This document shows, one piece after another, positions 1 through 64,000 of a stretch of 64,000 bases of DNA. This stretch comes from Roseovarius sp. S88 (GTDB lineage: Bacteria > Pseudomonadota > Alphaproteobacteria > Rhodobacterales > Rhodobacteraceae). The notes below the pieces were generated by a model, which did no database searches, was not told the origin of the DNA, and worked only from the letters and a program-made list of their open reading frames with translations. Positions within the stretch are counted from its first letter, which is position 1; each line of letters opens with the position of its first letter. The DNA lies in assembly GCF_037023735.1 (NCBI RefSeq), contig NZ_CP146069.1:3079501-3143500 (forward strand), given 5' to 3'. The translations under genes were made by a program, and so were the position numbers.

Positions 1-223
1 CCTTCGCGGCCGAGAAATGACCCCGCATGGCCTTTGAAGTCCGCTTTGCCTTGGCCGAGCCGGCACCCAACTGCACAGCGGCATAGCCATGTGCGTCGGG
101 CGTGCGCTGAGCCACGACCTGTAGTTTGTCCAGTTGAAGCACGGTCACAGGAATCTGCTTGCCGTCCTCCATGAAAAGCCGGGTCATGCCGACTTTCTTT
201 GCGATCACACCAGAGCGCAACAT
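1..223 (-). CDS. rplC: Ribosomal protein L3 (N-terminal part, cut by window edge)
   Basis: The reverse strand reads [17 protein letters not shown] from an ATG at 223 and stays open to base 1. This is the conserved start of bacterial L3, which nucleates 50S subunit assembly near the peptidyl-transferase centre. About 74 of roughly 240 residues are in the window. It follows rpsJ by 13 bp, the usual first two genes of the S10 operon. Confidence 0.93.
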
Positions 224-236
224 ATCGAAGCCCTCC

Positions 237-551
237 TTAGACCGAGATTTGAACGTCCACACCAGCGGCCAGGTCGAGCTTCATCAGCGCATCGACAGTC
301 TGCGGTGTGGGATCGACGATATCGAGAAGACGCTTATGCGTCCGGATCTCGAACTGGTCGCGGGATTTCTTGTTCACGTGCGGGCCGCGCAGAACAGTGA
401 ATTTCTCAATCTTGTTCGGCAACGGAATCGGTCCGCGCACATCGGCGCCAGTCCGTTTCGCAGTATTGACGATTTCCTGCGTGCTGGCATCCAACACACG
501 ATAATCAAACGCCTTCAGGCGGATGCGGATGTTTTGGCTTTGAACGGCCAT
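237..551 (-). CDS. rpsJ: Ribosomal protein S10 / NusE
   Basis: The 104-residue protein begins [20 protein letters not shown] and contains the S10 signature [20 protein letters not shown], so it is full length. S10 is a 30S head protein and, as NusE, binds NusB and NusG in antitermination. It is the first gene of the S10 operon and lies 109 bp past tuf1. A terminator hairpin sits in that gap, and I could not find a convincing promoter between the hairpin and rpsJ. Its transcription may therefore depend partly on readthrough from the str operon. Confidence 0.97.
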
Positions 552-619
552 TGTTCTTATCCCTCAAAGGGTTCAAGCGGAGAGGAAGAGAGGCGGGATT
601 GCCGCGCTTCATCGCGCCA

Positions 620-648
620 AAATGAAAGGGTGCGCTTGCACGCACCCC
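620..648 (-). terminator. Rho-independent terminator after tuf1
   Basis: On the minus strand a seven-pair stem (GGGTGCG at 641-647 with CGCACCC at 628-634) and a six-base loop are followed by TTTCATTTT. It lies 13 bp past the tuf1 stop and ahead of rpsJ, and would separate the str operon from the S10 operon. Confidence 0.75.
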
Positions 649-660
649 AATTTGTTTACA

Positions 661-1836
<1,176 letters not shown>

Positions 1837-1858
1837 GATGGCCTCCTGTCTTTGCGGA

Positions 1859-1913
1859 TGGTGGGATAAAATCCCACCCTACGGTGGTGGGTAGGGCGGG
1901 GTTCACCCCGCCA
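1859..1913. repeat. Head-to-head pair of REP-like palindromes between fusA and tuf1
   Basis: There are two related units of 23-24 bp, each beginning GTAGGG and forming a perfect stem. One reads leftward (1859-1882; arms GGTGGGAT and ATCCCACC). The other reads rightward (1891-1913; arms GGCGGGG and CCCCGCC). Eight bases separate them. The inverted pairing resembles REP/BIME elements. It fills most of the 83-bp fusA-tuf1 gap and is absent upstream of tuf2. Confidence 0.7.
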
Positions 1914-1919
1914 CCCGGG

Positions 1920-4037
1920 TTATGCGTATTTCGACTGAATCTCTTCCGAGATATTCGATGGCACCGGTTCGTAATGCGAGAACTGCATGGTGAACTGGGC
2001 GCGGCCCGACGACATCGAACGCAGCGTGTTGATGTAACCGAACATGTTCGCCAGCGGCACGTTTGCGTTGATCGCAATCGCGTTGCCGCGTGGCTCTTGT
2101 CCGGACACCTGACCACGGCGAGATGTCAGGTCACCAATGATGCCACCGGTGTATTCTTCCGGCGTGATCACCTCGACCTTCATGATCGGCTCAAGCAGTT
2201 TCGCGCCCGCCTTTTTCAGGCCTTCGCGCATACCCATACGTCCGGCAATCTCAAACGCCATGACGCTGGAGTCCACATCGTGGAACTTACCGTCGATCAG
2301 AGCAACCTTGAAATCGATCACAGGGAAGCCAGCCAGAGGACCGCTGTCCATAACGCTCTCGATGCCTTTTTCCACACCCGGGATGTATTCCTTAGGCACG
2401 GCACCCCCGACGATGCGGCTCTCGAACGAGTACCCTTCGCCCGCTTCGGTCGGCGTGATGATCATTTTCACCTCGGCGAACTGACCTGATCCACCCGACT
2501 GTTTCTTGTGGGTGTAAGTATGCTCGACCTCATGAGAGATGGTCTCACGATAGGCCACCTGAGGCGCACCGATATTGGCCTCAACCTTGAATTCACGCTT
2601 TAGACGATCCACCAGAATGTCGAGGTGCAGTTCGCCCATGCCTTTCATGATGGTCTGACCGGACTCCAAGTCAGTTTCCACACGGAAGGACGGATCTTCT
2701 GCCGCCAGACGCGCCAGACCCTGAGACATTTTCTCTTGGTCGCCTTTGGTCTTTGGCTCAACCGCGATCTCGATCACCGGATCGGGGAAAGTCATGGTTT
2801 CGAGAACCACTGGATCCTTCTCGTCACAGAGCGTGTCACCGGTTGTGGTGTCTTTCAGACCCGCAAGCGCGATGATGTCGCCGGCAAATGCCTCTTCGAT
2901 CTCTTCACGGTTGTTGGAGTGCATCATCATCATCCGACCAACGCGCTCTTTCTTGCCTTTGGTCGAGTTCAGCATCGAGCCGCCCTTGTTCAGGACGCCC
3001 GAATAGATGCGGGTGAAGGTCAGCGAGCCGACAAACGGGTCGTTCATGATTTTGAAGGCAAGGCCCGAGAACGCCATATTGTCATCTGCCCGGCGGGCAA
3101 TGTTGCGCTCTTCGTTTTCGTCACCTGGCTTAAAGCCCATATAGTCGACCACATCCAGCGGGCTGGGCAGATAGTCAATCACAGCGTTAAGCAGCGGCTG
3201 AACGCCTTTGTTCTTGAAAGCAGAGCCACCCAGAACCGGAACAAAGTCCAGCGCCAGCGTGCCCTTGCGCAGCAGTTTGCGCAGCGTTGGCACGTCAGGC
3301 TCGTTGCCTTCCAGATAGGCCTCCATCGCGTCGTCGTCTTGCTCGACGGCGGCTTCGATCATCTTCTCACGCCACTCGTTGGCCATGTCCTGCAGGCCGT
3401 CGCGAATGGGTGCTTTGACCCAGCTCGCGCCCAGGTCTTCACCCTGCCACAGCCACTCTTCCATGGTCACCAGGTCAACCAGACCTTCCAGATCGCTTTC
3501 AGAGCCAATCGGGATACCGATCGGCACAGGACGCGCACCAGTGCGCTCTTCGATCATCTTCACACAATTGAAGAAGTCGGCACCGATCTTGTCCATCTTG
3601 TTGACGAACACCATCCGCGGAACGTTGTAGCGGTCGGCCTGACGCCACACCGTCTCGGTCTGTGGCTCAACACCCGCATTGCCATCCAGAACACAGACCG
3701 CGCCGTCCAGAACGGCCAGCGAACGTTCAACTTCGATGGTGAAGTCGACGTGGCCGGGGGTGTCGATGATGTTCAGGCGGTGCTTTTCGGAATCGGGCGT
3801 CTGGCCATCTTCCGTGCGCTCCCAGAATGTGGTGGTCGCAGCAGATGTGATGGTGATCCCACGCTCCTGCTCCTGCTCCATCCAGTCCATGGTGGCCGCA
3901 CCATCGTGCACCTCACCAATATTGTGGGATTTGCCGGTGTAGTACAGGATCCGTTCCGAGCAGGTGGTCTTGCCTGCATCGATATGGGCCATAATGCCAA
4001 AGTTGCGGTAACGGTCGAGCGGATAATCGCGTGCCAT
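1920..4037 (-). CDS. fusA: Elongation factor G
   Basis: The 705-residue translational GTPase drives tRNA-mRNA translocation and, with RRF, ribosome recycling. The P-loop is in [12 protein letters not shown] (residues 14-25), with switch II at DTPGHVDF and NKMDK as the G4 motif. Domains II-V follow, and domain IV carries the conserved GGSGQFA segment. The length is normal. The gene is 20 bp downstream of rpsG and precedes tuf1, the standard str operon order. Confidence 0.98.
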
Positions 4038-4057
4038 GGTCTAATGCCTCTAAAGGT

Positions 4058-4540
<483 letters not shown>

Positions 4541-4912
4541 TTACTTAGGACGCTTGGCGCCGTATTTCGAACGACGCTGCTTACGATCTTTGACGCCTTG
4601 GGTATCCAGAACGCCGCGAAGAATGTGGTAGCGAACACCAGGAAGGTCTTTCACCCGGCCACCCCGGATCAGAACCACAGAGTGCTCCTGAAGGTTGTGG
4701 CTTTCACCAGGGATATAGCTGATCACCTCGAACCCATTGGTCAGGCGCACCTTGGCCACTTTCCGCATCGCCGAGTTCGGCTTTTTCGGTGTGGTGGTGT
4801 AGACGCGTGTGCACACGCCACGTTTCTGCGGGCACCCCTGAAGGTGCAGCGACTTGGTGGATCGGACTTTGGGCTGCCGCGGTTTGCGGATCAGCTGTTG
4901 GATCGTTGGCAT
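4541..4912 (-). CDS. rpsL: Ribosomal protein S12
   Basis: The 123-residue S12 ([14 protein letters not shown] start) is part of the 30S decoding centre. The segments [17 protein letters not shown] and [13 protein letters not shown] carry the lysines (KKPNS and the loop after KDLPG) known from streptomycin-resistance work; both are wild type. It is the first gene of the str operon. A promoter is visible 233 bp upstream, so the transcript has a long leader. Confidence 0.98.
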
Positions 4913-5144
4913 AGGGTCTCTTTCCCGTCTCTCAACACATATGTCTGCACAAGAACGACCTCGTGCGGTTTCATCTCATAGCGCTTCACGCGTCCGCAAA
5001 GCGAAAAGGCCGCAATCGTTTCCATTCCGAGGCAAACGACGCGGTGGGCTCCCAGAGGATCGGGGCAACTCAAACGGCCCGGATCTTGTCCACTTAAATT
5101 TTGATTTCGGATTTCGGGGTCACCCCCGGCACCGAGATGAGCGG

Positions 5145-5173
5145 CGTATAGGGGGAGTCGAAGCGGCTGTCAA
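5145..5173 (-). promoter_or_regulatory. Probable sigma-70 promoter of the str operon
   Basis: On the minus strand a consensus TTGACA (5168-5173) is separated by exactly 17 bp from TATACG (5145-5150). It points at rpsL, and the expected start near 5138 gives a leader of about 225 nt. The 4913-5144 stretch contains no gene that I can support. A functional promoter here would let the str operon fire independently of rpoBC, as its relocation requires. Confidence 0.75.
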
Positions 5174-5295
5174 CAGCCGTTGGCGGGATCAACACAGCCT
5201 TTCAAACAAGCTTTTCAGAAGCTTCTTTTGCCTTGCCCGGCGTAATGTCATTTGCCACGGTTGCGTAACTGAAATCCTGAGCAGGACTTTCTTGT

Positions 5296-6120
5296 ATGCG
5301 CGTTATCGGACTTTGCCGGTTTTCCTATCCCGCCATTGGCGGGTTCAAACGCATGCATGACACCGTCGAAGAGCGTGAGGCTTATCTCTATGCGCCTGAG
5401 CGCATGGACCTGCGCTTTCGCCATTTCGAGGCCCTCACCCTGCCGTCTATCGCGGCCCAGAAAGACAAGCGTTTCACGTTTTTGGTCGTCACTGGTGAGC
5501 GTATGCCGAAACGCTATCGGGATCGCCTCAACGACATTTGCGCGTCAGTGCCAGAGGTAAAGTTGGTCACGGCCCCGCCTGCCAAGCATCGCACAGCCAT
5601 GCAAAATGTGATCAAGGCAGAACTAGGAGAAGACCAGACCGAAAGCCTGCAATTCCGGCTTGATGACGATGATGCCGTTGGAACAAATTTCATTCGCGGT
5701 ATCCGTCGCACCGCACGCCTCGTCTGGAAACTGCGTGCCGATTGGCAGAACCTCGTGATTGAGTATTCAAGCGGCTATTCTATAAAATTAACCCCGGATG
5801 GTATTTTGGCAAAAGACATGCAAGGGCAGTTTCTGGCCTGCGGACTAGCCGTCCTGTTTCGTCCACAAGACAAGAAGACGGTGATGAATTTCGCCCATCA
5901 CAAACTGCATCACTCTATGCCCACGATCATTGACCCAACCACACCAATGTACCTGCGCGCCGTGCATGATGACAACGACAGTCGCGCACGCGGCAAGGAT
6001 ACGGGCCTCAAACCTCTGACAGATGAGGACCGCGCCTTTTTCAAAGCTCGGTTCAATGTCGACGAGAAGGCTGTGCAAGCGGCCTTTTCCTCCCTGTCCG
6101 CACTTCGCGATAAAGTGTGA
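5296..6120 (+). CDS. Putative rhamnosyltransferase-like glycosyltransferase
   Basis: The 274-residue protein resembles the 'putative rhamnosyl transferase' family (Pfam Rhamno_transf) common in Rhodobacteraceae: MRVIGLCRFSYPAIGGF start, LPSIAAQKDKRFTFLVVTG, and the acidic FRLDDDDAVGTNFI at about residues 116-129, where a DxD-type nucleotide-sugar or metal site is expected. No signal peptide or membrane segment is seen, so it is likely cytoplasmic and may act on a surface glycan. The acceptor is unknown. It stands alone on the plus strand, and its last 68 bp overlap the 3' end of the convergent transporter gene. Confidence 0.75.
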   Translation: MRVIGLCRFSYPAIGGFKRMHDTVEEREAYLYAPERMDLRFRHFEALTLPSIAAQKDKRFTFLVVTGERMPKRYRDRLNDICASVPEVKLVTAPPAKHRTAMQNVIKAELGEDQTESLQFRLDDDDAVGTNFIRGIRRTARLVWKLRADWQNLVIEYSSGYSIKLTPDGILAKDMQGQFLACGLAVLFRPQDKKTVMNFAHHKLHHSMPTIIDPTTPMYLRAVHDDNDSRARGKDTGLKPLTDEDRAFFKARFNVDEKAVQAAFSSLSALRDKV

Positions 6121-6955
6121 ACAACCCGCTGGCGACCACGATGGCCGCACCCAAAAGTGTTAGTGCGTCAGGCCACTCTCCAAAGACGAGCCATCCCAAA
6201 ACCATAGCCCATAAAAGCCCCGTGTAGCGAAAGGGCGCGATAAACGCGATGTCGCCCACACGCATCACCATGATCGAAAACAACAAACCGCCCATCACAA
6301 AAAGTGCGGCCGTCCCGATGAGCGAAGCCATGCGTAGATCAACAGGCTCCCAAACCACGAAAAGGCTAAGTCCTCCAAAAACAACCAATGTCGCAATCGC
6401 GGTCAGTAGCGTGATGAACACAGATGGGGTCTCTGGCGACAGCTGACGCGCCGCAAGATCGCGGATCGTGACACAGCCCACGGCACAAAGGGCATAGAGC
6501 GAATAGACGTTGAAATCCGCAGCCCCAGGCCGGATGATCAGCAAAACACCAACAAACCCCACCAGAATGGCCAGCATCCTGCGCCACCCTACGGGTTCGC
6601 GCAAAAACACTGCCGCCGCCAGCGTCACGGTCAGCGGCAGCGCCTGCAGAATCGCTGTGACATTGGCAATCGGCATGTTGAAAAGCGCTGTGAGAAAGAA
6701 ATAGACGACACCAAGCTCTGCCAGAGTGCGCAAGCCCACCAGTCCAAAATCACGACGCGGTAGCCGGGTGCGCAGAACACCCAGACGCCATGCAAGCAAA
6801 GCGGTCAGACCTGTCGTCAGAAGACCGCGCAACATCAAGATCTGCGACAACGGCATGTCGCCTGCCAACAATTTCAGCGCGGTGTCGTTGAACGTGAAAC
6901 ACGCCATCGACGCCATCATCAAAAACGCACCGGTCAGGTTGTCAGAACGTGCCAT
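6053..6955 (-). CDS. DMT-superfamily (EamA) membrane transporter
   Basis: The 300-residue, highly hydrophobic protein has about ten membrane segments in two EamA-like halves: MASMACFTFNDTALKLL at the start, LRTLAELGVVYFFLTALFNMPIANVTAI, and VAFI-type helices near the end. DMT proteins export or import small metabolites; the substrate cannot be read from sequence. The C-terminal REVRTGRKRPLAQPSRRH tail is basic and lies in the 68-bp tail-to-tail overlap with the upstream-facing glycosyltransferase gene. Confidence 0.87.
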   Translation of the reverse strand: MARSDNLTGAFLMMASMACFTFNDTALKLLAGDMPLSQILMLRGLLTTGLTALLAWRLGVLRTRLPRRDFGLVGLRTLAELGVVYFFLTALFNMPIANVTAILQALPLTVTLAAAVFLREPVGWRRMLAILVGFVGVLLIIRPGAADFNVYSLYALCAVGCVTIRDLAARQLSPETPSVFITLLTAIATLVVFGGLSLFVVWEPVDLRMASLIGTAALFVMGGLLFSIMVMRVGDIAFIAPFRYTGLLWAMVLGWLVFGEWPDALTLLGAAIVVASGLFTLYREVRTGRKRPLAQPSRRH

Positions 6956-7035
6956 AATTCGGCTCTAGACCTCGGATGACTGTGGCACAAGTCGCCCAAT
7001 GCTTCTTTCTTGTCCAAAATACCCAATAACCGGGG

Positions 7036-7827
7036 TTAAATGACTGCCCCTGGCTTCAAAGTTTCGCGCAGTTCGCCGTGCAAGACAGGGTTCGCCGCCA
7101 AGACACCTGGCAGTTTCGGCGCCTGGTTGTTGAACACGAGGCTTTCGCCGTCCCGATCCGAAATCGCCGCCCCCGCTTCGGTCAGGATCAAAGCACCCGC
7201 CGCAATGTCCCACTCCCACGCGCCGCGCAGGGTCATCATCGCATCAAACCGCCCTTCAGCCACAAGGGCCATACGATAGGCCAAAGATGGGCGAAAGCTG
7301 CGCACCAACCCTGGATGTTCGCCCGCGCGCCAATGTTTACCGTCAAAATTGGGTTTCGCAGCCAGCATGCTGGCCCCATTCAACCTGTTAGAAGCACCGA
7401 CCTTGAGTGGCGTACTGTTCAGAGTTGCACCCATCCCGCGCGCGGCCGCATAGAGCTTGTCCCGCATTGGGAGATAGATCACGCCCGCGACGACCTTCCC
7501 TTGCTCGACCAAAGCAATCGAATGCGCCCAGGTTTTTGATCCTTCGATAAAACTGCGCGTACCATCTATCGGATCAACGATAAACACCCGCTCACGGGTC
7601 AGCCGCGCGCCATCATCCTCGCTTTCTTCGGATAACCAGCCATAGTTCGGGCGCGCTGCGCGCAGCGTATCTTCCAGAACCCGGTTCACCGCCAGATCAG
7701 CCTCGGTCACAGGCCCTGCGCCTTCCGGTTTGTCCCACACCTTGGCGGATGGCCCGGTATATTGCCGCGCCACATCGCCCGCAGCCTGTGCCGCCGCGAT
7801 CAAAAGCTTCAGGTCAGTCACCGGCAA
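7036..7827 (-). CDS. Inositol-monophosphatase-family phosphatase, CysQ-like
   Basis: The 263-residue protein has the lithium-sensitive phosphatase motifs WLSEES (metal-binding Glu), DPIDGTRSF and WEWDIAAG. The best match by eye is CysQ (3'(2'),5'-bisphosphate nucleotidase), which removes PAP during sulfate assimilation; inositol monophosphatase is the alternative. The start is a TTG at 7827 with GAGGG eight bases upstream. A GTG at 7821 is less well placed. It overlaps the 3' end of the PmbA gene by 14 bp, so the two are probably translationally coupled. Confidence 0.85.
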   Translation of the reverse strand: MPVTDLKLLIAAAQAAGDVARQYTGPSAKVWDKPEGAGPVTEADLAVNRVLEDTLRAARPNYGWLSEESEDDGARLTRERVFIVDPIDGTRSFIEGSKTWAHSIALVEQGKVVAGVIYLPMRDKLYAAARGMGATLNSTPLKVGASNRLNGASMLAAKPNFDGKHWRAGEHPGLVRSFRPSLAYRMALVAEGRFDAMMTLRGAWEWDIAAGALILTEAGAAISDRDGESLVFNNQAPKLPGVLAANPVLHGELRETLKPGAVI

Positions 7828-9160
7828 GCGTCATACCCTCAACGAGCAGCGATGGCACCGTGCGGCTCAGCCACATGCGCGCGTCGTTGGCTGGCTGCAT
7901 CCGCATCAGCATGTCCGGCAGACTGCCCGCAATGGTGCATTCATTCACCGGATAGGTGATCTCTCCGTTTTCCACCCAAAACCCCGATGCGCCACGAGAA
8001 TAATCACCCGTGTTGGGATTAATGGTCGAGCCGATCATCGACGTCACCAATAGCCCCGTGCCCATCTCGGCAATCAGGTCTTCGCGGGTCTTGGTGCTTT
8101 GCGTCAAAGCCACATTGCCCACGCTCGGGCTGGGCGGTGACGAGGTGCTGCGCCGCGCGTTGGCAGTGGACGCAAACCCAAGCTTGCGCCCTGTGGCCAA
8201 ATCAAGTGTCCACCCCGTCAGCACACCATCTTCCACGATGTTCCGCGCTGATACAGCAAGCCCTTCGGCATCAAATGGGCGCGACCCGGGAACACGCGGT
8301 CTCAATGGATTTTCGACAAGCGACATACCCTTGGGCAGCACCTGTTCTCCCAGCTTGTTCAAAAGCCAAGACGACCCGCGCGCGACAGTGGATCCATTGC
8401 TGGCCACCAAGAGATGGCCGATGAGCGTGCTGGACACACGTTCATCAAACAGAACCGGATATGCGCCGGTAGGCGGCTTGCGCGCGCCAAGCTGAGCGAC
8501 CGCACGTGTGCCTGCTGTCTGCCCAATATCATCCGCGGCACGCAAATCCATCGCAAAGATGCGGTTGTCCCCATCATAATCACGCTGCATCGACGTGCCT
8601 TCACCGGCAATCGCAACGCAGCTTAACGACGTGCTTGTGCGCGTATATCCCCCAGCAAATCCGTTACTCGCCGCGATGTGCATGTTTTGCGACGAATACC
8701 CGCTGGACGCCGATTGCACTTGGGTCACTCCAGTGACCGCAAAGGCCGAGGCTTCTGCTTCCAGGGCCTGCCCCTGGAGGTCTGCTGGCGCAGGCTCTTC
8801 GGCAGTGTCAGCAAGCTGCAAAGCCGTGGCATCCCAATCCTGAACAATCTGCTCTGGATCAGCCAGGCCGATATGCGGGTCTTCTGGCGCCTCTCGCGCC
8901 ATAGCAACTGCGCGCTCAGCCAGCATGGCAATCGTCGCATCACTTGTATCAGACGCTGAAACGCAGGCCTGTCTTTGGCCAACGAGAACCCGCAGCCCGA
9001 TATCCGTACCTTCTGCGCGCTCGGCCTTTTCCAAGGCCCCTTTGCGCACGGCTATGTCCAGAGACCGCCCTTCAACCGCGATGGCGTCTGCCGCATCCGC
9101 TCCGGCCTTTTTCGCTGCACTCAAAAGCGCGTCGGTCAGGGATTTCAATTCAGACAGCAT
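7814..9160 (-). CDS. pmbA: TldD/PmbA-family metalloprotease homologue
   Basis: The 448-residue protein is PmbA-like: N-terminal ADAADAIAVEGRSLDIAVRKGALEKAERAEGTDIGLRVLVG, and near the C-terminus NTGDYSRGASGFWVENGEITYPVNECTIAG. TldD and PmbA (TldE) form a heterodimeric protease that processes small peptides such as microcin precursors or modified peptides. TldD carries the HExxH zinc site; PmbA, like this protein, lacks it. No tldD lies in the window. The cysQ-like gene follows with a 14-bp overlap. Confidence 0.9.
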   Translation of the reverse strand: MLSELKSLTDALLSAAKKAGADAADAIAVEGRSLDIAVRKGALEKAERAEGTDIGLRVLVGQRQACVSASDTSDATIAMLAERAVAMAREAPEDPHIGLADPEQIVQDWDATALQLADTAEEPAPADLQGQALEAEASAFAVTGVTQVQSASSGYSSQNMHIAASNGFAGGYTRTSTSLSCVAIAGEGTSMQRDYDGDNRIFAMDLRAADDIGQTAGTRAVAQLGARKPPTGAYPVLFDERVSSTLIGHLLVASNGSTVARGSSWLLNKLGEQVLPKGMSLVENPLRPRVPGSRPFDAEGLAVSARNIVEDGVLTGWTLDLATGRKLGFASTANARRSTSSPPSPSVGNVALTQSTKTREDLIAEMGTGLLVTSMIGSTINPNTGDYSRGASGFWVENGEITYPVNECTIAGSLPDMLMRMQPANDARMWLSRTVPSLLVEGMTLAGD

Positions 9161-9194
9161 TCATGTCTCCACTTCGGCCCGCAACAGGTAGACC

Positions 9195-9226
9195 GAGGCC
9201 CGCGGCCTTACAAGACCGCGGGCCTC
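9195..9226. terminator. Strong palindrome between the DUF2125 gene and pmbA
   Basis: An eleven-pair perfect stem (GAGGCCCGCGG at 9195-9205 with its complement at 9216-9226) and a ten-base loop lie in the 99-bp gap. There is no U-tract on either strand, so it may stabilise an mRNA end or act as a weak terminator. Confidence 0.5.
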
Positions 9227-9259
9227 AGATAACCCGTCAAAGCGAAGTGTCAGAGCAGA

Positions 9260-10792
9260 TCAGCGCAAACGCTGACCGTTGGCCAGAACCTGACCGTCAC
9301 TTTTGACTTCGATTGTGGAGTTCAGCGTGTCCTCTCCATCGCCAGGCACAGCGAAGAGACCCATCATCATCCGAGCGCCCATAGCCTGATCCTCGGGCAC
9401 AAAGCCCATGGAAACCAGAGTATCCAGCAGCGCATTGGCGCCCACCAGCTTCAGATCAATCGTCCCGTCGGGTGCCGGCACCCCATCAAAGGTTTCCAGA
9501 TCGCTGTTGTCGAATGTAAAGGCACCACCTCCGGTCAACTCAGCGCCTGCCGCCCGGACGGTCAGGGAATTAAGGCTCAATGAATTCAGTTCGCCAGGCA
9601 TTTCACCTGATGTCTCAACGTTTTCCATTTCCTCTGGGTTTAGGAAGTCAAAAAACAGTTTCGCCTTGCCGGTCATGTCGATGGCAATTGTCGCTGGATC
9701 ACGCGGAAGTTGGCCCGTCGGGTCAAAAATACCCCAAATGAGGTCTGACATTGTGAAGTTGCCCATGGTGAAGCCAAATGCAAAATCCTGTTCCTCTTCA
9801 CCTTTTATAATCGGCATGCCAAACTTGAACCCGGCTTCTTCCAGTGCGAACTCGACCGGGAACGGAATTTCACCGCCTGCCATGGAGACGTTGGTGTCGG
9901 TTGTGGACACGTCATAGATCAGGCCCTTGTCGCTCATCGCCACTTTGATTTGGCCCGTGTTGGAGCTTGTCGTGCCCTGCACATTCTCAGCCCCTTCCGT
10001 GAACTGAAACTCCATGGCGTTTTCGCGATAGGACAGATCCGCATCGACGGCGAACCCGTTCGCCACAGCCTGATGCATCAACGCAGCATCCATTTCGAGC
10101 GGCAACGTGCTTGTCCCGGTGGCATCCATACCTGCTAGACCGCCTTTCAAAACAAGGCGCGCGTCTTCATTTTCAGGGTCTTTGAAATCAATGTTGTAAC
10201 TGACCGGGCCACTGGTCATTTTTTGATCGGCAACACGCAGGTCGCCGACTTTCATAGTTGTCGTACCGACAATATCGGCCACTGTGACATCCATCACACC
10301 CAGATCAATGCTTTGACCCTCGGCCACGATTTCCTTGAACTTCAGAGCAATTTCCGCCGCCGTGTAGTTATATGTGATGTCGTTTGGATCACCCGAGACA
10401 TTCATCACAAGGCCGGTGTTGTTGTAATCCATCGCAATGGTCACAGCCTCGGGTCCATCAACCACAATGTTCAGCGGAATGGACGCCGGGAACTCGACAG
10501 AAACGGTGCCGTCGCCCTTTTCGACAAAATCGATTTCACCCAGTTCTACGCGGATATTCGCGTCTTCCTCGGGGATCTCCATGCTCATCACGATGTTTTT
10601 CACCGAAAGCGTGTCACCCGACAGCGTCTCTTCGGCGGACATAGTGTATCCAGAACCCGCGAAGTAACCTTTCCAGTCAGCCCAGACATCCTGAGCTGTC
10701 ACATCGGCAAATGCTGCCGTTCCGGTCATGAAAAATCCCAAAGCCACCGCCGAAGTACTGCTGCGAAGTGTGGCCTGTCCAAATGAGGTCAT
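9260..10792 (-). CDS. DUF2125 family exported protein
   Basis: The 510-residue protein begins with a signal peptide (hydrophobic SSTSAVALGFFMTGTAAFA, cleavage likely after residue 29) followed by a beta-rich region with repeated acidic turns such as VEFPASIPLNIVVDGPEAV and MDYNNTGLVMNVSGDPNDI. The length and sequence resemble DUF2125 proteins of Rhodobacteraceae, whose function is unknown. It is probably periplasmic or envelope-associated. It is separated by 99 bp and a hairpin from pmbA, so it may be its own unit. Confidence 0.75.
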   Translation of the reverse strand: MTSFGQATLRSSTSAVALGFFMTGTAAFADVTAQDVWADWKGYFAGSGYTMSAEETLSGDTLSVKNIVMSMEIPEEDANIRVELGEIDFVEKGDGTVSVEFPASIPLNIVVDGPEAVTIAMDYNNTGLVMNVSGDPNDITYNYTAAEIALKFKEIVAEGQSIDLGVMDVTVADIVGTTTMKVGDLRVADQKMTSGPVSYNIDFKDPENEDARLVLKGGLAGMDATGTSTLPLEMDAALMHQAVANGFAVDADLSYRENAMEFQFTEGAENVQGTTSSNTGQIKVAMSDKGLIYDVSTTDTNVSMAGGEIPFPVEFALEEAGFKFGMPIIKGEEEQDFAFGFTMGNFTMSDLIWGIFDPTGQLPRDPATIAIDMTGKAKLFFDFLNPEEMENVETSGEMPGELNSLSLNSLTVRAAGAELTGGGAFTFDNSDLETFDGVPAPDGTIDLKLVGANALLDTLVSMGFVPEDQAMGARMMMGLFAVPGDGEDTLNSTIEVKSDGQVLANGQRLR

Positions 10793-10940
10793 GATGAACC
10801 CTTCCGTTTTTAAAAAATCGCCCCTAGCTTCTGTTCAAGCCAAAGGATGGTCAAGGGCTTGTTACGCAAGTCTGGGGCGCTCGATGGGAGTCTTTTTGAC
10901 TTTCTTGTGACCCAGTTTGAAGCGCAAAAGGAACAAATGA

Positions 10941-11690
10941 ATGGATTTTTCAGGGAAAACAGTTCTGGTCACAGGCGCAAGTCGTGGAATTGGGGCGTCA
11001 ACAGCGCGTCATTTTGCAAAAGCGGGTGCGAATGTTGTGCTCACAGCGCGGTCAGAAGACGCCATAGCAGAGCTGGCGTCTGACCTTGGGAACAAGGCAC
11101 TAGCCGTGCCCTGCGACGTCAGTCGGTACGAGGATCTGTTTCGCGCTGTCGATGCCGCCTGCGACACGTTTGGTGGACTTGATGTCTTGATTGGCAACGC
11201 GGGGGTGATCGAACCGATTTCTCACCTGCAATCTGCTAACCCCGAAGACTGGGGAAAGGTCATCGACATTAACCTCAAAGGCGTGTTCTACGGGATGCGC
11301 GCTGCAATGCCGGTGATGACAGAGTCAGGTGGCGGCACCATCATCACCATCAGTTCAGGGGCCGCAAGCAGCGCGCTCGAAGGCTGGAGCCATTATTGTA
11401 CATCCAAAGCCGGTGCCGCGATGCTCACACGGTGCGCCGACAAAGAACGGCGCGCGTCTGGCCTGCGCGTCATGGGCCTTTCACCAGGCACTGTGGCCAC
11501 CGAGATGCAGCACGAAATCAAGGCCAGCGGCATCAACCCTGTGAGCCAGCTTGACTGGTCCGACCACATTCCGCCCGATTGGCCTGCGCGCGCCTTGATG
11601 TGGATGTGCACTGAGGACGCGGACGAATTCATCGGCGAAGAAATTTCGTTGCGAGACGAAAGCATCCGAAAGCGGGTTGGCCTGATATGA
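10941..11690 (+). CDS. Short-chain dehydrogenase/reductase
   Basis: The 249-residue classical SDR has the NAD(P)-binding TGASRGIG (residues 12-19), NAG in the fourth strand (IGNAGVIEP) and the active-site Ser-Tyr-Lys as ISSGAAS then HYCTSKAG. It would oxidise a hydroxyl or reduce a carbonyl; the substrate is unknown. An AAGGA stands upstream, with an out-of-frame ATG between. The stop overlaps the start of the next gene (ATGA), so it is coupled to the enoyl-CoA hydratase and the two may act on the same acyl-type substrate. Confidence 0.9.
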   Translation: MDFSGKTVLVTGASRGIGASTARHFAKAGANVVLTARSEDAIAELASDLGNKALAVPCDVSRYEDLFRAVDAACDTFGGLDVLIGNAGVIEPISHLQSANPEDWGKVIDINLKGVFYGMRAAMPVMTESGGGTIITISSGAASSALEGWSHYCTSKAGAAMLTRCADKERRASGLRVMGLSPGTVATEMQHEIKASGINPVSQLDWSDHIPPDWPARALMWMCTEDADEFIGEEISLRDESIRKRVGLI

Positions 11691-12301
11691 TCGACATAAA
11701 CAAATCTGACGACGGGCTATGGCAAGTTAAGATCAATCGCCCGGACAAAGCCAATTCGCTCACGCGCGACATGCTCTACGATCTGGCGGACATCGCAGAA
11801 GCAGCTCAGGACGCCCGTACGCTTGTTCTGACGGGAGAAGGCAAGGTGTTTTCGGCAGGCATGGACCTTGACGCTGCCAAAACGGGCCTTGCGACTGATC
11901 CGGTATGGGAGCGCCTTTCTGGTGCCATCGCCGCCCTGCCCGGCCTGAGCATCGCGGCTCTCAACGGCACAGTGGCGGGTGGGGCCATCGGCATGGTTCT
12001 GGCCTGCGATCTGCGTGTGGCCGTGCCCGGCACCAAGATTTTCTATCCCGTCATGCGCCTTGGCTTTCTCCCGCAGCCCTCAGATCCCGGACGCCTGCGC
12101 AATCTCATCGGTCCGTCGCGGGCCAAAATGATCCTGATGGCCGGACAAAAGATCGAGGCCCAGCAGGCCCTGCATTGGGGTCTTTTTGATCAGGTTGTTG
12201 AGAAAGATGCGCTATTGGACACGGCCTGCGATCTTGCATCGGACACATTGACCGCAACCGCCAAGCACGCGGCGGCTATCAAGGCGCTCTGCACCCGTTA
12301 A
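11687..12301 (+). CDS. Enoyl-CoA hydratase/isomerase family protein
   Basis: The 204-residue crotonase-fold protein has LTGEGKVFSAGMDLDAA (first oxyanion-hole segment) and the ALNGTVAGGAIGMVLACDLRVA helix. It is shorter than typical enoyl-CoA hydratases (about 260 residues) and lacks much of the C-terminal trimerisation domain. The usual catalytic Glu pair is not evident, so the reaction is unknown. It overlaps the SDR by 4 bp and the convergent multicopper oxidase by 4 bp. Confidence 0.85.
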   Translation: MIDINKSDDGLWQVKINRPDKANSLTRDMLYDLADIAEAAQDARTLVLTGEGKVFSAGMDLDAAKTGLATDPVWERLSGAIAALPGLSIAALNGTVAGGAIGMVLACDLRVAVPGTKIFYPVMRLGFLPQPSDPGRLRNLIGPSRAKMILMAGQKIEAQQALHWGLFDQVVEKDALLDTACDLASDTLTATAKHAAAIKALCTR

Positions 12302-13674
12302 GTCGCCTTTACCCTGATCCAGTTCATCATGCCTGACATCTGGTGCGACGCCATGTGGCAGTGGAACATCCAGTCGCCAGGGTTTTCGGCCACAAACACG
12401 ATCTCACGCGTCTGATCACCATGAATAACCAGCGTATCGCGCCATGGTCCAAGCGATCCGTCCTGCATGACTTCGCGAAAATGCATACCATGCAAATGCA
12501 TCGCATGCGGGAACGCGGTTTTATTTTGCATCGGAATCCGGATCGTTTCGCCCAATGCAGCCTCCACAAGCGGCGCATCGGTCATTCCGGCCACAGCATT
12601 GAAAGCCCAGAACTGTCCAGCTTCGGCCAGCGCTCGCGCGTCCATCTTTTCTCCCTTCCACACCGCACCACTGGGTAAGCCGCGCATCGCACCCCCCTCC
12701 ATCACAAGAGGAACCGTTCGGGCCGGGGCCAATTCAACCAAAGGCATGTCATTGGGCGGCAAAGGCGCAGGGGCCGGGCGTGTGGTCGAGCCCTTGGTCA
12801 CGGCATACGTTGCCAACACGAACGTTCCGCCTCGTTCCACTGACGCGATAAGCGCTTCGTCACCCTCCACAGCCGTCACATCCGCAATCAGGTCCACGCG
12901 CTGCGCCGGGCCGATCTCAACTGTCTCAGCCTCATACGGCGCGCCAAGCGGCATTCCGTCCAGCGCAACCACCCACGCGCGCCACCCCTGCAAGGCGATA
13001 CGAAGAATTTTGGCCGTCGCCGTGTTCACCAACCGAAGACGCACCCGCGCCCCTTCGGGATAAGACCCTTTGACCTCGGGCTGTCCATTGACGGTGACGT
13101 AATTGCCCAAACGCCCGGCATGGGACATATCGTGCCGGTTGCCGAAAGACGGATGTATCTGTGCCTCTTCGGTCATGCGCCAATCCTGCAGCACGAGTGT
13201 CTCTTCGCCATCCACGTCGGACTGTTCATCCTCATCAACAATGATCACACCCGCCAAGCCGCGCGAAATCTGCTCGACCGAGTTTTGATGCGGATGATAC
13301 CAATATGTGCCCGCATCCCGCATCTGAAAGCGATAGTCAAAAGACGCACCCGGCGCGACCGCCTCTTGTGTCATGCCCGGCACACCATCCATATCATTGG
13401 GCAACCTGAGCCCATGCCAATGGATTGTCGTGTCCTCCTGCAAATCGTTGATCAACCGCGCCTCCAGCCAATCTCCTTGACGAAACCGAAGGGTCGCGCC
13501 AGGCACCTGTCCGTTATAGGCCCAAAGCTCAGTTTGCGGATAATCCGAAGGCGCGATCTGCGCTGTGCCTGAACTTGCTCTGATGTCGCGCGGGCTTGCG
13601 GTCGCATGAACAGAATGGCCAATCGAAGCAGCCAAGACCGAAGCCGAGCCTTTCAGGAATGTGCGTCGTTTCAT
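12298..13674 (-). CDS. Multicopper oxidase, Tat-exported
   Basis: The 458-residue protein starts MKRRTFLKGSASVLAASIG, a twin-arginine signal. The cupredoxin copper motifs are complete: HWHG (about residue 87), YHPHQNS, HAMHLHGMHF and, at the end, HCHMASHQMSGM, giving the T1 and the trinuclear T2/T3 sites. It would reduce O2 to water while oxidising metals, phenols or Cu(I) in the periplasm. The axial Met in HQMSGM suggests a CueO/CotA-like bacterial type. It stands alone, with no copper chaperone gene nearby. Confidence 0.92.
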   Translation of the reverse strand: MKRRTFLKGSASVLAASIGHSVHATASPRDIRASSGTAQIAPSDYPQTELWAYNGQVPGATLRFRQGDWLEARLINDLQEDTTIHWHGLRLPNDMDGVPGMTQEAVAPGASFDYRFQMRDAGTYWYHPHQNSVEQISRGLAGVIIVDEDEQSDVDGEETLVLQDWRMTEEAQIHPSFGNRHDMSHAGRLGNYVTVNGQPEVKGSYPEGARVRLRLVNTATAKILRIALQGWRAWVVALDGMPLGAPYEAETVEIGPAQRVDLIADVTAVEGDEALIASVERGGTFVLATYAVTKGSTTRPAPAPLPPNDMPLVELAPARTVPLVMEGGAMRGLPSGAVWKGEKMDARALAEAGQFWAFNAVAGMTDAPLVEAALGETIRIPMQNKTAFPHAMHLHGMHFREVMQDGSLGPWRDTLVIHGDQTREIVFVAENPGDWMFHCHMASHQMSGMMNWIRVKAT

Positions 13675-13704
13675 ATCACTCTATCCGCCACTTTCTTTGC
13701 CATT

Positions 13705-13998
13705 CTAACGCTTCCGCCGCCGCCCCGGTGTTTTAGAATGAAACCCGGGCGGACGCTTGGCGATCCACTCCACAAACTTCTCAAGCCTTGGATGCGCGCG
13801 CAAGGCCTCTATCGTCGCATAGTCCCGCGCCAGCTCTGCCTCGGTCAGCGTGGCGTGAATCTCGTTATGGCAGATCTGGTGCAACAGCACTGTCTCTCCG
13901 CCCTTACCCCCTTTCAGTTTTGGAATCAGGTGGTGTTGGCTTTGCTTGGCCTCCGGCGGGATCAGTCGGCGGCAGAGCGGGCAAATCGGGTCTTCCAT
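13705..13998 (-). CDS. Small HNH endonuclease-like protein
   Basis: The protein of 97 residues carries CPLC (residues 6-9), QHHLIPKLKGGKGG and LLHQICHNEIHATLT, i.e. the two Cys pairs and the HH...N...H of an HNH zinc/catalytic fold. The ATG at 13998 has an AAGGA site; a GTG at 14016 would add six residues but lacks one. The tail is very basic. Stand-alone HNH proteins of this kind are common in alphaproteobacteria and their targets are unknown. Confidence 0.82.
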   Translation of the reverse strand: MEDPICPLCRRLIPPEAKQSQHHLIPKLKGGKGGETVLLHQICHNEIHATLTEAELARDYATIEALRAHPRLEKFVEWIAKRPPGFHSKTPGRRRKR

Positions 13999-14072
13999 GT
14001 CTTTTCCTTGATCCACCTTTCCCGGTCAGGCAAGAGGGTGGCGGGAGTTTGCAGTTTGACAAGGGGTGCGTC

Positions 14073-15407
14073 ATGGATTGGGACAATCCGCCCGAGATCG
14101 TAGCACAGGCCATGGAATATGGTCAGCAGGGTTTGGACATCGCCAAAGGTTGGCTCTTAAGCCCCGCCGCCTGGTCTCAGTTCGCTCTTTTGATCGCAGC
14201 TTATCTGCTGGCCGTTCTGATCAGCCGCAAACTTCGCCCCACTCTGACGCGGCTGCTGACCCCGCCCGACGATCAAACCCATGTCATCGCAAGCGCACGG
14301 CGCTTCGTTCTGATCTTTGTGCCGCTGGTGTTGCCCCTTCTGGCCTATGTCTTGACTGGCCTCGGCGAAGCGGTCACGCGGTCCGTTTTTGGATCGGGCG
14401 AAGTGATCGCCTTCGGCAAGCGCGTGTTCCTCTTTCTGGCCGTGCGCATCCTAGTGCGCGACATCATCAGCGATCCATTCCTCAAATTGTTGGGGCGCTA
14501 CGTGATGATCCCGGTGGCTGCGCTTTATGCGCTTGGCGTTCTGGATCTGGTCACAACGCGGCTGCAGGAAACGATAGTGCCCTTGGGCAACATGTCCTTC
14601 GACCTGTTGTGGCTGATCAAGGCTGTGTTTGCGGGAGGCATCATGTTCTGGCTGGGCCGCTGGTCCAACGATCAATCCCACAGCTACATTCACGCCCAGG
14701 AAGATATGCAGCCCGCCACGCGACAACTCGCGGCCAAGGCGGCTGAGATTGCCATTTTCGGTGCCGCCTTCCTGATTTTGATGAATTTCCTGGGCATTTC
14801 GCTCACTTCACTAGCGGTTCTCGGGGGAGCCATCGGCGTCGGCCTTGGTTTTGGCCTGCAGAAAATCGCATCAAACTTCATCTCTGGCGTGATCCTCCTG
14901 CTCGAAGGGCAGGCCACGGTCGGCGACTATGTCGAACTCGACAATGGCGAGTCTGGCACAATCGTGAAAACCACGGCCCGCGCGATGATCCTTGAGACCT
15001 TCGATGGCCGCTGGATTGTTGTCCCGAACGAGGATTTTATCACCACTCGCGTGGTCAACTACTCTGATCAAGGCAGCGCCAACCGTTACGAAGCGCCATT
15101 CTCAGTCAGCTACGACACGGACATAAACATCGTACCTGACATCATCGAAAAGGCCGTGAGCAAGCTCGATTTCGTCTTGCAGGAACCAGATAGACCAGAC
15201 TGCGAACTCCGTGCGTTCGGTGACAGCGGCGTGGAATTCGCCGTTGAGTTCTGGGTCAATGGGATCGACGATGGAAAGAACCGCTTTACGCCACAGGTGC
15301 TCTTTGCCATCTGGAATGCGCTGAAAGAGCATGACATCGAAATTCCATTCCCACAGCAGGTTGTGCACCACAAAGGCCTGGGCGGAACGACGCCACCCGG
15401 CACATGA
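14073..15407 (+). CDS. MscS-family mechanosensitive channel
   Basis: The protein of 444 residues has several N-terminal membrane helices (FALLIAAYLLAVLISRKL, LIFVPLVLPLLAYVLTG) followed by the MscS pore helix and beta domain: SLAVLGGAIGVGLGFGLQKIASNFISGVILLLEG, then QATVGDYVEL and GRWIVVPNEDFITTRVVNYS. It is expected to open under membrane tension and release osmolytes. The ATG at 14073 has AAGGGG at 14061-14066; an in-frame extension upstream looks non-coding. It overlaps the next gene by 4 bp. Confidence 0.92.
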   Translation: MDWDNPPEIVAQAMEYGQQGLDIAKGWLLSPAAWSQFALLIAAYLLAVLISRKLRPTLTRLLTPPDDQTHVIASARRFVLIFVPLVLPLLAYVLTGLGEAVTRSVFGSGEVIAFGKRVFLFLAVRILVRDIISDPFLKLLGRYVMIPVAALYALGVLDLVTTRLQETIVPLGNMSFDLLWLIKAVFAGGIMFWLGRWSNDQSHSYIHAQEDMQPATRQLAAKAAEIAIFGAAFLILMNFLGISLTSLAVLGGAIGVGLGFGLQKIASNFISGVILLLEGQATVGDYVELDNGESGTIVKTTARAMILETFDGRWIVVPNEDFITTRVVNYSDQGSANRYEAPFSVSYDTDINIVPDIIEKAVSKLDFVLQEPDRPDCELRAFGDSGVEFAVEFWVNGIDDGKNRFTPQVLFAIWNALKEHDIEIPFPQQVVHHKGLGGTTPPGT

Positions 15408-16570
15408 CCACAGCCCTCGTCGTTGGAGCAGGCCCTGCCGGCCTCATGGCCGCGGACGTGCTGGCAAGTGCAGGTGTGGAAGTGACGATTGCCGAAGCCA
15501 AACCGTCTCCTGCGCGCAAATTCCTGATGGCGGGCAAATCGGGGTTGAACCTGACCAAGAACGAGCCAAAGGATATTTTTGTGCGGCACTTCAACGAGGC
15601 CGCACCAAGTCTGCAATCCGCTTTGCACGCTTTTGGGCCAAACGAGGTCGCCGAGTGGGCCAAGGGGCTGGGTCAAGACGTTTTCACCGGCTCCACAGGC
15701 CGGGTGTTTCCCAAGACCATGAAAGCCTCTCCTCTGCTGCGTGCCTGGCTGGCGCGTCTTGAGGCGCTCGGCGCGACACTCAACCGGCGTTGGCGATGGA
15801 CGGGGTGGGACGGCGATGCGTTCAGGTTTGAAACACCGCAAGGTATGAAAACGATTCAAGCCGATGCAGCCGTGTTGGCCTGTGGCGGTGCAAGCTGGGC
15901 AAGGCTTGGGTCCGACGGAATGTGGGCAGGGTCATTCCCGGCCTCAGACCTCTCGCGATTTCGTCCTGCCAATATGGGCTTTGACGTGAACTGGTCGAAC
16001 CACATGTCCCGGCACTTTGGGCAACCTGTGAAAGGTATCGCTCTTCGGGCTGGATCGCACGTATCTCGCGGGGAAATCGTGCTGACTCAACACGGCATCG
16101 AAGGCGGAGGAGTCTACGCCATTTCCCGCCCATTGCGAGACGGCGTGACACTGACCCTCGATCTGATGCCGGATGTTTCGGCTGAAGCCGTCCGCGCGCG
16201 CCTGTCAAAGCCACGCGGCAAAACAAGCCTCAGCAACCATCTGCGCAAGACGCTGCGGTTCGACCCTGTGCGACAAGCGTTGCTAATGGAGTTTGCACGC
16301 CCTTTGCCCAAGGATCTGGCCGCGGTGATTAAAGCCTTGCCCGTTCCGTTGGTTGGGCCGCGTCCTATGGATGAGGCCATCTCAACAGCTGGTGGTCTGA
16401 AATTCGACGCGCTGGACGACACTTTCATGCTGAAAAACCGACCCGGCGTGTTTGCCACAGGCGAAATGCTCGACTGGGAGGCCCCGACCGGCGGCTACCT
16501 GATCACGGCCTGCCTGGCCACGGGGCAATGGGCCGGACGCGGCGCCGCATCATGGGTCGCGGCGCGCTGA
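15404..16570 (+). CDS. HI0933/BaiN-like flavoprotein (TIGR03862 type)
   Basis: The 388-residue protein has an N-terminal dinucleotide-binding GAGPAGLMAADVLA, the family segment KFLMAGKSGLNLTKNEP, and the C-terminal FATGEMLDWEAPTGGYLITACLATGQWAG that closes the FAD site. Proteins of this family are NAD(P)/FAD-dependent oxidoreductases of uncertain role. The start overlaps the MscS stop (ATGA). A hairpin right at the stop codon separates it from the convergent small gene. Confidence 0.88.
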   Translation: MTTALVVGAGPAGLMAADVLASAGVEVTIAEAKPSPARKFLMAGKSGLNLTKNEPKDIFVRHFNEAAPSLQSALHAFGPNEVAEWAKGLGQDVFTGSTGRVFPKTMKASPLLRAWLARLEALGATLNRRWRWTGWDGDAFRFETPQGMKTIQADAAVLACGGASWARLGSDGMWAGSFPASDLSRFRPANMGFDVNWSNHMSRHFGQPVKGIALRAGSHVSRGEIVLTQHGIEGGGVYAISRPLRDGVTLTLDLMPDVSAEAVRARLSKPRGKTSLSNHLRKTLRFDPVRQALLMEFARPLPKDLAAVIKALPVPLVGPRPMDEAISTAGGLKFDALDDTFMLKNRPGVFATGEMLDWEAPTGGYLITACLATGQWAGRGAASWVAAR

Positions 16571-16590
16571 AGCGTTTCTCGAAACGCTTT
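16570..16590. terminator. Bidirectional terminator hairpin
   Basis: A nine-pair perfect stem AAGCGTTTC/GAAACGCTT has a two-base loop and a short T run on the plus side. It sits exactly between two convergent genes and overlaps both ends. Confidence 0.6.
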
Positions 16591-16834
16591 AGTTGAACCC
16601 TGCCTCTTGATACTTGGCTTTCAACTTGTTGAAATTCCGACTGCCGCCCTTGGTGTTCTCAACTGTCCGCCACTTGGTGTCAGGCGTTTTTTGTTTCACA
16701 CGACAATTGGTGCTGTCGCATTTTATATGCACCTGCGCGTTGTTTGGCCCGGTCATCTTCACATCAGCAGCAAGGGCGGGCAACGCCAAAGCCAGTGCAA
16801 GAGCGGTTACGGGAATTGTCTTCAGCAAGGACAT
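16589..16834 (-). CDS. Small secreted protein of unknown function
   Basis: The predicted product of 81 residues has a clear signal peptide (MSLLKTIPVTALALALALPALA, cleavage after ALAA) and a basic mature part of about 58 residues with one Cys pair (IKCDSTNCRVK). It is not recognised. The Cys pair spaced by five residues in an exported protein suggests a disulfide. The ATG at 16834 has GGAGG eight bases upstream; a GTG two codons earlier is less likely. Confidence 0.7.
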   Translation of the reverse strand: MSLLKTIPVTALALALALPALAADVKMTGPNNAQVHIKCDSTNCRVKQKTPDTKWRTVENTKGGSRNFNKLKAKYQEAGFN

Positions 16835-16922
16835 GGTCACTTCCTCCAGTTCTTAACGATGACAAAACTGTAGGTCGCCCAGCCAACACATGCGTTTCAC
16901 ATTCGCGTAGACCAGCGCCAGC

Positions 16923-17510
16923 TTACGGCAATGTGATGACCTTTTGAAACGCCTCTCGCGCTTCCATACGTGATCTATAAGCTGTCAACGCCTCACCTGG
17001 CCCGTCAAATCCAGCCCGCTCAGCCCAGCCCAGACAATGCGTGAGTACGATATCCGGCAAGGTCATGGAATCGCCCATCAAAAACGGCCCCTCCAATCGA
17101 TCTGCCAAACGCGCAACATTGCGGTTAAACTCCCATTTCAATGTGTCCTTCACCGCAGGGACGCGCCGCTCCTCGGGCAACACAAAACTATGACGCGCCG
17201 CCATCCAGAGCACCCCATCAACCTCATCAAGCACTTGATGCAACAGGCAATCCTGCCGTCCGCGCTCTGGCGTGCCAGGCGTATGGGTCAAAGCCCCGTG
17301 TTTGTCGGACAGATAGGTCAGGATAGCGGCGGAATCCGTCAACACCGTATCACCGTCCCGTAGGTTGGGCACTTTGCCCGACGGGTTGACCGCCGAAGCT
17401 TCGGGGCTTCGCGGGCTTGCGGCGACATGATTGTACGGCGCGCCAATTTCTTCAAGCATCCACAAAACACGAATGGCCCGCGTGGCCCGGCTCCCGATGA
17501 CGTCGTACAT
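16923..17510 (-). CDS. Glutathione S-transferase family protein
   Basis: The protein of 195 residues starts MYDVIGSRATRAIRVLWMLEEIGAPY, the thioredoxin-like N domain, with SGKVPNL (cis-Pro loop) and a DSAAILTYLSDKHG GSH-binding segment. An all-helical C domain contains PDIVLTHCLGWA. It conjugates or reduces with glutathione; the substrate is unknown. The ATG at 17510 has GGGAG seven bases upstream. An in-frame extension of 32 residues exists but looks non-coding. Confidence 0.88.
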   Translation of the reverse strand: MYDVIGSRATRAIRVLWMLEEIGAPYNHVAASPRSPEASAVNPSGKVPNLRDGDTVLTDSAAILTYLSDKHGALTHTPGTPERGRQDCLLHQVLDEVDGVLWMAARHSFVLPEERRVPAVKDTLKWEFNRNVARLADRLEGPFLMGDSMTLPDIVLTHCLGWAERAGFDGPGEALTAYRSRMEAREAFQKVITLP

Positions 17511-17651
17511 GATATGCTCCCGCTCTGACCTCAAGCTGCACGTTCCGGTGATTGGCAAAAATTGGCAAGAGCAAAGGCAGAGATACTGACAGATCGTGTC
17601 AGACATTTAAGATAGAGCTTAAGCACAACAGCTCATGAGAGGGAAAACGAC

Positions 17652-18080
17652 ATGCCATGCACCGGACGCTGCCTATGCGGCGCAGTTGAACTCGAACTGA
17701 AAGACACGCCCATGACCACCGGCGCCTGCCATTGCTCCATGTGTCGAAAATGGTCCGGCGGTGTCTTCATGGGTCTGCATGTCAAACCAGGCGAGGCCAC
17801 AATCAAAGGCGAGGGAAATATCACCGCATACACCTCTTCAGAATGGGCAGAGCGCTGTTTCTGCAAAACGTGCGGCACCAACCTGTTTTATCGGGTCACC
17901 GCCGATGGCCCCATGAATGGCGAGTTGCATATTGGTCTCGGCGTTCTCGACAACTCTAACGGCATCATTATGACCGAGGAGATTTTCATCGATGAAAAGC
18001 CCGACAGTTATGCCTTTGCAGGTGAGACCAGGAAAATGACCGGGGCCGAGGTGTTCGCCATGTTTACCCCACCGGAATGA
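17652..18080 (+). CDS. GFA-family (CENP-V/GFA domain) protein
   Basis: The 142-residue protein has all the zinc ligands of the GFA fold: CTGRCLCG, then CHCSMCRKWSGG, then CFCKTCGTNLFYR. The founding member was described as a glutathione-dependent formaldehyde-activating enzyme, but most relatives lack a known activity. It is close to a GST gene on the other strand. Only three bases separate its stop from the convergent holA. Confidence 0.9.
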   Translation: MPCTGRCLCGAVELELKDTPMTTGACHCSMCRKWSGGVFMGLHVKPGEATIKGEGNITAYTSSEWAERCFCKTCGTNLFYRVTADGPMNGELHIGLGVLDNSNGIIMTEEIFIDEKPDSYAFAGETRKMTGAEVFAMFTPPE

Positions 18081-18083
18081 CAG

Positions 18084-19109
18084 CTAACGTCGCGCCAGAT
18101 TAGCGAGCCGGACAAGCGCCCGTTCTACGAGCGCCATATCCGGCGCGGTCTGCCCCGCCGAACGCAACCGAAGGTCTGTGTCTGTCAAAAGCCCCAGCGC
18201 ATCCTCCAGCTTGGCCGCGCCCCAGTTTGATGCTTGCCGCTGCATGCGGTCCCGGCGCGGCCCGAACACAGGCGGGCGCACTTTGGAAATCCCCTGCGAC
18301 GGGCCACCCGGATCAGACGCCGCGGCATAAAGCGTTCGGAAATGCCGTATCGTCGCCATGCAAAGCCCCACGGGCTGCACCCCCTGCGCGCGCAGACGCT
18401 TCATGACGGGTGCAATCTCGCCAGAACGCGCCTCTGCCACGATGTGGATCACATCATCCAGATCCGCCTCGGTCGAGGCTGGCGCGCAGGCCATGATGTC
18501 CTCGGACGACACAGGTCCTGTATCGCTCAGCTTGTAGAGCGCCAGCTTTTCTACTGTCTGCCGAAAATCCCCGGGATCAAGCTCTTGCGCCAAAGCCGTC
18601 AGATCGCGCATTGCCTCGCCCGAGACATCCTTCAACCCTGACTTTGCCAGCGTCGCCTCAATCTCCGCCCGGCTGGGAGGATCGTCGTAAATCGCCGCGG
18701 CATAGGCCTTCTTGTGCCCCTCAAAAAGTTTACGCAGCTTGGATGTGGGCTTGAGACTGCCCGCCGTCACAACCACTTGAGCATCACCCGGCTGCCAATC
18801 CCCAAGCACATCTGTCACGATCTGCACCACCGTGTCATTGGCCTCTTCGACAAAAGCCACACGGGGGCCGGGGAAAAACCCCTGCGCCTTAATCGCGTCA
18901 TTGAGCAAAGCCGGGTCCTTGCGCAACTCCGCAGCAGGAATGCGCGTCAAACGCATCTCCTCTTCGCCCGAGGGACCAATCAGAGCGGCGACCACCTCTT
19001 GCCGCCGCAAAGCCACCCGCATGCTGTCATTACCGTAAATCAGCAAGCCGGTTTTTTCGGGATCAGGCCGGGCAAAATAGGCAGGCGCGTCACGCGGGCT
19101 TAACTTCAT
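18084..19109 (-). CDS. holA: DNA polymerase III delta subunit
   Basis: The 341-residue clamp-loader subunit has the alphaproteobacterial start [32 protein letters not shown], a RecA-like core without a P-loop, and the C-terminal RPPVFGPRRDRMQRQASNW segment. Delta opens the beta clamp during loading. It is third in leuS-lptE-holA, and its ATG overlaps the lptE stop by 4 bp, the order seen in many proteobacteria. Confidence 0.93.
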   Translation of the reverse strand: MKLSPRDAPAYFARPDPEKTGLLIYGNDSMRVALRRQEVVAALIGPSGEEEMRLTRIPAAELRKDPALLNDAIKAQGFFPGPRVAFVEEANDTVVQIVTDVLGDWQPGDAQVVVTAGSLKPTSKLRKLFEGHKKAYAAAIYDDPPSRAEIEATLAKSGLKDVSGEAMRDLTALAQELDPGDFRQTVEKLALYKLSDTGPVSSEDIMACAPASTEADLDDVIHIVAEARSGEIAPVMKRLRAQGVQPVGLCMATIRHFRTLYAAASDPGGPSQGISKVRPPVFGPRRDRMQRQASNWGAAKLEDALGLLTDTDLRLRSAGQTAPDMALVERALVRLANLARR

Positions 19110-19597
19110 GCCGGAAGTTTGCCCGCTTCGGCGGTCAGCTTATTGATGATCTGGTCGGCAAGGATGATCATGAGCCGCGCCTCGGCATCGCGCTGTGCGG
19201 CCTGGGTCGCAACGGTCGTCCCGGATGCGGAGTAGGATGTGAAATTGTCAACCTGGCCCGAGACAAGCACCGCTTTGCTCTGCATATCGCGCAGCGCATA
19301 TTTAACGCTTCCCAAAAGGTTAAAGCGCGTAATTACATTATCCTCGGCGATCGCAATGGCATCTTCGTCCAAAGTGATCGAATAGCTCAGGCCATACTTT
19401 CCCTGCACTCCACGCCCCAGACGGTCCTCAAAATGGCTGTTGAAGAGAAAGCCCTCACGCCCCTGTGGCTCATCCAGTAGAATGTTGTCCTGAAGCCGCG
19501 TCGCCGCCCCGCCAGGCGCAAAGGCGGGTGAAAATCCACACCCGGCCAAAGCGGCAGGCACAGCACATAGGATGAAGCGGCGGCTATATGACGACAT
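19106..19597 (-). CDS. lptE: LPS-assembly lipoprotein LptE
   Basis: The 163-residue protein begins with a lipoprotein signal ending LAGC (Cys 20) and has the [16 protein letters not shown] start and acidic-basic beta region of LptE. Divergence is high in this family, so position between leuS and holA is strong support. LptE plugs LptD in the outer membrane and helps insert LPS. It overlaps leuS by 14 bp and holA by 4 bp. Confidence 0.88.
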
Positions 19598-22211
19598 TCA
19601 CGATCCGTCCCGGTACAACGATGACCTTCTTGGGCGTGGCCCCTTCCAGCGCCCGAATAACAGCATCCTGCGTCAGAGCAATTTTTTCAACCTCTGCCTT
19701 GTCCATATCTTTGGGCACGCTGATTTCAGCCCGGCGTTTGCCGTTGACCTGAATGGGCAGGGTCACCGTGTCTTCCACCAGCATGGTTTCATCGACCTCA
19801 GGCCAAGGTGCCTGCGCCACAAGCCCCTTCCCACCAAGCATGGACCAGACTTCCTCGCTTAAATGAGGCGTCATGGGCGACATGAGCTGTGCCAATACCT
19901 GCATTGCCTGCCATTGGACAGAGGCCGCAGCCTTGCTTTTGCTGAGCTGATTGAAGAAACCATAGATCTTGGCGATCGCCGCGTTGAAGCCAAAGCTCTC
20001 AACGCCCTTGGTGACCTCATCAATCGTCTTGTGCATCGCGCGCATCAGCTCGTCATCCAGCGCGTTGATCCCAAGCTGATAGCTGTCCATGATTTCTTGC
20101 AGTGATTGATCAAGGTCGGCCACGCCATCCGCCTTCATCTGCGACAGCTCATACGCCTTGCGCCAAACCCGGCCCAGGAATTTATGCGCCGCCTCCGCCC
20201 CTGCGGCTGTCCATTCCACATCCCGCTCTGGTGGTGAGTCGGACAACACAAACCACCGCGCTGTGTCGGCTCCGAACGCCTCGATGATGTTGACAGGATC
20301 AACCACGTTCTTCTTGGATTTGGACATCTTGGCCGAAGGGATGATTTCGACCGCGGTGCCATCACTGAGCTTTCCGTCACTTACATCTTCGGGCAGGTGA
20401 TAGACTGGACGCCCATTGCCATCGCGCGTCTGATAAATTTCATGCGTGACCATGCCCTGCGTGAACAGAGCATCGAACGGCTCAATCGCCTTCTTCGGCA
20501 AATGCCCGCAAATCTGCATCGCGCGGGCAAAGAACCGGCTGTAGAGCAGGTGCAGGATCGCATGCTCAATCCCGCCGATATACTGGTCCACATTCATCCA
20601 GTACTCGGCCTCGGCCATATCAGTTGGTGTCTCGGCATGAGGTGCCGTGAACCGCGCAAAATACCATGAGCTGTCCACAAACGTGTCCATCGTGTCGGTC
20701 TCGCGCTGCGCAGGTTTGCCACAGGACGGACAAGTACAGTTGCGCCAGCTTGGATGCCGGTTGAGCGGATTGCCGGGGATAGAGAAATCAATCGGCGCGC
20801 CATCCTCGTCATAGGGCAGCTCTACCGGCAAGTTCTCTTTCTTCTCTGGCACCACGCCACAAGCGTCACAATGCACCACCGGAATGGGGCATCCCCAATA
20901 GCGTTGACGGGACAGTCCCCAATCCCGCAGGCGATACTTGACCTGCCCTGTGCCAAGCCTCTTGGCCTCGAACCAGTCTATCGTGGCATCAATGCCCTCT
21001 TGGCTTGTGCAGTTCGCGATGCCTGCAAAATGGTCGATGAACACAACCTGTTCCGTCTTCGCGGGTATAAGTGCCTCGTTCTCAACCTCAACCTCTTGCC
21101 CCGGCATGTAGAACGCATTGCGCACATCCAAATCGTATTTCCGCGCGAAATCCAAATCCCGCTGATCATGCGCCGGACAGCCAAAGACCGCCCCCGTGCC
21201 GTAATCCATCAACACGAAATTTCCGACCCAGACGGGCAAATCGCGATCCGGATACACCGGATGCTTGACCTTGATGCCGGTATCAAGACCCTTTTTCTCG
21301 GCCTTCTCCATCGCGGCCTCAGTGGTGTCCATCTTGCGCGTTTCGGCGATGAATGCCGCCAGTTCGGCATTGTTTTCCGCCAGTTCCCGCGACAACGGAT
21401 GTTCGGGCGATATGGCAATGAAGCTCGCTCCCCGCATCGTATCGGGCCGCGTGGAATAGCACACAATCACCTCGCCACCATCGGTCCTCACAAACGGAAT
21501 CTCGATACCCCGGCTTTTGCCGATCCAGTTTTCCTGCATCAGCCGCACCTTGGCAGGCCAGTCATCAAGCGTATCCAGCGCCTCCAGCAATTCCTCAGAA
21601 AAATCACTGATCTTGAAAAACCATTGCGTCAGCTCGCGCTTTTCAACATCCGCACCTGAGCGCCAGCCCTTGCCGTCGATCACCTGCTCATTGGCCAGAA
21701 CAGTCATATCGACCGGGTCCCAGTTCACCACCGCGTTCTTGCGGTAAACCAACCCTTTTTCCAGGAAATCGAGGAACAAAGCCTGCTGCTGCCCATAATA
21801 TTCGACATCACATGTCGCAAATTCGCGACCCCAATCGATGGAAAGCCCCAAAGGCTTCATCTGCCCCCGCATGTCGGCGATGTTGCCATAGGTCCAGTCC
21901 TTGGGATGCCCGCCCGACGCCATCGCCGCATTCTCCGCAGGCATACCAAAGGCATCCCAGCCCATCGGGTGCAAAACGTTATGTCCGGTGGCCAGCTTGT
22001 AGCGCGCGATCACATCGCCCATCGTGTAGTTGCGCACATGCCCCATATGGATGCGCCCCGAGGGATAGGGGAACATCTCAAGCACGTAATACTTCGGCTT
22101 GTCCTTCGAGCGCTGCGCCCGAAAGATACCCGCCTCGTCCCAGGTCTCTTGCCAATTCTTCTCGATCTCGGCAGCTGAATAACGCGACATAACCGGACCT
22201 GACCTCTTCAT
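19584..22211 (-). CDS. leuS: Leucyl-tRNA synthetase
   Basis: The 875-residue class I synthetase has the HIGH motif as HMGH (in [13 protein letters not shown]), an editing CP1 domain, a zinc-type CDACG segment and KMSKS (in [14 protein letters not shown]). It is full length. Two starts are possible: ATG 22211 with GGAG seven bases upstream, or ATG 22190 ([13 protein letters not shown]), which matches relatives better. It is the first gene of leuS-lptE-holA. Confidence 0.97.
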
Positions 22212-22420
22212 TCCAAACTCCGAGACGTGATAGGCCCAAGGGCGCGCAGGGTCCAGTGCTGAGCGTTAAAAACAGGGTATACCTGCACGCGCCCTCGAAT
22301 AGGCGCATTGTGGTGCGTTAACCGATACGAAAATCACCACAGGTCATAACACGCTTATGCAAGCTCTATTTACGACTGCCCCATGCCATCCCCTTTCGAC
22401 ACGGCACAGTTCTTGACCCA

Positions 22421-23668
22421 ATGAAAATCCTCTTCATCCATCAAAACTTTCCAGGCCAGTACAAACATCTCGCTCCCATGCTTGCAGCACGCGGACATGA
22501 CTGCACTGCGCTCACTCTGAAGGTCACAAAGCCCACAAACTGGCAAGGTGTACGTGTCCTGCCTTATGCCCTGCCAAATCGGACAGACCAAAACCTGCAT
22601 CCATGGCTGGTGGATCTCGACACCAAAGTCACCCGGGCTGAGGCCTGCTTTAAAGCCGCACGCACATTACGTGATTCAGGGTTCACCCCTGATCTCATCC
22701 TGGCACACCCCGGTTGGGGAGAAGCGATGTTTCTAAAGGATGTCTGGCCCAAAACGCGTATGGCGCTTTATTGCGAACTCTACTACCTCACCGGCGAAGA
22801 ACATCTTGATTTTGACCCTGAGTTCGTCAGGCAAGACTCAGACCTGCAGACCCTGCGCATTCGCCTCAAGAACCTCAACAATCATTTGCATTTTGCACAT
22901 GCCGACGCAGGCCTCAGCCCCACCAGGTTCCAGGCCGACACATTCCCGGTCGAGTTTCGGGAAAAGATCACCATATGCCATGATGGTATCGACACGACAC
23001 AGGCGCGCCCCAATGCGAATGCCAGCCTGAGGGTCAATGGCCGCGATACGCTGACGCGCTCTGACGAGGTTATCACCTTTGTGAACCGCAACCTGGAGCC
23101 CATGCGCGGCTATCACCGGTTCATGCGCGCTCTGCCGCGCTTGCTCAAAGAACGCCCCAAAGCACAGATTCTGATCGTAGGCGGCGATGAGGTCAGCTAT
23201 GGCATCACGCCCCCAAACGGCAAAAGCTGGAAACAGGTGTTCATAAGCGAGGTACGCTCTGAAATATCAGACCACAATTGGACACGCGTGCATTTCCTCG
23301 GACGTTTGCCTTACGACCAGTTCCTGTCGCTTTTGCAAATTTCACGGGTGCATGTTTACCTGACTTACCCCTTCGTGCTGAGTTGGAGCTTGCTAGAGGC
23401 GATGTCCTGCGCGGCGGCAATCGTTGCGAGTGACACAGAGCCCGTGCGCGAAGCTATCCAAGATGAACAAAACGGGCGGTTGATCGACTTTTTTGACCAG
23501 AACGCCTTGATAGAGGCAGTCTGCGCGTTGCTGGATGACAAAGCAAAACGCGAGAACCTGGGACAAACCGCACGTCAATTCGTTCAAAAAACCTATGATC
23601 TGACCGCCGTCTGCCTGCCGCGGCAAATGCAGTGGCTCTCAAAGGTTATGGATGAAACGACTCTCTAA
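22421..23668 (+). CDS. Glycosyltransferase family 4 protein
   Basis: The 415-residue protein is a GT-B fold retaining transferase: MKILFIHQNFPGQYKHLAPML at the N-terminus; ICHDGIDT between domains; and in the C domain FVNRNLEPMRGYHRFMRALP, GRLPYDQFLSLLQISRVHVYLTYPFVLSWSLLEAMSCAAAIVASDTEPVREAI, which is the donor-binding EX7E-like segment. It probably builds an envelope polysaccharide. It sits alone between leuS and the convergent DUF3576 gene, only 10 bp from the latter. Confidence 0.87.
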   Translation: MKILFIHQNFPGQYKHLAPMLAARGHDCTALTLKVTKPTNWQGVRVLPYALPNRTDQNLHPWLVDLDTKVTRAEACFKAARTLRDSGFTPDLILAHPGWGEAMFLKDVWPKTRMALYCELYYLTGEEHLDFDPEFVRQDSDLQTLRIRLKNLNNHLHFAHADAGLSPTRFQADTFPVEFREKITICHDGIDTTQARPNANASLRVNGRDTLTRSDEVITFVNRNLEPMRGYHRFMRALPRLLKERPKAQILIVGGDEVSYGITPPNGKSWKQVFISEVRSEISDHNWTRVHFLGRLPYDQFLSLLQISRVHVYLTYPFVLSWSLLEAMSCAAAIVASDTEPVREAIQDEQNGRLIDFFDQNALIEAVCALLDDKAKRENLGQTARQFVQKTYDLTAVCLPRQMQWLSKVMDETTL

Positions 23669-23678
23669 GCCTCAAAGA

Positions 23679-24194
23679 CTAGAAACGACCGGCCTGCTGA
23701 CGCAATTGGCGCGCACGCGTCAGGATCGCATCCTCTACCGCGCGCTGTGTCTCAGCGGAAACCGGGCCACTCTGGCTTTGCAGCGCCACGTTCAGAGACC
23801 GCGCGTCCAGAGCCGGATCACTGATCAGCACCGTTGCGCGATAGGCCCGGCCACCTCCGGGCGGACGCCCAAACCCGGTGGAAATAACACCCGTGAATGG
23901 ATCAGCACTCTGCACCGGCAAGAAGTCGAGAACCTCCAGGGACGCTGTCCAAAGGAAGCGATTCACCTTGATCCCGGCTGACCCATCACCGCGGAACGCA
24001 TCAAACAAGCTGGTTCCGCCTGTTTGTGATCCTGCCTTCGATTCTCGACCGCTCTCAACTTCAAAGGCTTTCGGATCGAGTTTGGCATTCCGAAACGCGC
24101 CGCACGACGCCAATACACAAAACGCTGCAAAGAGCAGACCAACGTTTCTCAACTTCCGGGCGTGGTACATCAGGTCGTCCGTTACTGTTTCCAT
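23679..24194 (-). CDS. DUF3576 lipoprotein
   Basis: The 171-residue protein has a lipoprotein signal (LLFAAFCVLASC) and the DUF3576 body: LFDAFRGDGSAGIKVNRFLWTASLEVLDFLPVQSADPFTGVI, then GRPPGGGRAYRATVLISDPALDARSLNVAL. Function is unknown; it should be anchored to a membrane facing the periplasm. The start is 24194 or, if the ATG at 24170 is used, eight residues shorter. In relatives it stands next to leuS; here a glycosyltransferase gene lies between. Confidence 0.82.
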   Translation of the reverse strand: METVTDDLMYHARKLRNVGLLFAAFCVLASCGAFRNAKLDPKAFEVESGRESKAGSQTGGTSLFDAFRGDGSAGIKVNRFLWTASLEVLDFLPVQSADPFTGVISTGFGRPPGGGRAYRATVLISDPALDARSLNVALQSQSGPVSAETQRAVEDAILTRARQLRQQAGRF

Positions 24195-24359
24195 ACCCTA
24201 CTATCTAACCGTTAAGACCGGAGCAAGATGTTTGCCCAACAAGTGCTACGAGATGTTACAGCCCGGTGACTTTACCCTGGCATTTTGCGGGTCTTGTCCC
24301 AGATTGTCCGGCTGTGGCACACAGCACCCGCAGGAACGCAGCACCGTAAGGAGACCAGC

Positions 24360-25013
24360 GTGAGTTTAGACGACATAAAAATGCGCATCGCAAAAGCGTG
24401 CAAAGCCGCAGATCGCCCGGAAGACGCGGTGTCTCTCATTGCCGTGTCCAAGGTACAACCCAATGCGCGTGTCGATTCTGTGCTTCAAGAAGGCCACCGT
24501 ACTTTTGGCGAGAATCGTGTGCAGGAAGCGGCGGGAAAATGGCCTGAATTTCGCGAAACTTTTCAAGACATTGACCTGCATCTTATTGGCCCGTTGCAGA
24601 CCAACAAGGCGCGCCAGGCTTTTGAGCTGTTCCAATCCATCCATTCCGTGGACCGCCCCAAATTGGCAAAAACCATAGCGCGTCTCGCCCAGGAGGAAGG
24701 TCACTGCCCCCACCTTTTCATTCAAGTGAACACCGGTGCGGAAGAGCAAAAAGCGGGAATCGCGCCGGCTGAAACAGATGCGTTTGTGACCGAGTGTCGC
24801 TCTATGGATTTGCCCATCGAAGGCTTGATGTGTATCCCGCCGGTCGACGAAGAACCCAGTCTGCATTTCGCGCTTTTGGCCAAGATTGCAGAGCGGAACG
24901 GTTTGACTGGGTTGTCCATGGGCATGAGCAGTGATTTTGAAAGCGCGATTGCCTTGGGGGCAACCCATGTGCGCGTCGGAAGCGCCATTTTCGGTGCGCG
25001 TGCTTACGGCTAG
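24360..25013 (+). CDS. YggS/PLPBP family PLP-binding protein
   Basis: The protein of 217 residues has the PLP-lysine segment LIAVSKVQPNARV, FGENRVQEAAGKW, HLIGPLQTNKARQ and the phosphate-binding MGMSSDFESAIALGATHVRVGSAIFG. Members maintain vitamin B6 and amino-acid homeostasis rather than catalyse. The GTG at 24360 follows AAGGAG at 24348-24353, the best ribosome-binding site in this part of the window. A double hairpin follows the stop. Confidence 0.94.
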   Translation: MSLDDIKMRIAKACKAADRPEDAVSLIAVSKVQPNARVDSVLQEGHRTFGENRVQEAAGKWPEFRETFQDIDLHLIGPLQTNKARQAFELFQSIHSVDRPKLAKTIARLAQEEGHCPHLFIQVNTGAEEQKAGIAPAETDAFVTECRSMDLPIEGLMCIPPVDEEPSLHFALLAKIAERNGLTGLSMGMSSDFESAIALGATHVRVGSAIFGARAYG

Positions 25014-25020
25014 GCACGCC

Positions 25021-25066
25021 GCAAAAGCCTTTAGAAGGCTTTTGCCAAATCCTTTCAAAAAGGATT
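25021..25066. terminator. Pair of hairpins between convergent genes
   Basis: The first is a perfect eleven-pair stem (25021-25031 with 25035-25045, loop TAG) that ends in a T-rich arm on both strands. The second (25048-25066, AATCCTTT/AAAGGATT) overlaps the 3' end of the L,D-transpeptidase gene. They probably terminate both genes. Confidence 0.65.
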
Positions 25067-25573
25067 GGGGCGCACGATCAGCCGCGTCTCATAGGTGATC
25101 TGCGCCGCGAGCCGCCGCAAGTGATCTCGTCGAAACGCCACGCACCCCGACGTGGGGTGGCCCGGCCTGCGCCATTGATGCAGGAAGATGCAGGACCCCT
25201 GCCCTCTAGTGGCATAGGGCCAGTTCCAGTCTGTGATGAGAATGAGATCATAGAGCGGATCAGCGCGCCGCAGCACCTCGTGCGAATGCGGATAGGGATG
25301 CCGAACCATGAGATTGTAATCTTCATGACCTGTGTCATCTGACCAAAGATCGCCGGGGCGAATGGGCAACGCCCAATCCGCAGGCCGCGCCATCCGGTCA
25401 GGCCGATAGAGCATGCCCACAATGCTGTGCACCCCCACCGGGGTGGCCCCATCCCCTTCGTGCTTTTCGGCTCGAATACCCCCGCTGCCAATCGTGCAAG
25501 GATACCGCCGCCCACGAAACCGCACGCCCATGGGCGTTAGGACCAGATCATCGGGGGACATACGGCGCATCAT
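25055..25573 (-). CDS. L,D-transpeptidase family protein
   Basis: The protein of about 172 residues has the YkuD-type catalytic segment: GSCIFLHQWRRPGHPTSGCVAFRRDHL, with His and the nucleophilic Cys in TSGC. GDGATPVGVHSIVGMLYRPDR is the family's substrate-loop region. It would cross-link peptidoglycan or attach proteins to it, but no signal peptide is visible. The start is uncertain: ATG 25573 has GGAAG nine bases upstream; 25561 (MSPDDLVLTP) is possible. The upstream DNA runs into the mobile region, so its promoter may have been disturbed. Confidence 0.82.
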   Translation of the reverse strand: MMRRMSPDDLVLTPMGVRFRGRRYPCTIGSGGIRAEKHEGDGATPVGVHSIVGMLYRPDRMARPADWALPIRPGDLWSDDTGHEDYNLMVRHPYPHSHEVLRRADPLYDLILITDWNWPYATRGQGSCIFLHQWRRPGHPTSGCVAFRRDHLRRLAAQITYETRLIVRPNPF

Positions 25574-25754
25574 GTGGGCACGCTTCCAGAAAGCGGTCCC
25601 CAAGACAACTGCTTTTCATTTTGCGAAGCTGTGCCAGCGGCGGGCCTGCGGCCCTTGATTCCGTGCTTTGGGTGAGATGAATGGATGCCGCATTGGCCTC
25701 CATACCCGTCATCTGACGGCAAAGGTAGGCCAATTCGGGGCTGAACGACAGCGG

Positions 25755-26193
25755 TGCGGATTCAATGGATCGCCGCAACACACTGTGCAAACTTCTCCGC
25801 CGGGGTTTCGTATTGCAAGGTTTTTCGTGGCCGCTCGTTGAGTTGCCGCGCGACGGCGCTGAGTTTGGCCTGACTGAGGGTCGACATGTCGATGCCTCGC
25901 GGGAAGTACTGACGCAAGAGCCGGTTGGTGTTCTCGTTACTGCCGCGTTGCCACGGCGATTGCGGATCGCAGAAGAAGACGTCGATCTTTGTCGCCATGG
26001 TGAACGCCGCATGGGCGGCCATCTCTGAGCCGCGATCCCATGTCAGCGAGCGGTAGAGTTCTTTGGGCAATTTTCGGGCCTGCTTGATCAGGGCGGTGAT
26101 AACGCTTTGCGTATCCTTGTTCGCAACTTTGGCCAGCATCACGAACCGCGAGTGCCGCTCGACCAGCGTAGCGATGTAGCTGTTGTTTGCCCC
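25755..26193 (-). mobile_element. Truncated, inverted copy of the IS30-family element (copy 1)
   Basis: Starting with the outer terminal repeat TGCGGATTCAATGG at 25755, 439 bp match the right end of copy 2 in inverted orientation, and the encoded C-terminal 143 residues of the transposase are identical. Homology stops abruptly at 26193, inside the codons for GGANNSYIATL. The left end and the DNA-binding half are missing. It contains the DDE-domain end with the LTWDRGSEM and SPWQRGSNENTN segments. Confidence 0.9.
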
Positions 26194-26369
26194 TCCGAAC
26201 CTTGGTCTTGACGTTAGCATTGCGTCTGTTGACCGGGAAGCTCTCAAGTTTATCGCTATGAAGTCAATTCGGACATTGGAGCTCATTGCAGAATCTGGAA
26301 GGTTCGGGCTCGAAACTGACATCCAACGCTTTCTGTTGGTCAATTCTGGGCTGAACGTCAGTTTAGCTG
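26194..26369. other. Spacer between IS copies 1 and 2, no gene supported
   Basis: These 176 bp are not IS sequence. Near the copy 2 border they contain CAATTC and GGGCTGAACG, also found bordering copy 1 at 25731-25755. The open frames here are fusions with the IS remnant and look accidental. Confidence 0.5.
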
Positions 26370-27596
26370 TGAGGATTCAACGGGTGGTCGCAACACTTTA
26401 ATCTTTTTGGAGAGATGGAGTGTTGATCATGAAGTACCGCACGCGGACGTTTTATACGGACAAACAGAAGTCGGAGATGTGGGATCGGTGGCAGCGGGGT
26501 GAGTCCCTGAGCTCGATAGGCCGCAGGTTTGATCGTGCGTCGTCTTCGATTTTTCCGCATCTGGCTTTGACTGGTGGTATCCGTCCGCGTGCACGCACCA
26601 GGTCTCGGCTGGCCTTGAGCCTCGAGGAGCGTGAGGAGATATCCCGTGGGCTGGCAGGGGATCGGTCATTGCGCTCTATTGCGCGCGACCTTAGACGTAC
26701 TCCCTCGACGATCAGCCGGGAGGTGCGCAGAAACGGTGGGCGCAAGGCGTATCGCGCGGCATTGTCAGATCAGCGCGCATGGGACTGCGCAAGGCGGCCC
26801 AAAGCCTGTAAGCTCTCCTTCAACGACCACTTGTGTCGGTTCATTGCCCGAAAGCTGCGGTTGAAGTGGTCTCCTCAGCAGATCGCGGGCTGGCTGATGC
26901 GCAAGCACCCAAACAAAGAGCGAGAGCGTGTGAGCCACGAGACGATCTATCGCAGCCTTTATGTGCAGACGCGCGGCGTTCTGAAGAAGGAGCTGCAGCA
27001 ATGCCTGCGCAGCCCGCGCGCCATCCGTCGGTCCCGGCATGCGACCCAGAAAGGTCTGAAGCTACGCAAGATCAAAGACGCAGTGCCGATCAGCGAGCGC
27101 CCGCCCGAAATCGAAGACCGGGCCGTGCCCGGCCACTGGGAGGGCGATCTGATCGTTGGGGCAAACAACAGCTACATCGCTACGCTGGTCGAGCGGCACT
27201 CGCGGTTCGTGATGCTGGCCAAAGTTGCGAACAAGGATACGCAAAGCGTTATCACCGCCCTGATCAAGCAGGCCCGAAAATTGCCCAAAGAACTCTACCG
27301 CTCGCTGACATGGGATCGCGGCTCAGAGATGGCCGCCCATGCGGCGTTCACCATGGCGACAAAGATCGACGTCTTCTTCTGCGATCCGCAATCGCCGTGG
27401 CAACGCGGCAGTAACGAGAACACCAACCGGCTCTTGCGTCAGTACTTCCCGCGAGGCATCGACATGTCGACCCTCAGTCAGGCCAAACTCAGCGCCGTCG
27501 CGCGGCAACTCAACGAGCGGCCACGAAAAACCTTGCAATACGAAACCCCGGCGGAGAAGTTTGCACAGTGTGTTGCGGCGATCCATTGAATCCGCA
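26370..27596 (+). mobile_element. IS30-family insertion sequence, full copy (copy 2)
   Basis: The 1227-bp element is bounded by imperfect inverted repeats of about 27 bp: left end TGAGGATTCAACGG and right end, read inward, TGCGGATTCAATGG, both running to CGCAACA. It carries one transposase gene. No target duplication could be recognised at its ends (left flank AGCTG, right flank TGGCA). It is a direct repeat of copy 3. Confidence 0.92.
26429..27589 (+). CDS. IS30-family transposase
   Basis: The protein of 386 residues has an N-terminal HTH region (MKYRTRTFYTDKQKSEMWDRW), a second HTH with TPSTISREVRRNGG typical of IS30, and a DDE integrase core: VPGHWEGDLIVG (first Asp), LTWDRGSEM (second Asp) and QRGSNENTNRLLRQYFPRG (Glu). 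The ATG at 26429 has TGGAG eight bases upstream. Around residue 42 a run of five T gives SIFPHLALTGG. Copy 3 has four T and a broken frame there. Confidence 0.92.
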   Translation: MKYRTRTFYTDKQKSEMWDRWQRGESLSSIGRRFDRASSSIFPHLALTGGIRPRARTRSRLALSLEEREEISRGLAGDRSLRSIARDLRRTPSTISREVRRNGGRKAYRAALSDQRAWDCARRPKACKLSFNDHLCRFIARKLRLKWSPQQIAGWLMRKHPNKERERVSHETIYRSLYVQTRGVLKKELQQCLRSPRAIRRSRHATQKGLKLRKIKDAVPISERPPEIEDRAVPGHWEGDLIVGANNSYIATLVERHSRFVMLAKVANKDTQSVITALIKQARKLPKELYRSLTWDRGSEMAAHAAFTMATKIDVFFCDPQSPWQRGSNENTNRLLRQYFPRGIDMSTLSQAKLSAVARQLNERPRKTLQYETPAEKFAQCVAAIH

Positions 27597-27691
27597 TGGC
27601 AAACCGGCCTTACGAGTGGCAACCTCGAGTGTCCGCTATGTTGTTAACGTGTTGCTACCGCCACTAGGTTTTGTTGGAGCCGTAGGGAAGT

Positions 27692-28873
27692 TCAAAACAC
27701 AGGTTGCCAGGACAATATCCGCTCAACCACGCGTCGGCCAAAGTCATGCGTGGGGCCTTCCCAGTGCGGGCTCAGCCGACCCCCATCGTAGGCTGGCGAC
27801 AGACGCCCCTGTTGCAAGAGTTCCAACATGCCGAGGTCTTCTCGGTTTAGGTCGTCCCACATTTTTAATGTGGCCTCGCGGGCGTCTTTATAGGCGTCCG
27901 ATGTGGCCGCATCGCCAATCAGGAAGACATGCAATTCTTCTCGTGTTTCGTCCGGTGCCACCGGGTAGCTGACCAGAACTGAAAACTGATCGGGAAAGAC
28001 TTCTGCCGCGAAATGCGGAAAACACAGGAACCACAGACCGCGTTTGGCATCTGCTTCGGACAGGCCTGGATAATGAGGTAACCCCTCGCCCCGGCCCTCA
28101 TCCAATTCCGGAAAGACATAATCGTTGTAAAACACATGCCGGTCCCATTCCCCTGACCAACGAACATTCATCGGTGCGAATTTCAGCAGCTTGGGATGCA
28201 CCGCGAAGACGTGGTAGCCTTCCATGTAGTTCTCGTAGACCAGCTTCCAGTTGGCGTTCACTTCAAACTCGAGCTTGCCAGCCCAGCGGATCGCGGAAAA
28301 ATCATAGTTACCGGTTCGTTCCAGCAATGGTTTGAGCCATTCGTCCAACGGCTCGGCATCGCCCGAAACATTGACAAAGATGCACCCGTTCCATGTCTCG
28401 CAACGCACTTGCACTAAGTCCAGTTTCTCGCCGCCGCCATCCTCGAACTTGTCCACCACATTCGGGCCGGAAAAATGAGGGCGCGAGCGCAGCTTGCCGT
28501 TCAGCCCATAGCTCCACGCGTGGTAGGGGCAGGTCAGCGTTGGCTTCTTGCAAGGTTCGGTCAACAGCCTGGCCCCGCGATGGCGACAAACGTTATGTAG
28601 CGCGCGGATGTCCCCATCCTGATCGCGCAGAATAATCAGGGGCGCGCCGCCGATTTCGATGGGCTTCATATCGCCCGGCTCGGGCAATTCCGCACAGGCC
28701 CCGGCAAAGACCCAAGCGCGGGCAAAGCAATGTTCTTGCTCAAGCTTCAGCCAGTCTTCTGACCAGTAGGCGGCATTGGGCAATCCGCTGGCCGCTTCAA
28801 TCGGGGCGAACGCCTGAGCCAAGCCCTCTTCGCCGATCAGATCCACAACTTTTTTGCGAATATCGTCGGTCAT
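27692..28873 (-). CDS. Rieske non-haem iron oxygenase, alpha subunit
   Basis: The 393-residue protein has a Rieske 2Fe-2S centre, CRH (C96, H98) and CPYH (C115, H118), and a mononuclear iron site in ENYMEGYHVFAVH (H221, H226). The residue before the first His pair that normally bridges the two centres, Asp in ring-hydroxylating dioxygenases, is Glu 218 here. Glu is reported at that place in CntA-type carnitine oxygenase and I expect it in betaine demethylases. I infer N-demethylation or C-N cleavage of a quaternary amine. No ferredoxin reductase gene is nearby, so an unlinked partner is needed. It overlaps the sulfotransferase-like gene by 4 bp. Confidence 0.88.
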   Translation of the reverse strand: MTDDIRKKVVDLIGEEGLAQAFAPIEAASGLPNAAYWSEDWLKLEQEHCFARAWVFAGACAELPEPGDMKPIEIGGAPLIILRDQDGDIRALHNVCRHRGARLLTEPCKKPTLTCPYHAWSYGLNGKLRSRPHFSGPNVVDKFEDGGGEKLDLVQVRCETWNGCIFVNVSGDAEPLDEWLKPLLERTGNYDFSAIRWAGKLEFEVNANWKLVYENYMEGYHVFAVHPKLLKFAPMNVRWSGEWDRHVFYNDYVFPELDEGRGEGLPHYPGLSEADAKRGLWFLCFPHFAAEVFPDQFSVLVSYPVAPDETREELHVFLIGDAATSDAYKDAREATLKMWDDLNREDLGMLELLQQGRLSPAYDGGRLSPHWEGPTHDFGRRVVERILSWQPVF

Positions 28874-29649
28874 CCACTCACCATTTCGGGGCGCAGCCTG
28901 TGCGTGTACAGCGAGTTGTAGTGACGCATGAAGGTTTCATAATGTAAATTCAAATTCTCTGGCAGATCGTCTGGATCCACATGTTTGCGCGGGATCGGTT
29001 TCAGCCCGTCGCTGTCGCGCAGGGAAGCATGCCAAATCTCGTCATTGCCATCATACCACAGCACATCATCACGCGCGCCCGGTTCCCAGCTAAGAGCCGC
29101 GCGGATAAAGGGGATGCCAATCGCCTTACAATAAATGCGCACCATGGTATCGGGGTCTTCCAGCAAATCGTCACTGTCCAGAACCGGCGGGGTTTGCCCA
29201 AGGGCGCGGAGCAGATCAAAGAGCGCCTGTTGCGGACCAAAGCTGATTTCTTGGGCTTCAAACCCGTCTTCCATCCCCGCCTTCTTGTAGGAGCAGTGCA
29301 GCGAGGCCAGTACCTTGGCCGGATCACGGATCAGAAAGCTGTGAGTGATCCTTTCCAGAAACGCATCACTCCACAGATGATCGGTATGGTGGGGCATGTC
29401 CTTGACAAAGACGGGGCGCTTTTCGGCGGCCTCCTGTATGTCAATCCAGATTTTCTCGAACGTGGCCTCTGGGCGCTGCCGGTCCGTGGGAGCAACGCGT
29501 GGCGCGCGTGCCTCGGGGCCCTGATACCAGGCCATACCAAAAGGTTCGTGAAAACAGCTCAGATCACCGCGCTGGCGCATCATCCATTCGAAGGCGGTCG
29601 AGGTCGAGCGGGGCGTGGCCCACAGGAAATAGATCGGGTGCCCTGTCAT
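28870..29649 (-). CDS. Sulfotransferase-like protein
   Basis: The protein of 259 residues has the PAPS-binding signatures: YFLWATPRSTSTAFEWMMRQRGD (5'-phosphosulfate loop, residues 6-28) and HSFLIRDPAKVLASLHCSY (3'-phosphate Arg and Ser). The substrate is unknown. The ATG at 29649 has AGGAG seven bases upstream and overlaps the previous stop as ATGA; a longer reading frame is unlikely. Both overlaps place it in a three-gene operon with the racemase-fold enzyme and the Rieske oxygenase, where a sulfotransferase is unusual for a degradative pathway. Confidence 0.8.
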   Translation of the reverse strand: MTGHPIYFLWATPRSTSTAFEWMMRQRGDLSCFHEPFGMAWYQGPEARAPRVAPTDRQRPEATFEKIWIDIQEAAEKRPVFVKDMPHHTDHLWSDAFLERITHSFLIRDPAKVLASLHCSYKKAGMEDGFEAQEISFGPQQALFDLLRALGQTPPVLDSDDLLEDPDTMVRIYCKAIGIPFIRAALSWEPGARDDVLWYDGNDEIWHASLRDSDGLKPIPRKHVDPDDLPENLNLHYETFMRHYNSLYTHRLRPEMVSG

Positions 29650-30476
29650 GCGGCTGTCTCCTGCAAGGAGGCCAGCAACCGAGGTTGATCGCCCACGGGA
29701 GCGACGCCCAATGTGCGGAAGATGTTCCAGTAAAGCGCGCAATCGGCAGAGATGATGGGTTTGCCGATTTTCTCTTCTATCTCACGCACGACACTGACCA
29801 TGCGCAGCGGGAGGCCATCTGCGCGGCGGAAATTGGGCATACCCAGGCTGATCAGAACATCTGCGTCGGGAGCTTGTTCGGCCACATATTCGAACGACTT
29901 CAACGCGAAATCGCCGGGGAAGATCCAAGTCGCCTCGTTCACCTCTTCCTGAGTGCCCATCAATCCGTGATTGACGAAATTCCCCGAGTAAAGGATGTCC
30001 AAGCCACCATCGGCCAGAAACCGGGTGGTCCCCTCACGCCAGTCGGGCCAGAAATAGACGCCATTCACCGCGATGGATTTGGCGCCCATGTCCTTTGCCG
30101 CCTCGACCAAAGACATGCCCGCCATATGCAGCGGTACCTGATAAGTATCTTCCATCCGGTCGCAAAACGCTCGGATATCGGCGGGCGTCTTGCCGCCCGC
30201 ATGGGACCAGTTGGTGCCAACCTGTCCCACAACATCGGCCCCGGCGTTGGACATGCAGTGCACAACCTCTTCGAGCTTGTGAAAGTTATCGACGCGTTGA
30301 GAGAGCTGATGGGCGTATTCTTCGACATGGATCAACCTTCCATGGGCGCCGACGCCTTCGGGCGCGATCCTCAGAAAATCATGCGGGGCGGCATCAAAAT
30401 CATGTGGAGGTGCTGTAAATCCCACCTGATGGGGAAAGATTTTCTTGCTCGGGTCGTTCCAACGTTCCGGCTTCAT
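29646..30476 (-). CDS. Asp/Glu racemase-fold enzyme (maleate isomerase / arylmalonate decarboxylase-like)
   Basis: The 276-residue protein resembles maleate cis-trans isomerases and arylmalonate decarboxylases: VVHCMSNAGADVVGQVGTNW with Cys 74 at the first catalytic position, and near the end GKPIISADCALYWNIFRTLGV, which matches their KPVxSxNxALLW segment. The second catalytic Cys expected around residues 211-212 (ISLGMPNFR) is absent. It could thus be a decarboxylase or racemase acting through one thiol. It is the first gene of the leftward operon, 68 bp from the divergent regulator. Confidence 0.75.
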   Translation of the reverse strand: MKPERWNDPSKKIFPHQVGFTAPPHDFDAAPHDFLRIAPEGVGAHGRLIHVEEYAHQLSQRVDNFHKLEEVVHCMSNAGADVVGQVGTNWSHAGGKTPADIRAFCDRMEDTYQVPLHMAGMSLVEAAKDMGAKSIAVNGVYFWPDWREGTTRFLADGGLDILYSGNFVNHGLMGTQEEVNEATWIFPGDFALKSFEYVAEQAPDADVLISLGMPNFRRADGLPLRMVSVVREIEEKIGKPIISADCALYWNIFRTLGVAPVGDQPRLLASLQETAA

Positions 30477-30491
30477 ATGACCTTCTTCTGA

Positions 30492-30543
30492 ACAAATTTG
30501 GATTCGTTATTGCGCTTTAGGAAAATTTTAGGCATCAATTTGT
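30492..30543. promoter_or_regulatory. Divergent control region with inverted ACAAATT/AATTTGT pair
   Basis: The 68-bp gap between the leftward and rightward operons is AT-rich and holds a seven-base inverted repeat, ACAAATT at 30492-30498 and AATTTGT at 30537-30543, centred between the two start codons. It is a candidate operator for the adjoining XRE-cupin regulator. No clear ribosome-binding site precedes the regulator's ATG at 30545. Confidence 0.45.
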
Positions 30544-30544
30544 C

Positions 30545-31167
30545 ATGTACGTCAAGAAAAATGAATTAACGCCTCCTAAAGACGCTCTGACACAACTGGG
30601 CGAAGACCTACGCGGGTTGCGACGGGCGCAAGGGTTGACGCTGGATGATCTGGCGGTGGCCAGTGGCAAATCCGTCTCATTCATCTCCAAGATTGAGCGA
30701 GGTCAGGCCCGACCATCTGTGACCACATTGCAGGAGCTCGCAGGCGCACTTGGTGTTCCGGTGGGTTGGTTTTTGAAACAGACGGCCCTGTGCCCGCGGA
30801 TGAGCGCCCTTGTGTGGTGCGCGCGGGTCGTCGTCGAAAGCTCAGCTATTCGGGGCTGACTTCGACCGATTACATGGGGTTTGAGGACCATCTGTTATCC
30901 GCCAGCCTTGATGGGCAGCTTGCGCTTGGCATGTCGACCTATCAGCCGGGCGGCAATTCAGGGGATGAGCTTTACACCCATACCGGCGAAGAAGCGGGGT
31001 TGGTGATCAAAGGACAGATAGATCTTCATCTGGATGGGAAAGTATTTCGGCTGGGTACCGGCGACAGCTTTTCCTTCGCCGCCAACCTGCCGCATCGCTA
31101 TTCCAACCCTGGCGACAGCGAGGCCCAGATCGTCTGGGCCAATACGCCCGTCAACCTCAGAAGATAG
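30545..31167 (+). pseudogene. XRE-cupin transcriptional regulator, frameshifted
   Basis: The N-terminal frame (30545 onward) encodes an XRE helix-turn-helix: LGEDLRGLRRAQGLTLDDLAVASGKSVSFISKIERGQARPSVTTLQELAGALGVPVGWF. The C-terminal frame to 31167 encodes a cupin: GDELYTHTGEEAGLVIKGQIDLHLDGKVFRLGTGDSFSFAANLPHRYSNPGDSEAQIVW. They are joined by WFFETDGPVPADER if one T is added to the run of five at 30770-30774. With five T the frame is lost after about 76 residues. This is a one-base deletion, a read error, or a slippage site. The FAD gene follows 3 bp later. Confidence 0.82.
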
Positions 31168-31170
31168 CCC

Positions 31171-33567
31171 ATGCAAAGCCATACACGTGTCGTCGTCATC
31201 GGAGGCGGCAATATGGGTGCCGGGGTGCTATATCACCTCGCGCATATGGGGTGGACCGATTGTGTGTTGATCGAAAAGGCCGAGCTGACCAGCGGGGCAA
31301 CGTGGCACGCCGCCGGTTTGGTGAGCCGGATGGTTGGGGGTCAGGCCCTCGGCGCCATGCACGATTATGCAGTCGATCTATACAAAAGGGTCGAAGCTGA
31401 GACCGAAGTTGGCGTTAGCTGGCACAATTGCGGGTCCCTGCGGGTGGCAACCAGCCCTGATCACATGGACTGGATCAATCACATCCGCGATGCTGTTCTG
31501 GCCCGCGGACAAGAGGCCGAGATCATCGATGCAGCCGAAGTCGCTCGATTGAACCCGCTTTATGACGTCGAAAAAGCCGATGTGCTGGGCGCGATCTATA
31601 CACCGGATGATGGCCATGTAGACCCGTCTGGCACATGTCAGGCGATGGCCAAAGGCTCGCGCCAACTTGGGGCCAAGGTTATCCGCAATTGCCGTGTGAC
31701 GGATACCCGTCAGTTGCCGTCAGGCGCATGGGAGGTAGTGACCGACCAAGGCACGATTGTTGCAGAACATGTGGTTAACGCAGCCGGATATCACGCGCGG
31801 CAAGTCGGTGCGATGGTGGGGTTGGACCTGCCGATCACCACAATGCTGCATCACTATGTGGTAACCGATGCCGTGCCGGAATTCGACCAGATGCAACACG
31901 AAATTCCTGTCACTCGCGATGACTATTTCTGCGGCTACATCCGCCGCGAACAGGGGTCGGCACTGATCGGTCTCTACGACAAACAAGACCCGCAATCGGT
32001 CTGGCTTGATGGCTGCCCGTGGGACAGTGCCAATGAGCTATTCGAGCCAAACTGGGACGGGATTACGCCCTGGCTGGAAAACTGTTTTGAGCGCATGCCC
32101 GCCCTGATGAATCGTGGCATCAAGCGGGTGGTAAATGGCGGTATCACCTATACGCCCGATGGTGCGATGATGCTGGGCCCTGCACCTGGATTGCGTAACT
32201 ACTGGCTCGCATGTGGGGCGACCGTGGGCATCGCCTGGGGGCCCGGCGCAGGTCGAGCGTTGGCGCAGTGGATGATCGAAGGCTCCGCAGACATCTCTAC
32301 CCGCGCCTTCGATCCGCGCCGGTTCGGCACCTGGGCCGATGCGGACTATGCCAAAACCCGCGCGACCGAAGACTACACTCTACGTCAAGCAATGCCCTTT
32401 CCCCAGCATCAGCGCGACAGCTTTCGTGGGATCAAGACATCAGGTGCTCATGATCGCACGGCGGCGTTGGGTGCAACGTTTGAAGAGGCCGGAGGATGGG
32501 AACGCCCCCGCCTATATGCGCCTGACCCTTTGGGCTGGCGGCGCACATCTGCGTTTGATCAGGTGGCGGCCGAATGTCAGGCTGTGCGCCAACGCGTGGG
32601 GCTCTCCGATTTATCCGCCTTTGCCAAGTTTCGCATCGATGGCCCGGGGGCCGAGGATTGGCTAAATGCCATCTGTGCCAACCGGATGCCGCGTGTTGGA
32701 CGCACTTGCCTGACCCTTCTGCTCAATCGCAAAGGCACAATCGAGGGCGAAGCAACAATCGCGCGAACCGGAGCTGAAAGTTTTTACTTTGTGACCGGCG
32801 CACCGTCCGAACGGCGGGTATGGGACTGGATGACCCTGCATTGTGGTGTACCGATGACGGACGTCGCGATGACCAATGCTACGGATGAGATTGGTATTCT
32901 TGGTTTGGCCGGACCAAAGTCGCGTGACGCGCTTGCCGCCTTCACCAACGATGATGTTTCTAACGATGCTCTGCGGTGGCTGGCCTGCAAAGATCTGGTA
33001 GTCGCTGATGTCCCAGTGCTTGCCCTGCGGCTCAGTTTTTCAGGTGAGCTGGCCTATGAGTTACATGCGCCCAATGACCAGCTGGGGGTGTTGTGGGATA
33101 GGCTGTGGGACGCGGGCCAGCCGCATGGGATCGCGCCTTTTGGCACCAAGGCGCTAGACAGTCTCCGGATTGAGAAATTTTATCGCGGGGGGCACGAGCT
33201 GGCCAATGACGCATGCCACAAGGATGTCGCACAAGAGCGGTTTGCCGCAACGGACAAGGACTTTGTCGGTCGCGATGCGATGCTTGCGCGAAGGCCGCGC
33301 AGTCGTATCGCATTGCTGGCGCTGGAGGACGAAGAAACCGAAGCCTTGACGGGTGAGGCCGTTTTCAAGGACGGGCGCATGGTGGGTTCGATCACCTCGG
33401 CGGCCTACGGGCACACGGTTGGGCAGTCTCTGGCCATAGGGTTTTTGTCAGAGGAGGCACGACAGCCCGACACCGTATTGGATGTGTCAATCCTTGGCCA
33501 ACGCGTCAGGGCCAAGGTTCTGCCGAACGCGCCATGGGACCCGGAAAATGAAAGGTTAAAGGTATGA
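31171..33567 (+). CDS. Dimethylglycine/sarcosine dehydrogenase-like FAD protein with GcvT domain
   Basis: The 798-residue protein has an N-terminal D-amino-acid-oxidase-type FAD domain (VVVIGGGNMGAGVLYHLAHMG, residues 7-27), the ATWHAAGL segment whose His 46 matches the covalent FAD His of dimethylglycine dehydrogenase, and an FAO-M linker. The C-terminal half is GcvT-like (VGLSDLSAFAKFRIDGPGAEDWLN, LTLLLNRKGTIEGEATIAR, and LRIEKFYRGGHEL). Relatives oxidise N-methyl groups and pass the carbon to tetrahydrofolate. It would take the product of the Rieske enzyme. The stop overlaps the methyltransferase start by 4 bp. Confidence 0.9.
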   Translation: MQSHTRVVVIGGGNMGAGVLYHLAHMGWTDCVLIEKAELTSGATWHAAGLVSRMVGGQALGAMHDYAVDLYKRVEAETEVGVSWHNCGSLRVATSPDHMDWINHIRDAVLARGQEAEIIDAAEVARLNPLYDVEKADVLGAIYTPDDGHVDPSGTCQAMAKGSRQLGAKVIRNCRVTDTRQLPSGAWEVVTDQGTIVAEHVVNAAGYHARQVGAMVGLDLPITTMLHHYVVTDAVPEFDQMQHEIPVTRDDYFCGYIRREQGSALIGLYDKQDPQSVWLDGCPWDSANELFEPNWDGITPWLENCFERMPALMNRGIKRVVNGGITYTPDGAMMLGPAPGLRNYWLACGATVGIAWGPGAGRALAQWMIEGSADISTRAFDPRRFGTWADADYAKTRATEDYTLRQAMPFPQHQRDSFRGIKTSGAHDRTAALGATFEEAGGWERPRLYAPDPLGWRRTSAFDQVAAECQAVRQRVGLSDLSAFAKFRIDGPGAEDWLNAICANRMPRVGRTCLTLLLNRKGTIEGEATIARTGAESFYFVTGAPSERRVWDWMTLHCGVPMTDVAMTNATDEIGILGLAGPKSRDALAAFTNDDVSNDALRWLACKDLVVADVPVLALRLSFSGELAYELHAPNDQLGVLWDRLWDAGQPHGIAPFGTKALDSLRIEKFYRGGHELANDACHKDVAQERFAATDKDFVGRDAMLARRPRSRIALLALEDEETEALTGEAVFKDGRMVGSITSAAYGHTVGQSLAIGFLSEEARQPDTVLDVSILGQRVRAKVLPNAPWDPENERLKV

Positions 33568-34193
33568 GCGACAACAAGGTTTTGAGGTCTTACAGGGCGA
33601 ACTCTGCGGAGGATCAGCAGGCCGTCTACGACACATGGGCCGAAAGCTATGAGCGTGATCTCTGTGCAATGGGCTATCGTCTGCCTGCGATAGCCGCTGG
33701 GGCGTTTGCCCGATACGTGGCGCCTGACACTGATCCTATTCTGGATGCAGGATGCGGAGGCGGCCTTCAAGCTGAAGCTTTGGCACTGCTGGGCTACGGT
33801 CCGCTGATTGGGCTGGACCTATCTGACGGCATGCTAAAGATCGCCCGCGCCAAAGGCATCTATTCCAAGTTGCATCAAGGCGCCTTGGGGCCACGGTTGA
33901 ACCTTCCGGACGACAGCATGGGAGCAGTGCTTTGCATTGGGACAATCACGCCCAACCACGCATCGCCCGACAGTTTTGAGGGGTTGATCCGTGTTGCCCG
34001 CCCTGGGGCCGCCATCGTGTTCAGCTTGCGCGATGATCCCGCACAGGACCCGGCCTATCCCGATAAGGTCGCCGCCCTCGCAGAGGCAGGCGCGTGGCAT
34101 CATGTCTGGAGCAGCGACAGCATCCAGTCCATGCCTTACGGCGCCGAAGAGGTCACGCACCGTCTGCATGTCTTTCGAAAGGCCGACGCATGA
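33564..34193 (+). CDS. Class I SAM-dependent methyltransferase
   Basis: The 209-residue protein has motif I ILDAGCGGGLQAEALALLGY, LIGLDLSDGMLKIARAKGIY (acidic end of strand 2), and LPDDSMGAVLCIGTI. It is a small-molecule type methyltransferase (Williams-Beuren 27-like). The role in a demethylation cluster is unclear; it might methylate an intermediate or dispose of a thiol or amine. It overlaps both neighbours by 4 bp, so it is translated as part of the operon. Confidence 0.87.
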   Translation: MSDNKVLRSYRANSAEDQQAVYDTWAESYERDLCAMGYRLPAIAAGAFARYVAPDTDPILDAGCGGGLQAEALALLGYGPLIGLDLSDGMLKIARAKGIYSKLHQGALGPRLNLPDDSMGAVLCIGTITPNHASPDSFEGLIRVARPGAAIVFSLRDDPAQDPAYPDKVAALAEAGAWHHVWSSDSIQSMPYGAEEVTHRLHVFRKADA

Positions 34194-35296
34194 CCATTCC
34201 TGATCGTATGCGCGCCGTTGTGCTTGTGGGCCATGGCGGGCTGGATCAGCTTGTCTATCATGACGATTGGCCAACCCCAAAGCCCAAACCGGATGAGGTT
34301 TTGGTCAAGGTCGGCGCGTGCGGACTGAACAACACCGATATCAACACGCGCACGGCGTGGTATTCAAAAACAGTTACTGACGGGATCACGCAAGCGGGCG
34401 GAAAAGACGGATTTGCCGAAGCTGAAGCCGCGCAGGGCAGTTGGAGTAATTCACAGATCACCTTTCCGCGCATTCAGGGCGCGGACGTGGCCGGGCGCAT
34501 TGCCGCCGTGGGCATGGATGTCGATCCATCACGGTTGGGTGAACGCGTGATCCTTGACCCGTGGCTCCATGGACATGGCCAATGGCACTTGGCTGAGAAT
34601 GCCAGTTACTTTGGATCAGAATGCAATGGAGGTTTTGCCGATTATGTGACGATCCGCGCCGCCAATGCGGTTCCAATCAACTCCCCGCTGTCGGACGCGG
34701 AACTGGCCACCTTCCCCACTGTCCTGACCACGGCAGAGCATCTGGTTTGGCGCGCAGACCCGCAACCCGGAGAATGGGTGGTGATTGCTGGCGCCTCTGG
34801 CGGGGTCGGCTCAACAGCTATTCAGCTATGTTTGTTGCGCGGCGCGCAGGTTATCGCGATCTCAACACCGCAAAAGGCCGAAACGCTCAGGGAACTTGGT
34901 TGTTCTGCTGTGATGGATCGCAATAGCGCTTCTTTGGAGGATGACATTCGGGATGCAGCAGGCGGCGCTGTCGATGTGGCACTTGATGTTGTGGGCGGCG
35001 CGCTATTTCCGCCCCTTGTTGGTGCGTTGCGTCAACGCGGGCGCTATTCGACCAGCGGGGCCATCGCCGGTCCGGTTGTCGCCTTCGATCTGCGTTTGCT
35101 GATCTACAAAGACCTGCAATTTACCGGTGCCACCATCACACCACCGGGTCTTTTTGCCCAGGCCTGCCGGTTGATCGAAACAGGCCAACTTGCCCCGCAG
35201 TTGGCGGCCTCATTTGCGTTGAAAGACCTTGTGCTGGCACAGGAGGCATTCCTGGCCAAGTCCCATATTGGAAAAATTGTTGTGACGATAGAGTAA
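34190..35296 (+). CDS. MDR-family alcohol dehydrogenase / quinone reductase
   Basis: The protein of 368 residues is a medium-chain dehydrogenase: N-terminal GroES-like domain with VGACGLNNTDINTRTAWYSK, and a Rossmann domain with VVIAGASGGVGSTAIQLCLLRGAQVIAIST. The first zinc ligand Cys is present (ACGLN), but the GHE motif is not; it uses RIQGADVAGRI, as in zinc-free quinone reductases and threonine-dehydrogenase relatives. The ATG at 34190 overlaps the methyltransferase stop. It probably oxidises an alcohol or reduces an enone made in the pathway. Confidence 0.87.
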   Translation: MTIPDRMRAVVLVGHGGLDQLVYHDDWPTPKPKPDEVLVKVGACGLNNTDINTRTAWYSKTVTDGITQAGGKDGFAEAEAAQGSWSNSQITFPRIQGADVAGRIAAVGMDVDPSRLGERVILDPWLHGHGQWHLAENASYFGSECNGGFADYVTIRAANAVPINSPLSDAELATFPTVLTTAEHLVWRADPQPGEWVVIAGASGGVGSTAIQLCLLRGAQVIAISTPQKAETLRELGCSAVMDRNSASLEDDIRDAAGGAVDVALDVVGGALFPPLVGALRQRGRYSTSGAIAGPVVAFDLRLLIYKDLQFTGATITPPGLFAQACRLIETGQLAPQLAASFALKDLVLAQEAFLAKSHIGKIVVTIE

Positions 35297-35301
35297 GCGA
35301 C

Positions 35302-36372
35302 ATGCGCATCATCAACATTGAAACCATTCCCTTCGAGCCGTGTTTCACAGGCGGCGGTTACGCGATGTCTTTTGTCATACAGAACACGCTATACGACCAA
35401 CTGGTGCGCATCACGCTTGAAGACGGCTCGCAAGGGGTTGGCGAAAACGTCCGCTGGCCTGCCGTGCCAATGGAGGAGGCAGAAGCGGCCGAAGCCGAAA
35501 TGATTGAAGCATTGAAAGGCAGACCCTTGGCCGATCTAGCGGGGTTGATCCAGACCTGGTGCGCGCAGGGTCGACCATGGCGCGGTCTGTGTTTCGCCCT
35601 CGATACCGCGTATCACCACCTAATTTCGCAGAAACTAGGCGTGCCGTTGGTGAGCCTTCTGGGCGGCCCTACGGAAGGGGATGCGCAGACTTATCTGTCT
35701 CTCTCCAGCGAAGCGCCCGACGACATGGCTGAGGTGGTGCGGTCCAAAGGGGCCGCCTTTGCCGTCATCCAGGCCAAGCTGGGAATTGGCGAGGTCTCGG
35801 ATGATATAGACCGCGTGCGAGCCGTTCTTAATGTGATGACACCCGACCAATTGCTACTCGCGGATTTTAACGGCGCGCTTTCGGTTGAGCAGGCTCTGAC
35901 ACACCTTGGTGAGTTGGACGATCCCAGGCTGATTTGGGAAGAGCCGTGCAACACCTATGATGAGAACCTCGAACTGGCCCGCAAGCTTGCGGCGCCCTTG
36001 ATGTTTGATCAGTCGATGATTGATCTAGAAACCTATGTCAGAGCCGTCGAAGATCGCGCCGCGCATTCCGTGGTGATCAAACCCGCCTTGTTGGGAAGCT
36101 TATCTGCCTCGCGGACGGCGCGTGATATGTGTGCGACGGCATCGATCAAAATGCGGATTGATGGCCCTTGGTGTGGACAGATCGGCGCATGGGCAGCGTT
36201 GTCTGTCGCAGCCGGATCACAACCCGGGCGCGTATTGGCCTCAATAGATCTGACAGAACCAATCGAAACACCCTCTGATCTGATTGTCAGAAATTGGCCT
36301 AATCGCATCGCTCCGTCGCTTACCGCGAACCTCGTCGGGATTTTCGATGATTATCTTCTGCAGTGCCAGTAG
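35302..36372 (+). CDS. Enolase-superfamily enzyme (MR/MLE group)
   Basis: The 356-residue protein has capping-domain segments at both ends and a barrel with the metal ligands D188 (LLADFN), E213/E214 (WEEPCNT) and D236 (MFDQSM), plus the catalytic Lys 260 (VVIKPALLG). The second Lys of the KxK motif is K159 in IQAKLG, with Gln 157 where the first Lys usually is. WEEPCNT recalls the 4-hydroxyproline-betaine 2-epimerase HpbD. It would take the alpha proton of a carboxylate, giving racemisation or dehydration. It ends the rightward operon, 5 bp after the MDR gene. Confidence 0.87.
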   Translation: MRIINIETIPFEPCFTGGGYAMSFVIQNTLYDQLVRITLEDGSQGVGENVRWPAVPMEEAEAAEAEMIEALKGRPLADLAGLIQTWCAQGRPWRGLCFALDTAYHHLISQKLGVPLVSLLGGPTEGDAQTYLSLSSEAPDDMAEVVRSKGAAFAVIQAKLGIGEVSDDIDRVRAVLNVMTPDQLLLADFNGALSVEQALTHLGELDDPRLIWEEPCNTYDENLELARKLAAPLMFDQSMIDLETYVRAVEDRAAHSVVIKPALLGSLSASRTARDMCATASIKMRIDGPWCGQIGAWAALSVAAGSQPGRVLASIDLTEPIETPSDLIVRNWPNRIAPSLTANLVGIFDDYLLQCQ

Positions 36373-36939
36373 TCGGCCAATGCGTTCACTCTTACCTTTG
36401 ATGTGGGTAGCGCTCCTTAATCTGCGGTGATTCATACTTAAAACCAACCGTTCGCACGACATGCAGCGTTGGTAAATCCTGGCTCACAGCAGTCATCTAA
36501 CGCGTACAGCCAATCGTTTTTGGGTTGAAAGGCTTGCTGCCGGAAATATGAAAAGCCAATGTTTGCTTGTTGTCTCAAGCATCATTTGTTTGCACCTCCG
36601 AAACACTCTTGGACTCATGACAAAGATTGTCATTTTCTGTTGCCCTTGAGAGGCCGGTTTTGCGCAGAACTCCGCCGACGGAGTTGCAGCGTTTTTTGCC
36701 TGTCACACACGTGTTTAACGAGCGAACGCGGCAGCTAAAGTTTCTTTTCTTTTAAGCACTTGGCTGTCCAGTGCCAAGTTTTCCACCAGAGATTCAAATG
36801 GTTCAGGATCGTCAACTAGGGCAGAATTGTGTGCTTTCCCGCCATGCTTTTGCCCAGCTCTTCGTCGGAATTTGGCGCAGAAAACGCGCGCAAGATCCAA
36901 GGCTCCCCGCCTGCATAACGACGCGACACAAGACGGAGA
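36373..36939. other. Gap without a supported gene between the cluster and the RTX gene
   Basis: These 567 bp hold only short frames with no recognisable protein. A 78-codon minus-strand frame at 36715-36951 has no ribosome-binding site or family resemblance. The base composition is more AT-rich than the flanks, with T-runs near 36694 and 36740. The region must contain the promoter of the RTX gene. Confidence 0.5.
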
Positions 36940-39900
36940 ATGAAAGTGCAAGACGACATCAACGGAACGAATAGAAATGACCGCATTATCGTGGGAAGTG
37001 GTGCTCAGAATGTAGAAGGCGGGGGTGGAAATGACAGGATCGTTTCTTTGGCCGATGCTGGAGAACCAGATCCGGCCCAGACCGATGGCTCTGATGGTCG
37101 CGTAACCGAGGCTGTTTCAGCGGAGACTGCGAATGATACGCTGACCGGTGGTGACGGTGCGGATCGGTTTGAGTTCCACGCGCTTATTGACGCGAAGGAA
37201 GAGGTCATTGCCCAGCACACAAATTCCGCTGGGCGCACGAATTGGGCCAAGGTCGCGGGCGAAAATGACAATGTTCACGACCACTGGGTCAATGGGTTTG
37301 GCTTCGATACCATCACGGATTTTTCCAAGGCTGAGTGTGACACAATCGAAATCAAAGGACACACGGCAACAATCCAATCCATCACCTATGGCGAGGATGA
37401 AGGGGGCGCGTATTCGCTTATCACTGTGATCAGCCAACAGGGCAACGGCGGTGCAGGTGGGGCCAACACGGCCACGGGCGCCCATGACGAGGACCCGCTG
37501 GGTCAGATCAAAGTCTATGGCGACGAAGTCACACTGGATGATGTGAAGGTGACCAATACCAATGACGGGATCGACCGTCTCTACCACGCCAATGCGGTCT
37601 ATGGCGCCATCGACGCTGGGGTCACACAGGAGGTTTACACGAACACCGACGGTGACAATTACGACGGGAGCCTCTATCGCCAACGCGACGTGGTGCACGC
37701 CGGCGAAGGCAGCCAGACGATTGACACAGGCGGTGGCAATGACCTGATTTTCAGCTATTCGGATGGCGGCGAACCGGATCCCGCGCAAACAGATGGTGCG
37801 GACGGCCGCGTTAATCCAGCCATTCCGGATGGAGCCGCAGACGACGTTTTGGCGGGCGGGCAAGGCAAAGACACATTTGCATTCCGGCTGTTGCTCAATG
37901 CCAAGGAAGAAATCCTTGAAAAACACACGCGCGACGATGGCTCAGTTAACTGGCGCAAAGTGGCGGGTGAGAATGACAATGTACACGACCATTGGGTTGA
38001 AGGCATTGGCAATGACACGATCCTGGATTTTTCAAACCAGGATGGTGACAAGATCGACATTCGCGGACACACCGTAGAGATTGCGTCAATCACATATGGC
38101 GAAGATGACGGGGGCGACTTTTCCCTGATCACGTTGCGTTCGCAACAAGGCGATGGTGGCGGCGCGCATGATGAAGATCCGCTTGGCACAATCAAAGTCT
38201 ATGGTGACAAGGTCACAGAGGACGACATCAATGTGAAGGCCAAGGTTTTCTATGGTGTGGATCAACTGGATGAGATCAGCGACGGCGAAGCGACCTCTCC
38301 GGCATCAACGCCCGAGCGCGAAATTGTCGAACCGCAGTGGGGCGCTGAAAACCCGGAAAGCATCGATCTGAATTTCGAAGGCACATCACGCTGGGACTTC
38401 ATCAAGGCAGGAAGCGGCTCGCAGACGGTCAATGGCGGCGCAGGTGGAGACAGGTTCATTTCTTACGGCGACGCCGGTGAGCCGGACCCTGCCCAAACGG
38501 ATGGTGCCGACGGCCGGGTCAATCCTGCGCTTTCCGAAAGTGCTTCGGATGACGTCTTTATCGGTGGTGCCGGGGGAGATCGATTTGAATTCCATGCGCT
38601 TTTAAACGCGCGCGCAGAAGTTCTTGCGCAGCACACCAATGATCGCGGTCACGTCAACTGGCGCAAAGTGGCTGGTGAGAATGACAATGTGCATGATCAC
38701 TGGGTCGAGGGCATCGGCAATGACATGATCATGGACTACAACAAGTCCGAAGGTGACAAGATCGTCGTGCGCGGTCACACGGTCGAGATTGCCGACATCA
38801 CCTATGGTGCAGATGAGGGTGGGGAGTTTTCCCTTGTTCGTATCATCAGTCAACAGGGCAATGGCGGCGCCGGGGGTGCCAACACCGAAACTGGTGCGCA
38901 TGACGAAGACCCGCTTGGCACGATCAAGGTCTATGGCGACAAGGTCAATTTAGAGGACATCAAGGTCCAGGCTTCGGGCGTTTTCGACGGTGTCGACCGG
39001 CTTACCGAGGCCGATCAACTCGCTGAGTTCAATGGAGGTGTGCAAAGCTTTGCGTCCTCCACCGACGGCGAAGAAATCATCACAGCACCAGCAAGCATCA
39101 AGACAACGGACCACATCGAAATCGGAGCTGGCGCGCAAACCGTGTTTGCCGGCGCAGGACGCGATTACATTCGCGTATATGCCGATGCGGGCGAACCGGA
39201 TCCGGCGCAAACCGATGGGGCCGAGGGCCGGATCAACCCACCCGTTGACCCGTCTACGACAAATGACGTGATTTCCGGAGGGCAAGGCAAGGACCGGTTC
39301 ACTTTTAATATGTTGCTCAACGCGACGGCCGTAGTACTTGCGAAACACACCAGAGATGATGGCACAATCAATTGGCGCAAAGTTGCAGGCGAAAACGATG
39401 CAGTGCATGACCACTGGGTTGAAGGCATCGGGAATGACACCTTGCTTGATTTCTCTGAACAGGATGGGGACCAGATCATTTTGCGTGGCCATACTGTTGA
39501 GATTGCGGACATCACTTATGGAAAGGATGCGGGTGGTGACTACTCCTTGATCGCTATTCGCTCTCAACAAGGCGATGGCGGCGGTGCGCATGACGAGGAT
39601 CCACTCGGCACGCTCAAAGTGTATGGCGACACGGTCACCCAGGACAACGTTACGGTTCAAGCAAAGGGCGTATTCGACGGTATTGACGCGTTAGAACCGA
39701 TTGCCAACGCGCCCGCGCATCAGGCCGGAACCAATGATGCCGACAACTTGGTGGGAACGGATGGCGCCGACAATATTCACGGCAATCGCGGCAATGACCT
39801 GGTCACCGCCGGCGACGGCGATGATTTTGTCTTTGGTGATGGCGGCAATGACATCCTGTTTGGAGGGGGCGGAAACGACTATCTCGAAGGCGGATGGGGC

Positions 39901-40224
39901 CGAGACGTGTTGGATGGCGGAGATGACAATGATGTTCTGGTATCAACCGGAGGCATTGACGTAATGATTGGCGGCGATGGTGCAGACACCTTTGGGTTCC
40001 AGGGCAAAAGCAAAGGCGGCACGATTGTTGATTGGGAAGCGGGCGTTGATCGAATTGATCTATCTCGTCTTGATGAAGTGGATGATTTCGAAGACATCAC
40101 CATCACCCAAACGTCTGACACGGCGGCCACAATCACATTTGTAAATGACAAATGCCAAGAGGCGACGGTGGATGTGTTTTCCAGCTCAGCTTTTGAGCTC
40201 ACCGCCAACGATTTTCTAATCTAG
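36940..40224 (+). CDS. Large RTX-type calcium-binding protein with four tandem modules
   Basis: The 1094-residue acidic protein has no N-terminal signal. Four modules of about 236 residues each begin with a glycine-rich nonapeptide-like turn and GEPDPAQTDG (residues 41, 277, 513, 751). They share NWxKVAGENDxVHDHWV, (R/K)GHTxxIxxITYG and AHDEDPLGxxKVYGD. From about residue 930, classical GGxGxDxxx repeats (GDGGNDILFGGGGND) lead to a C-terminus FELTANDFLI, as in type I secreted proteins. I infer Ca-dependent folding outside the cell; function is unknown. ATG 36940 is only one base from GGAG; GTG 36946 is spaced seven bases and may be the true start. Confidence 0.8.
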   Translation: MKVQDDINGTNRNDRIIVGSGAQNVEGGGGNDRIVSLADAGEPDPAQTDGSDGRVTEAVSAETANDTLTGGDGADRFEFHALIDAKEEVIAQHTNSAGRTNWAKVAGENDNVHDHWVNGFGFDTITDFSKAECDTIEIKGHTATIQSITYGEDEGGAYSLITVISQQGNGGAGGANTATGAHDEDPLGQIKVYGDEVTLDDVKVTNTNDGIDRLYHANAVYGAIDAGVTQEVYTNTDGDNYDGSLYRQRDVVHAGEGSQTIDTGGGNDLIFSYSDGGEPDPAQTDGADGRVNPAIPDGAADDVLAGGQGKDTFAFRLLLNAKEEILEKHTRDDGSVNWRKVAGENDNVHDHWVEGIGNDTILDFSNQDGDKIDIRGHTVEIASITYGEDDGGDFSLITLRSQQGDGGGAHDEDPLGTIKVYGDKVTEDDINVKAKVFYGVDQLDEISDGEATSPASTPEREIVEPQWGAENPESIDLNFEGTSRWDFIKAGSGSQTVNGGAGGDRFISYGDAGEPDPAQTDGADGRVNPALSESASDDVFIGGAGGDRFEFHALLNARAEVLAQHTNDRGHVNWRKVAGENDNVHDHWVEGIGNDMIMDYNKSEGDKIVVRGHTVEIADITYGADEGGEFSLVRIISQQGNGGAGGANTETGAHDEDPLGTIKVYGDKVNLEDIKVQASGVFDGVDRLTEADQLAEFNGGVQSFASSTDGEEIITAPASIKTTDHIEIGAGAQTVFAGAGRDYIRVYADAGEPDPAQTDGAEGRINPPVDPSTTNDVISGGQGKDRFTFNMLLNATAVVLAKHTRDDGTINWRKVAGENDAVHDHWVEGIGNDTLLDFSEQDGDQIILRGHTVEIADITYGKDAGGDYSLIAIRSQQGDGGGAHDEDPLGTLKVYGDTVTQDNVTVQAKGVFDGIDALEPIANAPAHQAGTNDADNLVGTDGADNIHGNRGNDLVTAGDGDDFVFGDGGNDILFGGGGNDYLEGGWGRDVLDGGDDNDVLVSTGGIDVMIGGDGADTFGFQGKSKGGTIVDWEAGVDRIDLSRLDEVDDFEDITITQTSDTAATITFVNDKCQEATVDVFSSSAFELTANDFLI

Positions 40225-40404
40225 CGTGTAACCACAGTTGCGAATGGAACCTGATCCGAGATGTCCACTTTGGATCAGGTTGCAAGTTCAGCACAGTAAA
40301 TCTCTGAAAACAAATTTTGGCATCCGGATTTCCGTAAACCTTACTACCAGTGCAGGCGCCCAAGTTTTGGTTGTGTGACAACTCTTGAATGACTGCTTCA
40401 TCCC

Positions 40405-41630
40405 TGAGGATTCAACGGGTGGTCGCAACACTTTAATCTTTTTGGAGAGATGGAGTGTTGATCATGAAGTACCGCACGCGGACGTTTTATACGGACAAAC
40501 AGAAGTCGGAGATGTGGGATCGGTGGCAGCGGGGTGAGTCCCTGAGCTCGATAGGCCGCAGGTTTGATCGTGCGTCGTCTTCGATTTTCCGCATCTGGCT
40601 TTGACTGGTGGTATCCGTCCGCGTGCACGCACCAGGTCTCGGCTGGCCTTGAGCCTCGAGGGGCGTGAGGAGATATCCCGTGGGCTGGCAGGGGATCGGT
40701 CATTGCGCTCTATTGCGCGCGACCTTAGACGTACTCCCTCGACGATCAGCCGGGAGGTGCGCAGAAACGGTGGGCGCAAGGCGTATCGCGCGGCATTGTC
40801 AGATCAGCGCGCATGGGACTGCGCAAGGCGGCCCAAAGCCTGTAAGCTCTCCTTCAACGACCACTTGTGTCGGTTCATTGCCCGAAAGCTGCGGTTGAAG
40901 TGGTCTCCTCAGCAGATCGCGGGCTGGCTGATGCGCAAGCACCCAAACAAAGAGCGAGAGCGTGTGAGCCACGAGACGATCTATCGCAGCCTTTATGTGC
41001 AGACGCGCGGCGTTCTGAAGAAGGAGCTGCAGCAATGCCTGCGCAGCCCGCGCGCCATCCGTCGGTCCCGGCATGCGACCCAGAAAGGTCTGAAGCTACG
41101 CAAGATCAAAGACGCAGTGCCGATCAGCGAGCGCCCGCCCGAAATCGAAGACCGGGCCGTGCCCGGCCACTGGGAGGGCGATCTGATCGTTGGGGCAAAC
41201 AACAGCTACATCGCTACGCTGGTCGAGCGGCACTCGCGGTTCGTGATGCTGGCCAAAGTTGCGAACAAGGATACGCAAAGCGTTATCACCGCCCTGATCA
41301 AGCAGGCCCGAAAATTGCCCAAAGAACTCTACCGCTCGCTGACATGGGATCGCGGCTCAGAGATGGCCGCCCATGCGGCGTTCACCATGGCGACAAAGAT
41401 CGACGTCTTCTTCTGCGATCCGCAATCGCCGTGGCAACGCGGCAGTAACGAGAACACCAACCGGCTCTTGCGTCAGTACTTCCCGCGAGGCATCGACATG
41501 TCGACCCTCAGTCAGGCCAAACTCAGCGCCGTCGCGCGGCAACTCAACGAGCGGCCACGAAAAACCTTGCAATACGAAACCCCGGCGGAGAAGTTTGCAC
41601 AGTGTGTTGCGGCGATCCATTGAATCCGCA
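40405..41630 (+). mobile_element. IS30-family insertion sequence, full-length copy with frameshift (copy 3)
   Basis: The 1226-bp element has the same ends as copy 2 (TGAGGATTCAACGG left, TGAATCCGCA right) and is in the same orientation 12.8 kb away. It differs by one missing T at 40585-40588 and by a G for A that turns LEEREE into LEGREE. The left flank is CATCCC and the right flank GGACGA, with no target duplication between them. Its right end is 46 bp beyond the rpoC terminator. Confidence 0.92.
40464..41623 (+). pseudogene. IS30 transposase, frameshifted copy
   Basis: From ATG 40464 the reading frame gives 46 residues (to SIFRIWL) and stops at 40602-40604. The rest, equivalent to residues 47-386 of copy 2, is intact in another frame from about 40601. 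The difference is a run of four T instead of five. Copy 2 supplies active transposase, and this copy's ends are intact, so it may still move in trans. Confidence 0.85.
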
Positions 41631-41675
41631 GGACGAAGCGGACATTCAAAACTTCTCAACGACTATCTTCGCACC

Positions 41676-41710
41676 AAAAAAGAAAAATGCCCCACCAATC
41701 AGGCAGGGCA
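41676..41710 (-). terminator. Rho-independent terminator of rplJL-rpoBC
   Basis: On the minus strand a nine-pair stem (41702-41710 with 41688-41696; two wobble pairs) and a five-base loop are followed by TTTTTCTTTTTT. It is 25 bp past the rpoC stop and between rpoC and the IS end. Confidence 0.88.
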
Positions 41711-41734
41711 CTTCCATTCATTTATACAGTCGAC

Positions 41735-44700
41735 TTACTCTTCGCGGCTTTCCGGCGTTTCAATAAACGTGTCGAACGCATCGCCGCCTACGATATCGTC
41801 AATCGGCGCAGCCAAGGCAGCGGCCGCTTCGGCCTCTTCGCGACGGGCCTCGATGACCACATTGTCCCGCTGCTGCGCGATCTGGCGCATCTGAAGTGTC
41901 GCACCACCTGTGCCCGCTGGAATAAGGCGACCCACGATGACGTTCTCCTTCAGACCGACAAGCTTGTCGCGCTTGCCCTGCACCGAGGCCTCGGTGAGAA
42001 CACGCGTGGTCTCCTGGAAGGACGCGGCTGAGATGAACGAGCGTGTCTGGAGGCTGGCCTTGGTGATCCCAAGCAGGATCGGCTCGCCTTGAGCGGGGCG
42101 TTTGCCGCGTTCAATGGCCTTTTCATTGGCGGCATCAAACTCGGCTTTGTCCACATGCTCACCTTTCAGAAGCGTGGTTTCCCCAGAATCCTGGATCTCC
42201 CACTTCTGAAGCATCTGGCGCACGATAACCTCGATGTGCTTGTCGTTGATCTTCACGCCTTGCAGTCGATACACGTCCTGAACTTCGTCGATCATGTAAT
42301 CGGCAAGCGCCTCGACACCCATGATACTCAGGATGTCATGCGGGGCCGGGTTGCCGTCCATGATGTAGTCGCCTTTCTGGACGTAGTCACCTTCCTGAAC
42401 CGGAATGTGCTTGCCCTTGGGCACCATGTATTCGACGGGCTCCATGCTCTCATCGGCAGGCTCGATGCTGATCCGGCGCTTGTTCTTGTAGTCGCGACCG
42501 TAGCGCACATAGCCGTCGATCTCGGCAATAATGGCGTGATCTTTGGGACGGCGCGCCTCAAAGAGTTCAGCCACCCGTGGCAGACCCCCGGTGATGTCCT
42601 TGGTCTTGGCACCTTCCCGCGGGATACGCGCCACAACATCGCCGGCATGCACCTCCTGGCCTTCTTCAATGGACAGGATCGCATCCACCGACATCGGATA
42701 GGTCACCGGGTTGCCCGCATCGTTGCGCACCGGCTCGCCATCTTTGTCGACAATCAGGATTTCAGGCTTCAATTCGTTGCCTTTAGGTGCCGCACGCCAG
42801 TCGGTCACGATTTTCTGGGTCATGCCGGTGGCATCATCCGTCACATCGCGCACCGCAATACCAGAGACCAGGTCTACAAATTTCGCCGTCCCGCTCTTCT
42901 CGGCCAGAATAGGCAATGTGTAAGGGTCCCACTCAAAGAGCTTGTCGCCCCGAGCCACCTTGTCGCCATCCTTGGCAAAAAGCTTGGTGCCGTACCCAAC
43001 CTTGTGGCTGGCCAGTTCGACATCCTTGTCGCTCATGATCAAGAGCTTCATGTTGCGGCCCATCACAAGAGTTTCGCCATTGGCGTTCTCCAGCGTCTGG
43101 GCATTCTCAAAGACAACCTTGCCCGCCTGGCTTGCCTCAAGGAACGATTGCTGGCCACCTTGTGCAACACCACCAATGTGGAACGTCCGCATCGTCAGCT
43201 GCGTGCCCGGCTCACCAATGGATTGCGCTGCGATGATCCCCACAGCTTCGCCGGTGTTGACCATTGTGCCCCGCGCCAGGTCACGACCATAGCACATGGC
43301 ACAGACGCCATCCTCGGCCTCACATGTCAGAGGCGAGCGAATGCGCGTCGTTTGCACACCTGCCTCCTCAATGGCATCTGCCGTGCGTTCGTCGATCAAC
43401 TGGCCGTTGGCAACAATCACATCGTTGGACACTGGGTGCACAATATCCTCCGCCGCAACACGGCCCAGGATACGCTCGGACAAAGATGCCACGACTTCAC
43501 CGTCGTTCACCGCAGGCTCTGCGGTGATCGCACGCTCGGTGCCGCAATCATGCTCCCGCACGATGCAGTCCTGCGCCACGTCCACGAGACGACGTGTCAG
43601 GTAACCGGAGTTCGCTGTTTTCAGAGCGGTGTCTGACAGACCTTTCCGCGCGCCGTGGGTTGAGTTGAAGTACTCAAGAACCGTCAGGCCTTCTTTAAAG
43701 TTCGAGATGATTGGTGTCTCAATGATGTCGCCGTTCGGTTTGGCCATCAGGCCGCGCATGCCGCCCAGCTGTTTCATCTGCGTGACCGAGCCACGCGCAC
43801 CGGAGTGCGCCATCATGTAAACACTGTTGGGTTCTTCAACGGCACCGGCCTCATCCCGTTTGTCGGCTGAGATCGTTCCCATCATGGCATCTGTGACCTG
43901 ATCGTTACATTTCGACCAGGCATCAACCACTTTGTTGTACTTCTCACCTTGGGTGATCAGACCGTCCATATATTGCTGCTCAAACCCTTTGACCTGGTCA
44001 CGGGTTTCTTCAACGATCGTCCACTTGTCATCTGGGATGACCATGTCGTCCTTGCCAAATGAAATCCCCGCACGGAACGCTTCTTTAAAGCCCATGGACA
44101 TGATCTGGTCGCAGAAGATGACGCTCTCTTTTTGACCACAATAGCGATAGACCGTGTCGATCACCTGCTGCACCTCTTTTTTGCGCAACAGTTTGTTGGC
44201 CAGCTCAAACGGCGCTTTGGCGTTGAGCGGCAAGAGCGATCCGATCCGCACACGGCCCGGCGTCGTCTCGAACCGCATCATCACCTCTTGGCCAGTCTCA
44301 TCAATCTGAGGAATGCGCGCGGTGATCTTGGCGTGCAGGTGCACTTCACCCGCATCAAGCGCGTGCTGCACCTCTTCGATGGAGGCAAAGGTCATGCCCT
44401 CACCCTTCATGCCTTCACGCATGATCGAGGTGTAGTAGAGGCCCAGAACCATGTCCTGAGATGGCACGATGATCGGCGCACCGTTCGCAGGCGACAACAC
44501 GTTGTTTGTCGACATCATCAAAACCCGCGCTTCCAGCTGCGCCTCAAGGCTCAGCGGGACGTGCACCGCCATCTGGTCACCGTCGAAGTCGGCGTTAAAG
44601 GCCGAACAAACCAGCGGGTGAAGTTGAATGGCCTTCCCTTCGATCAGAAGCGGCTCAAACGCCTGAATACCCAGCCGGTGCAGCGTTGGAGCCCGGTTCA

Positions 44701-45976
44701 GAAGAACCGGATGCTCGCGGATCACCTCATCAAGGATATCCCACACTTCGGGGCGTTCTTTTTCGACGAGCTTCTTCGCCTGCTTTACCGTGCTCGACAG
44801 ACCCTTGGCCTCCAAGCGACTGTAAATAAACGGCTTAAACAGCTCCAGCGCCATCTTCTTGGGCAAACCACATTGATGCAACTTAAGCTCAGGACCGGTC
44901 ACAATGACCGAACGGCCCGAGAAGTCGACGCGCTTACCCAGAAGGTTCTGACGGAAGCGGCCCTGCTTGCCTTTCAGCATGTCTGACAGCGACTTCAGCG
45001 GACGCTTGTTGGCACCCGTGATGACGCGGCCGCGACGGCCGTTGTCAAAGAGCGCATCAACCGATTCTTGCAGCATCCGCTTTTCGTTCCGCACAATAAT
45101 GTCCGGCGCGCGCAGCTCGATGAGACGCTTCAGGCGGTTGTTCCGGTTGATCACGCGGCGATAAAGGTCGTTGAGATCAGAGGTCGCAAACCGGCCGCCA
45201 TCGAGCGGCACCAGCGGACGAAGCTCTGGCGGAATGACCGGAACAACGGTCATCACCATCCATTCCGGGCGGTTACCGGATTCGATGAAGCTCTCAACGA
45301 CTTTCAGACGCTTGATGATCTTCTTGGGCTTCAATTCACCTGTGGCTTCGGCCAGATCGGCACGCAGCGTCTCGGCCTCGTTTTCAAGGTCGATATTGGC
45401 CAGCATTTCGCGAATGGCTTCCGCGCCGATATTGGCGGTGAACGCGTCCATGCCATACGCATCCTGTGCGTCCATGAACTCTTCTTCCGAGAGCATCTGA
45501 CCATAAGTCAGGTCCGTCAGACCGGGTTCAATCACCACGTAGTTCTCAAAATAAAGCACCCGCTCCAGATCGCGCAGTGTCATGTCCAGCATGAGGCCGA
45601 TGCGGGATGGCAGCGACTTCAGGAACCAGATATGCGCGCAAGGGGCGGCCAATTCGATGTGGCCCATCCGCTCGCGACGGACCTTTTGCAGCGTGACTTC
45701 GACACCGCATTTCTCGCAGACAACGCCGCGATACTTCATGCGCTTATATTTGCCGCAGAGACATTCGTAATCCTTGATTGGGCCAAAGATGCGCGCACAG
45801 AAAAGGCCGTCACGCTCGGGCTTGAACGTCCGGTAGTTGATCGTCTCGGGCTTTTTGATCTCTCCATAGGACCAGCTCAGAATACGTTCTGGCGAGGCCA
45901 AGGAGACCTTGATTTCGTCAAACACCTTGGCTGGAGCGTTGGGGTTGAACGGGTTGTTTGTCAGTTCCTGGTTCAT
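41735..45976 (-). CDS. rpoC: RNA polymerase beta' subunit
   Basis: The protein of 1413 residues has the N-terminal zinc site [24 protein letters not shown], the catalytic [12 protein letters not shown] with three Asp for Mg, and the second zinc site with [13 protein letters not shown]. The ATG at 45976 has AAGGA seven bases upstream. A TTG five codons earlier is not needed. It is the last gene of rplJL-rpoBC. The usual downstream neighbour rpsL is absent; the IS30 copy lies beyond the terminator. Confidence 0.98.
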
Positions 45977-46026
45977 TTGAGAATCCTTCAATCAGGTGCA
46001 GAGGGAAAACGGGAAAAAGCGGCGCG

Positions 46027-50196
<4,170 letters not shown>

Positions 50197-50287
50197 GTGA
50201 CGGGTCACCTTTCATTTCTCACTGGTCATGCGCGCTGTCGGGGCCCAGCGGCACGTCCATCAGAGACAGCGAGTACGATCCATTCTT

Positions 50288-50402
50288 GGCCCCCATCCCA
50301 CAAGGGGCCACCCGATCGTTGAACCTCGCCTGAGAAAAGCCCCGCGCAACAGGGCTTCTCTGAGACAGGTTCGGCTGGACCCGTATTTTGCCGGGACCAG
50401 CC
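50288..50402 (-). promoter_or_regulatory. Three consecutive RNA hairpins in the rplL-rpoB gap
   Basis: On the minus strand the order is: 50373-50402 (outer arms GGCTGG/CCAGCC), 50330-50364 (arms CTCAGAGAAGCCC and GGGCTTTTCTCAG, nearly perfect), and 50288-50309 (GGCCCC/GGGGCC). None has a U-tract, so these look like processing or partial attenuation structures rather than full terminators. A comparable gap in E. coli holds an attenuator and an RNase III site. Confidence 0.65.
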
Positions 50403-50474
50403 AAAATTCATGTCGCAATACGAAGGTCGCCCCACCCAAAGCACATGACTTTAGGATGGGTGCAAACCCACGGA

Positions 50475-50861
50475 TTACTTGAGTTCGACCTCAGCGCCAG
50501 CTGCTTCCAGCTTGCCTTTGATGTCGTCTGCTTCGGCTTTGTCGACGCCTTCTTTGACAGCTTTGCCGCCGGCTTCAACAAGATCCTTGGCTTCTTTCAG
50601 ACCAAGACCCGTGATCGCGCGCACCTCTTTGATGACGTTGATCTTCGACGCACCGGCCGATTTCAGGATCACGTCAAATTCGGTTTGCTCTTCACCGCCG
50701 CCTGCGCCACCGGCGTCACCGCCTGCTGCACCGGCAACCATCACAGCCCCGCCCGCGGCGGGCTCGATGCCGTATTCGTCTTTCAGAATGGTTTTCAGTT
50801 CTTGTGCTTCGAGAAGCGTCAGACCAACGATCTCTTCAGCGAGTTTTTTCAGATCAGCCAT
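50475..50861 (-). CDS. rplL: Ribosomal protein L7/L12
   Basis: The 128-residue acidic protein has the N-terminal dimer domain ([26 protein letters not shown]), a Gly/Ala hinge (residues 37-56) and the C-terminal factor-binding domain with [26 protein letters not shown]. It forms the ribosomal stalk with L10 and recruits translation factors. It is 77 bp downstream of rplJ. Confidence 0.98.
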
Positions 50862-50938
50862 ATCTAGCTCTTTTCCGTTCTCTTAGATGTGTTCCAACGT
50901 CAGACTTGCAAGTCCACGCCAGACCTTTTCCAGTTCCG

Positions 50939-51457
50939 TTATGCCGCTTCTGCCTTTTCCTCGACGGATGACAGAATGCTCGCGATGTTCGAAGCAGGTG
51001 CGCCAATGGCCCCGGCGATGTTCGAAGCAGGTGCGCCGATGCAGCCCACGATGGAGGCAATAAGCTCCTCGCGGGATGGCATTTTCGACACGACTTCGAC
51101 GCCTTTGCGGTCCAATGCGTTCTCACCCATGGCCCCGCCGAGGATCTCAAACTTCTTGTTATCCTTGGCGAACCCTTCGGCGACCTTGGCTGCTGCCACA
51201 GGGTCTTCCGAGAAGGTCAGAACAGTCATGCCCGACAGATAGTCAGCAATGCTGGCGCATGGCTTTCCATCAAGGGCAATCTTGGCGAGCCTGTTTTTGG
51301 CAACGCGTACGGATGCATCGGCCTCGCGGGCGCGGGCACGAAGATCCTGCATTTCGGTAACTGTAAGGCCTGCGTAGTGGGCTACCACGACGACGCCAGA
51401 GCTTTCGAAGATCTGGCCGAGTTCCTCGACCACTTTCTCTTTCTGGGCTCTATCCAC
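50939..51457 (-). CDS. rplJ: Ribosomal protein L10
   Basis: The 172-residue L10 begins at a GTG (51457) with GGAG seven bases upstream and has [41 protein letters not shown]. The C-terminal helix, which binds L7/L12 dimers, contains a tandem duplication of 11 residues ([11 protein letters not shown] then [11 protein letters not shown]). The matching DNA words of 23 bp at 50982 and 51015 are identical at a 33-bp interval. L10-L12 binding to its own leader usually represses this operon. Confidence 0.97.
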
Positions 51458-51487
51458 AGTTTCACTCCAATTATGGGGAAATTCCCC

Positions 51488-51545
51488 GGCTCAGTCTTAC
51501 TGGGCCAAAAGACCCAGCCTTTGGGTCCGTTAAACGGGCTGAGCC
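51488..51545 (-). ncRNA. Structured rplJ leader (L10-leader-like)
   Basis: On the minus strand a closing stem CUGAGCC/GGCUCAG type (51539-51545 with 51488-51494) encloses a short hairpin CCGT-TTA-ACGG and then two competing hairpins that share bases: GACCC with GGGTC, or CTGGG with CCCAG. It lies 31 nt before rplJ. The closed multiloop with alternative arms fits an autoregulatory L10 leader; I infer binding by the L10-L12 complex. Confidence 0.6.
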
Positions 51546-51691
51546 AGACACGGGGACCACCTTTGGAGAGCCGCGCAAAATTCTGGTCTTTCCCGTCTCA
51601 GGCAGGAATTATGACCGGCATATCCCGACCACCCACCGTCTCGGACGAAACACAAATGGCCCGACAGAATCGGACCATGCGTGCAAGGCAG

Positions 51692-51720
51692 TATCTAGAC
51701 CTCATCCGGGCAAATGCCAA
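51692..51720 (-). promoter_or_regulatory. Probable promoter of rplJL-rpoBC
   Basis: On the minus strand TTGGCA (51715-51720) is 17 bp from TAGATA (51692-51697). The expected transcript start near 51685 leaves a leader of about 228 nt that contains the rplJ structure. The rest of the 677-bp rplJ-rplA gap (51721-52080) shows nothing I can name. Confidence 0.72.
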
Positions 51721-52080
51721 GCCCCTTTTAAACAAGGCTCAAAACTGGCCACAAAGAGCCGCTCAAACCGGTTTTTTGAGGGGATTGATATTCAGGAACG
51801 CTGAGTTTTACGCAAGGTCTGCTGTGAGCCCGTGTTGCACGTTAATCAGCAGAGGCGCGGGATGGCCAGACCGCGGGATGGCGACCTTTTACAAATTCTG
51901 AACACTTTATGTCAGCCAAGTCTGCATGTCCTTGGATCGGCGCGCTTACGTGAGCCAATCGCCAGCCCGATGGGGCGGTCTGGCGATCGCGCGGCGGCGC
52001 TACGCGCCTTGATTCCGCGCGAGGGTGTTCAATGGCAGCTAAGTCCCACAAACCCAACAAACAACCCCTTCCACGAAAAC

Positions 52081-52107
52081 AAAAGGGGCCTCCCTTAGGA
52101 AGCCCCC
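52081..52107 (-). terminator. Rho-independent terminator of rplKA
   Basis: A nine-pair stem (GGGGCTTCC at 52098-52106 with its partner at 52085-52093; one wobble pair, loop TAAG) is followed by TTTTGTTTT on the minus strand. It is 28 bp past the rplA stop. Confidence 0.88.
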
Positions 52108-52134
52108 GAATTTGCGTGTCACTTCGGCGTCAGC

Positions 52135-52833
52135 TTACTCGCCAAGAGCACCTGCCACATCAATGCTCACGCCCGGCCCCATGGTCGAGCTCAGCGCGAT
52201 CTTTTTCATATAGGCCCCTTTGGCGCCAGATGGCTTTGCTTTTTGCACGGCCTCAACAAAGGCACGCACGTTTTCAACCAGCTTGCCTTCGTCAAACGAC
52301 GCCTTGCCAATCCCGGCATGCACAACGCCAGCTTTTTCGGCTTTGAACTGTACTTCGCCGCCCTTGGCCGCTTTCACGGCATCGGCCACATCCATGGTCA
52401 CCGTGCCCACTTTGGGGTTCGGCATCAGGTTGCGCGGGCCAAGCACCTTACCCAGACGACCCACGATGGGCATCATGTCTGGTGTGGCAATGCAGCGATC
52501 AAACTCGATCGTGCCGCCTTGCACTGTCTCCATCAGGTCCTCGGCACCCACGATGTCTGCACCAGCGGCCTGTGCCTCTTCGGCCTTGGGGCCACGAGCG
52601 AAAACCGCCACGCGCACGTCTTTGCCTGTGCCATTGGGAAGGCCAACCACACCGCGCACCATTTGATCCGCGTGACGTGGGTCAACCCCAAGGTTCACAG
52701 CAATCTCGACGGTTTCGTCGAACTTTGCATTGGCATTGCCTTTGACCAGCGCCACCGCCTCTTCGATGGTGACGTTCTCTTTGCCCGCGAACGCCTCGCG
52801 CGCCGCTTTTGTGCGTTTTCCAAGCTTTGCCAT
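52135..52833 (-). CDS. rplA: Ribosomal protein L1
   Basis: The 232-residue L1 starts [15 protein letters not shown] and has the family centre [24 protein letters not shown]1 forms the mobile L1 stalk that releases E-site tRNA and represses rplKA mRNA in E. coli. It begins one base after the rplK stop, so the two are coupled, and the unit ends at a terminator. Confidence 0.98.
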
Positions 52834-52834
52834 C

Positions 52835-53260
52835 TTACTTCACCTCAATGCCCATGGAGCGTGCAGAACCGGCAATGATCTTCATCGCGGCTTCGACGTC
52901 ATTTGCGTTCAGGTCTTTCCACTTGGCTTCCGCAATTTCTCGCAGCTGCTTGGCCGAGACCGAGGCGACAGTTTCACGACCGGGCGTGTTTGCACCGGAT
53001 TTCAACTTGGCCGCTTTTTTCAGGTAGTAAGACGCAGGTGGCGTCTTGATGTCCATTTCAAAGGACTTGTCCTGATAATAGGTGATCACGGTGGGGCACG
53101 GCGCACCGGGCTCCATGTCCTGCGTCTTGGCGTTGAACGCCTTGCAGAATTCCATGATATTGATGCCGCGCTGACCCAACGCCGGACCAACCGGCGGGGA
53201 TGGGTTCGCTTGCCCGGCAGGCACCTGAAGCTTCATGGTGCCAGCAAGTTTCTTGGCCAT
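52835..53260 (-). CDS. rplK: Ribosomal protein L11
   Basis: The protein of 141 residues starts [43 protein letters not shown] and ends in the rRNA-binding domain with [28 protein letters not shown]. It forms the GTPase-associated centre. The ATG at 53260 has GGAG upstream. A long in-frame extension in the 5' direction is non-coding. Confidence 0.98.
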
Positions 53261-53382
53261 GGGCCATCTCCTTTTCAAACAGCCTCGGGACGCGCCCCTT
53301 AGCCTATGTTGATGTGGTCTGGTCCGTGCATCGCGATGCCCTCGCCTCCCACATGGGGGTCTTTCTTCAAAGACTGACGCGC

Positions 53383-53411
53383 GCACTACACGGCGCACGC
53401 GTCTTTGACAA
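53383..53411 (-). promoter_or_regulatory. Possible promoter of rplKA
   Basis: On the minus strand TTGTCA (53406-53411) is 17 bp from TAGTGC (53383-53388), 123 bp upstream of rplK. It lies after the DUF3179 gene stop and would be needed because nusG ends in a terminator. The -10 match is only moderate. Confidence 0.5.
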
Positions 53412-53439
53412 GACCGTTTGACCAAAAGTCATGGAAAGC

Positions 53440-54825
53440 CTAACCGTTCCAGAGCGCAGTCTCAGGGTGGAACTGTGACCAAGCAAACCAAAAGGCTTGA
53501 TGACTGCCAAGGTCAGCGCCATTCGCATCAACCGCCTTGATCCCACCGCCATCAAGCGTCAGGTGCACATTCTCCACGGTTATGTCCTGGCCACCCTGAA
53601 GCGCCACCATCGCCTTGCTGCGCTGGAACGCCACGGGCTTACCGGAAGCGGTGACAATGCCGATGACATCCTCATGCACCGGCAGGCGTGGGTCGACATC
53701 GCCTACCGGGAAAATCGGGCCATTGGCATCGCGTCCATTGCGGAAATCAAAATCCCGGCCAAGGGCAAGCTCTTCTACCAACACGGTTGTCTCTGGATGT
53801 GCTTTTTTCCATGTGCCCCAGTCAGAGGTCACGACACCTGCTTGTTCCAATTTCACACCCTTTTTGGCCAAGGGCCCTGTCACAGCGTGGCCAAGAAACG
53901 TGTCAAACACCGAATGCGTACGCACGTCATACATCACCTTGTTGGATCGGATCAAAAGCCCCGACGTGCGAAGGATCGGACGTTCCACACCATCCGGAAC
54001 CTCGTCTGTGAAATAAGCCTGCGCGGCACCGCAAAGCGTGCAATAGGGAATCCCAAGATCACGCCCGCCCAGCGTATCATTCACCATCTCGCGCACTTCC
54101 ATGATCCGACGCGGATAGGCGCGTGCCTCGCCATTCACAACCACGCCAAAAACAATATCGCTGTCCTTGAGCCAGGTGGCCTCTGCCGCGCTGCTGATCT
54201 CCGGGTTATCCGCGGCCGGAATGCAGTTGCACTGCTCATCGGTGGCGTCATAGGCGCGGTCATCAATCAGCACGCCGCCCCAGGACACCATCCGCCAGTC
54301 AATATCGCCTTCGACAAAAATCTTGTCCCAGCCGGGAATAATCCCAGTGAAAATGGCCCGTTTTGCACTCAGGTAATTCGGCGGCGCAGGCACATCCCAC
54401 GCAATCAGGTGATCGGTGATAACGCCCCAATGGTTTTCAGTGGGCATATCAATTTCAAGCAATGTCGCTGCTGCATTTGCAAGCTGCACATTGAGCGCTT
54501 GTCCGGGGGCAAAGCGCATCAGGTCGCTGATGGGCCAGGCAAGGCGCGGGTCTTTTGAAGCAGCCAACGTGCGCAAGGCCACTTCCTGATCCGTGCCCCA
54601 TGTCGACCCTTCGATACTGTCGACAAACGCCATCTTCGCGGCGGCCTTCAGGTCCGCCGACAAGTCACCATCCGGAATGGCAGGCGGCTGACCAAATTGC
54701 TCAACCCCATAGTCCGGCAGCGCGGCTGGCTGTTCGGCACGCACCGCTGTGGACCAGAGAGCGAAGAGCATCATCAGCGACGCAAGGATCAAGAGACGCG
54801 GCGTTGAGCCAAATGCAGTTGCCAT
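53440..54825 (-). CDS. DUF3179 family exported protein
   Basis: The protein of 461 residues has a signal peptide (LLILASLMMLFALWSTAVRA, cleavage before EQPAALPDYG) and the DUF3179 body: VVVNGEARAYPRRIMEVREMVNDTLGG, IPYCTLCGAAQAYF, SGLLIRSNKVMYD, and FWFAWSQFHPET. The Cys-rich CTLCG and CNC motifs may bind a metal or haem; function is unknown. The ATG at 54825 has AAAGG seven bases upstream. It lies between nusG and rplK on the same strand, normally adjacent genes, and is separated from nusG by a terminator. Confidence 0.85.
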   Translation of the reverse strand: MATAFGSTPRLLILASLMMLFALWSTAVRAEQPAALPDYGVEQFGQPPAIPDGDLSADLKAAAKMAFVDSIEGSTWGTDQEVALRTLAASKDPRLAWPISDLMRFAPGQALNVQLANAAATLLEIDMPTENHWGVITDHLIAWDVPAPPNYLSAKRAIFTGIIPGWDKIFVEGDIDWRMVSWGGVLIDDRAYDATDEQCNCIPAADNPEISSAAEATWLKDSDIVFGVVVNGEARAYPRRIMEVREMVNDTLGGRDLGIPYCTLCGAAQAYFTDEVPDGVERPILRTSGLLIRSNKVMYDVRTHSVFDTFLGHAVTGPLAKKGVKLEQAGVVTSDWGTWKKAHPETTVLVEELALGRDFDFRNGRDANGPIFPVGDVDPRLPVHEDVIGIVTASGKPVAFQRSKAMVALQGGQDITVENVHLTLDGGGIKAVDANGADLGSHQAFWFAWSQFHPETALWNG

Positions 54826-55057
54826 CAAAGGACCTTTCATGTGCACATTCCAAGTGCACCCAAAGATGACGGTTCCGGGCAAGATGGCTAATCACGATTG
54901 CATCAGCACTTAGTGAACAGGTCCTGAACACACCGTTCACGAACATTCGCCGAACTGTGCAACACCGTGCGTCCGCCTTCTGCGGCAAGCTCAAATTTTG
55001 GGAACCTGTTGCACACACCGTAGAGCAGACGCCACGGTGCATTAATCTACAAGCTTT

Positions 55058-55106
55058 ACCGATATCGCACCGACGCAATACCGACATGATACCGATGCAA
55101 TACCGA
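55058..55106. repeat. Five ACCGA words at exact 11-bp spacing
   Basis: ACCGA starts at 55058, 55069, 55080, 55091 and 55102, each exactly 11 bp from the last. The last three are ATACCGA. Between them are six-base spacers, two of which are close (CGCAAT, TGCAAT). The array is in the 423-bp gap between nusG and the DUF3179 gene, about 235-280 bp upstream of the latter. The period is not a multiple of three, so it is not coding. Confidence 0.8.
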
Positions 55107-55181
55107 AGCTCAAATCCCCGCAAATTTAGGGCGTTAACCTTTGAGTCGCCAAACATGCAGGAGTCACCATTAGAGTGGAGC

Positions 55182-55212
55182 AAAAAGAAAACCCCGGCCA
55201 AAAGCCAGGGTT
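55182..55212 (-). terminator. Rho-independent terminator after nusG
   Basis: On the minus strand a seven-pair stem (CCCTGGC with GCCGGGG, one wobble) with a TTTT loop is followed by TTTTCTTTTTG. It is 37 bp past the nusG stop and closes the secE-nusG unit. Confidence 0.82.
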
Positions 55213-55248
55213 CCAATTTTCGTCCAGAACTGAGAGCTAATCCTCGGG

Positions 55249-55782
55249 TCAGGTTTGCTTCGTCACCTGCGTGTATTCCAATTCTACCGGCGTCTCACGA
55301 CCAAAGATCGAGACCGTCACCTTGAGGCGCTGATTGTCCTCGTCGACTTCCTCGACCATGCCATCGAAATCCTCGAACGGACCATCGTTGACCTTGACCT
55401 TCTCACCAACCTCAAAGCTGATCAGAAGCTTCGGCGCCTCGGCCCCCTCTTCCACACGGCCCAGGATCCCCTGCACTTCCGCATCGCGCATCGGCATCGG
55501 ACGGCCTTGTGGTCCAAGGAACCCGGTGACTTTGTTGATTGAGTTCACCAGGTGATAGCCCTGGTCCGACATTTCCATATGCACCAGCACGTAGCCCGGC
55601 ATGAACCGCCGCTCGGTCGTGACCTTCTTGCCGCGCCGCACCTCGATCACCTCTTCGGTCGGCACGAGCACTTCGTCGATCTCGTCCTCAAGGCCCTGAT
55701 CGGCCACGGATTGACGGATTTGCTCTGCGATTTTCTTCTCGAAATTCGAGAGAACGCTCACTGAGTACCACCGTTTCGCCAT
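55249..55782 (-). CDS. nusG: Transcription antitermination/elongation factor NusG
   Basis: The protein of 177 residues has the NGN domain (MAKRWYSVSVLSNFEKKIAEQIR, RRFMPGYVLVHMEMSDQGYHLVNSINKVTGFLG) and the C-terminal KOW domain (VGEKVKVNDGPFEDFDGMVEEVDEDNQRLKVTVSIFGRETPVELEY). NusG binds RNA polymerase and, through the KOW domain, Rho or S10. The start MAKRW at 55782 matches relatives; the ribosome-binding site is weak (GGGG). It follows secE by 189 bp that include a hairpin. Confidence 0.97.
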   Translation of the reverse strand: MAKRWYSVSVLSNFEKKIAEQIRQSVADQGLEDEIDEVLVPTEEVIEVRRGKKVTTERRFMPGYVLVHMEMSDQGYHLVNSINKVTGFLGPQGRPMPMRDAEVQGILGRVEEGAEAPKLLISFEVGEKVKVNDGPFEDFDGMVEEVDEDNQRLKVTVSIFGRETPVELEYTQVTKQT

Positions 55783-55871
55783 GCTGGACCCCACATCTGC
55801 TGTTATCGGCACTTGGCCGGAATTCTCTGTTCTTTCAGGCTTTTGGCCCGAACCACCCCGATAAAACAAAT

Positions 55872-55901
55872 CAGCGCGCGGGCTCGAATCGCCGCGCGCT
55901 G
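55872..55901 (-). terminator. GC-rich hairpin between secE and nusG
   Basis: A ten-pair stem (CAGCGCGCGG at 55892-55901 with CCGCGCGCTG at 55872-55881, ten-base loop) is followed on the minus strand by ATTTGTTTTATC. It could terminate or attenuate before nusG. The interrupted U-tract makes it weaker than the one after nusG. Confidence 0.55.
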
Positions 55902-55971
55902 TATCGGAATGATGGCTGGATTACCGCTCTTCGCCCTTCTTTTCAAGGCCGCAGAAAGGGATTTTTGCGCT

Positions 55972-56169
55972 TTAGCCGAAGAGCCCCAAAAGCCCCTCAA
56001 GTCCGCTGCGGATCAAAAGGTCAACCAAAGCAAAAAATACGGCAGTCAGAGCGGCCATAATAAACACCATGATCGTTGTCAGCAAAACTTCGCGCCGGGT
56101 TGGCCAAACAACTTTGGCAACTTCCGCACGAACTTGCTGAATGAACTGAAGCGGGTTGGTGATGGCCAT
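55972..56169 (-). CDS. secE: Preprotein translocase subunit SecE
   Basis: The protein of 65 residues has the amphipathic helix NPLQFIQQVRAEVAKVVWPTRREVLLTT and one membrane segment (IMVFIMAALTAVFFALVDLLI). It is the minimal single-TM SecE that clamps SecY. The ATG at 56169 is preferred by comparison. A GTG at 56178 would add three residues, and no clear ribosome-binding site decides between them. Confidence 0.95.
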   Translation of the reverse strand: MAITNPLQFIQQVRAEVAKVVWPTRREVLLTTIMVFIMAALTAVFFALVDLLIRSGLEGLLGLFG

Positions 56170-56239
56170 GGGATCCACTGTACAAAAGGGTCGACGTTCA
56201 GAGGGACATACGTTGCACTCAAAATGAATTCAAGAGCAG

Positions 56240-56272
56240 AGAGCCACCCCGGTCCTTCACCGCGGTGGCTCT
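56240..56272. terminator. Hairpin between the 56.3-kb gene and secE
   Basis: A nine-pair stem AGAGCCACC/GGTGGCTCT is extended by a CGGT/ACCG inner pair. It is 17 bp past the preceding gene's stop and 70 bp before secE. There is no clear U-tract on the minus strand, so it is a partial terminator or processing signal. Confidence 0.55.
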
Positions 56273-56289
56273 GTTGCCAATATACCGGG

Positions 56290-57201
56290 CTAGACGTCCT
56301 GAGCCTGTTCAGACAGCCGGTCAAACGGATCGGGCCGATCGTCTTCCTTTTCCAACTCTGCCAGATCCGGCAGGGTCAACCGCTCTGCGATGGCCTCAGG
56401 AAGACGCGCCACTTTGGTGTTATACTGCTCGACAAGCTGTGTTGCCTTCGTGAAATACTGTTCTGCTTTTTTCGGTTTGCGCTTCTTGAATCGCAACCAC
56501 CGTGCCAGAAGAATTTCGGTGAATCGTTCATGCCCAAGAGACAGGTAGGTGATGACAAAGACCATCAGCACGGTCAGCGTCACACCCAGCACCAACCAAG
56601 GGCGCAGAAATACAATCAACGCTGCTGTGATCAGCAGAACATGCTTGGGTTTGATTTTACTGGCATGTGCCTTGAGCGTGCTGGCATGGGTCTTGATCAC
56701 AGGCCAAATGTCACTTTTGAAGCTTTTGAGGCGTTTTAGACGGTCCGTTTGGTCTTTCTTAACCACTTCCGCGATATCTTCCTGCATGATGACATCTTCG
56801 GGTGCAGGCTCCAGAACATCGCGCGACAAAAGCTCGACCTCGTCATCAACAATGGTTTCAACAAGGTCTTCTGCGACCTCCATGTCCAGCATTTTGCGAC
56901 GCGGACGCAAAGCCGGCATACTGGGAACGAGATTGGAAATGTCGAGCTTGGTGAGCTTTGCGTTTTCCGTAGGCTCTGACTCTGCACGAACAGGGTCCGC
57001 CTCTGGCGGCGTCAGTTCCGGCAGGCGCTGCTGACGCTCCTCGCGCTTCTGATCAAGCAGCATGGATTTGATCATCGCAGTCATCTGCGGAGAGTTCGGA
57101 TCTTCAATTGTAGGGGTTTCCATAAGCATTTTACCACGCGACGACCGACGCTTCGCGGCGCGCGGATGCTCCATAGGCATTGACCCTGCGGTATCCGTCA
57201 T
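56290..57201 (-). CDS. Two-TM membrane protein of unknown function
   Basis: The protein of about 303 residues has a long acidic, low-complexity N-terminal part (to about residue 180: many Glu, Asp, Pro). A basic stretch follows (DRLKRLKSFKSDIWPVIKTHASTLKAHASKIKPKH), then two membrane segments (VLLITAALIVFLRPWLVLGVTLTVLMVFVITYLSL) and a charged tail. It is not recognised. It could be a membrane-tethered scaffold, with the acidic domain in the cytoplasm. The ATG at 57201 (MTDTAGSM) has GAGGG ten bases upstream; an earlier ATG at 57270 is possible. It lies between tRNA-Trp and secE. Confidence 0.75.
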   Translation of the reverse strand: MTDTAGSMPMEHPRAAKRRSSRGKMLMETPTIEDPNSPQMTAMIKSMLLDQKREERQQRLPELTPPEADPVRAESEPTENAKLTKLDISNLVPSMPALRPRRKMLDMEVAEDLVETIVDDEVELLSRDVLEPAPEDVIMQEDIAEVVKKDQTDRLKRLKSFKSDIWPVIKTHASTLKAHASKIKPKHVLLITAALIVFLRPWLVLGVTLTVLMVFVITYLSLGHERFTEILLARWLRFKKRKPKKAEQYFTKATQLVEQYNTKVARLPEAIAERLTLPDLAELEKEDDRPDPFDRLSEQAQDV

Positions 57202-57440
57202 AGCAGCACTACCCTCACCACCCACGGTGTCTTGTTTCACGCCCCCACGTGATTGCCCCACGTCTCGCACGCGAGTCGTCAGACTAAGGCAAGGTATGTC
57301 GGGAATTTGGCCATATCATGGCAGCTACCGGGCGGAATTGTGACCATAGCATGCAATTCAAAAGCCTCTGGCAAAGCAGAACGAAGCGCCACAGGGACAC
57401 ATTTCTGCAATTAAGTAGTTGAAAGGATTTAATTTTAAAG

Positions 57441-57516
57441 TGGCAGGGGCAGCAGGGTTCGAACCCGCGACCTACGGTTTTGGAGACCGTCGCTCTACCA
57501 GCTGAGCTATACCCCT
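57441..57516 (-). tRNA. trnW: tRNA-Trp (anticodon CCA)
   Basis: The minus strand folds as a full cloverleaf of 76 nt with encoded 3' CCA (57441-57443): acceptor AGGGGTA with TGCCCCT, D-arm AGCTCAGCTGGTAGAGC, anticodon loop CTCCAAA, and T-arm GGGTTCGAACCC. The place upstream of secE and downstream of tuf is usual in bacteria. Confidence 0.97.
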
Positions 57517-57529
57517 AAGGCCAAGGCTC

Positions 57530-57558
57530 GAATTACGTCACCTACGGCTGGGAATCAA
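57530..57558 (-). promoter_or_regulatory. Probable promoter of tRNA-Trp and the secE unit
   Basis: On the minus strand TTGATT (57553-57558) is 17 bp from TAATTC (57530-57535), placing the start about 6-8 nt before the tRNA at 57516. Confidence 0.65.
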
Positions 57559-57618
57559 GTCACATTGGCCCGCAATCGGAAATTTACCATTGGCTGCCTC
57601 AATCGCGGCCCGATCGTG

Positions 57619-57999
57619 TCAGATGACCGCGAAAGCCATCATGCCAAGCCCTACAAACCCTGCCGTAAAAATGACGGACCGAATATAAGGAACGCCGGCC
57701 ACATAGGCCGCAATATATGCCAGCCTTGCCAGAACAAAGAGCATCGCGCCCTGTTCGGCAAGCTCAAGATCAACGCCACCCAAGATCAGCGCAAGCAGGC
57801 CAAGAACCACGAAAACCGGCAACGATTCCGAGAAATTCTTAGCGGACTTTAAAGCGCGCGCATGGAATTTTCCGGGCTCCGGCAGGCTGTCCCGAGGTCC
57901 CATATATGCCGTAGGCCCGACACGCAGCATCAGAAAACTTCCTGCCCCAAACACGTTCATCAGATACAAGGCCAGTCCGGCCAAAATCCAGAAAACCAT
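57619..57999 (-). CDS. MAPEG-family membrane protein
   Basis: The protein of 126 residues has four predicted membrane segments (FWILAGLALYLMNVFGAGSFLML, SLPVFVVLGLLALILGG, AMLFVLARLAYIAAYVAG, VIFTAGFVGLGMMAFAV) and the MAPEG-like RALKSAKNFSESLPVFV and LARLAYIAAYVAGVPYIRS segments. The family covers glutathione-dependent membrane enzymes; no activity can be assigned. The ATG at 57999 has AAGGA eight bases upstream. It is divergent from the regulator at 58075, which may control it. Confidence 0.85.
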   Translation of the reverse strand: MVFWILAGLALYLMNVFGAGSFLMLRVGPTAYMGPRDSLPEPGKFHARALKSAKNFSESLPVFVVLGLLALILGGVDLELAEQGAMLFVLARLAYIAAYVAGVPYIRSVIFTAGFVGLGMMAFAVI

Positions 58000-58074
58000 A
58001 TTCCATTCCTTCTTTATTGTGCGATTTGGAGGTAAGAAGAATAAGGAATAGCTACAATTCCTTAGGAGGGAATG

Positions 58075-58860
58075 ATGGCGATACAAAATGAATTCGGTTT
58101 GACGCTCAGAGGGATCCGAAATGCGTTGGGCTTGAGCCAACTCGCACTTGCACACCGCCTTGGCAGCACCCAGCGACACATCTCTTTTCTCGAAACCGGC
58201 CGATCGCGCGCCACACCAGAGTTTTTGCAACGTATTGCCGTTGAGTTAAACCTCTCAACAGCGCAGCGCAGCGCGTTGTTTGAGGCCTCGGGCTTGCGCA
58301 ACCCATTTCCCGAACGCCAGCTTACAGATACCGAGATCACGCAAGCCCTGGACACGATTGAGCGACGCATTCTGCAAAACTGGCCCTTTCCGGCCTTTGC
58401 ATTGGATAAAGATTGGACAATCCTGCGGGCCAATCCAAGCGCTACCGCGATGTTTGCGATGTTCGGGATCGATTTGTCGCAAGCAAACCAAAGCCTCCTG
58501 ACCATGGTTTTATCGCCGGGTTTCCGGACCGCTATTCTAAATTGGGAAGAGGTCAGTCCGGGCTTTTACTTTCGTCTTATGGCAGCGGCGGAACGCGATA
58601 GGACGGTCCGTGTTGCATTTGAAGCCGCGCGTGCGTCGGGCCTGTTTGACGATGTGCCGCGCCACATCACGGGTGGCAGTTCAAACCCTGTGATGAGCTG
58701 TGCAGAGATGGGTCTCCCTGATGGCACCCGTCTCAGAATGACGCCGTTTATCGGATCGCTTTCCACGCTGCAGGACGTGCGTCTAGAACGGATTGAAATC
58801 GAGCTGATGGTTCCGCTTGATGATGTGACAGAAACTAAACTCACGTCCATGTTTGCTTGA
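58075..58860 (+). CDS. XRE-family regulator with MmyB-like ligand domain
   Basis: The protein of 261 residues has an N-terminal HTH (LRGIRNALGLSQLALAHRLGSTQRHISFLETGRSRATPEFLQRIAVEL). A C-terminal PAS-like MmyB domain follows (FPAFALDKDWTILRANPSATAMFAMFG, then NWEEVSPGFYFRLMAAAERD, and DGTRLRMTPFIGSL). Such proteins usually act on a neighbouring gene, here the divergent MAPEG gene. The ATG at 58075 is preferred because GGAGG is five bases away; an ATG at 58072 is too close. Confidence 0.87.
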   Translation: MAIQNEFGLTLRGIRNALGLSQLALAHRLGSTQRHISFLETGRSRATPEFLQRIAVELNLSTAQRSALFEASGLRNPFPERQLTDTEITQALDTIERRILQNWPFPAFALDKDWTILRANPSATAMFAMFGIDLSQANQSLLTMVLSPGFRTAILNWEEVSPGFYFRLMAAAERDRTVRVAFEAARASGLFDDVPRHITGGSSNPVMSCAEMGLPDGTRLRMTPFIGSLSTLQDVRLERIEIELMVPLDDVTETKLTSMFA

Positions 58861-58905
58861 CATCGCAAATGGGCACATTTGGCGCTTAGGACCGCGCATC
58901 TTCAA

Positions 58906-58932
58906 CAAAAAGGGCGCCCGATTGGGCACCCT
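58906..58932 (-). terminator. Rho-independent terminator after tuf2
   Basis: On the minus strand an eight-pair stem (GGGTGCCC at 58924-58931 with GGGCGCCC at 58912-58919; loop AATC) is followed by TTTTTG. It is 22 bp past the tuf2 stop. A different hairpin from the one after tuf1, so the identity of the two genes does not extend downstream. Confidence 0.85.
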
Positions 58933-58954
58933 TCTGGTCTCATATGTGTCTATC

Positions 58955-60130
<1,176 letters not shown>

Positions 60131-60190
60131 CTCTCTTAGGCGCCCTATCCGTTTGGGGGGCCAGAAACGGCCCGTTTTCTACTCCGCGCG

Positions 60191-60219
60191 CATCTATTGT
60201 GTCACGGCGGGAAAATCAA
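60191..60219 (-). promoter_or_regulatory. Probable promoter of tuf2
   Basis: On the minus strand TTGATT (60214-60219) is 17 bp from TAGATG (60191-60196), about 60 bp upstream of the tuf2 ATG. Confidence 0.6.
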
Positions 60220-60282
60220 GCGGTTCGTGATCTTGTGGGGAGTCTGAGCATTCTGAAAGCCCAAGTTTTTTGGATGCGGAGC

Positions 60283-60987
60283 CTATTCCACAGCCTCAGA
60301 GGCATCCGCAGCTTCGATGTCACTGGATGGGTCGGCATTTTCAACCGCAGTTTCAGCCGCCTTCTGCGCCTCGCTCTTCTCGGCCTCTTCGCCCGCGAGC
60401 CATCGCTCTATCAGCCTGCCCTGCGGTTTCTCTTTGGCCGGCACACCATCATCTTCAAACCACCCTTCCTGATTATTTTGCTCGACCAGCCAATTTTGGA
60501 TCAATTTAGAGGCATTTTGCGTCAGGTTCTTCATCTGCGTCTCTTTGGACTGAGTCAAACCTGAGCTGATCAGTGTTTTCCCGGAGATAGACTCAACAAT
60601 AGTAATGGTTTCCGGCTTTTCATTGAGCTTGGTTTCTTTTTCGTCATCCCAAGCCGTCACCTTGAGAATCAACGCTGATTTCGGCGCAGCTACAAGCGGA
60701 ATACCAGGAATGGCAAGCACGTAGCCCTCGACACTGATACCCAAATGGTACAGCCGTGTGCCCTCATAGCGACCAAAGCGTTCATCAATCGCAAGCTTCA
60801 TGGCGTCGGTCCATTCTTCCTTCGTGGCCTCACGAGAGACTGGACCTTTGGTAAGGTTCGGCGCGACAACAACATTGTGCCCCAAGTGGAAGTTGCCCAG
60901 ATAAGCCGGCTTCTTCTCCAGGTCTTTGACGTTTGTGCACGCGGCAAACGCCAAGCTCATAAACATCAGCATTACTCCGCGCAGCAT
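60283..60987 (-). CDS. Putative lipoprotein of unknown function
   Basis: The 234-residue protein has a short lipoprotein-like signal (MLRGVMLMFMSLAFAAC, Cys 17; FAAC is not an ideal lipobox). The body is alpha/beta and contains VVVAPNLTKGPVSREATKEEWTDAMKLAIDERFGRYEG and YHLGISVEGYVLAIPGIPLVAAPKSALILKVTAWDD. An acidic Glu/Ala-rich tail of about 40 residues follows. It is not recognised beyond resemblance to roseobacter periplasmic proteins. It is 152 bp upstream of tuf2 on the same strand. Confidence 0.75.
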   Translation of the reverse strand: MLRGVMLMFMSLAFAACTNVKDLEKKPAYLGNFHLGHNVVVAPNLTKGPVSREATKEEWTDAMKLAIDERFGRYEGTRLYHLGISVEGYVLAIPGIPLVAAPKSALILKVTAWDDEKETKLNEKPETITIVESISGKTLISSGLTQSKETQMKNLTQNASKLIQNWLVEQNNQEGWFEDDGVPAKEKPQGRLIERWLAGEEAEKSEAQKAAETAVENADPSSDIEAADASEAVE

Positions 60988-61136
60988 CGCTTGCGTCCCC
61001 TTCCCAAGAAAACCTCTCTTGTGTGGTTACCCTAGGGACCGGCCTCGTGCAATCGAGGGCCTTTCGTCGCAGCGCCCGGAATTGCCGGAAAGTCACGGTC
61101 GACCTATATTGAGAGGCAGACAAGGGAGAGGGTCTG

Positions 61137-62516
61137 ATGTCCGACAAAACTCCGGTCAAAGTGTCTTTGGTCACCGAGCCTCTGGGCATTCTCGGCAGCC
61201 TGAACGCCGCGCGTCGCAATGTGCTGAGCATCATTCCGGAGATCGCCACACGTCAGCCCATGGTATCGGGCCGTACGGGCAAGCGCTGGCACATGGTTAT
61301 GGACCCCGGCGCGTTGCGCGAAATGCTTCTGGAACGTCTAGACATCTATCCAAAGTCGCTGGTCACTAAAAACCTGCTCAAACCGGCTATCGGCGACTCG
61401 CTTTTCATCGCTGAAGGCGCGCATTGGCGGTGGCAGCGACGCACTGCGGCCCCGGTGTTTTCACATCGAAATGTGATAAATCTTGCACCGATCATGACCG
61501 CCGCCGCAGAACGCAGCGCCGAACGCATTGCCGCCGCTGGCGACCGCGCGGTGGATGTGGCCGAAGACATGGTGCGCACCACATTTGACGTCATCGCCGA
61601 GGTTACTTTTTCCGGCGATGGCATGTTTGACTCAGATGCCGTGCATCGCGGGATCGACAACTACATCGCGGAAGCAGGCAAGATTTCCCTGCTCGATGTT
61701 CTGGGTGCGCCCGATTGGGTGCCAAGACCTGGGCGGCTTTTGTTCTCACGCGGTGCCGTGTCCGAGATGAAAACCGTGGCCGATCAAGCCATTGAAGCAC
61801 GTCGTCAAAGAGGCCCGGATGGCGTGCCGGACTTGCTGGACCTGCTGTTGGAGGGTGAAGATCCCGAAACCAAACGGCAGATGAACACAGCCGAGTTACG
61901 CGACAACCTGTTGACCTTTATCGTGGCAGGCCATGAAACAACTGCGCTGACATTGGGCTGGTCGCTTTACCTCAGCGCCATTGACCAGGAGGTCCAGAAG
62001 CGCGCGCGTGCCGAAGTGCATCGCGTTTGTGGCGACAGACCCGTGACAGGCGACGATGTCGCCAACCTGCCTTTCGTGCGGCAAATCATTGATGAGGCCC
62101 TGCGGCTTTATCCACCTGCAGGCATGGTGTCGCGCACAGCCATGGCCGATGACACCCTGTGTGGGCGCGAGATCCGCAAAGGCGACACGGTTATTGTCCC
62201 GATTTATGCCCTGCATCGGCATCATATGCTCTGGGAGGATCCGGATGCGTTCCGCCCGGATCGCTTCGCAGATCGTAAATCGGTCGAGCGGTATGCCTAC
62301 CTGCCCTTCGGAGATGGGCCACGTATCTGTATTGGGGCAAGCTTTGCCATTCAGGAGGCCGTGATCATTCTCGGCACGCTGTTAAGTCGGTTTCAGTTTA
62401 CACCTGTGGCAGGCCGCGATCCTGATCCAGTGATGATCTTGACCTTGCGCCCCGAAGGTGGCGTGTGGCTGGAGGCCAAACCGCTGGGGCCGTTTCGCCC
62501 TGCAAGCGCGGCCTGA
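61137..62516 (+). CDS. Cytochrome P450
   Basis: The 459-residue protein has the I-helix FIVAGHETTALTLGWSLYL (oxygen-activating Thr), the K-helix EALRLYPP (ExxR), the PERF-like DAFRPDRFADRKSVERYAYLPFGDGPRICIGASFAIQEA with the haem-ligand Cys, and a C-terminal beta sheet. It is soluble and bacterial. The substrate is unknown, and no redox partner gene lies nearby. The GGGAGAGGGTCTG stretch ahead of ATG 61137 is a usable ribosome-binding site. Confidence 0.95.
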   Translation: MSDKTPVKVSLVTEPLGILGSLNAARRNVLSIIPEIATRQPMVSGRTGKRWHMVMDPGALREMLLERLDIYPKSLVTKNLLKPAIGDSLFIAEGAHWRWQRRTAAPVFSHRNVINLAPIMTAAAERSAERIAAAGDRAVDVAEDMVRTTFDVIAEVTFSGDGMFDSDAVHRGIDNYIAEAGKISLLDVLGAPDWVPRPGRLLFSRGAVSEMKTVADQAIEARRQRGPDGVPDLLDLLLEGEDPETKRQMNTAELRDNLLTFIVAGHETTALTLGWSLYLSAIDQEVQKRARAEVHRVCGDRPVTGDDVANLPFVRQIIDEALRLYPPAGMVSRTAMADDTLCGREIRKGDTVIVPIYALHRHHMLWEDPDAFRPDRFADRKSVERYAYLPFGDGPRICIGASFAIQEAVIILGTLLSRFQFTPVAGRDPDPVMILTLRPEGGVWLEAKPLGPFRPASAA

Positions 62517-62522
62517 AAAGAT

Positions 62523-62550
62523 AAAGCGGCCGATATCACCGACCGCTTTT
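62523..62550. terminator. Bidirectional terminator between P450 and YHS genes
   Basis: A stem AAAGCGG/CCGCTTT with an inner CG/CG pair past one mismatch. T runs stand on both sides of the hairpin, so both convergent genes could stop here. Confidence 0.65.
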
Positions 62551-62570
62551 CATGTGTTTCGCCTGTGGCC

Positions 62571-63032
62571 TTACGCGCCGATGATACCGGGCCAATTCGC
62601 CTCGCCCTTGGCAATAAAGCCTGGGACATCCTTGAGCCAACGGTTGCGGATGCGATTGTTGTAATTCAGGTAAAGCTTGCCGTTGACAACTGACCAGGCG
62701 TTCCGGTCTCCATGGGCAGTGTAGCCCTGCGACACGGCCCAAGAGCAGTAGCCGCCGAATTGAGGCGCGTATTTTTCCGGATTTGCCTGAAATGCGGCGA
62801 GGTTCTCGGCATTGGCAAAGCGCCAATGCATGCCGTTCCATTCTGTGCTGTGCTCAGACACGCCTTTGACGCCTTTGGCGGACTCATCAAGCGAGAAATA
62901 GGCCACAACATCCGCCCCGTCAGCCGCATAGCCGCTGCCGCTGTCATACCAGCGTGGCTCTTTGGCAAACGCGGGTCGTGCAACCAGCACCGCGGTTGCC
63001 CCTATCAGGATGGCACGTCTTGAAAGCGTCAT
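62571..63032 (-). CDS. YHS-domain exported protein
   Basis: The 153-residue protein has a signal beginning MTLSRRAILIGATAVLVARPAFA. The SRR makes a Tat route possible. The YHS-like body includes ADGADVVAYFSLDESAKGVKG, WNGMHWRFANAENLAAFQANPEKYAPQFGGYCSWAVSQGYTA and the tail YLNYNNRIRNRWLKDVPGFIAKGEANWP. The GGYC Cys and nearby His may bind metal. Function is unknown; it is periplasmic by inference. Confidence 0.85.
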   Translation of the reverse strand: MTLSRRAILIGATAVLVARPAFAKEPRWYDSGSGYAADGADVVAYFSLDESAKGVKGVSEHSTEWNGMHWRFANAENLAAFQANPEKYAPQFGGYCSWAVSQGYTAHGDRNAWSVVNGKLYLNYNNRIRNRWLKDVPGFIAKGEANWPGIIGA

Positions 63033-63088
63033 GGGCGGTCTCCTCCTGCGATTTCCGCAAAAGTAAGCACAATTCGACTGGGATCAAA

Positions 63089-64000
63089 TCACAGTTTCGT
63101 AAATCGATTGTCACGAGGAAAACCGCGCGGGGCCATGCGGCCTGCGCTGGCACGTTTGCCTATCCATTCGGCAAGCTCGGTCTCGGTGCGCGTACGACCG
63201 GCAGGATCAAGCCAGCTTAGCCCTTCCGCCAAAGTGAACGTTGTGGCGTCGCTTAAACCGCCATCCTTGTATTTCTGAAGCCGCACACCCTTGCCGCGCC
63301 CCATTTCCGGCAACTCGTCCAGTGGGAAGACCAGCACCTTGCGGTTTTCGCCAACACAGGCCAAGTGATCGCCCTCAACCGTACGACAGACCTGTGCACG
63401 CACATCGTTCTTGACGTTGAGCACCTGTTTGCCACTGCGGGTTTGGGCCACAACCTCATCTTCGGGAACCAGAAATCCGTCGCCAGCACTGGACGCCACC
63501 AGCAATTTGCGTCCGGGGCTATGGATCAGAATGGCGACAATATCCGCTTCATTTGGCAAGTCGACCATCAGGCGCAGCGGCTCTCCCATCCCGCGTCCTC
63601 CGGGCAGATTGGCCGCTGAAAGGGTATAGAACCGTCCATTTGTGCCAAATACCAGCAGTCGGTCGGTTGTCTCGGCATGAAAGGTGAACCGCCCTTCATC
63701 GCCATCCTTGAACTTCAATTCGCGATCCAAGTCGATATGGCCCGACATCGTCCGGATCCAGCCCATTTTCGAGCACACAACCGTGATCGGTTCCTTGTCG
63801 ATCATCGCCTCAAGCGGCACCTCTTCGACATCACCGGCCTCGGCAAACTGTGTGCGACGTGCGCCGCCTTCGTAGTCTTTGCCAAACTTGGTTTTGACGT
63901 CTCTGAGCTGATCCGAAATCGCCGACCATTGAAGTTTTTCGCTTTCCAGAAGGTCTTCCAAACCGGCGCGTTCTTCCATCAACTCGCCCTGTTCGCGCAA
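63089..64000 (-). CDS. parC: DNA topoisomerase IV subunit A, C-terminal part (cut by window edge)
   Basis: The frame is open to the right edge and gives 303 residues: end of the coiled-coil (MREQGELMEERAGLEDLLESEKLQ) then ParC/GyrA C-terminal blades (TVVCSKMGWIRTMSGH, RTQFAEAG, LLVASSAGDGFLV, QVLNVKNDVRAQVC, RGKGVRLQKYKDGGLSDA). ParC acts with ParE to decatenate chromosomes. The N-terminal winged helix and the catalytic Tyr are outside the window. ParC rather than GyrA is chosen because the acidic GyrA tail is missing. Confidence 0.9.
   Translation of the reverse strand: MREQGELMEERAGLEDLLESEKLQWSAISDQLRDVKTKFGKDYEGGARRTQFAEAGDVEEVPLEAMIDKEPITVVCSKMGWIRTMSGHIDLDRELKFKDGDEGRFTFHAETTDRLLVFGTNGRFYTLSAANLPGGRGMGEPLRLMVDLPNEADIVAILIHSPGRKLLVASSAGDGFLVPEDEVVAQTRSGKQVLNVKNDVRAQVCRTVEGDHLACVGENRKVLVFPLDELPEMGRGKGVRLQKYKDGGLSDATTFTLAEGLSWLDPAGRTRTETELAEWIGKRASAGRMAPRGFPRDNRFTKL

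Follow-up and report, generated by a model that had tools for sequence, protein, structure and literature searches.

N-methylated betaines are an important labile pool of marine carbon and nitrogen, and many routes of their degradation are undescribed. The closest described systems to the locus reported here are the Rieske-type demethylases CntAB, GbcAB and Stc2, dimethylglycine dehydrogenase (DMGDH), arylmalonate decarboxylase (AMDase), and the sulfotransferases of curacin synthesis (CurM) and of olefin synthase (Ols). In CntAB, the reductase gene adjoins the oxygenase gene, and the oxygenase carries a Glu, which we take to be E205, in place of the bridging Asp that is found in ring dioxygenases. 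In AMDase, C188 is the proton donor and T75, S76, Y126 and G189 form the dioxyanion hole, according to PMC4996985. In CurM and Ols, the sulfotransferase domain sits within a polyketide synthase, with a thioesterase as its partner; the Ols domain sulfates a β-hydroxyl to activate it, after which the thioesterase could catalyse dehydration and decarboxylation, and in both systems the decarboxylating step follows the sulfotransferase (PMC4090904).

The window, the whole 64,000-nt stretch of Roseovarius sp. S88 DNA that was analysed, contains a cluster of eight genes (Table 1) that probably strips N-methyl groups from a betaine-like compound, as the family membership of its Rieske and DMGDH-like proteins and their synteny suggest. 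Our main reading, to which we give a probability of about 0.4, is that the cluster serves catabolism of a quaternary N-methylated carboxylic acid under control of an XRE-cupin regulator, by demethylation and then sulfation-assisted elimination.

Table 1. Genes of the cluster and IS elements in the window
Feature	Position	Strand	Basis
Rieske non-haem iron oxygenase, betaine/carnitine type, probable first N-demethylase	27692..28873	-	Pfam Rieske + Ring_hydroxyl_A
PAPS-type sulfotransferase (ST), 259 aa	28870..29649	-	Sulfotransfer_5
Cys-less arylmalonate-decarboxylase/maleate-isomerase-fold (AMDase-like) enzyme, ST partner	29646..30476	-	
XRE-cupin (PuuR-like) regulator, frameshifted in assembly	30545..31167	+	HTH_3, Cupin_2 on separate ORFs
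DMGDH-like FAD/folate protein, probable second N-demethylase	31171..33567	+	Pfam DAO-FAO_M-GCV_T-GCV_T_C
Class I SAM methyltransferase (MTase), accessory	33564..34193	+	Pfam Methyltransf_11
MDR (quinone/enoyl reductase-type) oxidoreductase, accessory	34190..35296	+	Pfam ADH_N + ADH_zinc_N
Enolase-superfamily (MLE-type) enzyme, accessory	35302..36372	+	Pfam MR_MLE
IS element, left copy	26370..27596	+	Transposase ORF 26420-27589
IS element, right copy, same orientation as left	40405..41630	+	Direct repeats

Cluster organization and putative demethylation enzymes

The ORF list and Pfam searches upheld the gene content, coordinates and strands of a preliminary description of this DNA, with three genes in the minus arm and five, including the regulator, in the plus arm. 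Its 4-bp start/stop overlaps in both arms correspond to four ATGA overlaps (AMDase-like/ST, ST/Rieske, DMGDH/MTase and MTase/MDR), and gaps of 3 nt and 5 nt separate the regulator from the DMGDH gene and the MDR from the enolase gene. In agreement with the same source, no transporter gene was found among the ORFs of the cluster segment by ORF list and Pfam. The two arms had been said to diverge from an XRE-cupin regulator; its identity and the arrangement hold, but its frame is broken in this assembly, where it is split over ORFs 30545-30859 and 30766-31167 and is not a single open frame. In the DNA alignment, a T run of this gene is one base shorter than in four of four orthologs, which are intact 207-aa ORFs in Roseovarius-type genomes. 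Roseovarius albus CECT 7450 is one cultured relative whose regulator is intact.

Among solved structures, the Rieske protein is best matched by carnitine monooxygenase CntA (6y9c, 120 bits), followed by 3vca (113.5 bits) and then 4qup, titled 'Monoxygenase; demethylase'. All 120 relatives listed, of 641 in a search that scored 7999 candidates, carry a Glu in a NYMEGYH-type motif; in the protein of the cluster this Glu aligns with that of CntA. This residue is not specific, as it is also present in four of seven other Rieske loci checked in the same genome, the remaining three giving no motif match. Identity as a GbcA equivalog was rejected, since the protein scores 160 bits against model NF058607, whose cutoff is 670. 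The cluster thus resembles CntAB, GbcAB and Stc2 in its Rieske sequence, its bridging Glu and the FAD demethylase alongside, but differs from them in the lack of a reductase partner gene: neither the ORFs nor Pfam revealed a CntB/GbcB-like reductase among the cluster genes, and domain searches of the whole genome returned no FAD_binding_6, one weak NAD_binding_1 and nine Fer2 matches. The missing partner counts against our main reading. A plasmid search with the Rieske protein returned five records, at 33-36% identity.

The DMGDH-like protein matches dimethylglycine dehydrogenase 4pab with 535 bits across residues 5-785, shares its full-length domain order, and carries from residue 45 the covalent-FAD His motif WHAAGL, so that covalent FAD is predicted. 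Unlike the gene for dimethylglycine dehydrogenase, this one is linked to Rieske and AMDase-like/ST genes. These matches support the earlier identification of an FAD/GcvT protein of this type and, together with the proximity of the Rieske protein to CntA, the N-demethylating role proposed for the two.

The best NCBIfam match of the MDR protein is of PIG3 type, at 147 bits under a cutoff of 297. The enolase-superfamily protein is best matched by cis-3-hydroxyproline dehydratase (NF043002), but its score of 113 bits is far below the cutoff of 500 and equivalence was rejected; the putative catalytic residues K159, D188, E213, D236 and K260 are kept in its alignments with 4mgg and 4h2h.

Comparison of loci (those other than L050, L051 and L140-L152) showed which of these genes travel together; one search covered 394 genomes drawn from the family. 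The Rieske, ST, AMDase-like, DMGDH and regulator genes are syntenic in four other Roseovarius-type genomes, at ~80-94% identity, and the Rieske/ST/AMDase-like trio recurs in one gammaproteobacterial and one actinobacterial MAG, which argues that the cluster is not a chance assembly. Co-occurrence of the gene families, a matter raised in the preliminary description, therefore holds for five genes, the only ones constant in the four orthologous loci, but not for the MTase (2/4), the MDR (2/4) and the enolase gene (1/4), whose patchy presence marks them as accessory. In three other genera (L136, L137 and L139; 20 kb each), Rieske, XRE-cupin and DMGDH genes occur together without AMDase-like or ST genes, which points to demethylation as the core function; such clusters with the same Rieske type also count against our main reading.

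The AMDase-like enzyme and its sulfotransferase partner

By fold, the closest relatives of the AMDase-like enzyme are maleate isomerase and arylmalonate decarboxylase. When sites are matched through the HMMER alignment to AMDase, both catalytic Cys positions lack a Cys in all 85 aligned rows (which include L039 and L052, apparently the same DNA). The C188 position is occupied by N in 73 rows, I in 6, T in 5 and L in 1, and the G74 position, where racemases have their second Cys, by Gly in all 85. The preliminary description had proposed stereochemical or decarboxylating steps after demethylation; a classical racemase now appears unlikely from the alignment, and classical Asp/Glu racemase, maleate isomerase (both for the missing Cys pair) and true arylmalonate decarboxylase (for C188) were all rejected. 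Like AMDase, the enzyme keeps G74. Of the dioxyanion-hole positions, Y126 (Y141), the carboxylate-binding Tyr, and G189 (G212) are kept in 85/85 rows, T75 is T in 72 rows, S in 11 and I in 2, and S76 is never kept. It differs from AMDase and maleate isomerase not only in C188 but also in the replacement of S76 by Asn (85/85) and in new near-invariant residues, W90, H92 and N215 in every row and R217 in 84. Cys residues do occur nearby, at position 214, which is three residues away from the C188 site, in 9 rows (the window protein not among them), and near the G74 site at position 83 in 34 rows and position 93 in 29, so a thiol may play a role in part of the family.

The sulfotransferase is a genuine member of the cluster, and no other gene accompanies the racemase-fold gene as constantly. 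Locus counts were made by tblastn on the best 80 of 281 relatives (AcnX, GBBH-like, SDR and one enolase group were instead counted as ORF communities, with one or two representatives of each checked by Pfam). On this basis, in 67 of the 78 loci with room for one, an ST gene follows the AMDase-like gene directly downstream on the same strand, and the pair is found in Alpha- and Gammaproteobacteria, SAR324, Acidimicrobiia and Anaerolineae. The preliminary description had noted that the combination with a racemase-fold enzyme and a sulfotransferase does not match a known pathway; it had understated the importance of the ST. The other 11 of the 78 loci lack the ST, which indicates that the AMDase-like enzyme can act without it.

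Searched by sequence against solved structures, the ST returned noise only (antibody chains, E 0.067 and worse), so its fold was examined via a structural model. Sulfotransferases and retinol dehydratase fill the top 27 Foldseek rows, and the CurM and Ols sulfotransferases rank first and second by Z at 17-18% identity with a lead of only ~1.5 Z; by Foldseek E-value they rank 2 and 4, with ties. The PRSTST sequence (5'-phosphosulfate loop) and R108 (3'-phosphate Arg) are conserved in a 77-row alignment that includes extra ST copies of some loci, as well as L039 and L052. Fold, loop and Arg together are those of a PAPS-dependent sulfotransferase, and the modelled protein is predicted to bind PAPS. 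The ST is therefore like CurM and Ols in nearest structures by Z and in PAPS motifs, but unlike them it is a separate protein, as is its AMDase-fold partner, and the two are encoded in an operon of degradation type.

Ten of these best 80 loci have genes for PAPS synthesis no more than 5 kb from the AMDase-like gene, where 0.5-1.5 would be expected given an assumed 2-6 such genes per 3.5-Mb genome. Sulfatase genes lie equally close in four of the 80, one of them clearly a choline-sulfatase (760 bits, cutoff 433). Against our main reading, the window cluster itself has no link to sulfur besides the ST, and PAPS genes are near in only those 10 loci.

A second cluster and related loci

The same genome encodes a second cluster (L049) with AMDase-like, ST, Rieske, DMGDH, MDR and enolase homologs. 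Its Rieske protein is only 29% identical to that of the window, and its DMGDH, MDR and enolase homologs are distant. An RpiR regulator replaces the XRE-cupin protein, and the cluster adds a DMSP-lyase-type cupin (166 bits to DMSP lyase 5cu1, 82 to DddQ 4la2), an aldehyde dehydrogenase and an FrhB-like protein, an arrangement that we take to resemble the roseobacter dddQ neighbourhood. In a tree of the AMDase-like protein alone (88-tip FastTree, midpoint root, sequences cut to the last 290 residues), the window protein groups with L056 in one clade and L043-L049 form another; both clades have support of 1.0, and they are not sisters. Recent duplication as the source of the second cluster is accordingly unsupported, and the separate clades together with the divergent Rieske sequences suggest that the gene combination arose more than once. 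A third AMDase-superfamily match in this genome, 30% identical, lies at C1:849064, with no ST homolog there.

In L136 and L138, a DddP-like gene overlaps the Rieske gene of window type. Others are close to the AMDase-like gene in L090 and L127, and also in L110, where the assignment depends on tblastn and an M24 match only. The DddP-like proteins score 270-293, far below the NCBIfam cutoff of 600, and were rejected as DddP equivalogs. AcnX, another type of cis-3-hydroxyproline dehydratase, is also encoded near the AMDase-like gene in other loci, as is carnitine dehydrogenase in two. An old-yellow-enzyme gene in L117 was considered as an N-demethylase without support, its best solved relative being 2,4-dienoyl-CoA reductase (220 bits) and its scores to histamine dehydrogenase (149) and trimethylamine dehydrogenase (138 bits) being lower.

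Proposed pathway and alternatives

In the pathway that we propose, the Rieske oxygenase would oxidatively take off one N-methyl group and the DMGDH-like protein another, its C1 unit passing to folate, presumably in this order. Sulfation may then assist breakdown of the molecule: with PAPS, the ST would sulfate a hydroxyl β to the carboxylate. Its Cys-less AMDase-fold partner, via conserved carboxylate-binding residues, would perform a decarboxylation or elimination with sulfate as the leaving group. The loss of C188 would be compatible with a sulfate-expelling decarboxylation, because such a reaction should need no proton donor. The enolase-superfamily, MDR and methyltransferase proteins may fit the route to specific substrates or products. 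Candidate substrates are 3-hydroxy betaines, for example carnitine-like or 3-hydroxyproline-betaine-like acids; against this scheme, the window cluster has no gene with a known role in providing the hydroxyl. Keyword searches of the literature, mostly without subscription papers, found no description of this gene set, and within that scope the earlier statement that it matches no known pathway stands.

PAPS synthesis consumes two ATP. If the proposal is correct, so costly a sulfation would be an unexpected step in a degradation operon and would suggest that the bond to be broken requires a good leaving group. A bolder and rather doubtful extension is that the pair is a two-protein catabolic counterpart of CurM/Ols chemistry, in which a free-standing PAPS sulfotransferase would sulfate a (demethylated) betaine acid at its β-hydroxyl to create a leaving group, and the Cys-less decarboxylase would expel CO2 and sulfate together; this would be a widespread strategy across the groups in which the pair is found, with DddQ-/DddP-like lyases and AcnX serving the same hydroxy-betaine substrates. 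Searches for the AMDase-like/ST pair are easy, and the pair occurs in several phyla, is open to direct biochemical test and offers a context in which to seek substrates of DddQ-/DddP-like proteins of unassigned role.

Conventional catabolism of a betaine of hydroxyproline-betaine or carnitine type, by known-type steps (Rieske, DMGDH, enolase, MDR) and with the pair as a passenger acting on another compound, is a weaker explanation that we consider unlikely. The enolase protein, with its alignments to 4mgg and 4h2h and its below-cutoff dehydratase match, fits it, as do the pair-free demethylation clusters and the AcnX and carnitine dehydrogenase genes of other loci. A passenger, however, would not be expected within an operon with 4-nt overlaps on either side of the ST, nor to be kept in 4/4 Roseovarius-type orthologs as well as L056 and L117, nor to recur in the second cluster beside a different Rieske protein and distant DMGDH, MDR and enolase homologs. 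Less probable again is that the pair makes a sulfated product, such as a betaine alcohol esterified with sulfate, that would serve in osmoprotection, export or storage, with the demethylation genes recycling or shaping it: the PAPS and sulfatase genes near the AMDase-like gene are in its favour, but the annotated partners are mostly degradative (dehydrogenases, lyases, demethylases, HAD hydrolase) and Pfam found no exporter among the window cluster's genes.

Degradation of homarine or another N-methylated heteroaromatic acid by a pathway already in print is very improbable, given the CntA-type Glu of the Rieske protein where ring dioxygenases have Asp and a proline-type enolase that would misfit a pyridine ring. 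PMC13390433 cites a 2026 publication of a conserved pathway for homarine in environmental bacteria, but that pathway involves Mgd, which is not in the window cluster. Finally, an onium-propionate pathway (DMSP-like or β-alanine-betaine), with the AMDase-like/ST pair in place of DddQ- or DddP-type lyases, is the least probable of all despite the cupin of the second cluster and the DddP-like genes beside Rieske and AMDase-like genes, because the window cluster, unlike dddQ/dddP clusters, has no DMSP lyase of either type by Pfam, the DddP-like scores are low, a review reports much reduced DMS from dddP and dddQ mutants and takes DMSP as the real substrate, and a hydroxyl-free propionate would give sulfation no obvious place.

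The two IS copies, presumably both of the IS30 family from a reading of the transposase, share identical direct repeats (26370-26850 and 40405-40884) and matching 444-nt ends (27153-27596 and 41187-41630).

Gene content and layout of the cluster

The window (contig 1, 3,079,501–3,143,500, in a genome of 3.64 Mb and two contigs) carries an uncharacterised cluster, probably for degradation of an N-methyl acid. ORF and Pfam analyses recovered all eight genes as the preliminary description gave them, whereas its interpretation, two N-demethylating steps followed by stereochemical or decarboxylating steps on a carboxylic acid, was only partly borne out. The surprising part is the pairing of a PAPS-type sulfotransferase (ST) with a Cys-less enzyme of the arylmalonate-decarboxylase/maleate-isomerase fold (AMDase-like). 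No description of this gene set was found in the literature searched, which mostly excluded subscription papers and did not include the 2026 homarine paper.

Features of the window and of the second cluster in the same genome
Feature	Position	Arm	Remark
IS30-family copy, left	26370–27596		same orientation as right copy; family by reading, putative
Rieske oxygenase	27692–28873	-	
ST	28870–29649	-	
AMDase-like	29646–30476	-	
Regulator (XRE-cupin)	30545–31167	+	split over two frames
DMGDH-like	31171–33567	+	
Methyltransferase	33564–34193	+	
MDR oxidoreductase	34190–35296	+	
Enolase superfamily	35302–36372	+	
IS30-family copy, right	40405–41630		same orientation as left copy; family by reading, putative
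Second cluster (L049)	1,621,000–1,640,999		contig 1 (G000:C1)

Four ATGA overlaps join AMDase-like/ST, ST/Rieske, DMGDH-like/methyltransferase and methyltransferase/MDR. The XRE and cupin halves of the regulator lie in different frames (ORFs 30545–30859 and 30766–31167), while all four orthologs have a single 207-aa frame; in the DNA alignment, a T run is one base shorter in the window, so the regulator is apparently broken by a frameshift, either true or an assembly error.

The two IS30-like copies, identical in the reported stretches, enclose the cluster together with a 1094-aa repeat protein, and the whole looks like a putative composite transposon. As read from its translation, the 1094-aa ORF (36940–40224) is internally repetitive, with several long repeat units, and its C-terminus appears to be a calcium-binding region of the RTX type. 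A third IS30-like copy, partial and inverted, lies to the left (25755–26198).

Predicted demethylation and subsequent steps

Against solved structures, the Rieske protein scored best with carnitine monooxygenase CntA (120 bits), followed by 3vca (113.5 bits), which we take to be the stachydrine demethylase Stc2; it fell far under the cutoff for glycine betaine monooxygenase GbcA (160 against 670). The Glu of its NYMEGYH-type motif, which aligns with the CntA Glu and presumably replaces the ring-dioxygenase Asp, is present in all 120 relatives listed of the 641 found. It is not group-specific, being also found in four of the seven other Rieske loci of this genome (the other three gave no motif match). 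The DMGDH-like FAD protein matches dimethylglycine dehydrogenase 4pab over residues 5 to 785 (535 bits). No reductase gene is among the genes of the cluster, and a search of the genome gave no FAD_binding_6 match, one weak NAD_binding_1 match and nine Fer2 matches, so separate ferredoxins probably supply the Rieske electrons. The same genome has 11 Rieske-oxygenase matches, yet no reductase domain of the FAD_binding_6 family was found.

Judging by their families, the Rieske and DMGDH-like proteins would remove the N-methyl groups, presumably in that order. The ST, with its recognisable fold and motifs, could use PAPS to sulfate a hydroxyl. The nearest relatives of the ST and the lost proton donor of the AMDase-like enzyme suggest that the latter would catalyse decarboxylation or elimination with departure of sulfate. 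Aligned with 4mgg and 4h2h (the latter a hydroxyproline-betaine epimerase), the enolase-superfamily enzyme retains the putative catalytic residues K159, D188, E213, D236 and K260, and may, as an optional step, epimerise or dehydrate a proline-type intermediate.

Core and accessory genes

Among the best 80 of 281 relatives, the nearest named ones are of Roseovarius type: Rhodobacteraceae bacterium EL129, Roseovarius albus CECT 7450, Roseovarius sp. MMSF_3359 and one uncultured Roseovarius. All four orthologous loci (L039–L042) encode the regulator, AMDase-like, ST, Rieske and DMGDH proteins at ~80–94% identity; the methyltransferase is found in two (L041, L042), MDR in two (L039, L040) and the enolase-superfamily gene in one (L039). 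Outside this group, AMDase-like, ST, Rieske and DMGDH genes recur in a gammaproteobacterial MAG (L056), and an actinobacterial MAG (L117) has the regulator, AMDase-like, ST and Rieske genes with a partial MDR gene.

In a set of 394 genomes taken from the family, 5 encode the window-type Rieske (E <= 1e-100), this one counted. Three of the other four (L136, L137, L139) combine it with XRE-cupin and DMGDH genes; the remaining one (L138) has the Rieske. Within the 17–20 kb examined around these Rieske genes, AMDase-like, ST, methyltransferase and enolase genes gave no match, and the sole MDR match (L138) had 26% identity. Since XRE-cupin, Rieske and DMGDH occur without AMDase-like and ST, the demethylation pair forms the core for this Rieske type; AMDase-like and ST together are a module added to it. 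In two other genera, genes for DddP-like M24 proteins (L136:10311–11546, L138:10431–11660) overlap the end of the window-type Rieske gene.

The second cluster and other AMDase-like loci

The second cluster of this genome encodes homologs of ST (49% identity), AMDase-like (49%), Rieske (29%), DMGDH (45%), MDR (46%) and enolase (25%). Homologs of these six proteins are also encoded in six further loci (L043–L048). Additional genes of the second cluster specify an RpiR regulator, a cupin of DMSP-lyase type (166 bits to 5cu1, 82 to DddQ 4la2), a protein resembling betaine aldehyde dehydrogenase and an FrhB-like protein. In a tree of 88 tips, built for the AMDase-like protein alone, the window group and the second-cluster group are both supported at 1.0 and do not form sister clades; together with the low Rieske identity, this suggests that the combination of functions was assembled more than once. 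Protocatechuate-type genes (pcaC-like, BKACE, pcaB) come after the second cluster.

Within 5 kb of the AMDase-like gene in 80 loci (lower bounds, as only 42 have 4 kb on both sides), we counted SDR (24), two enolase-superfamily groups (13 and 5), Rieske (12), DMSP-lyase-like cupin (11), butyrobetaine-hydroxylase-like dioxygenase (10), HAD type II (10), PAPS genes (10), DMGDH (8), FrhB-like (8), AcnX (7), PotABCD-like transporter (6), sulfatase (4), DddP-like (3) and carnitine dehydrogenase (2). Partners from the enolase superfamily, or of AcnX, DddP-like or DMSP-lyase-like type, occur in 32 of the 80 loci and in 24 of the 42 with 4 kb on both sides. The theme common to the partners is beta-substituted or beta-hydroxylated acids and betaines. 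The butyrobetaine-hydroxylase-like gene is found in 8 of 11 loci with room for ST but without it, and of the 10 loci that carry this gene, 8 have no ST; these loci are related to each other.

We do not claim AcnX as an equivalent of cis-3-hydroxyproline dehydratase (337 versus 700 for the representative), nor the DddP-like proteins as equivalents of DddP (270–293 versus 600). The AcnX-type ORFs are from actinobacterial MAGs (L090, L092, L108, L109, L116, L120, L127; one representative Pfam-checked). At L063:12685–20343, six ORFs of the enolase-superfamily community are packed beside an AMDase-like/ST pair.
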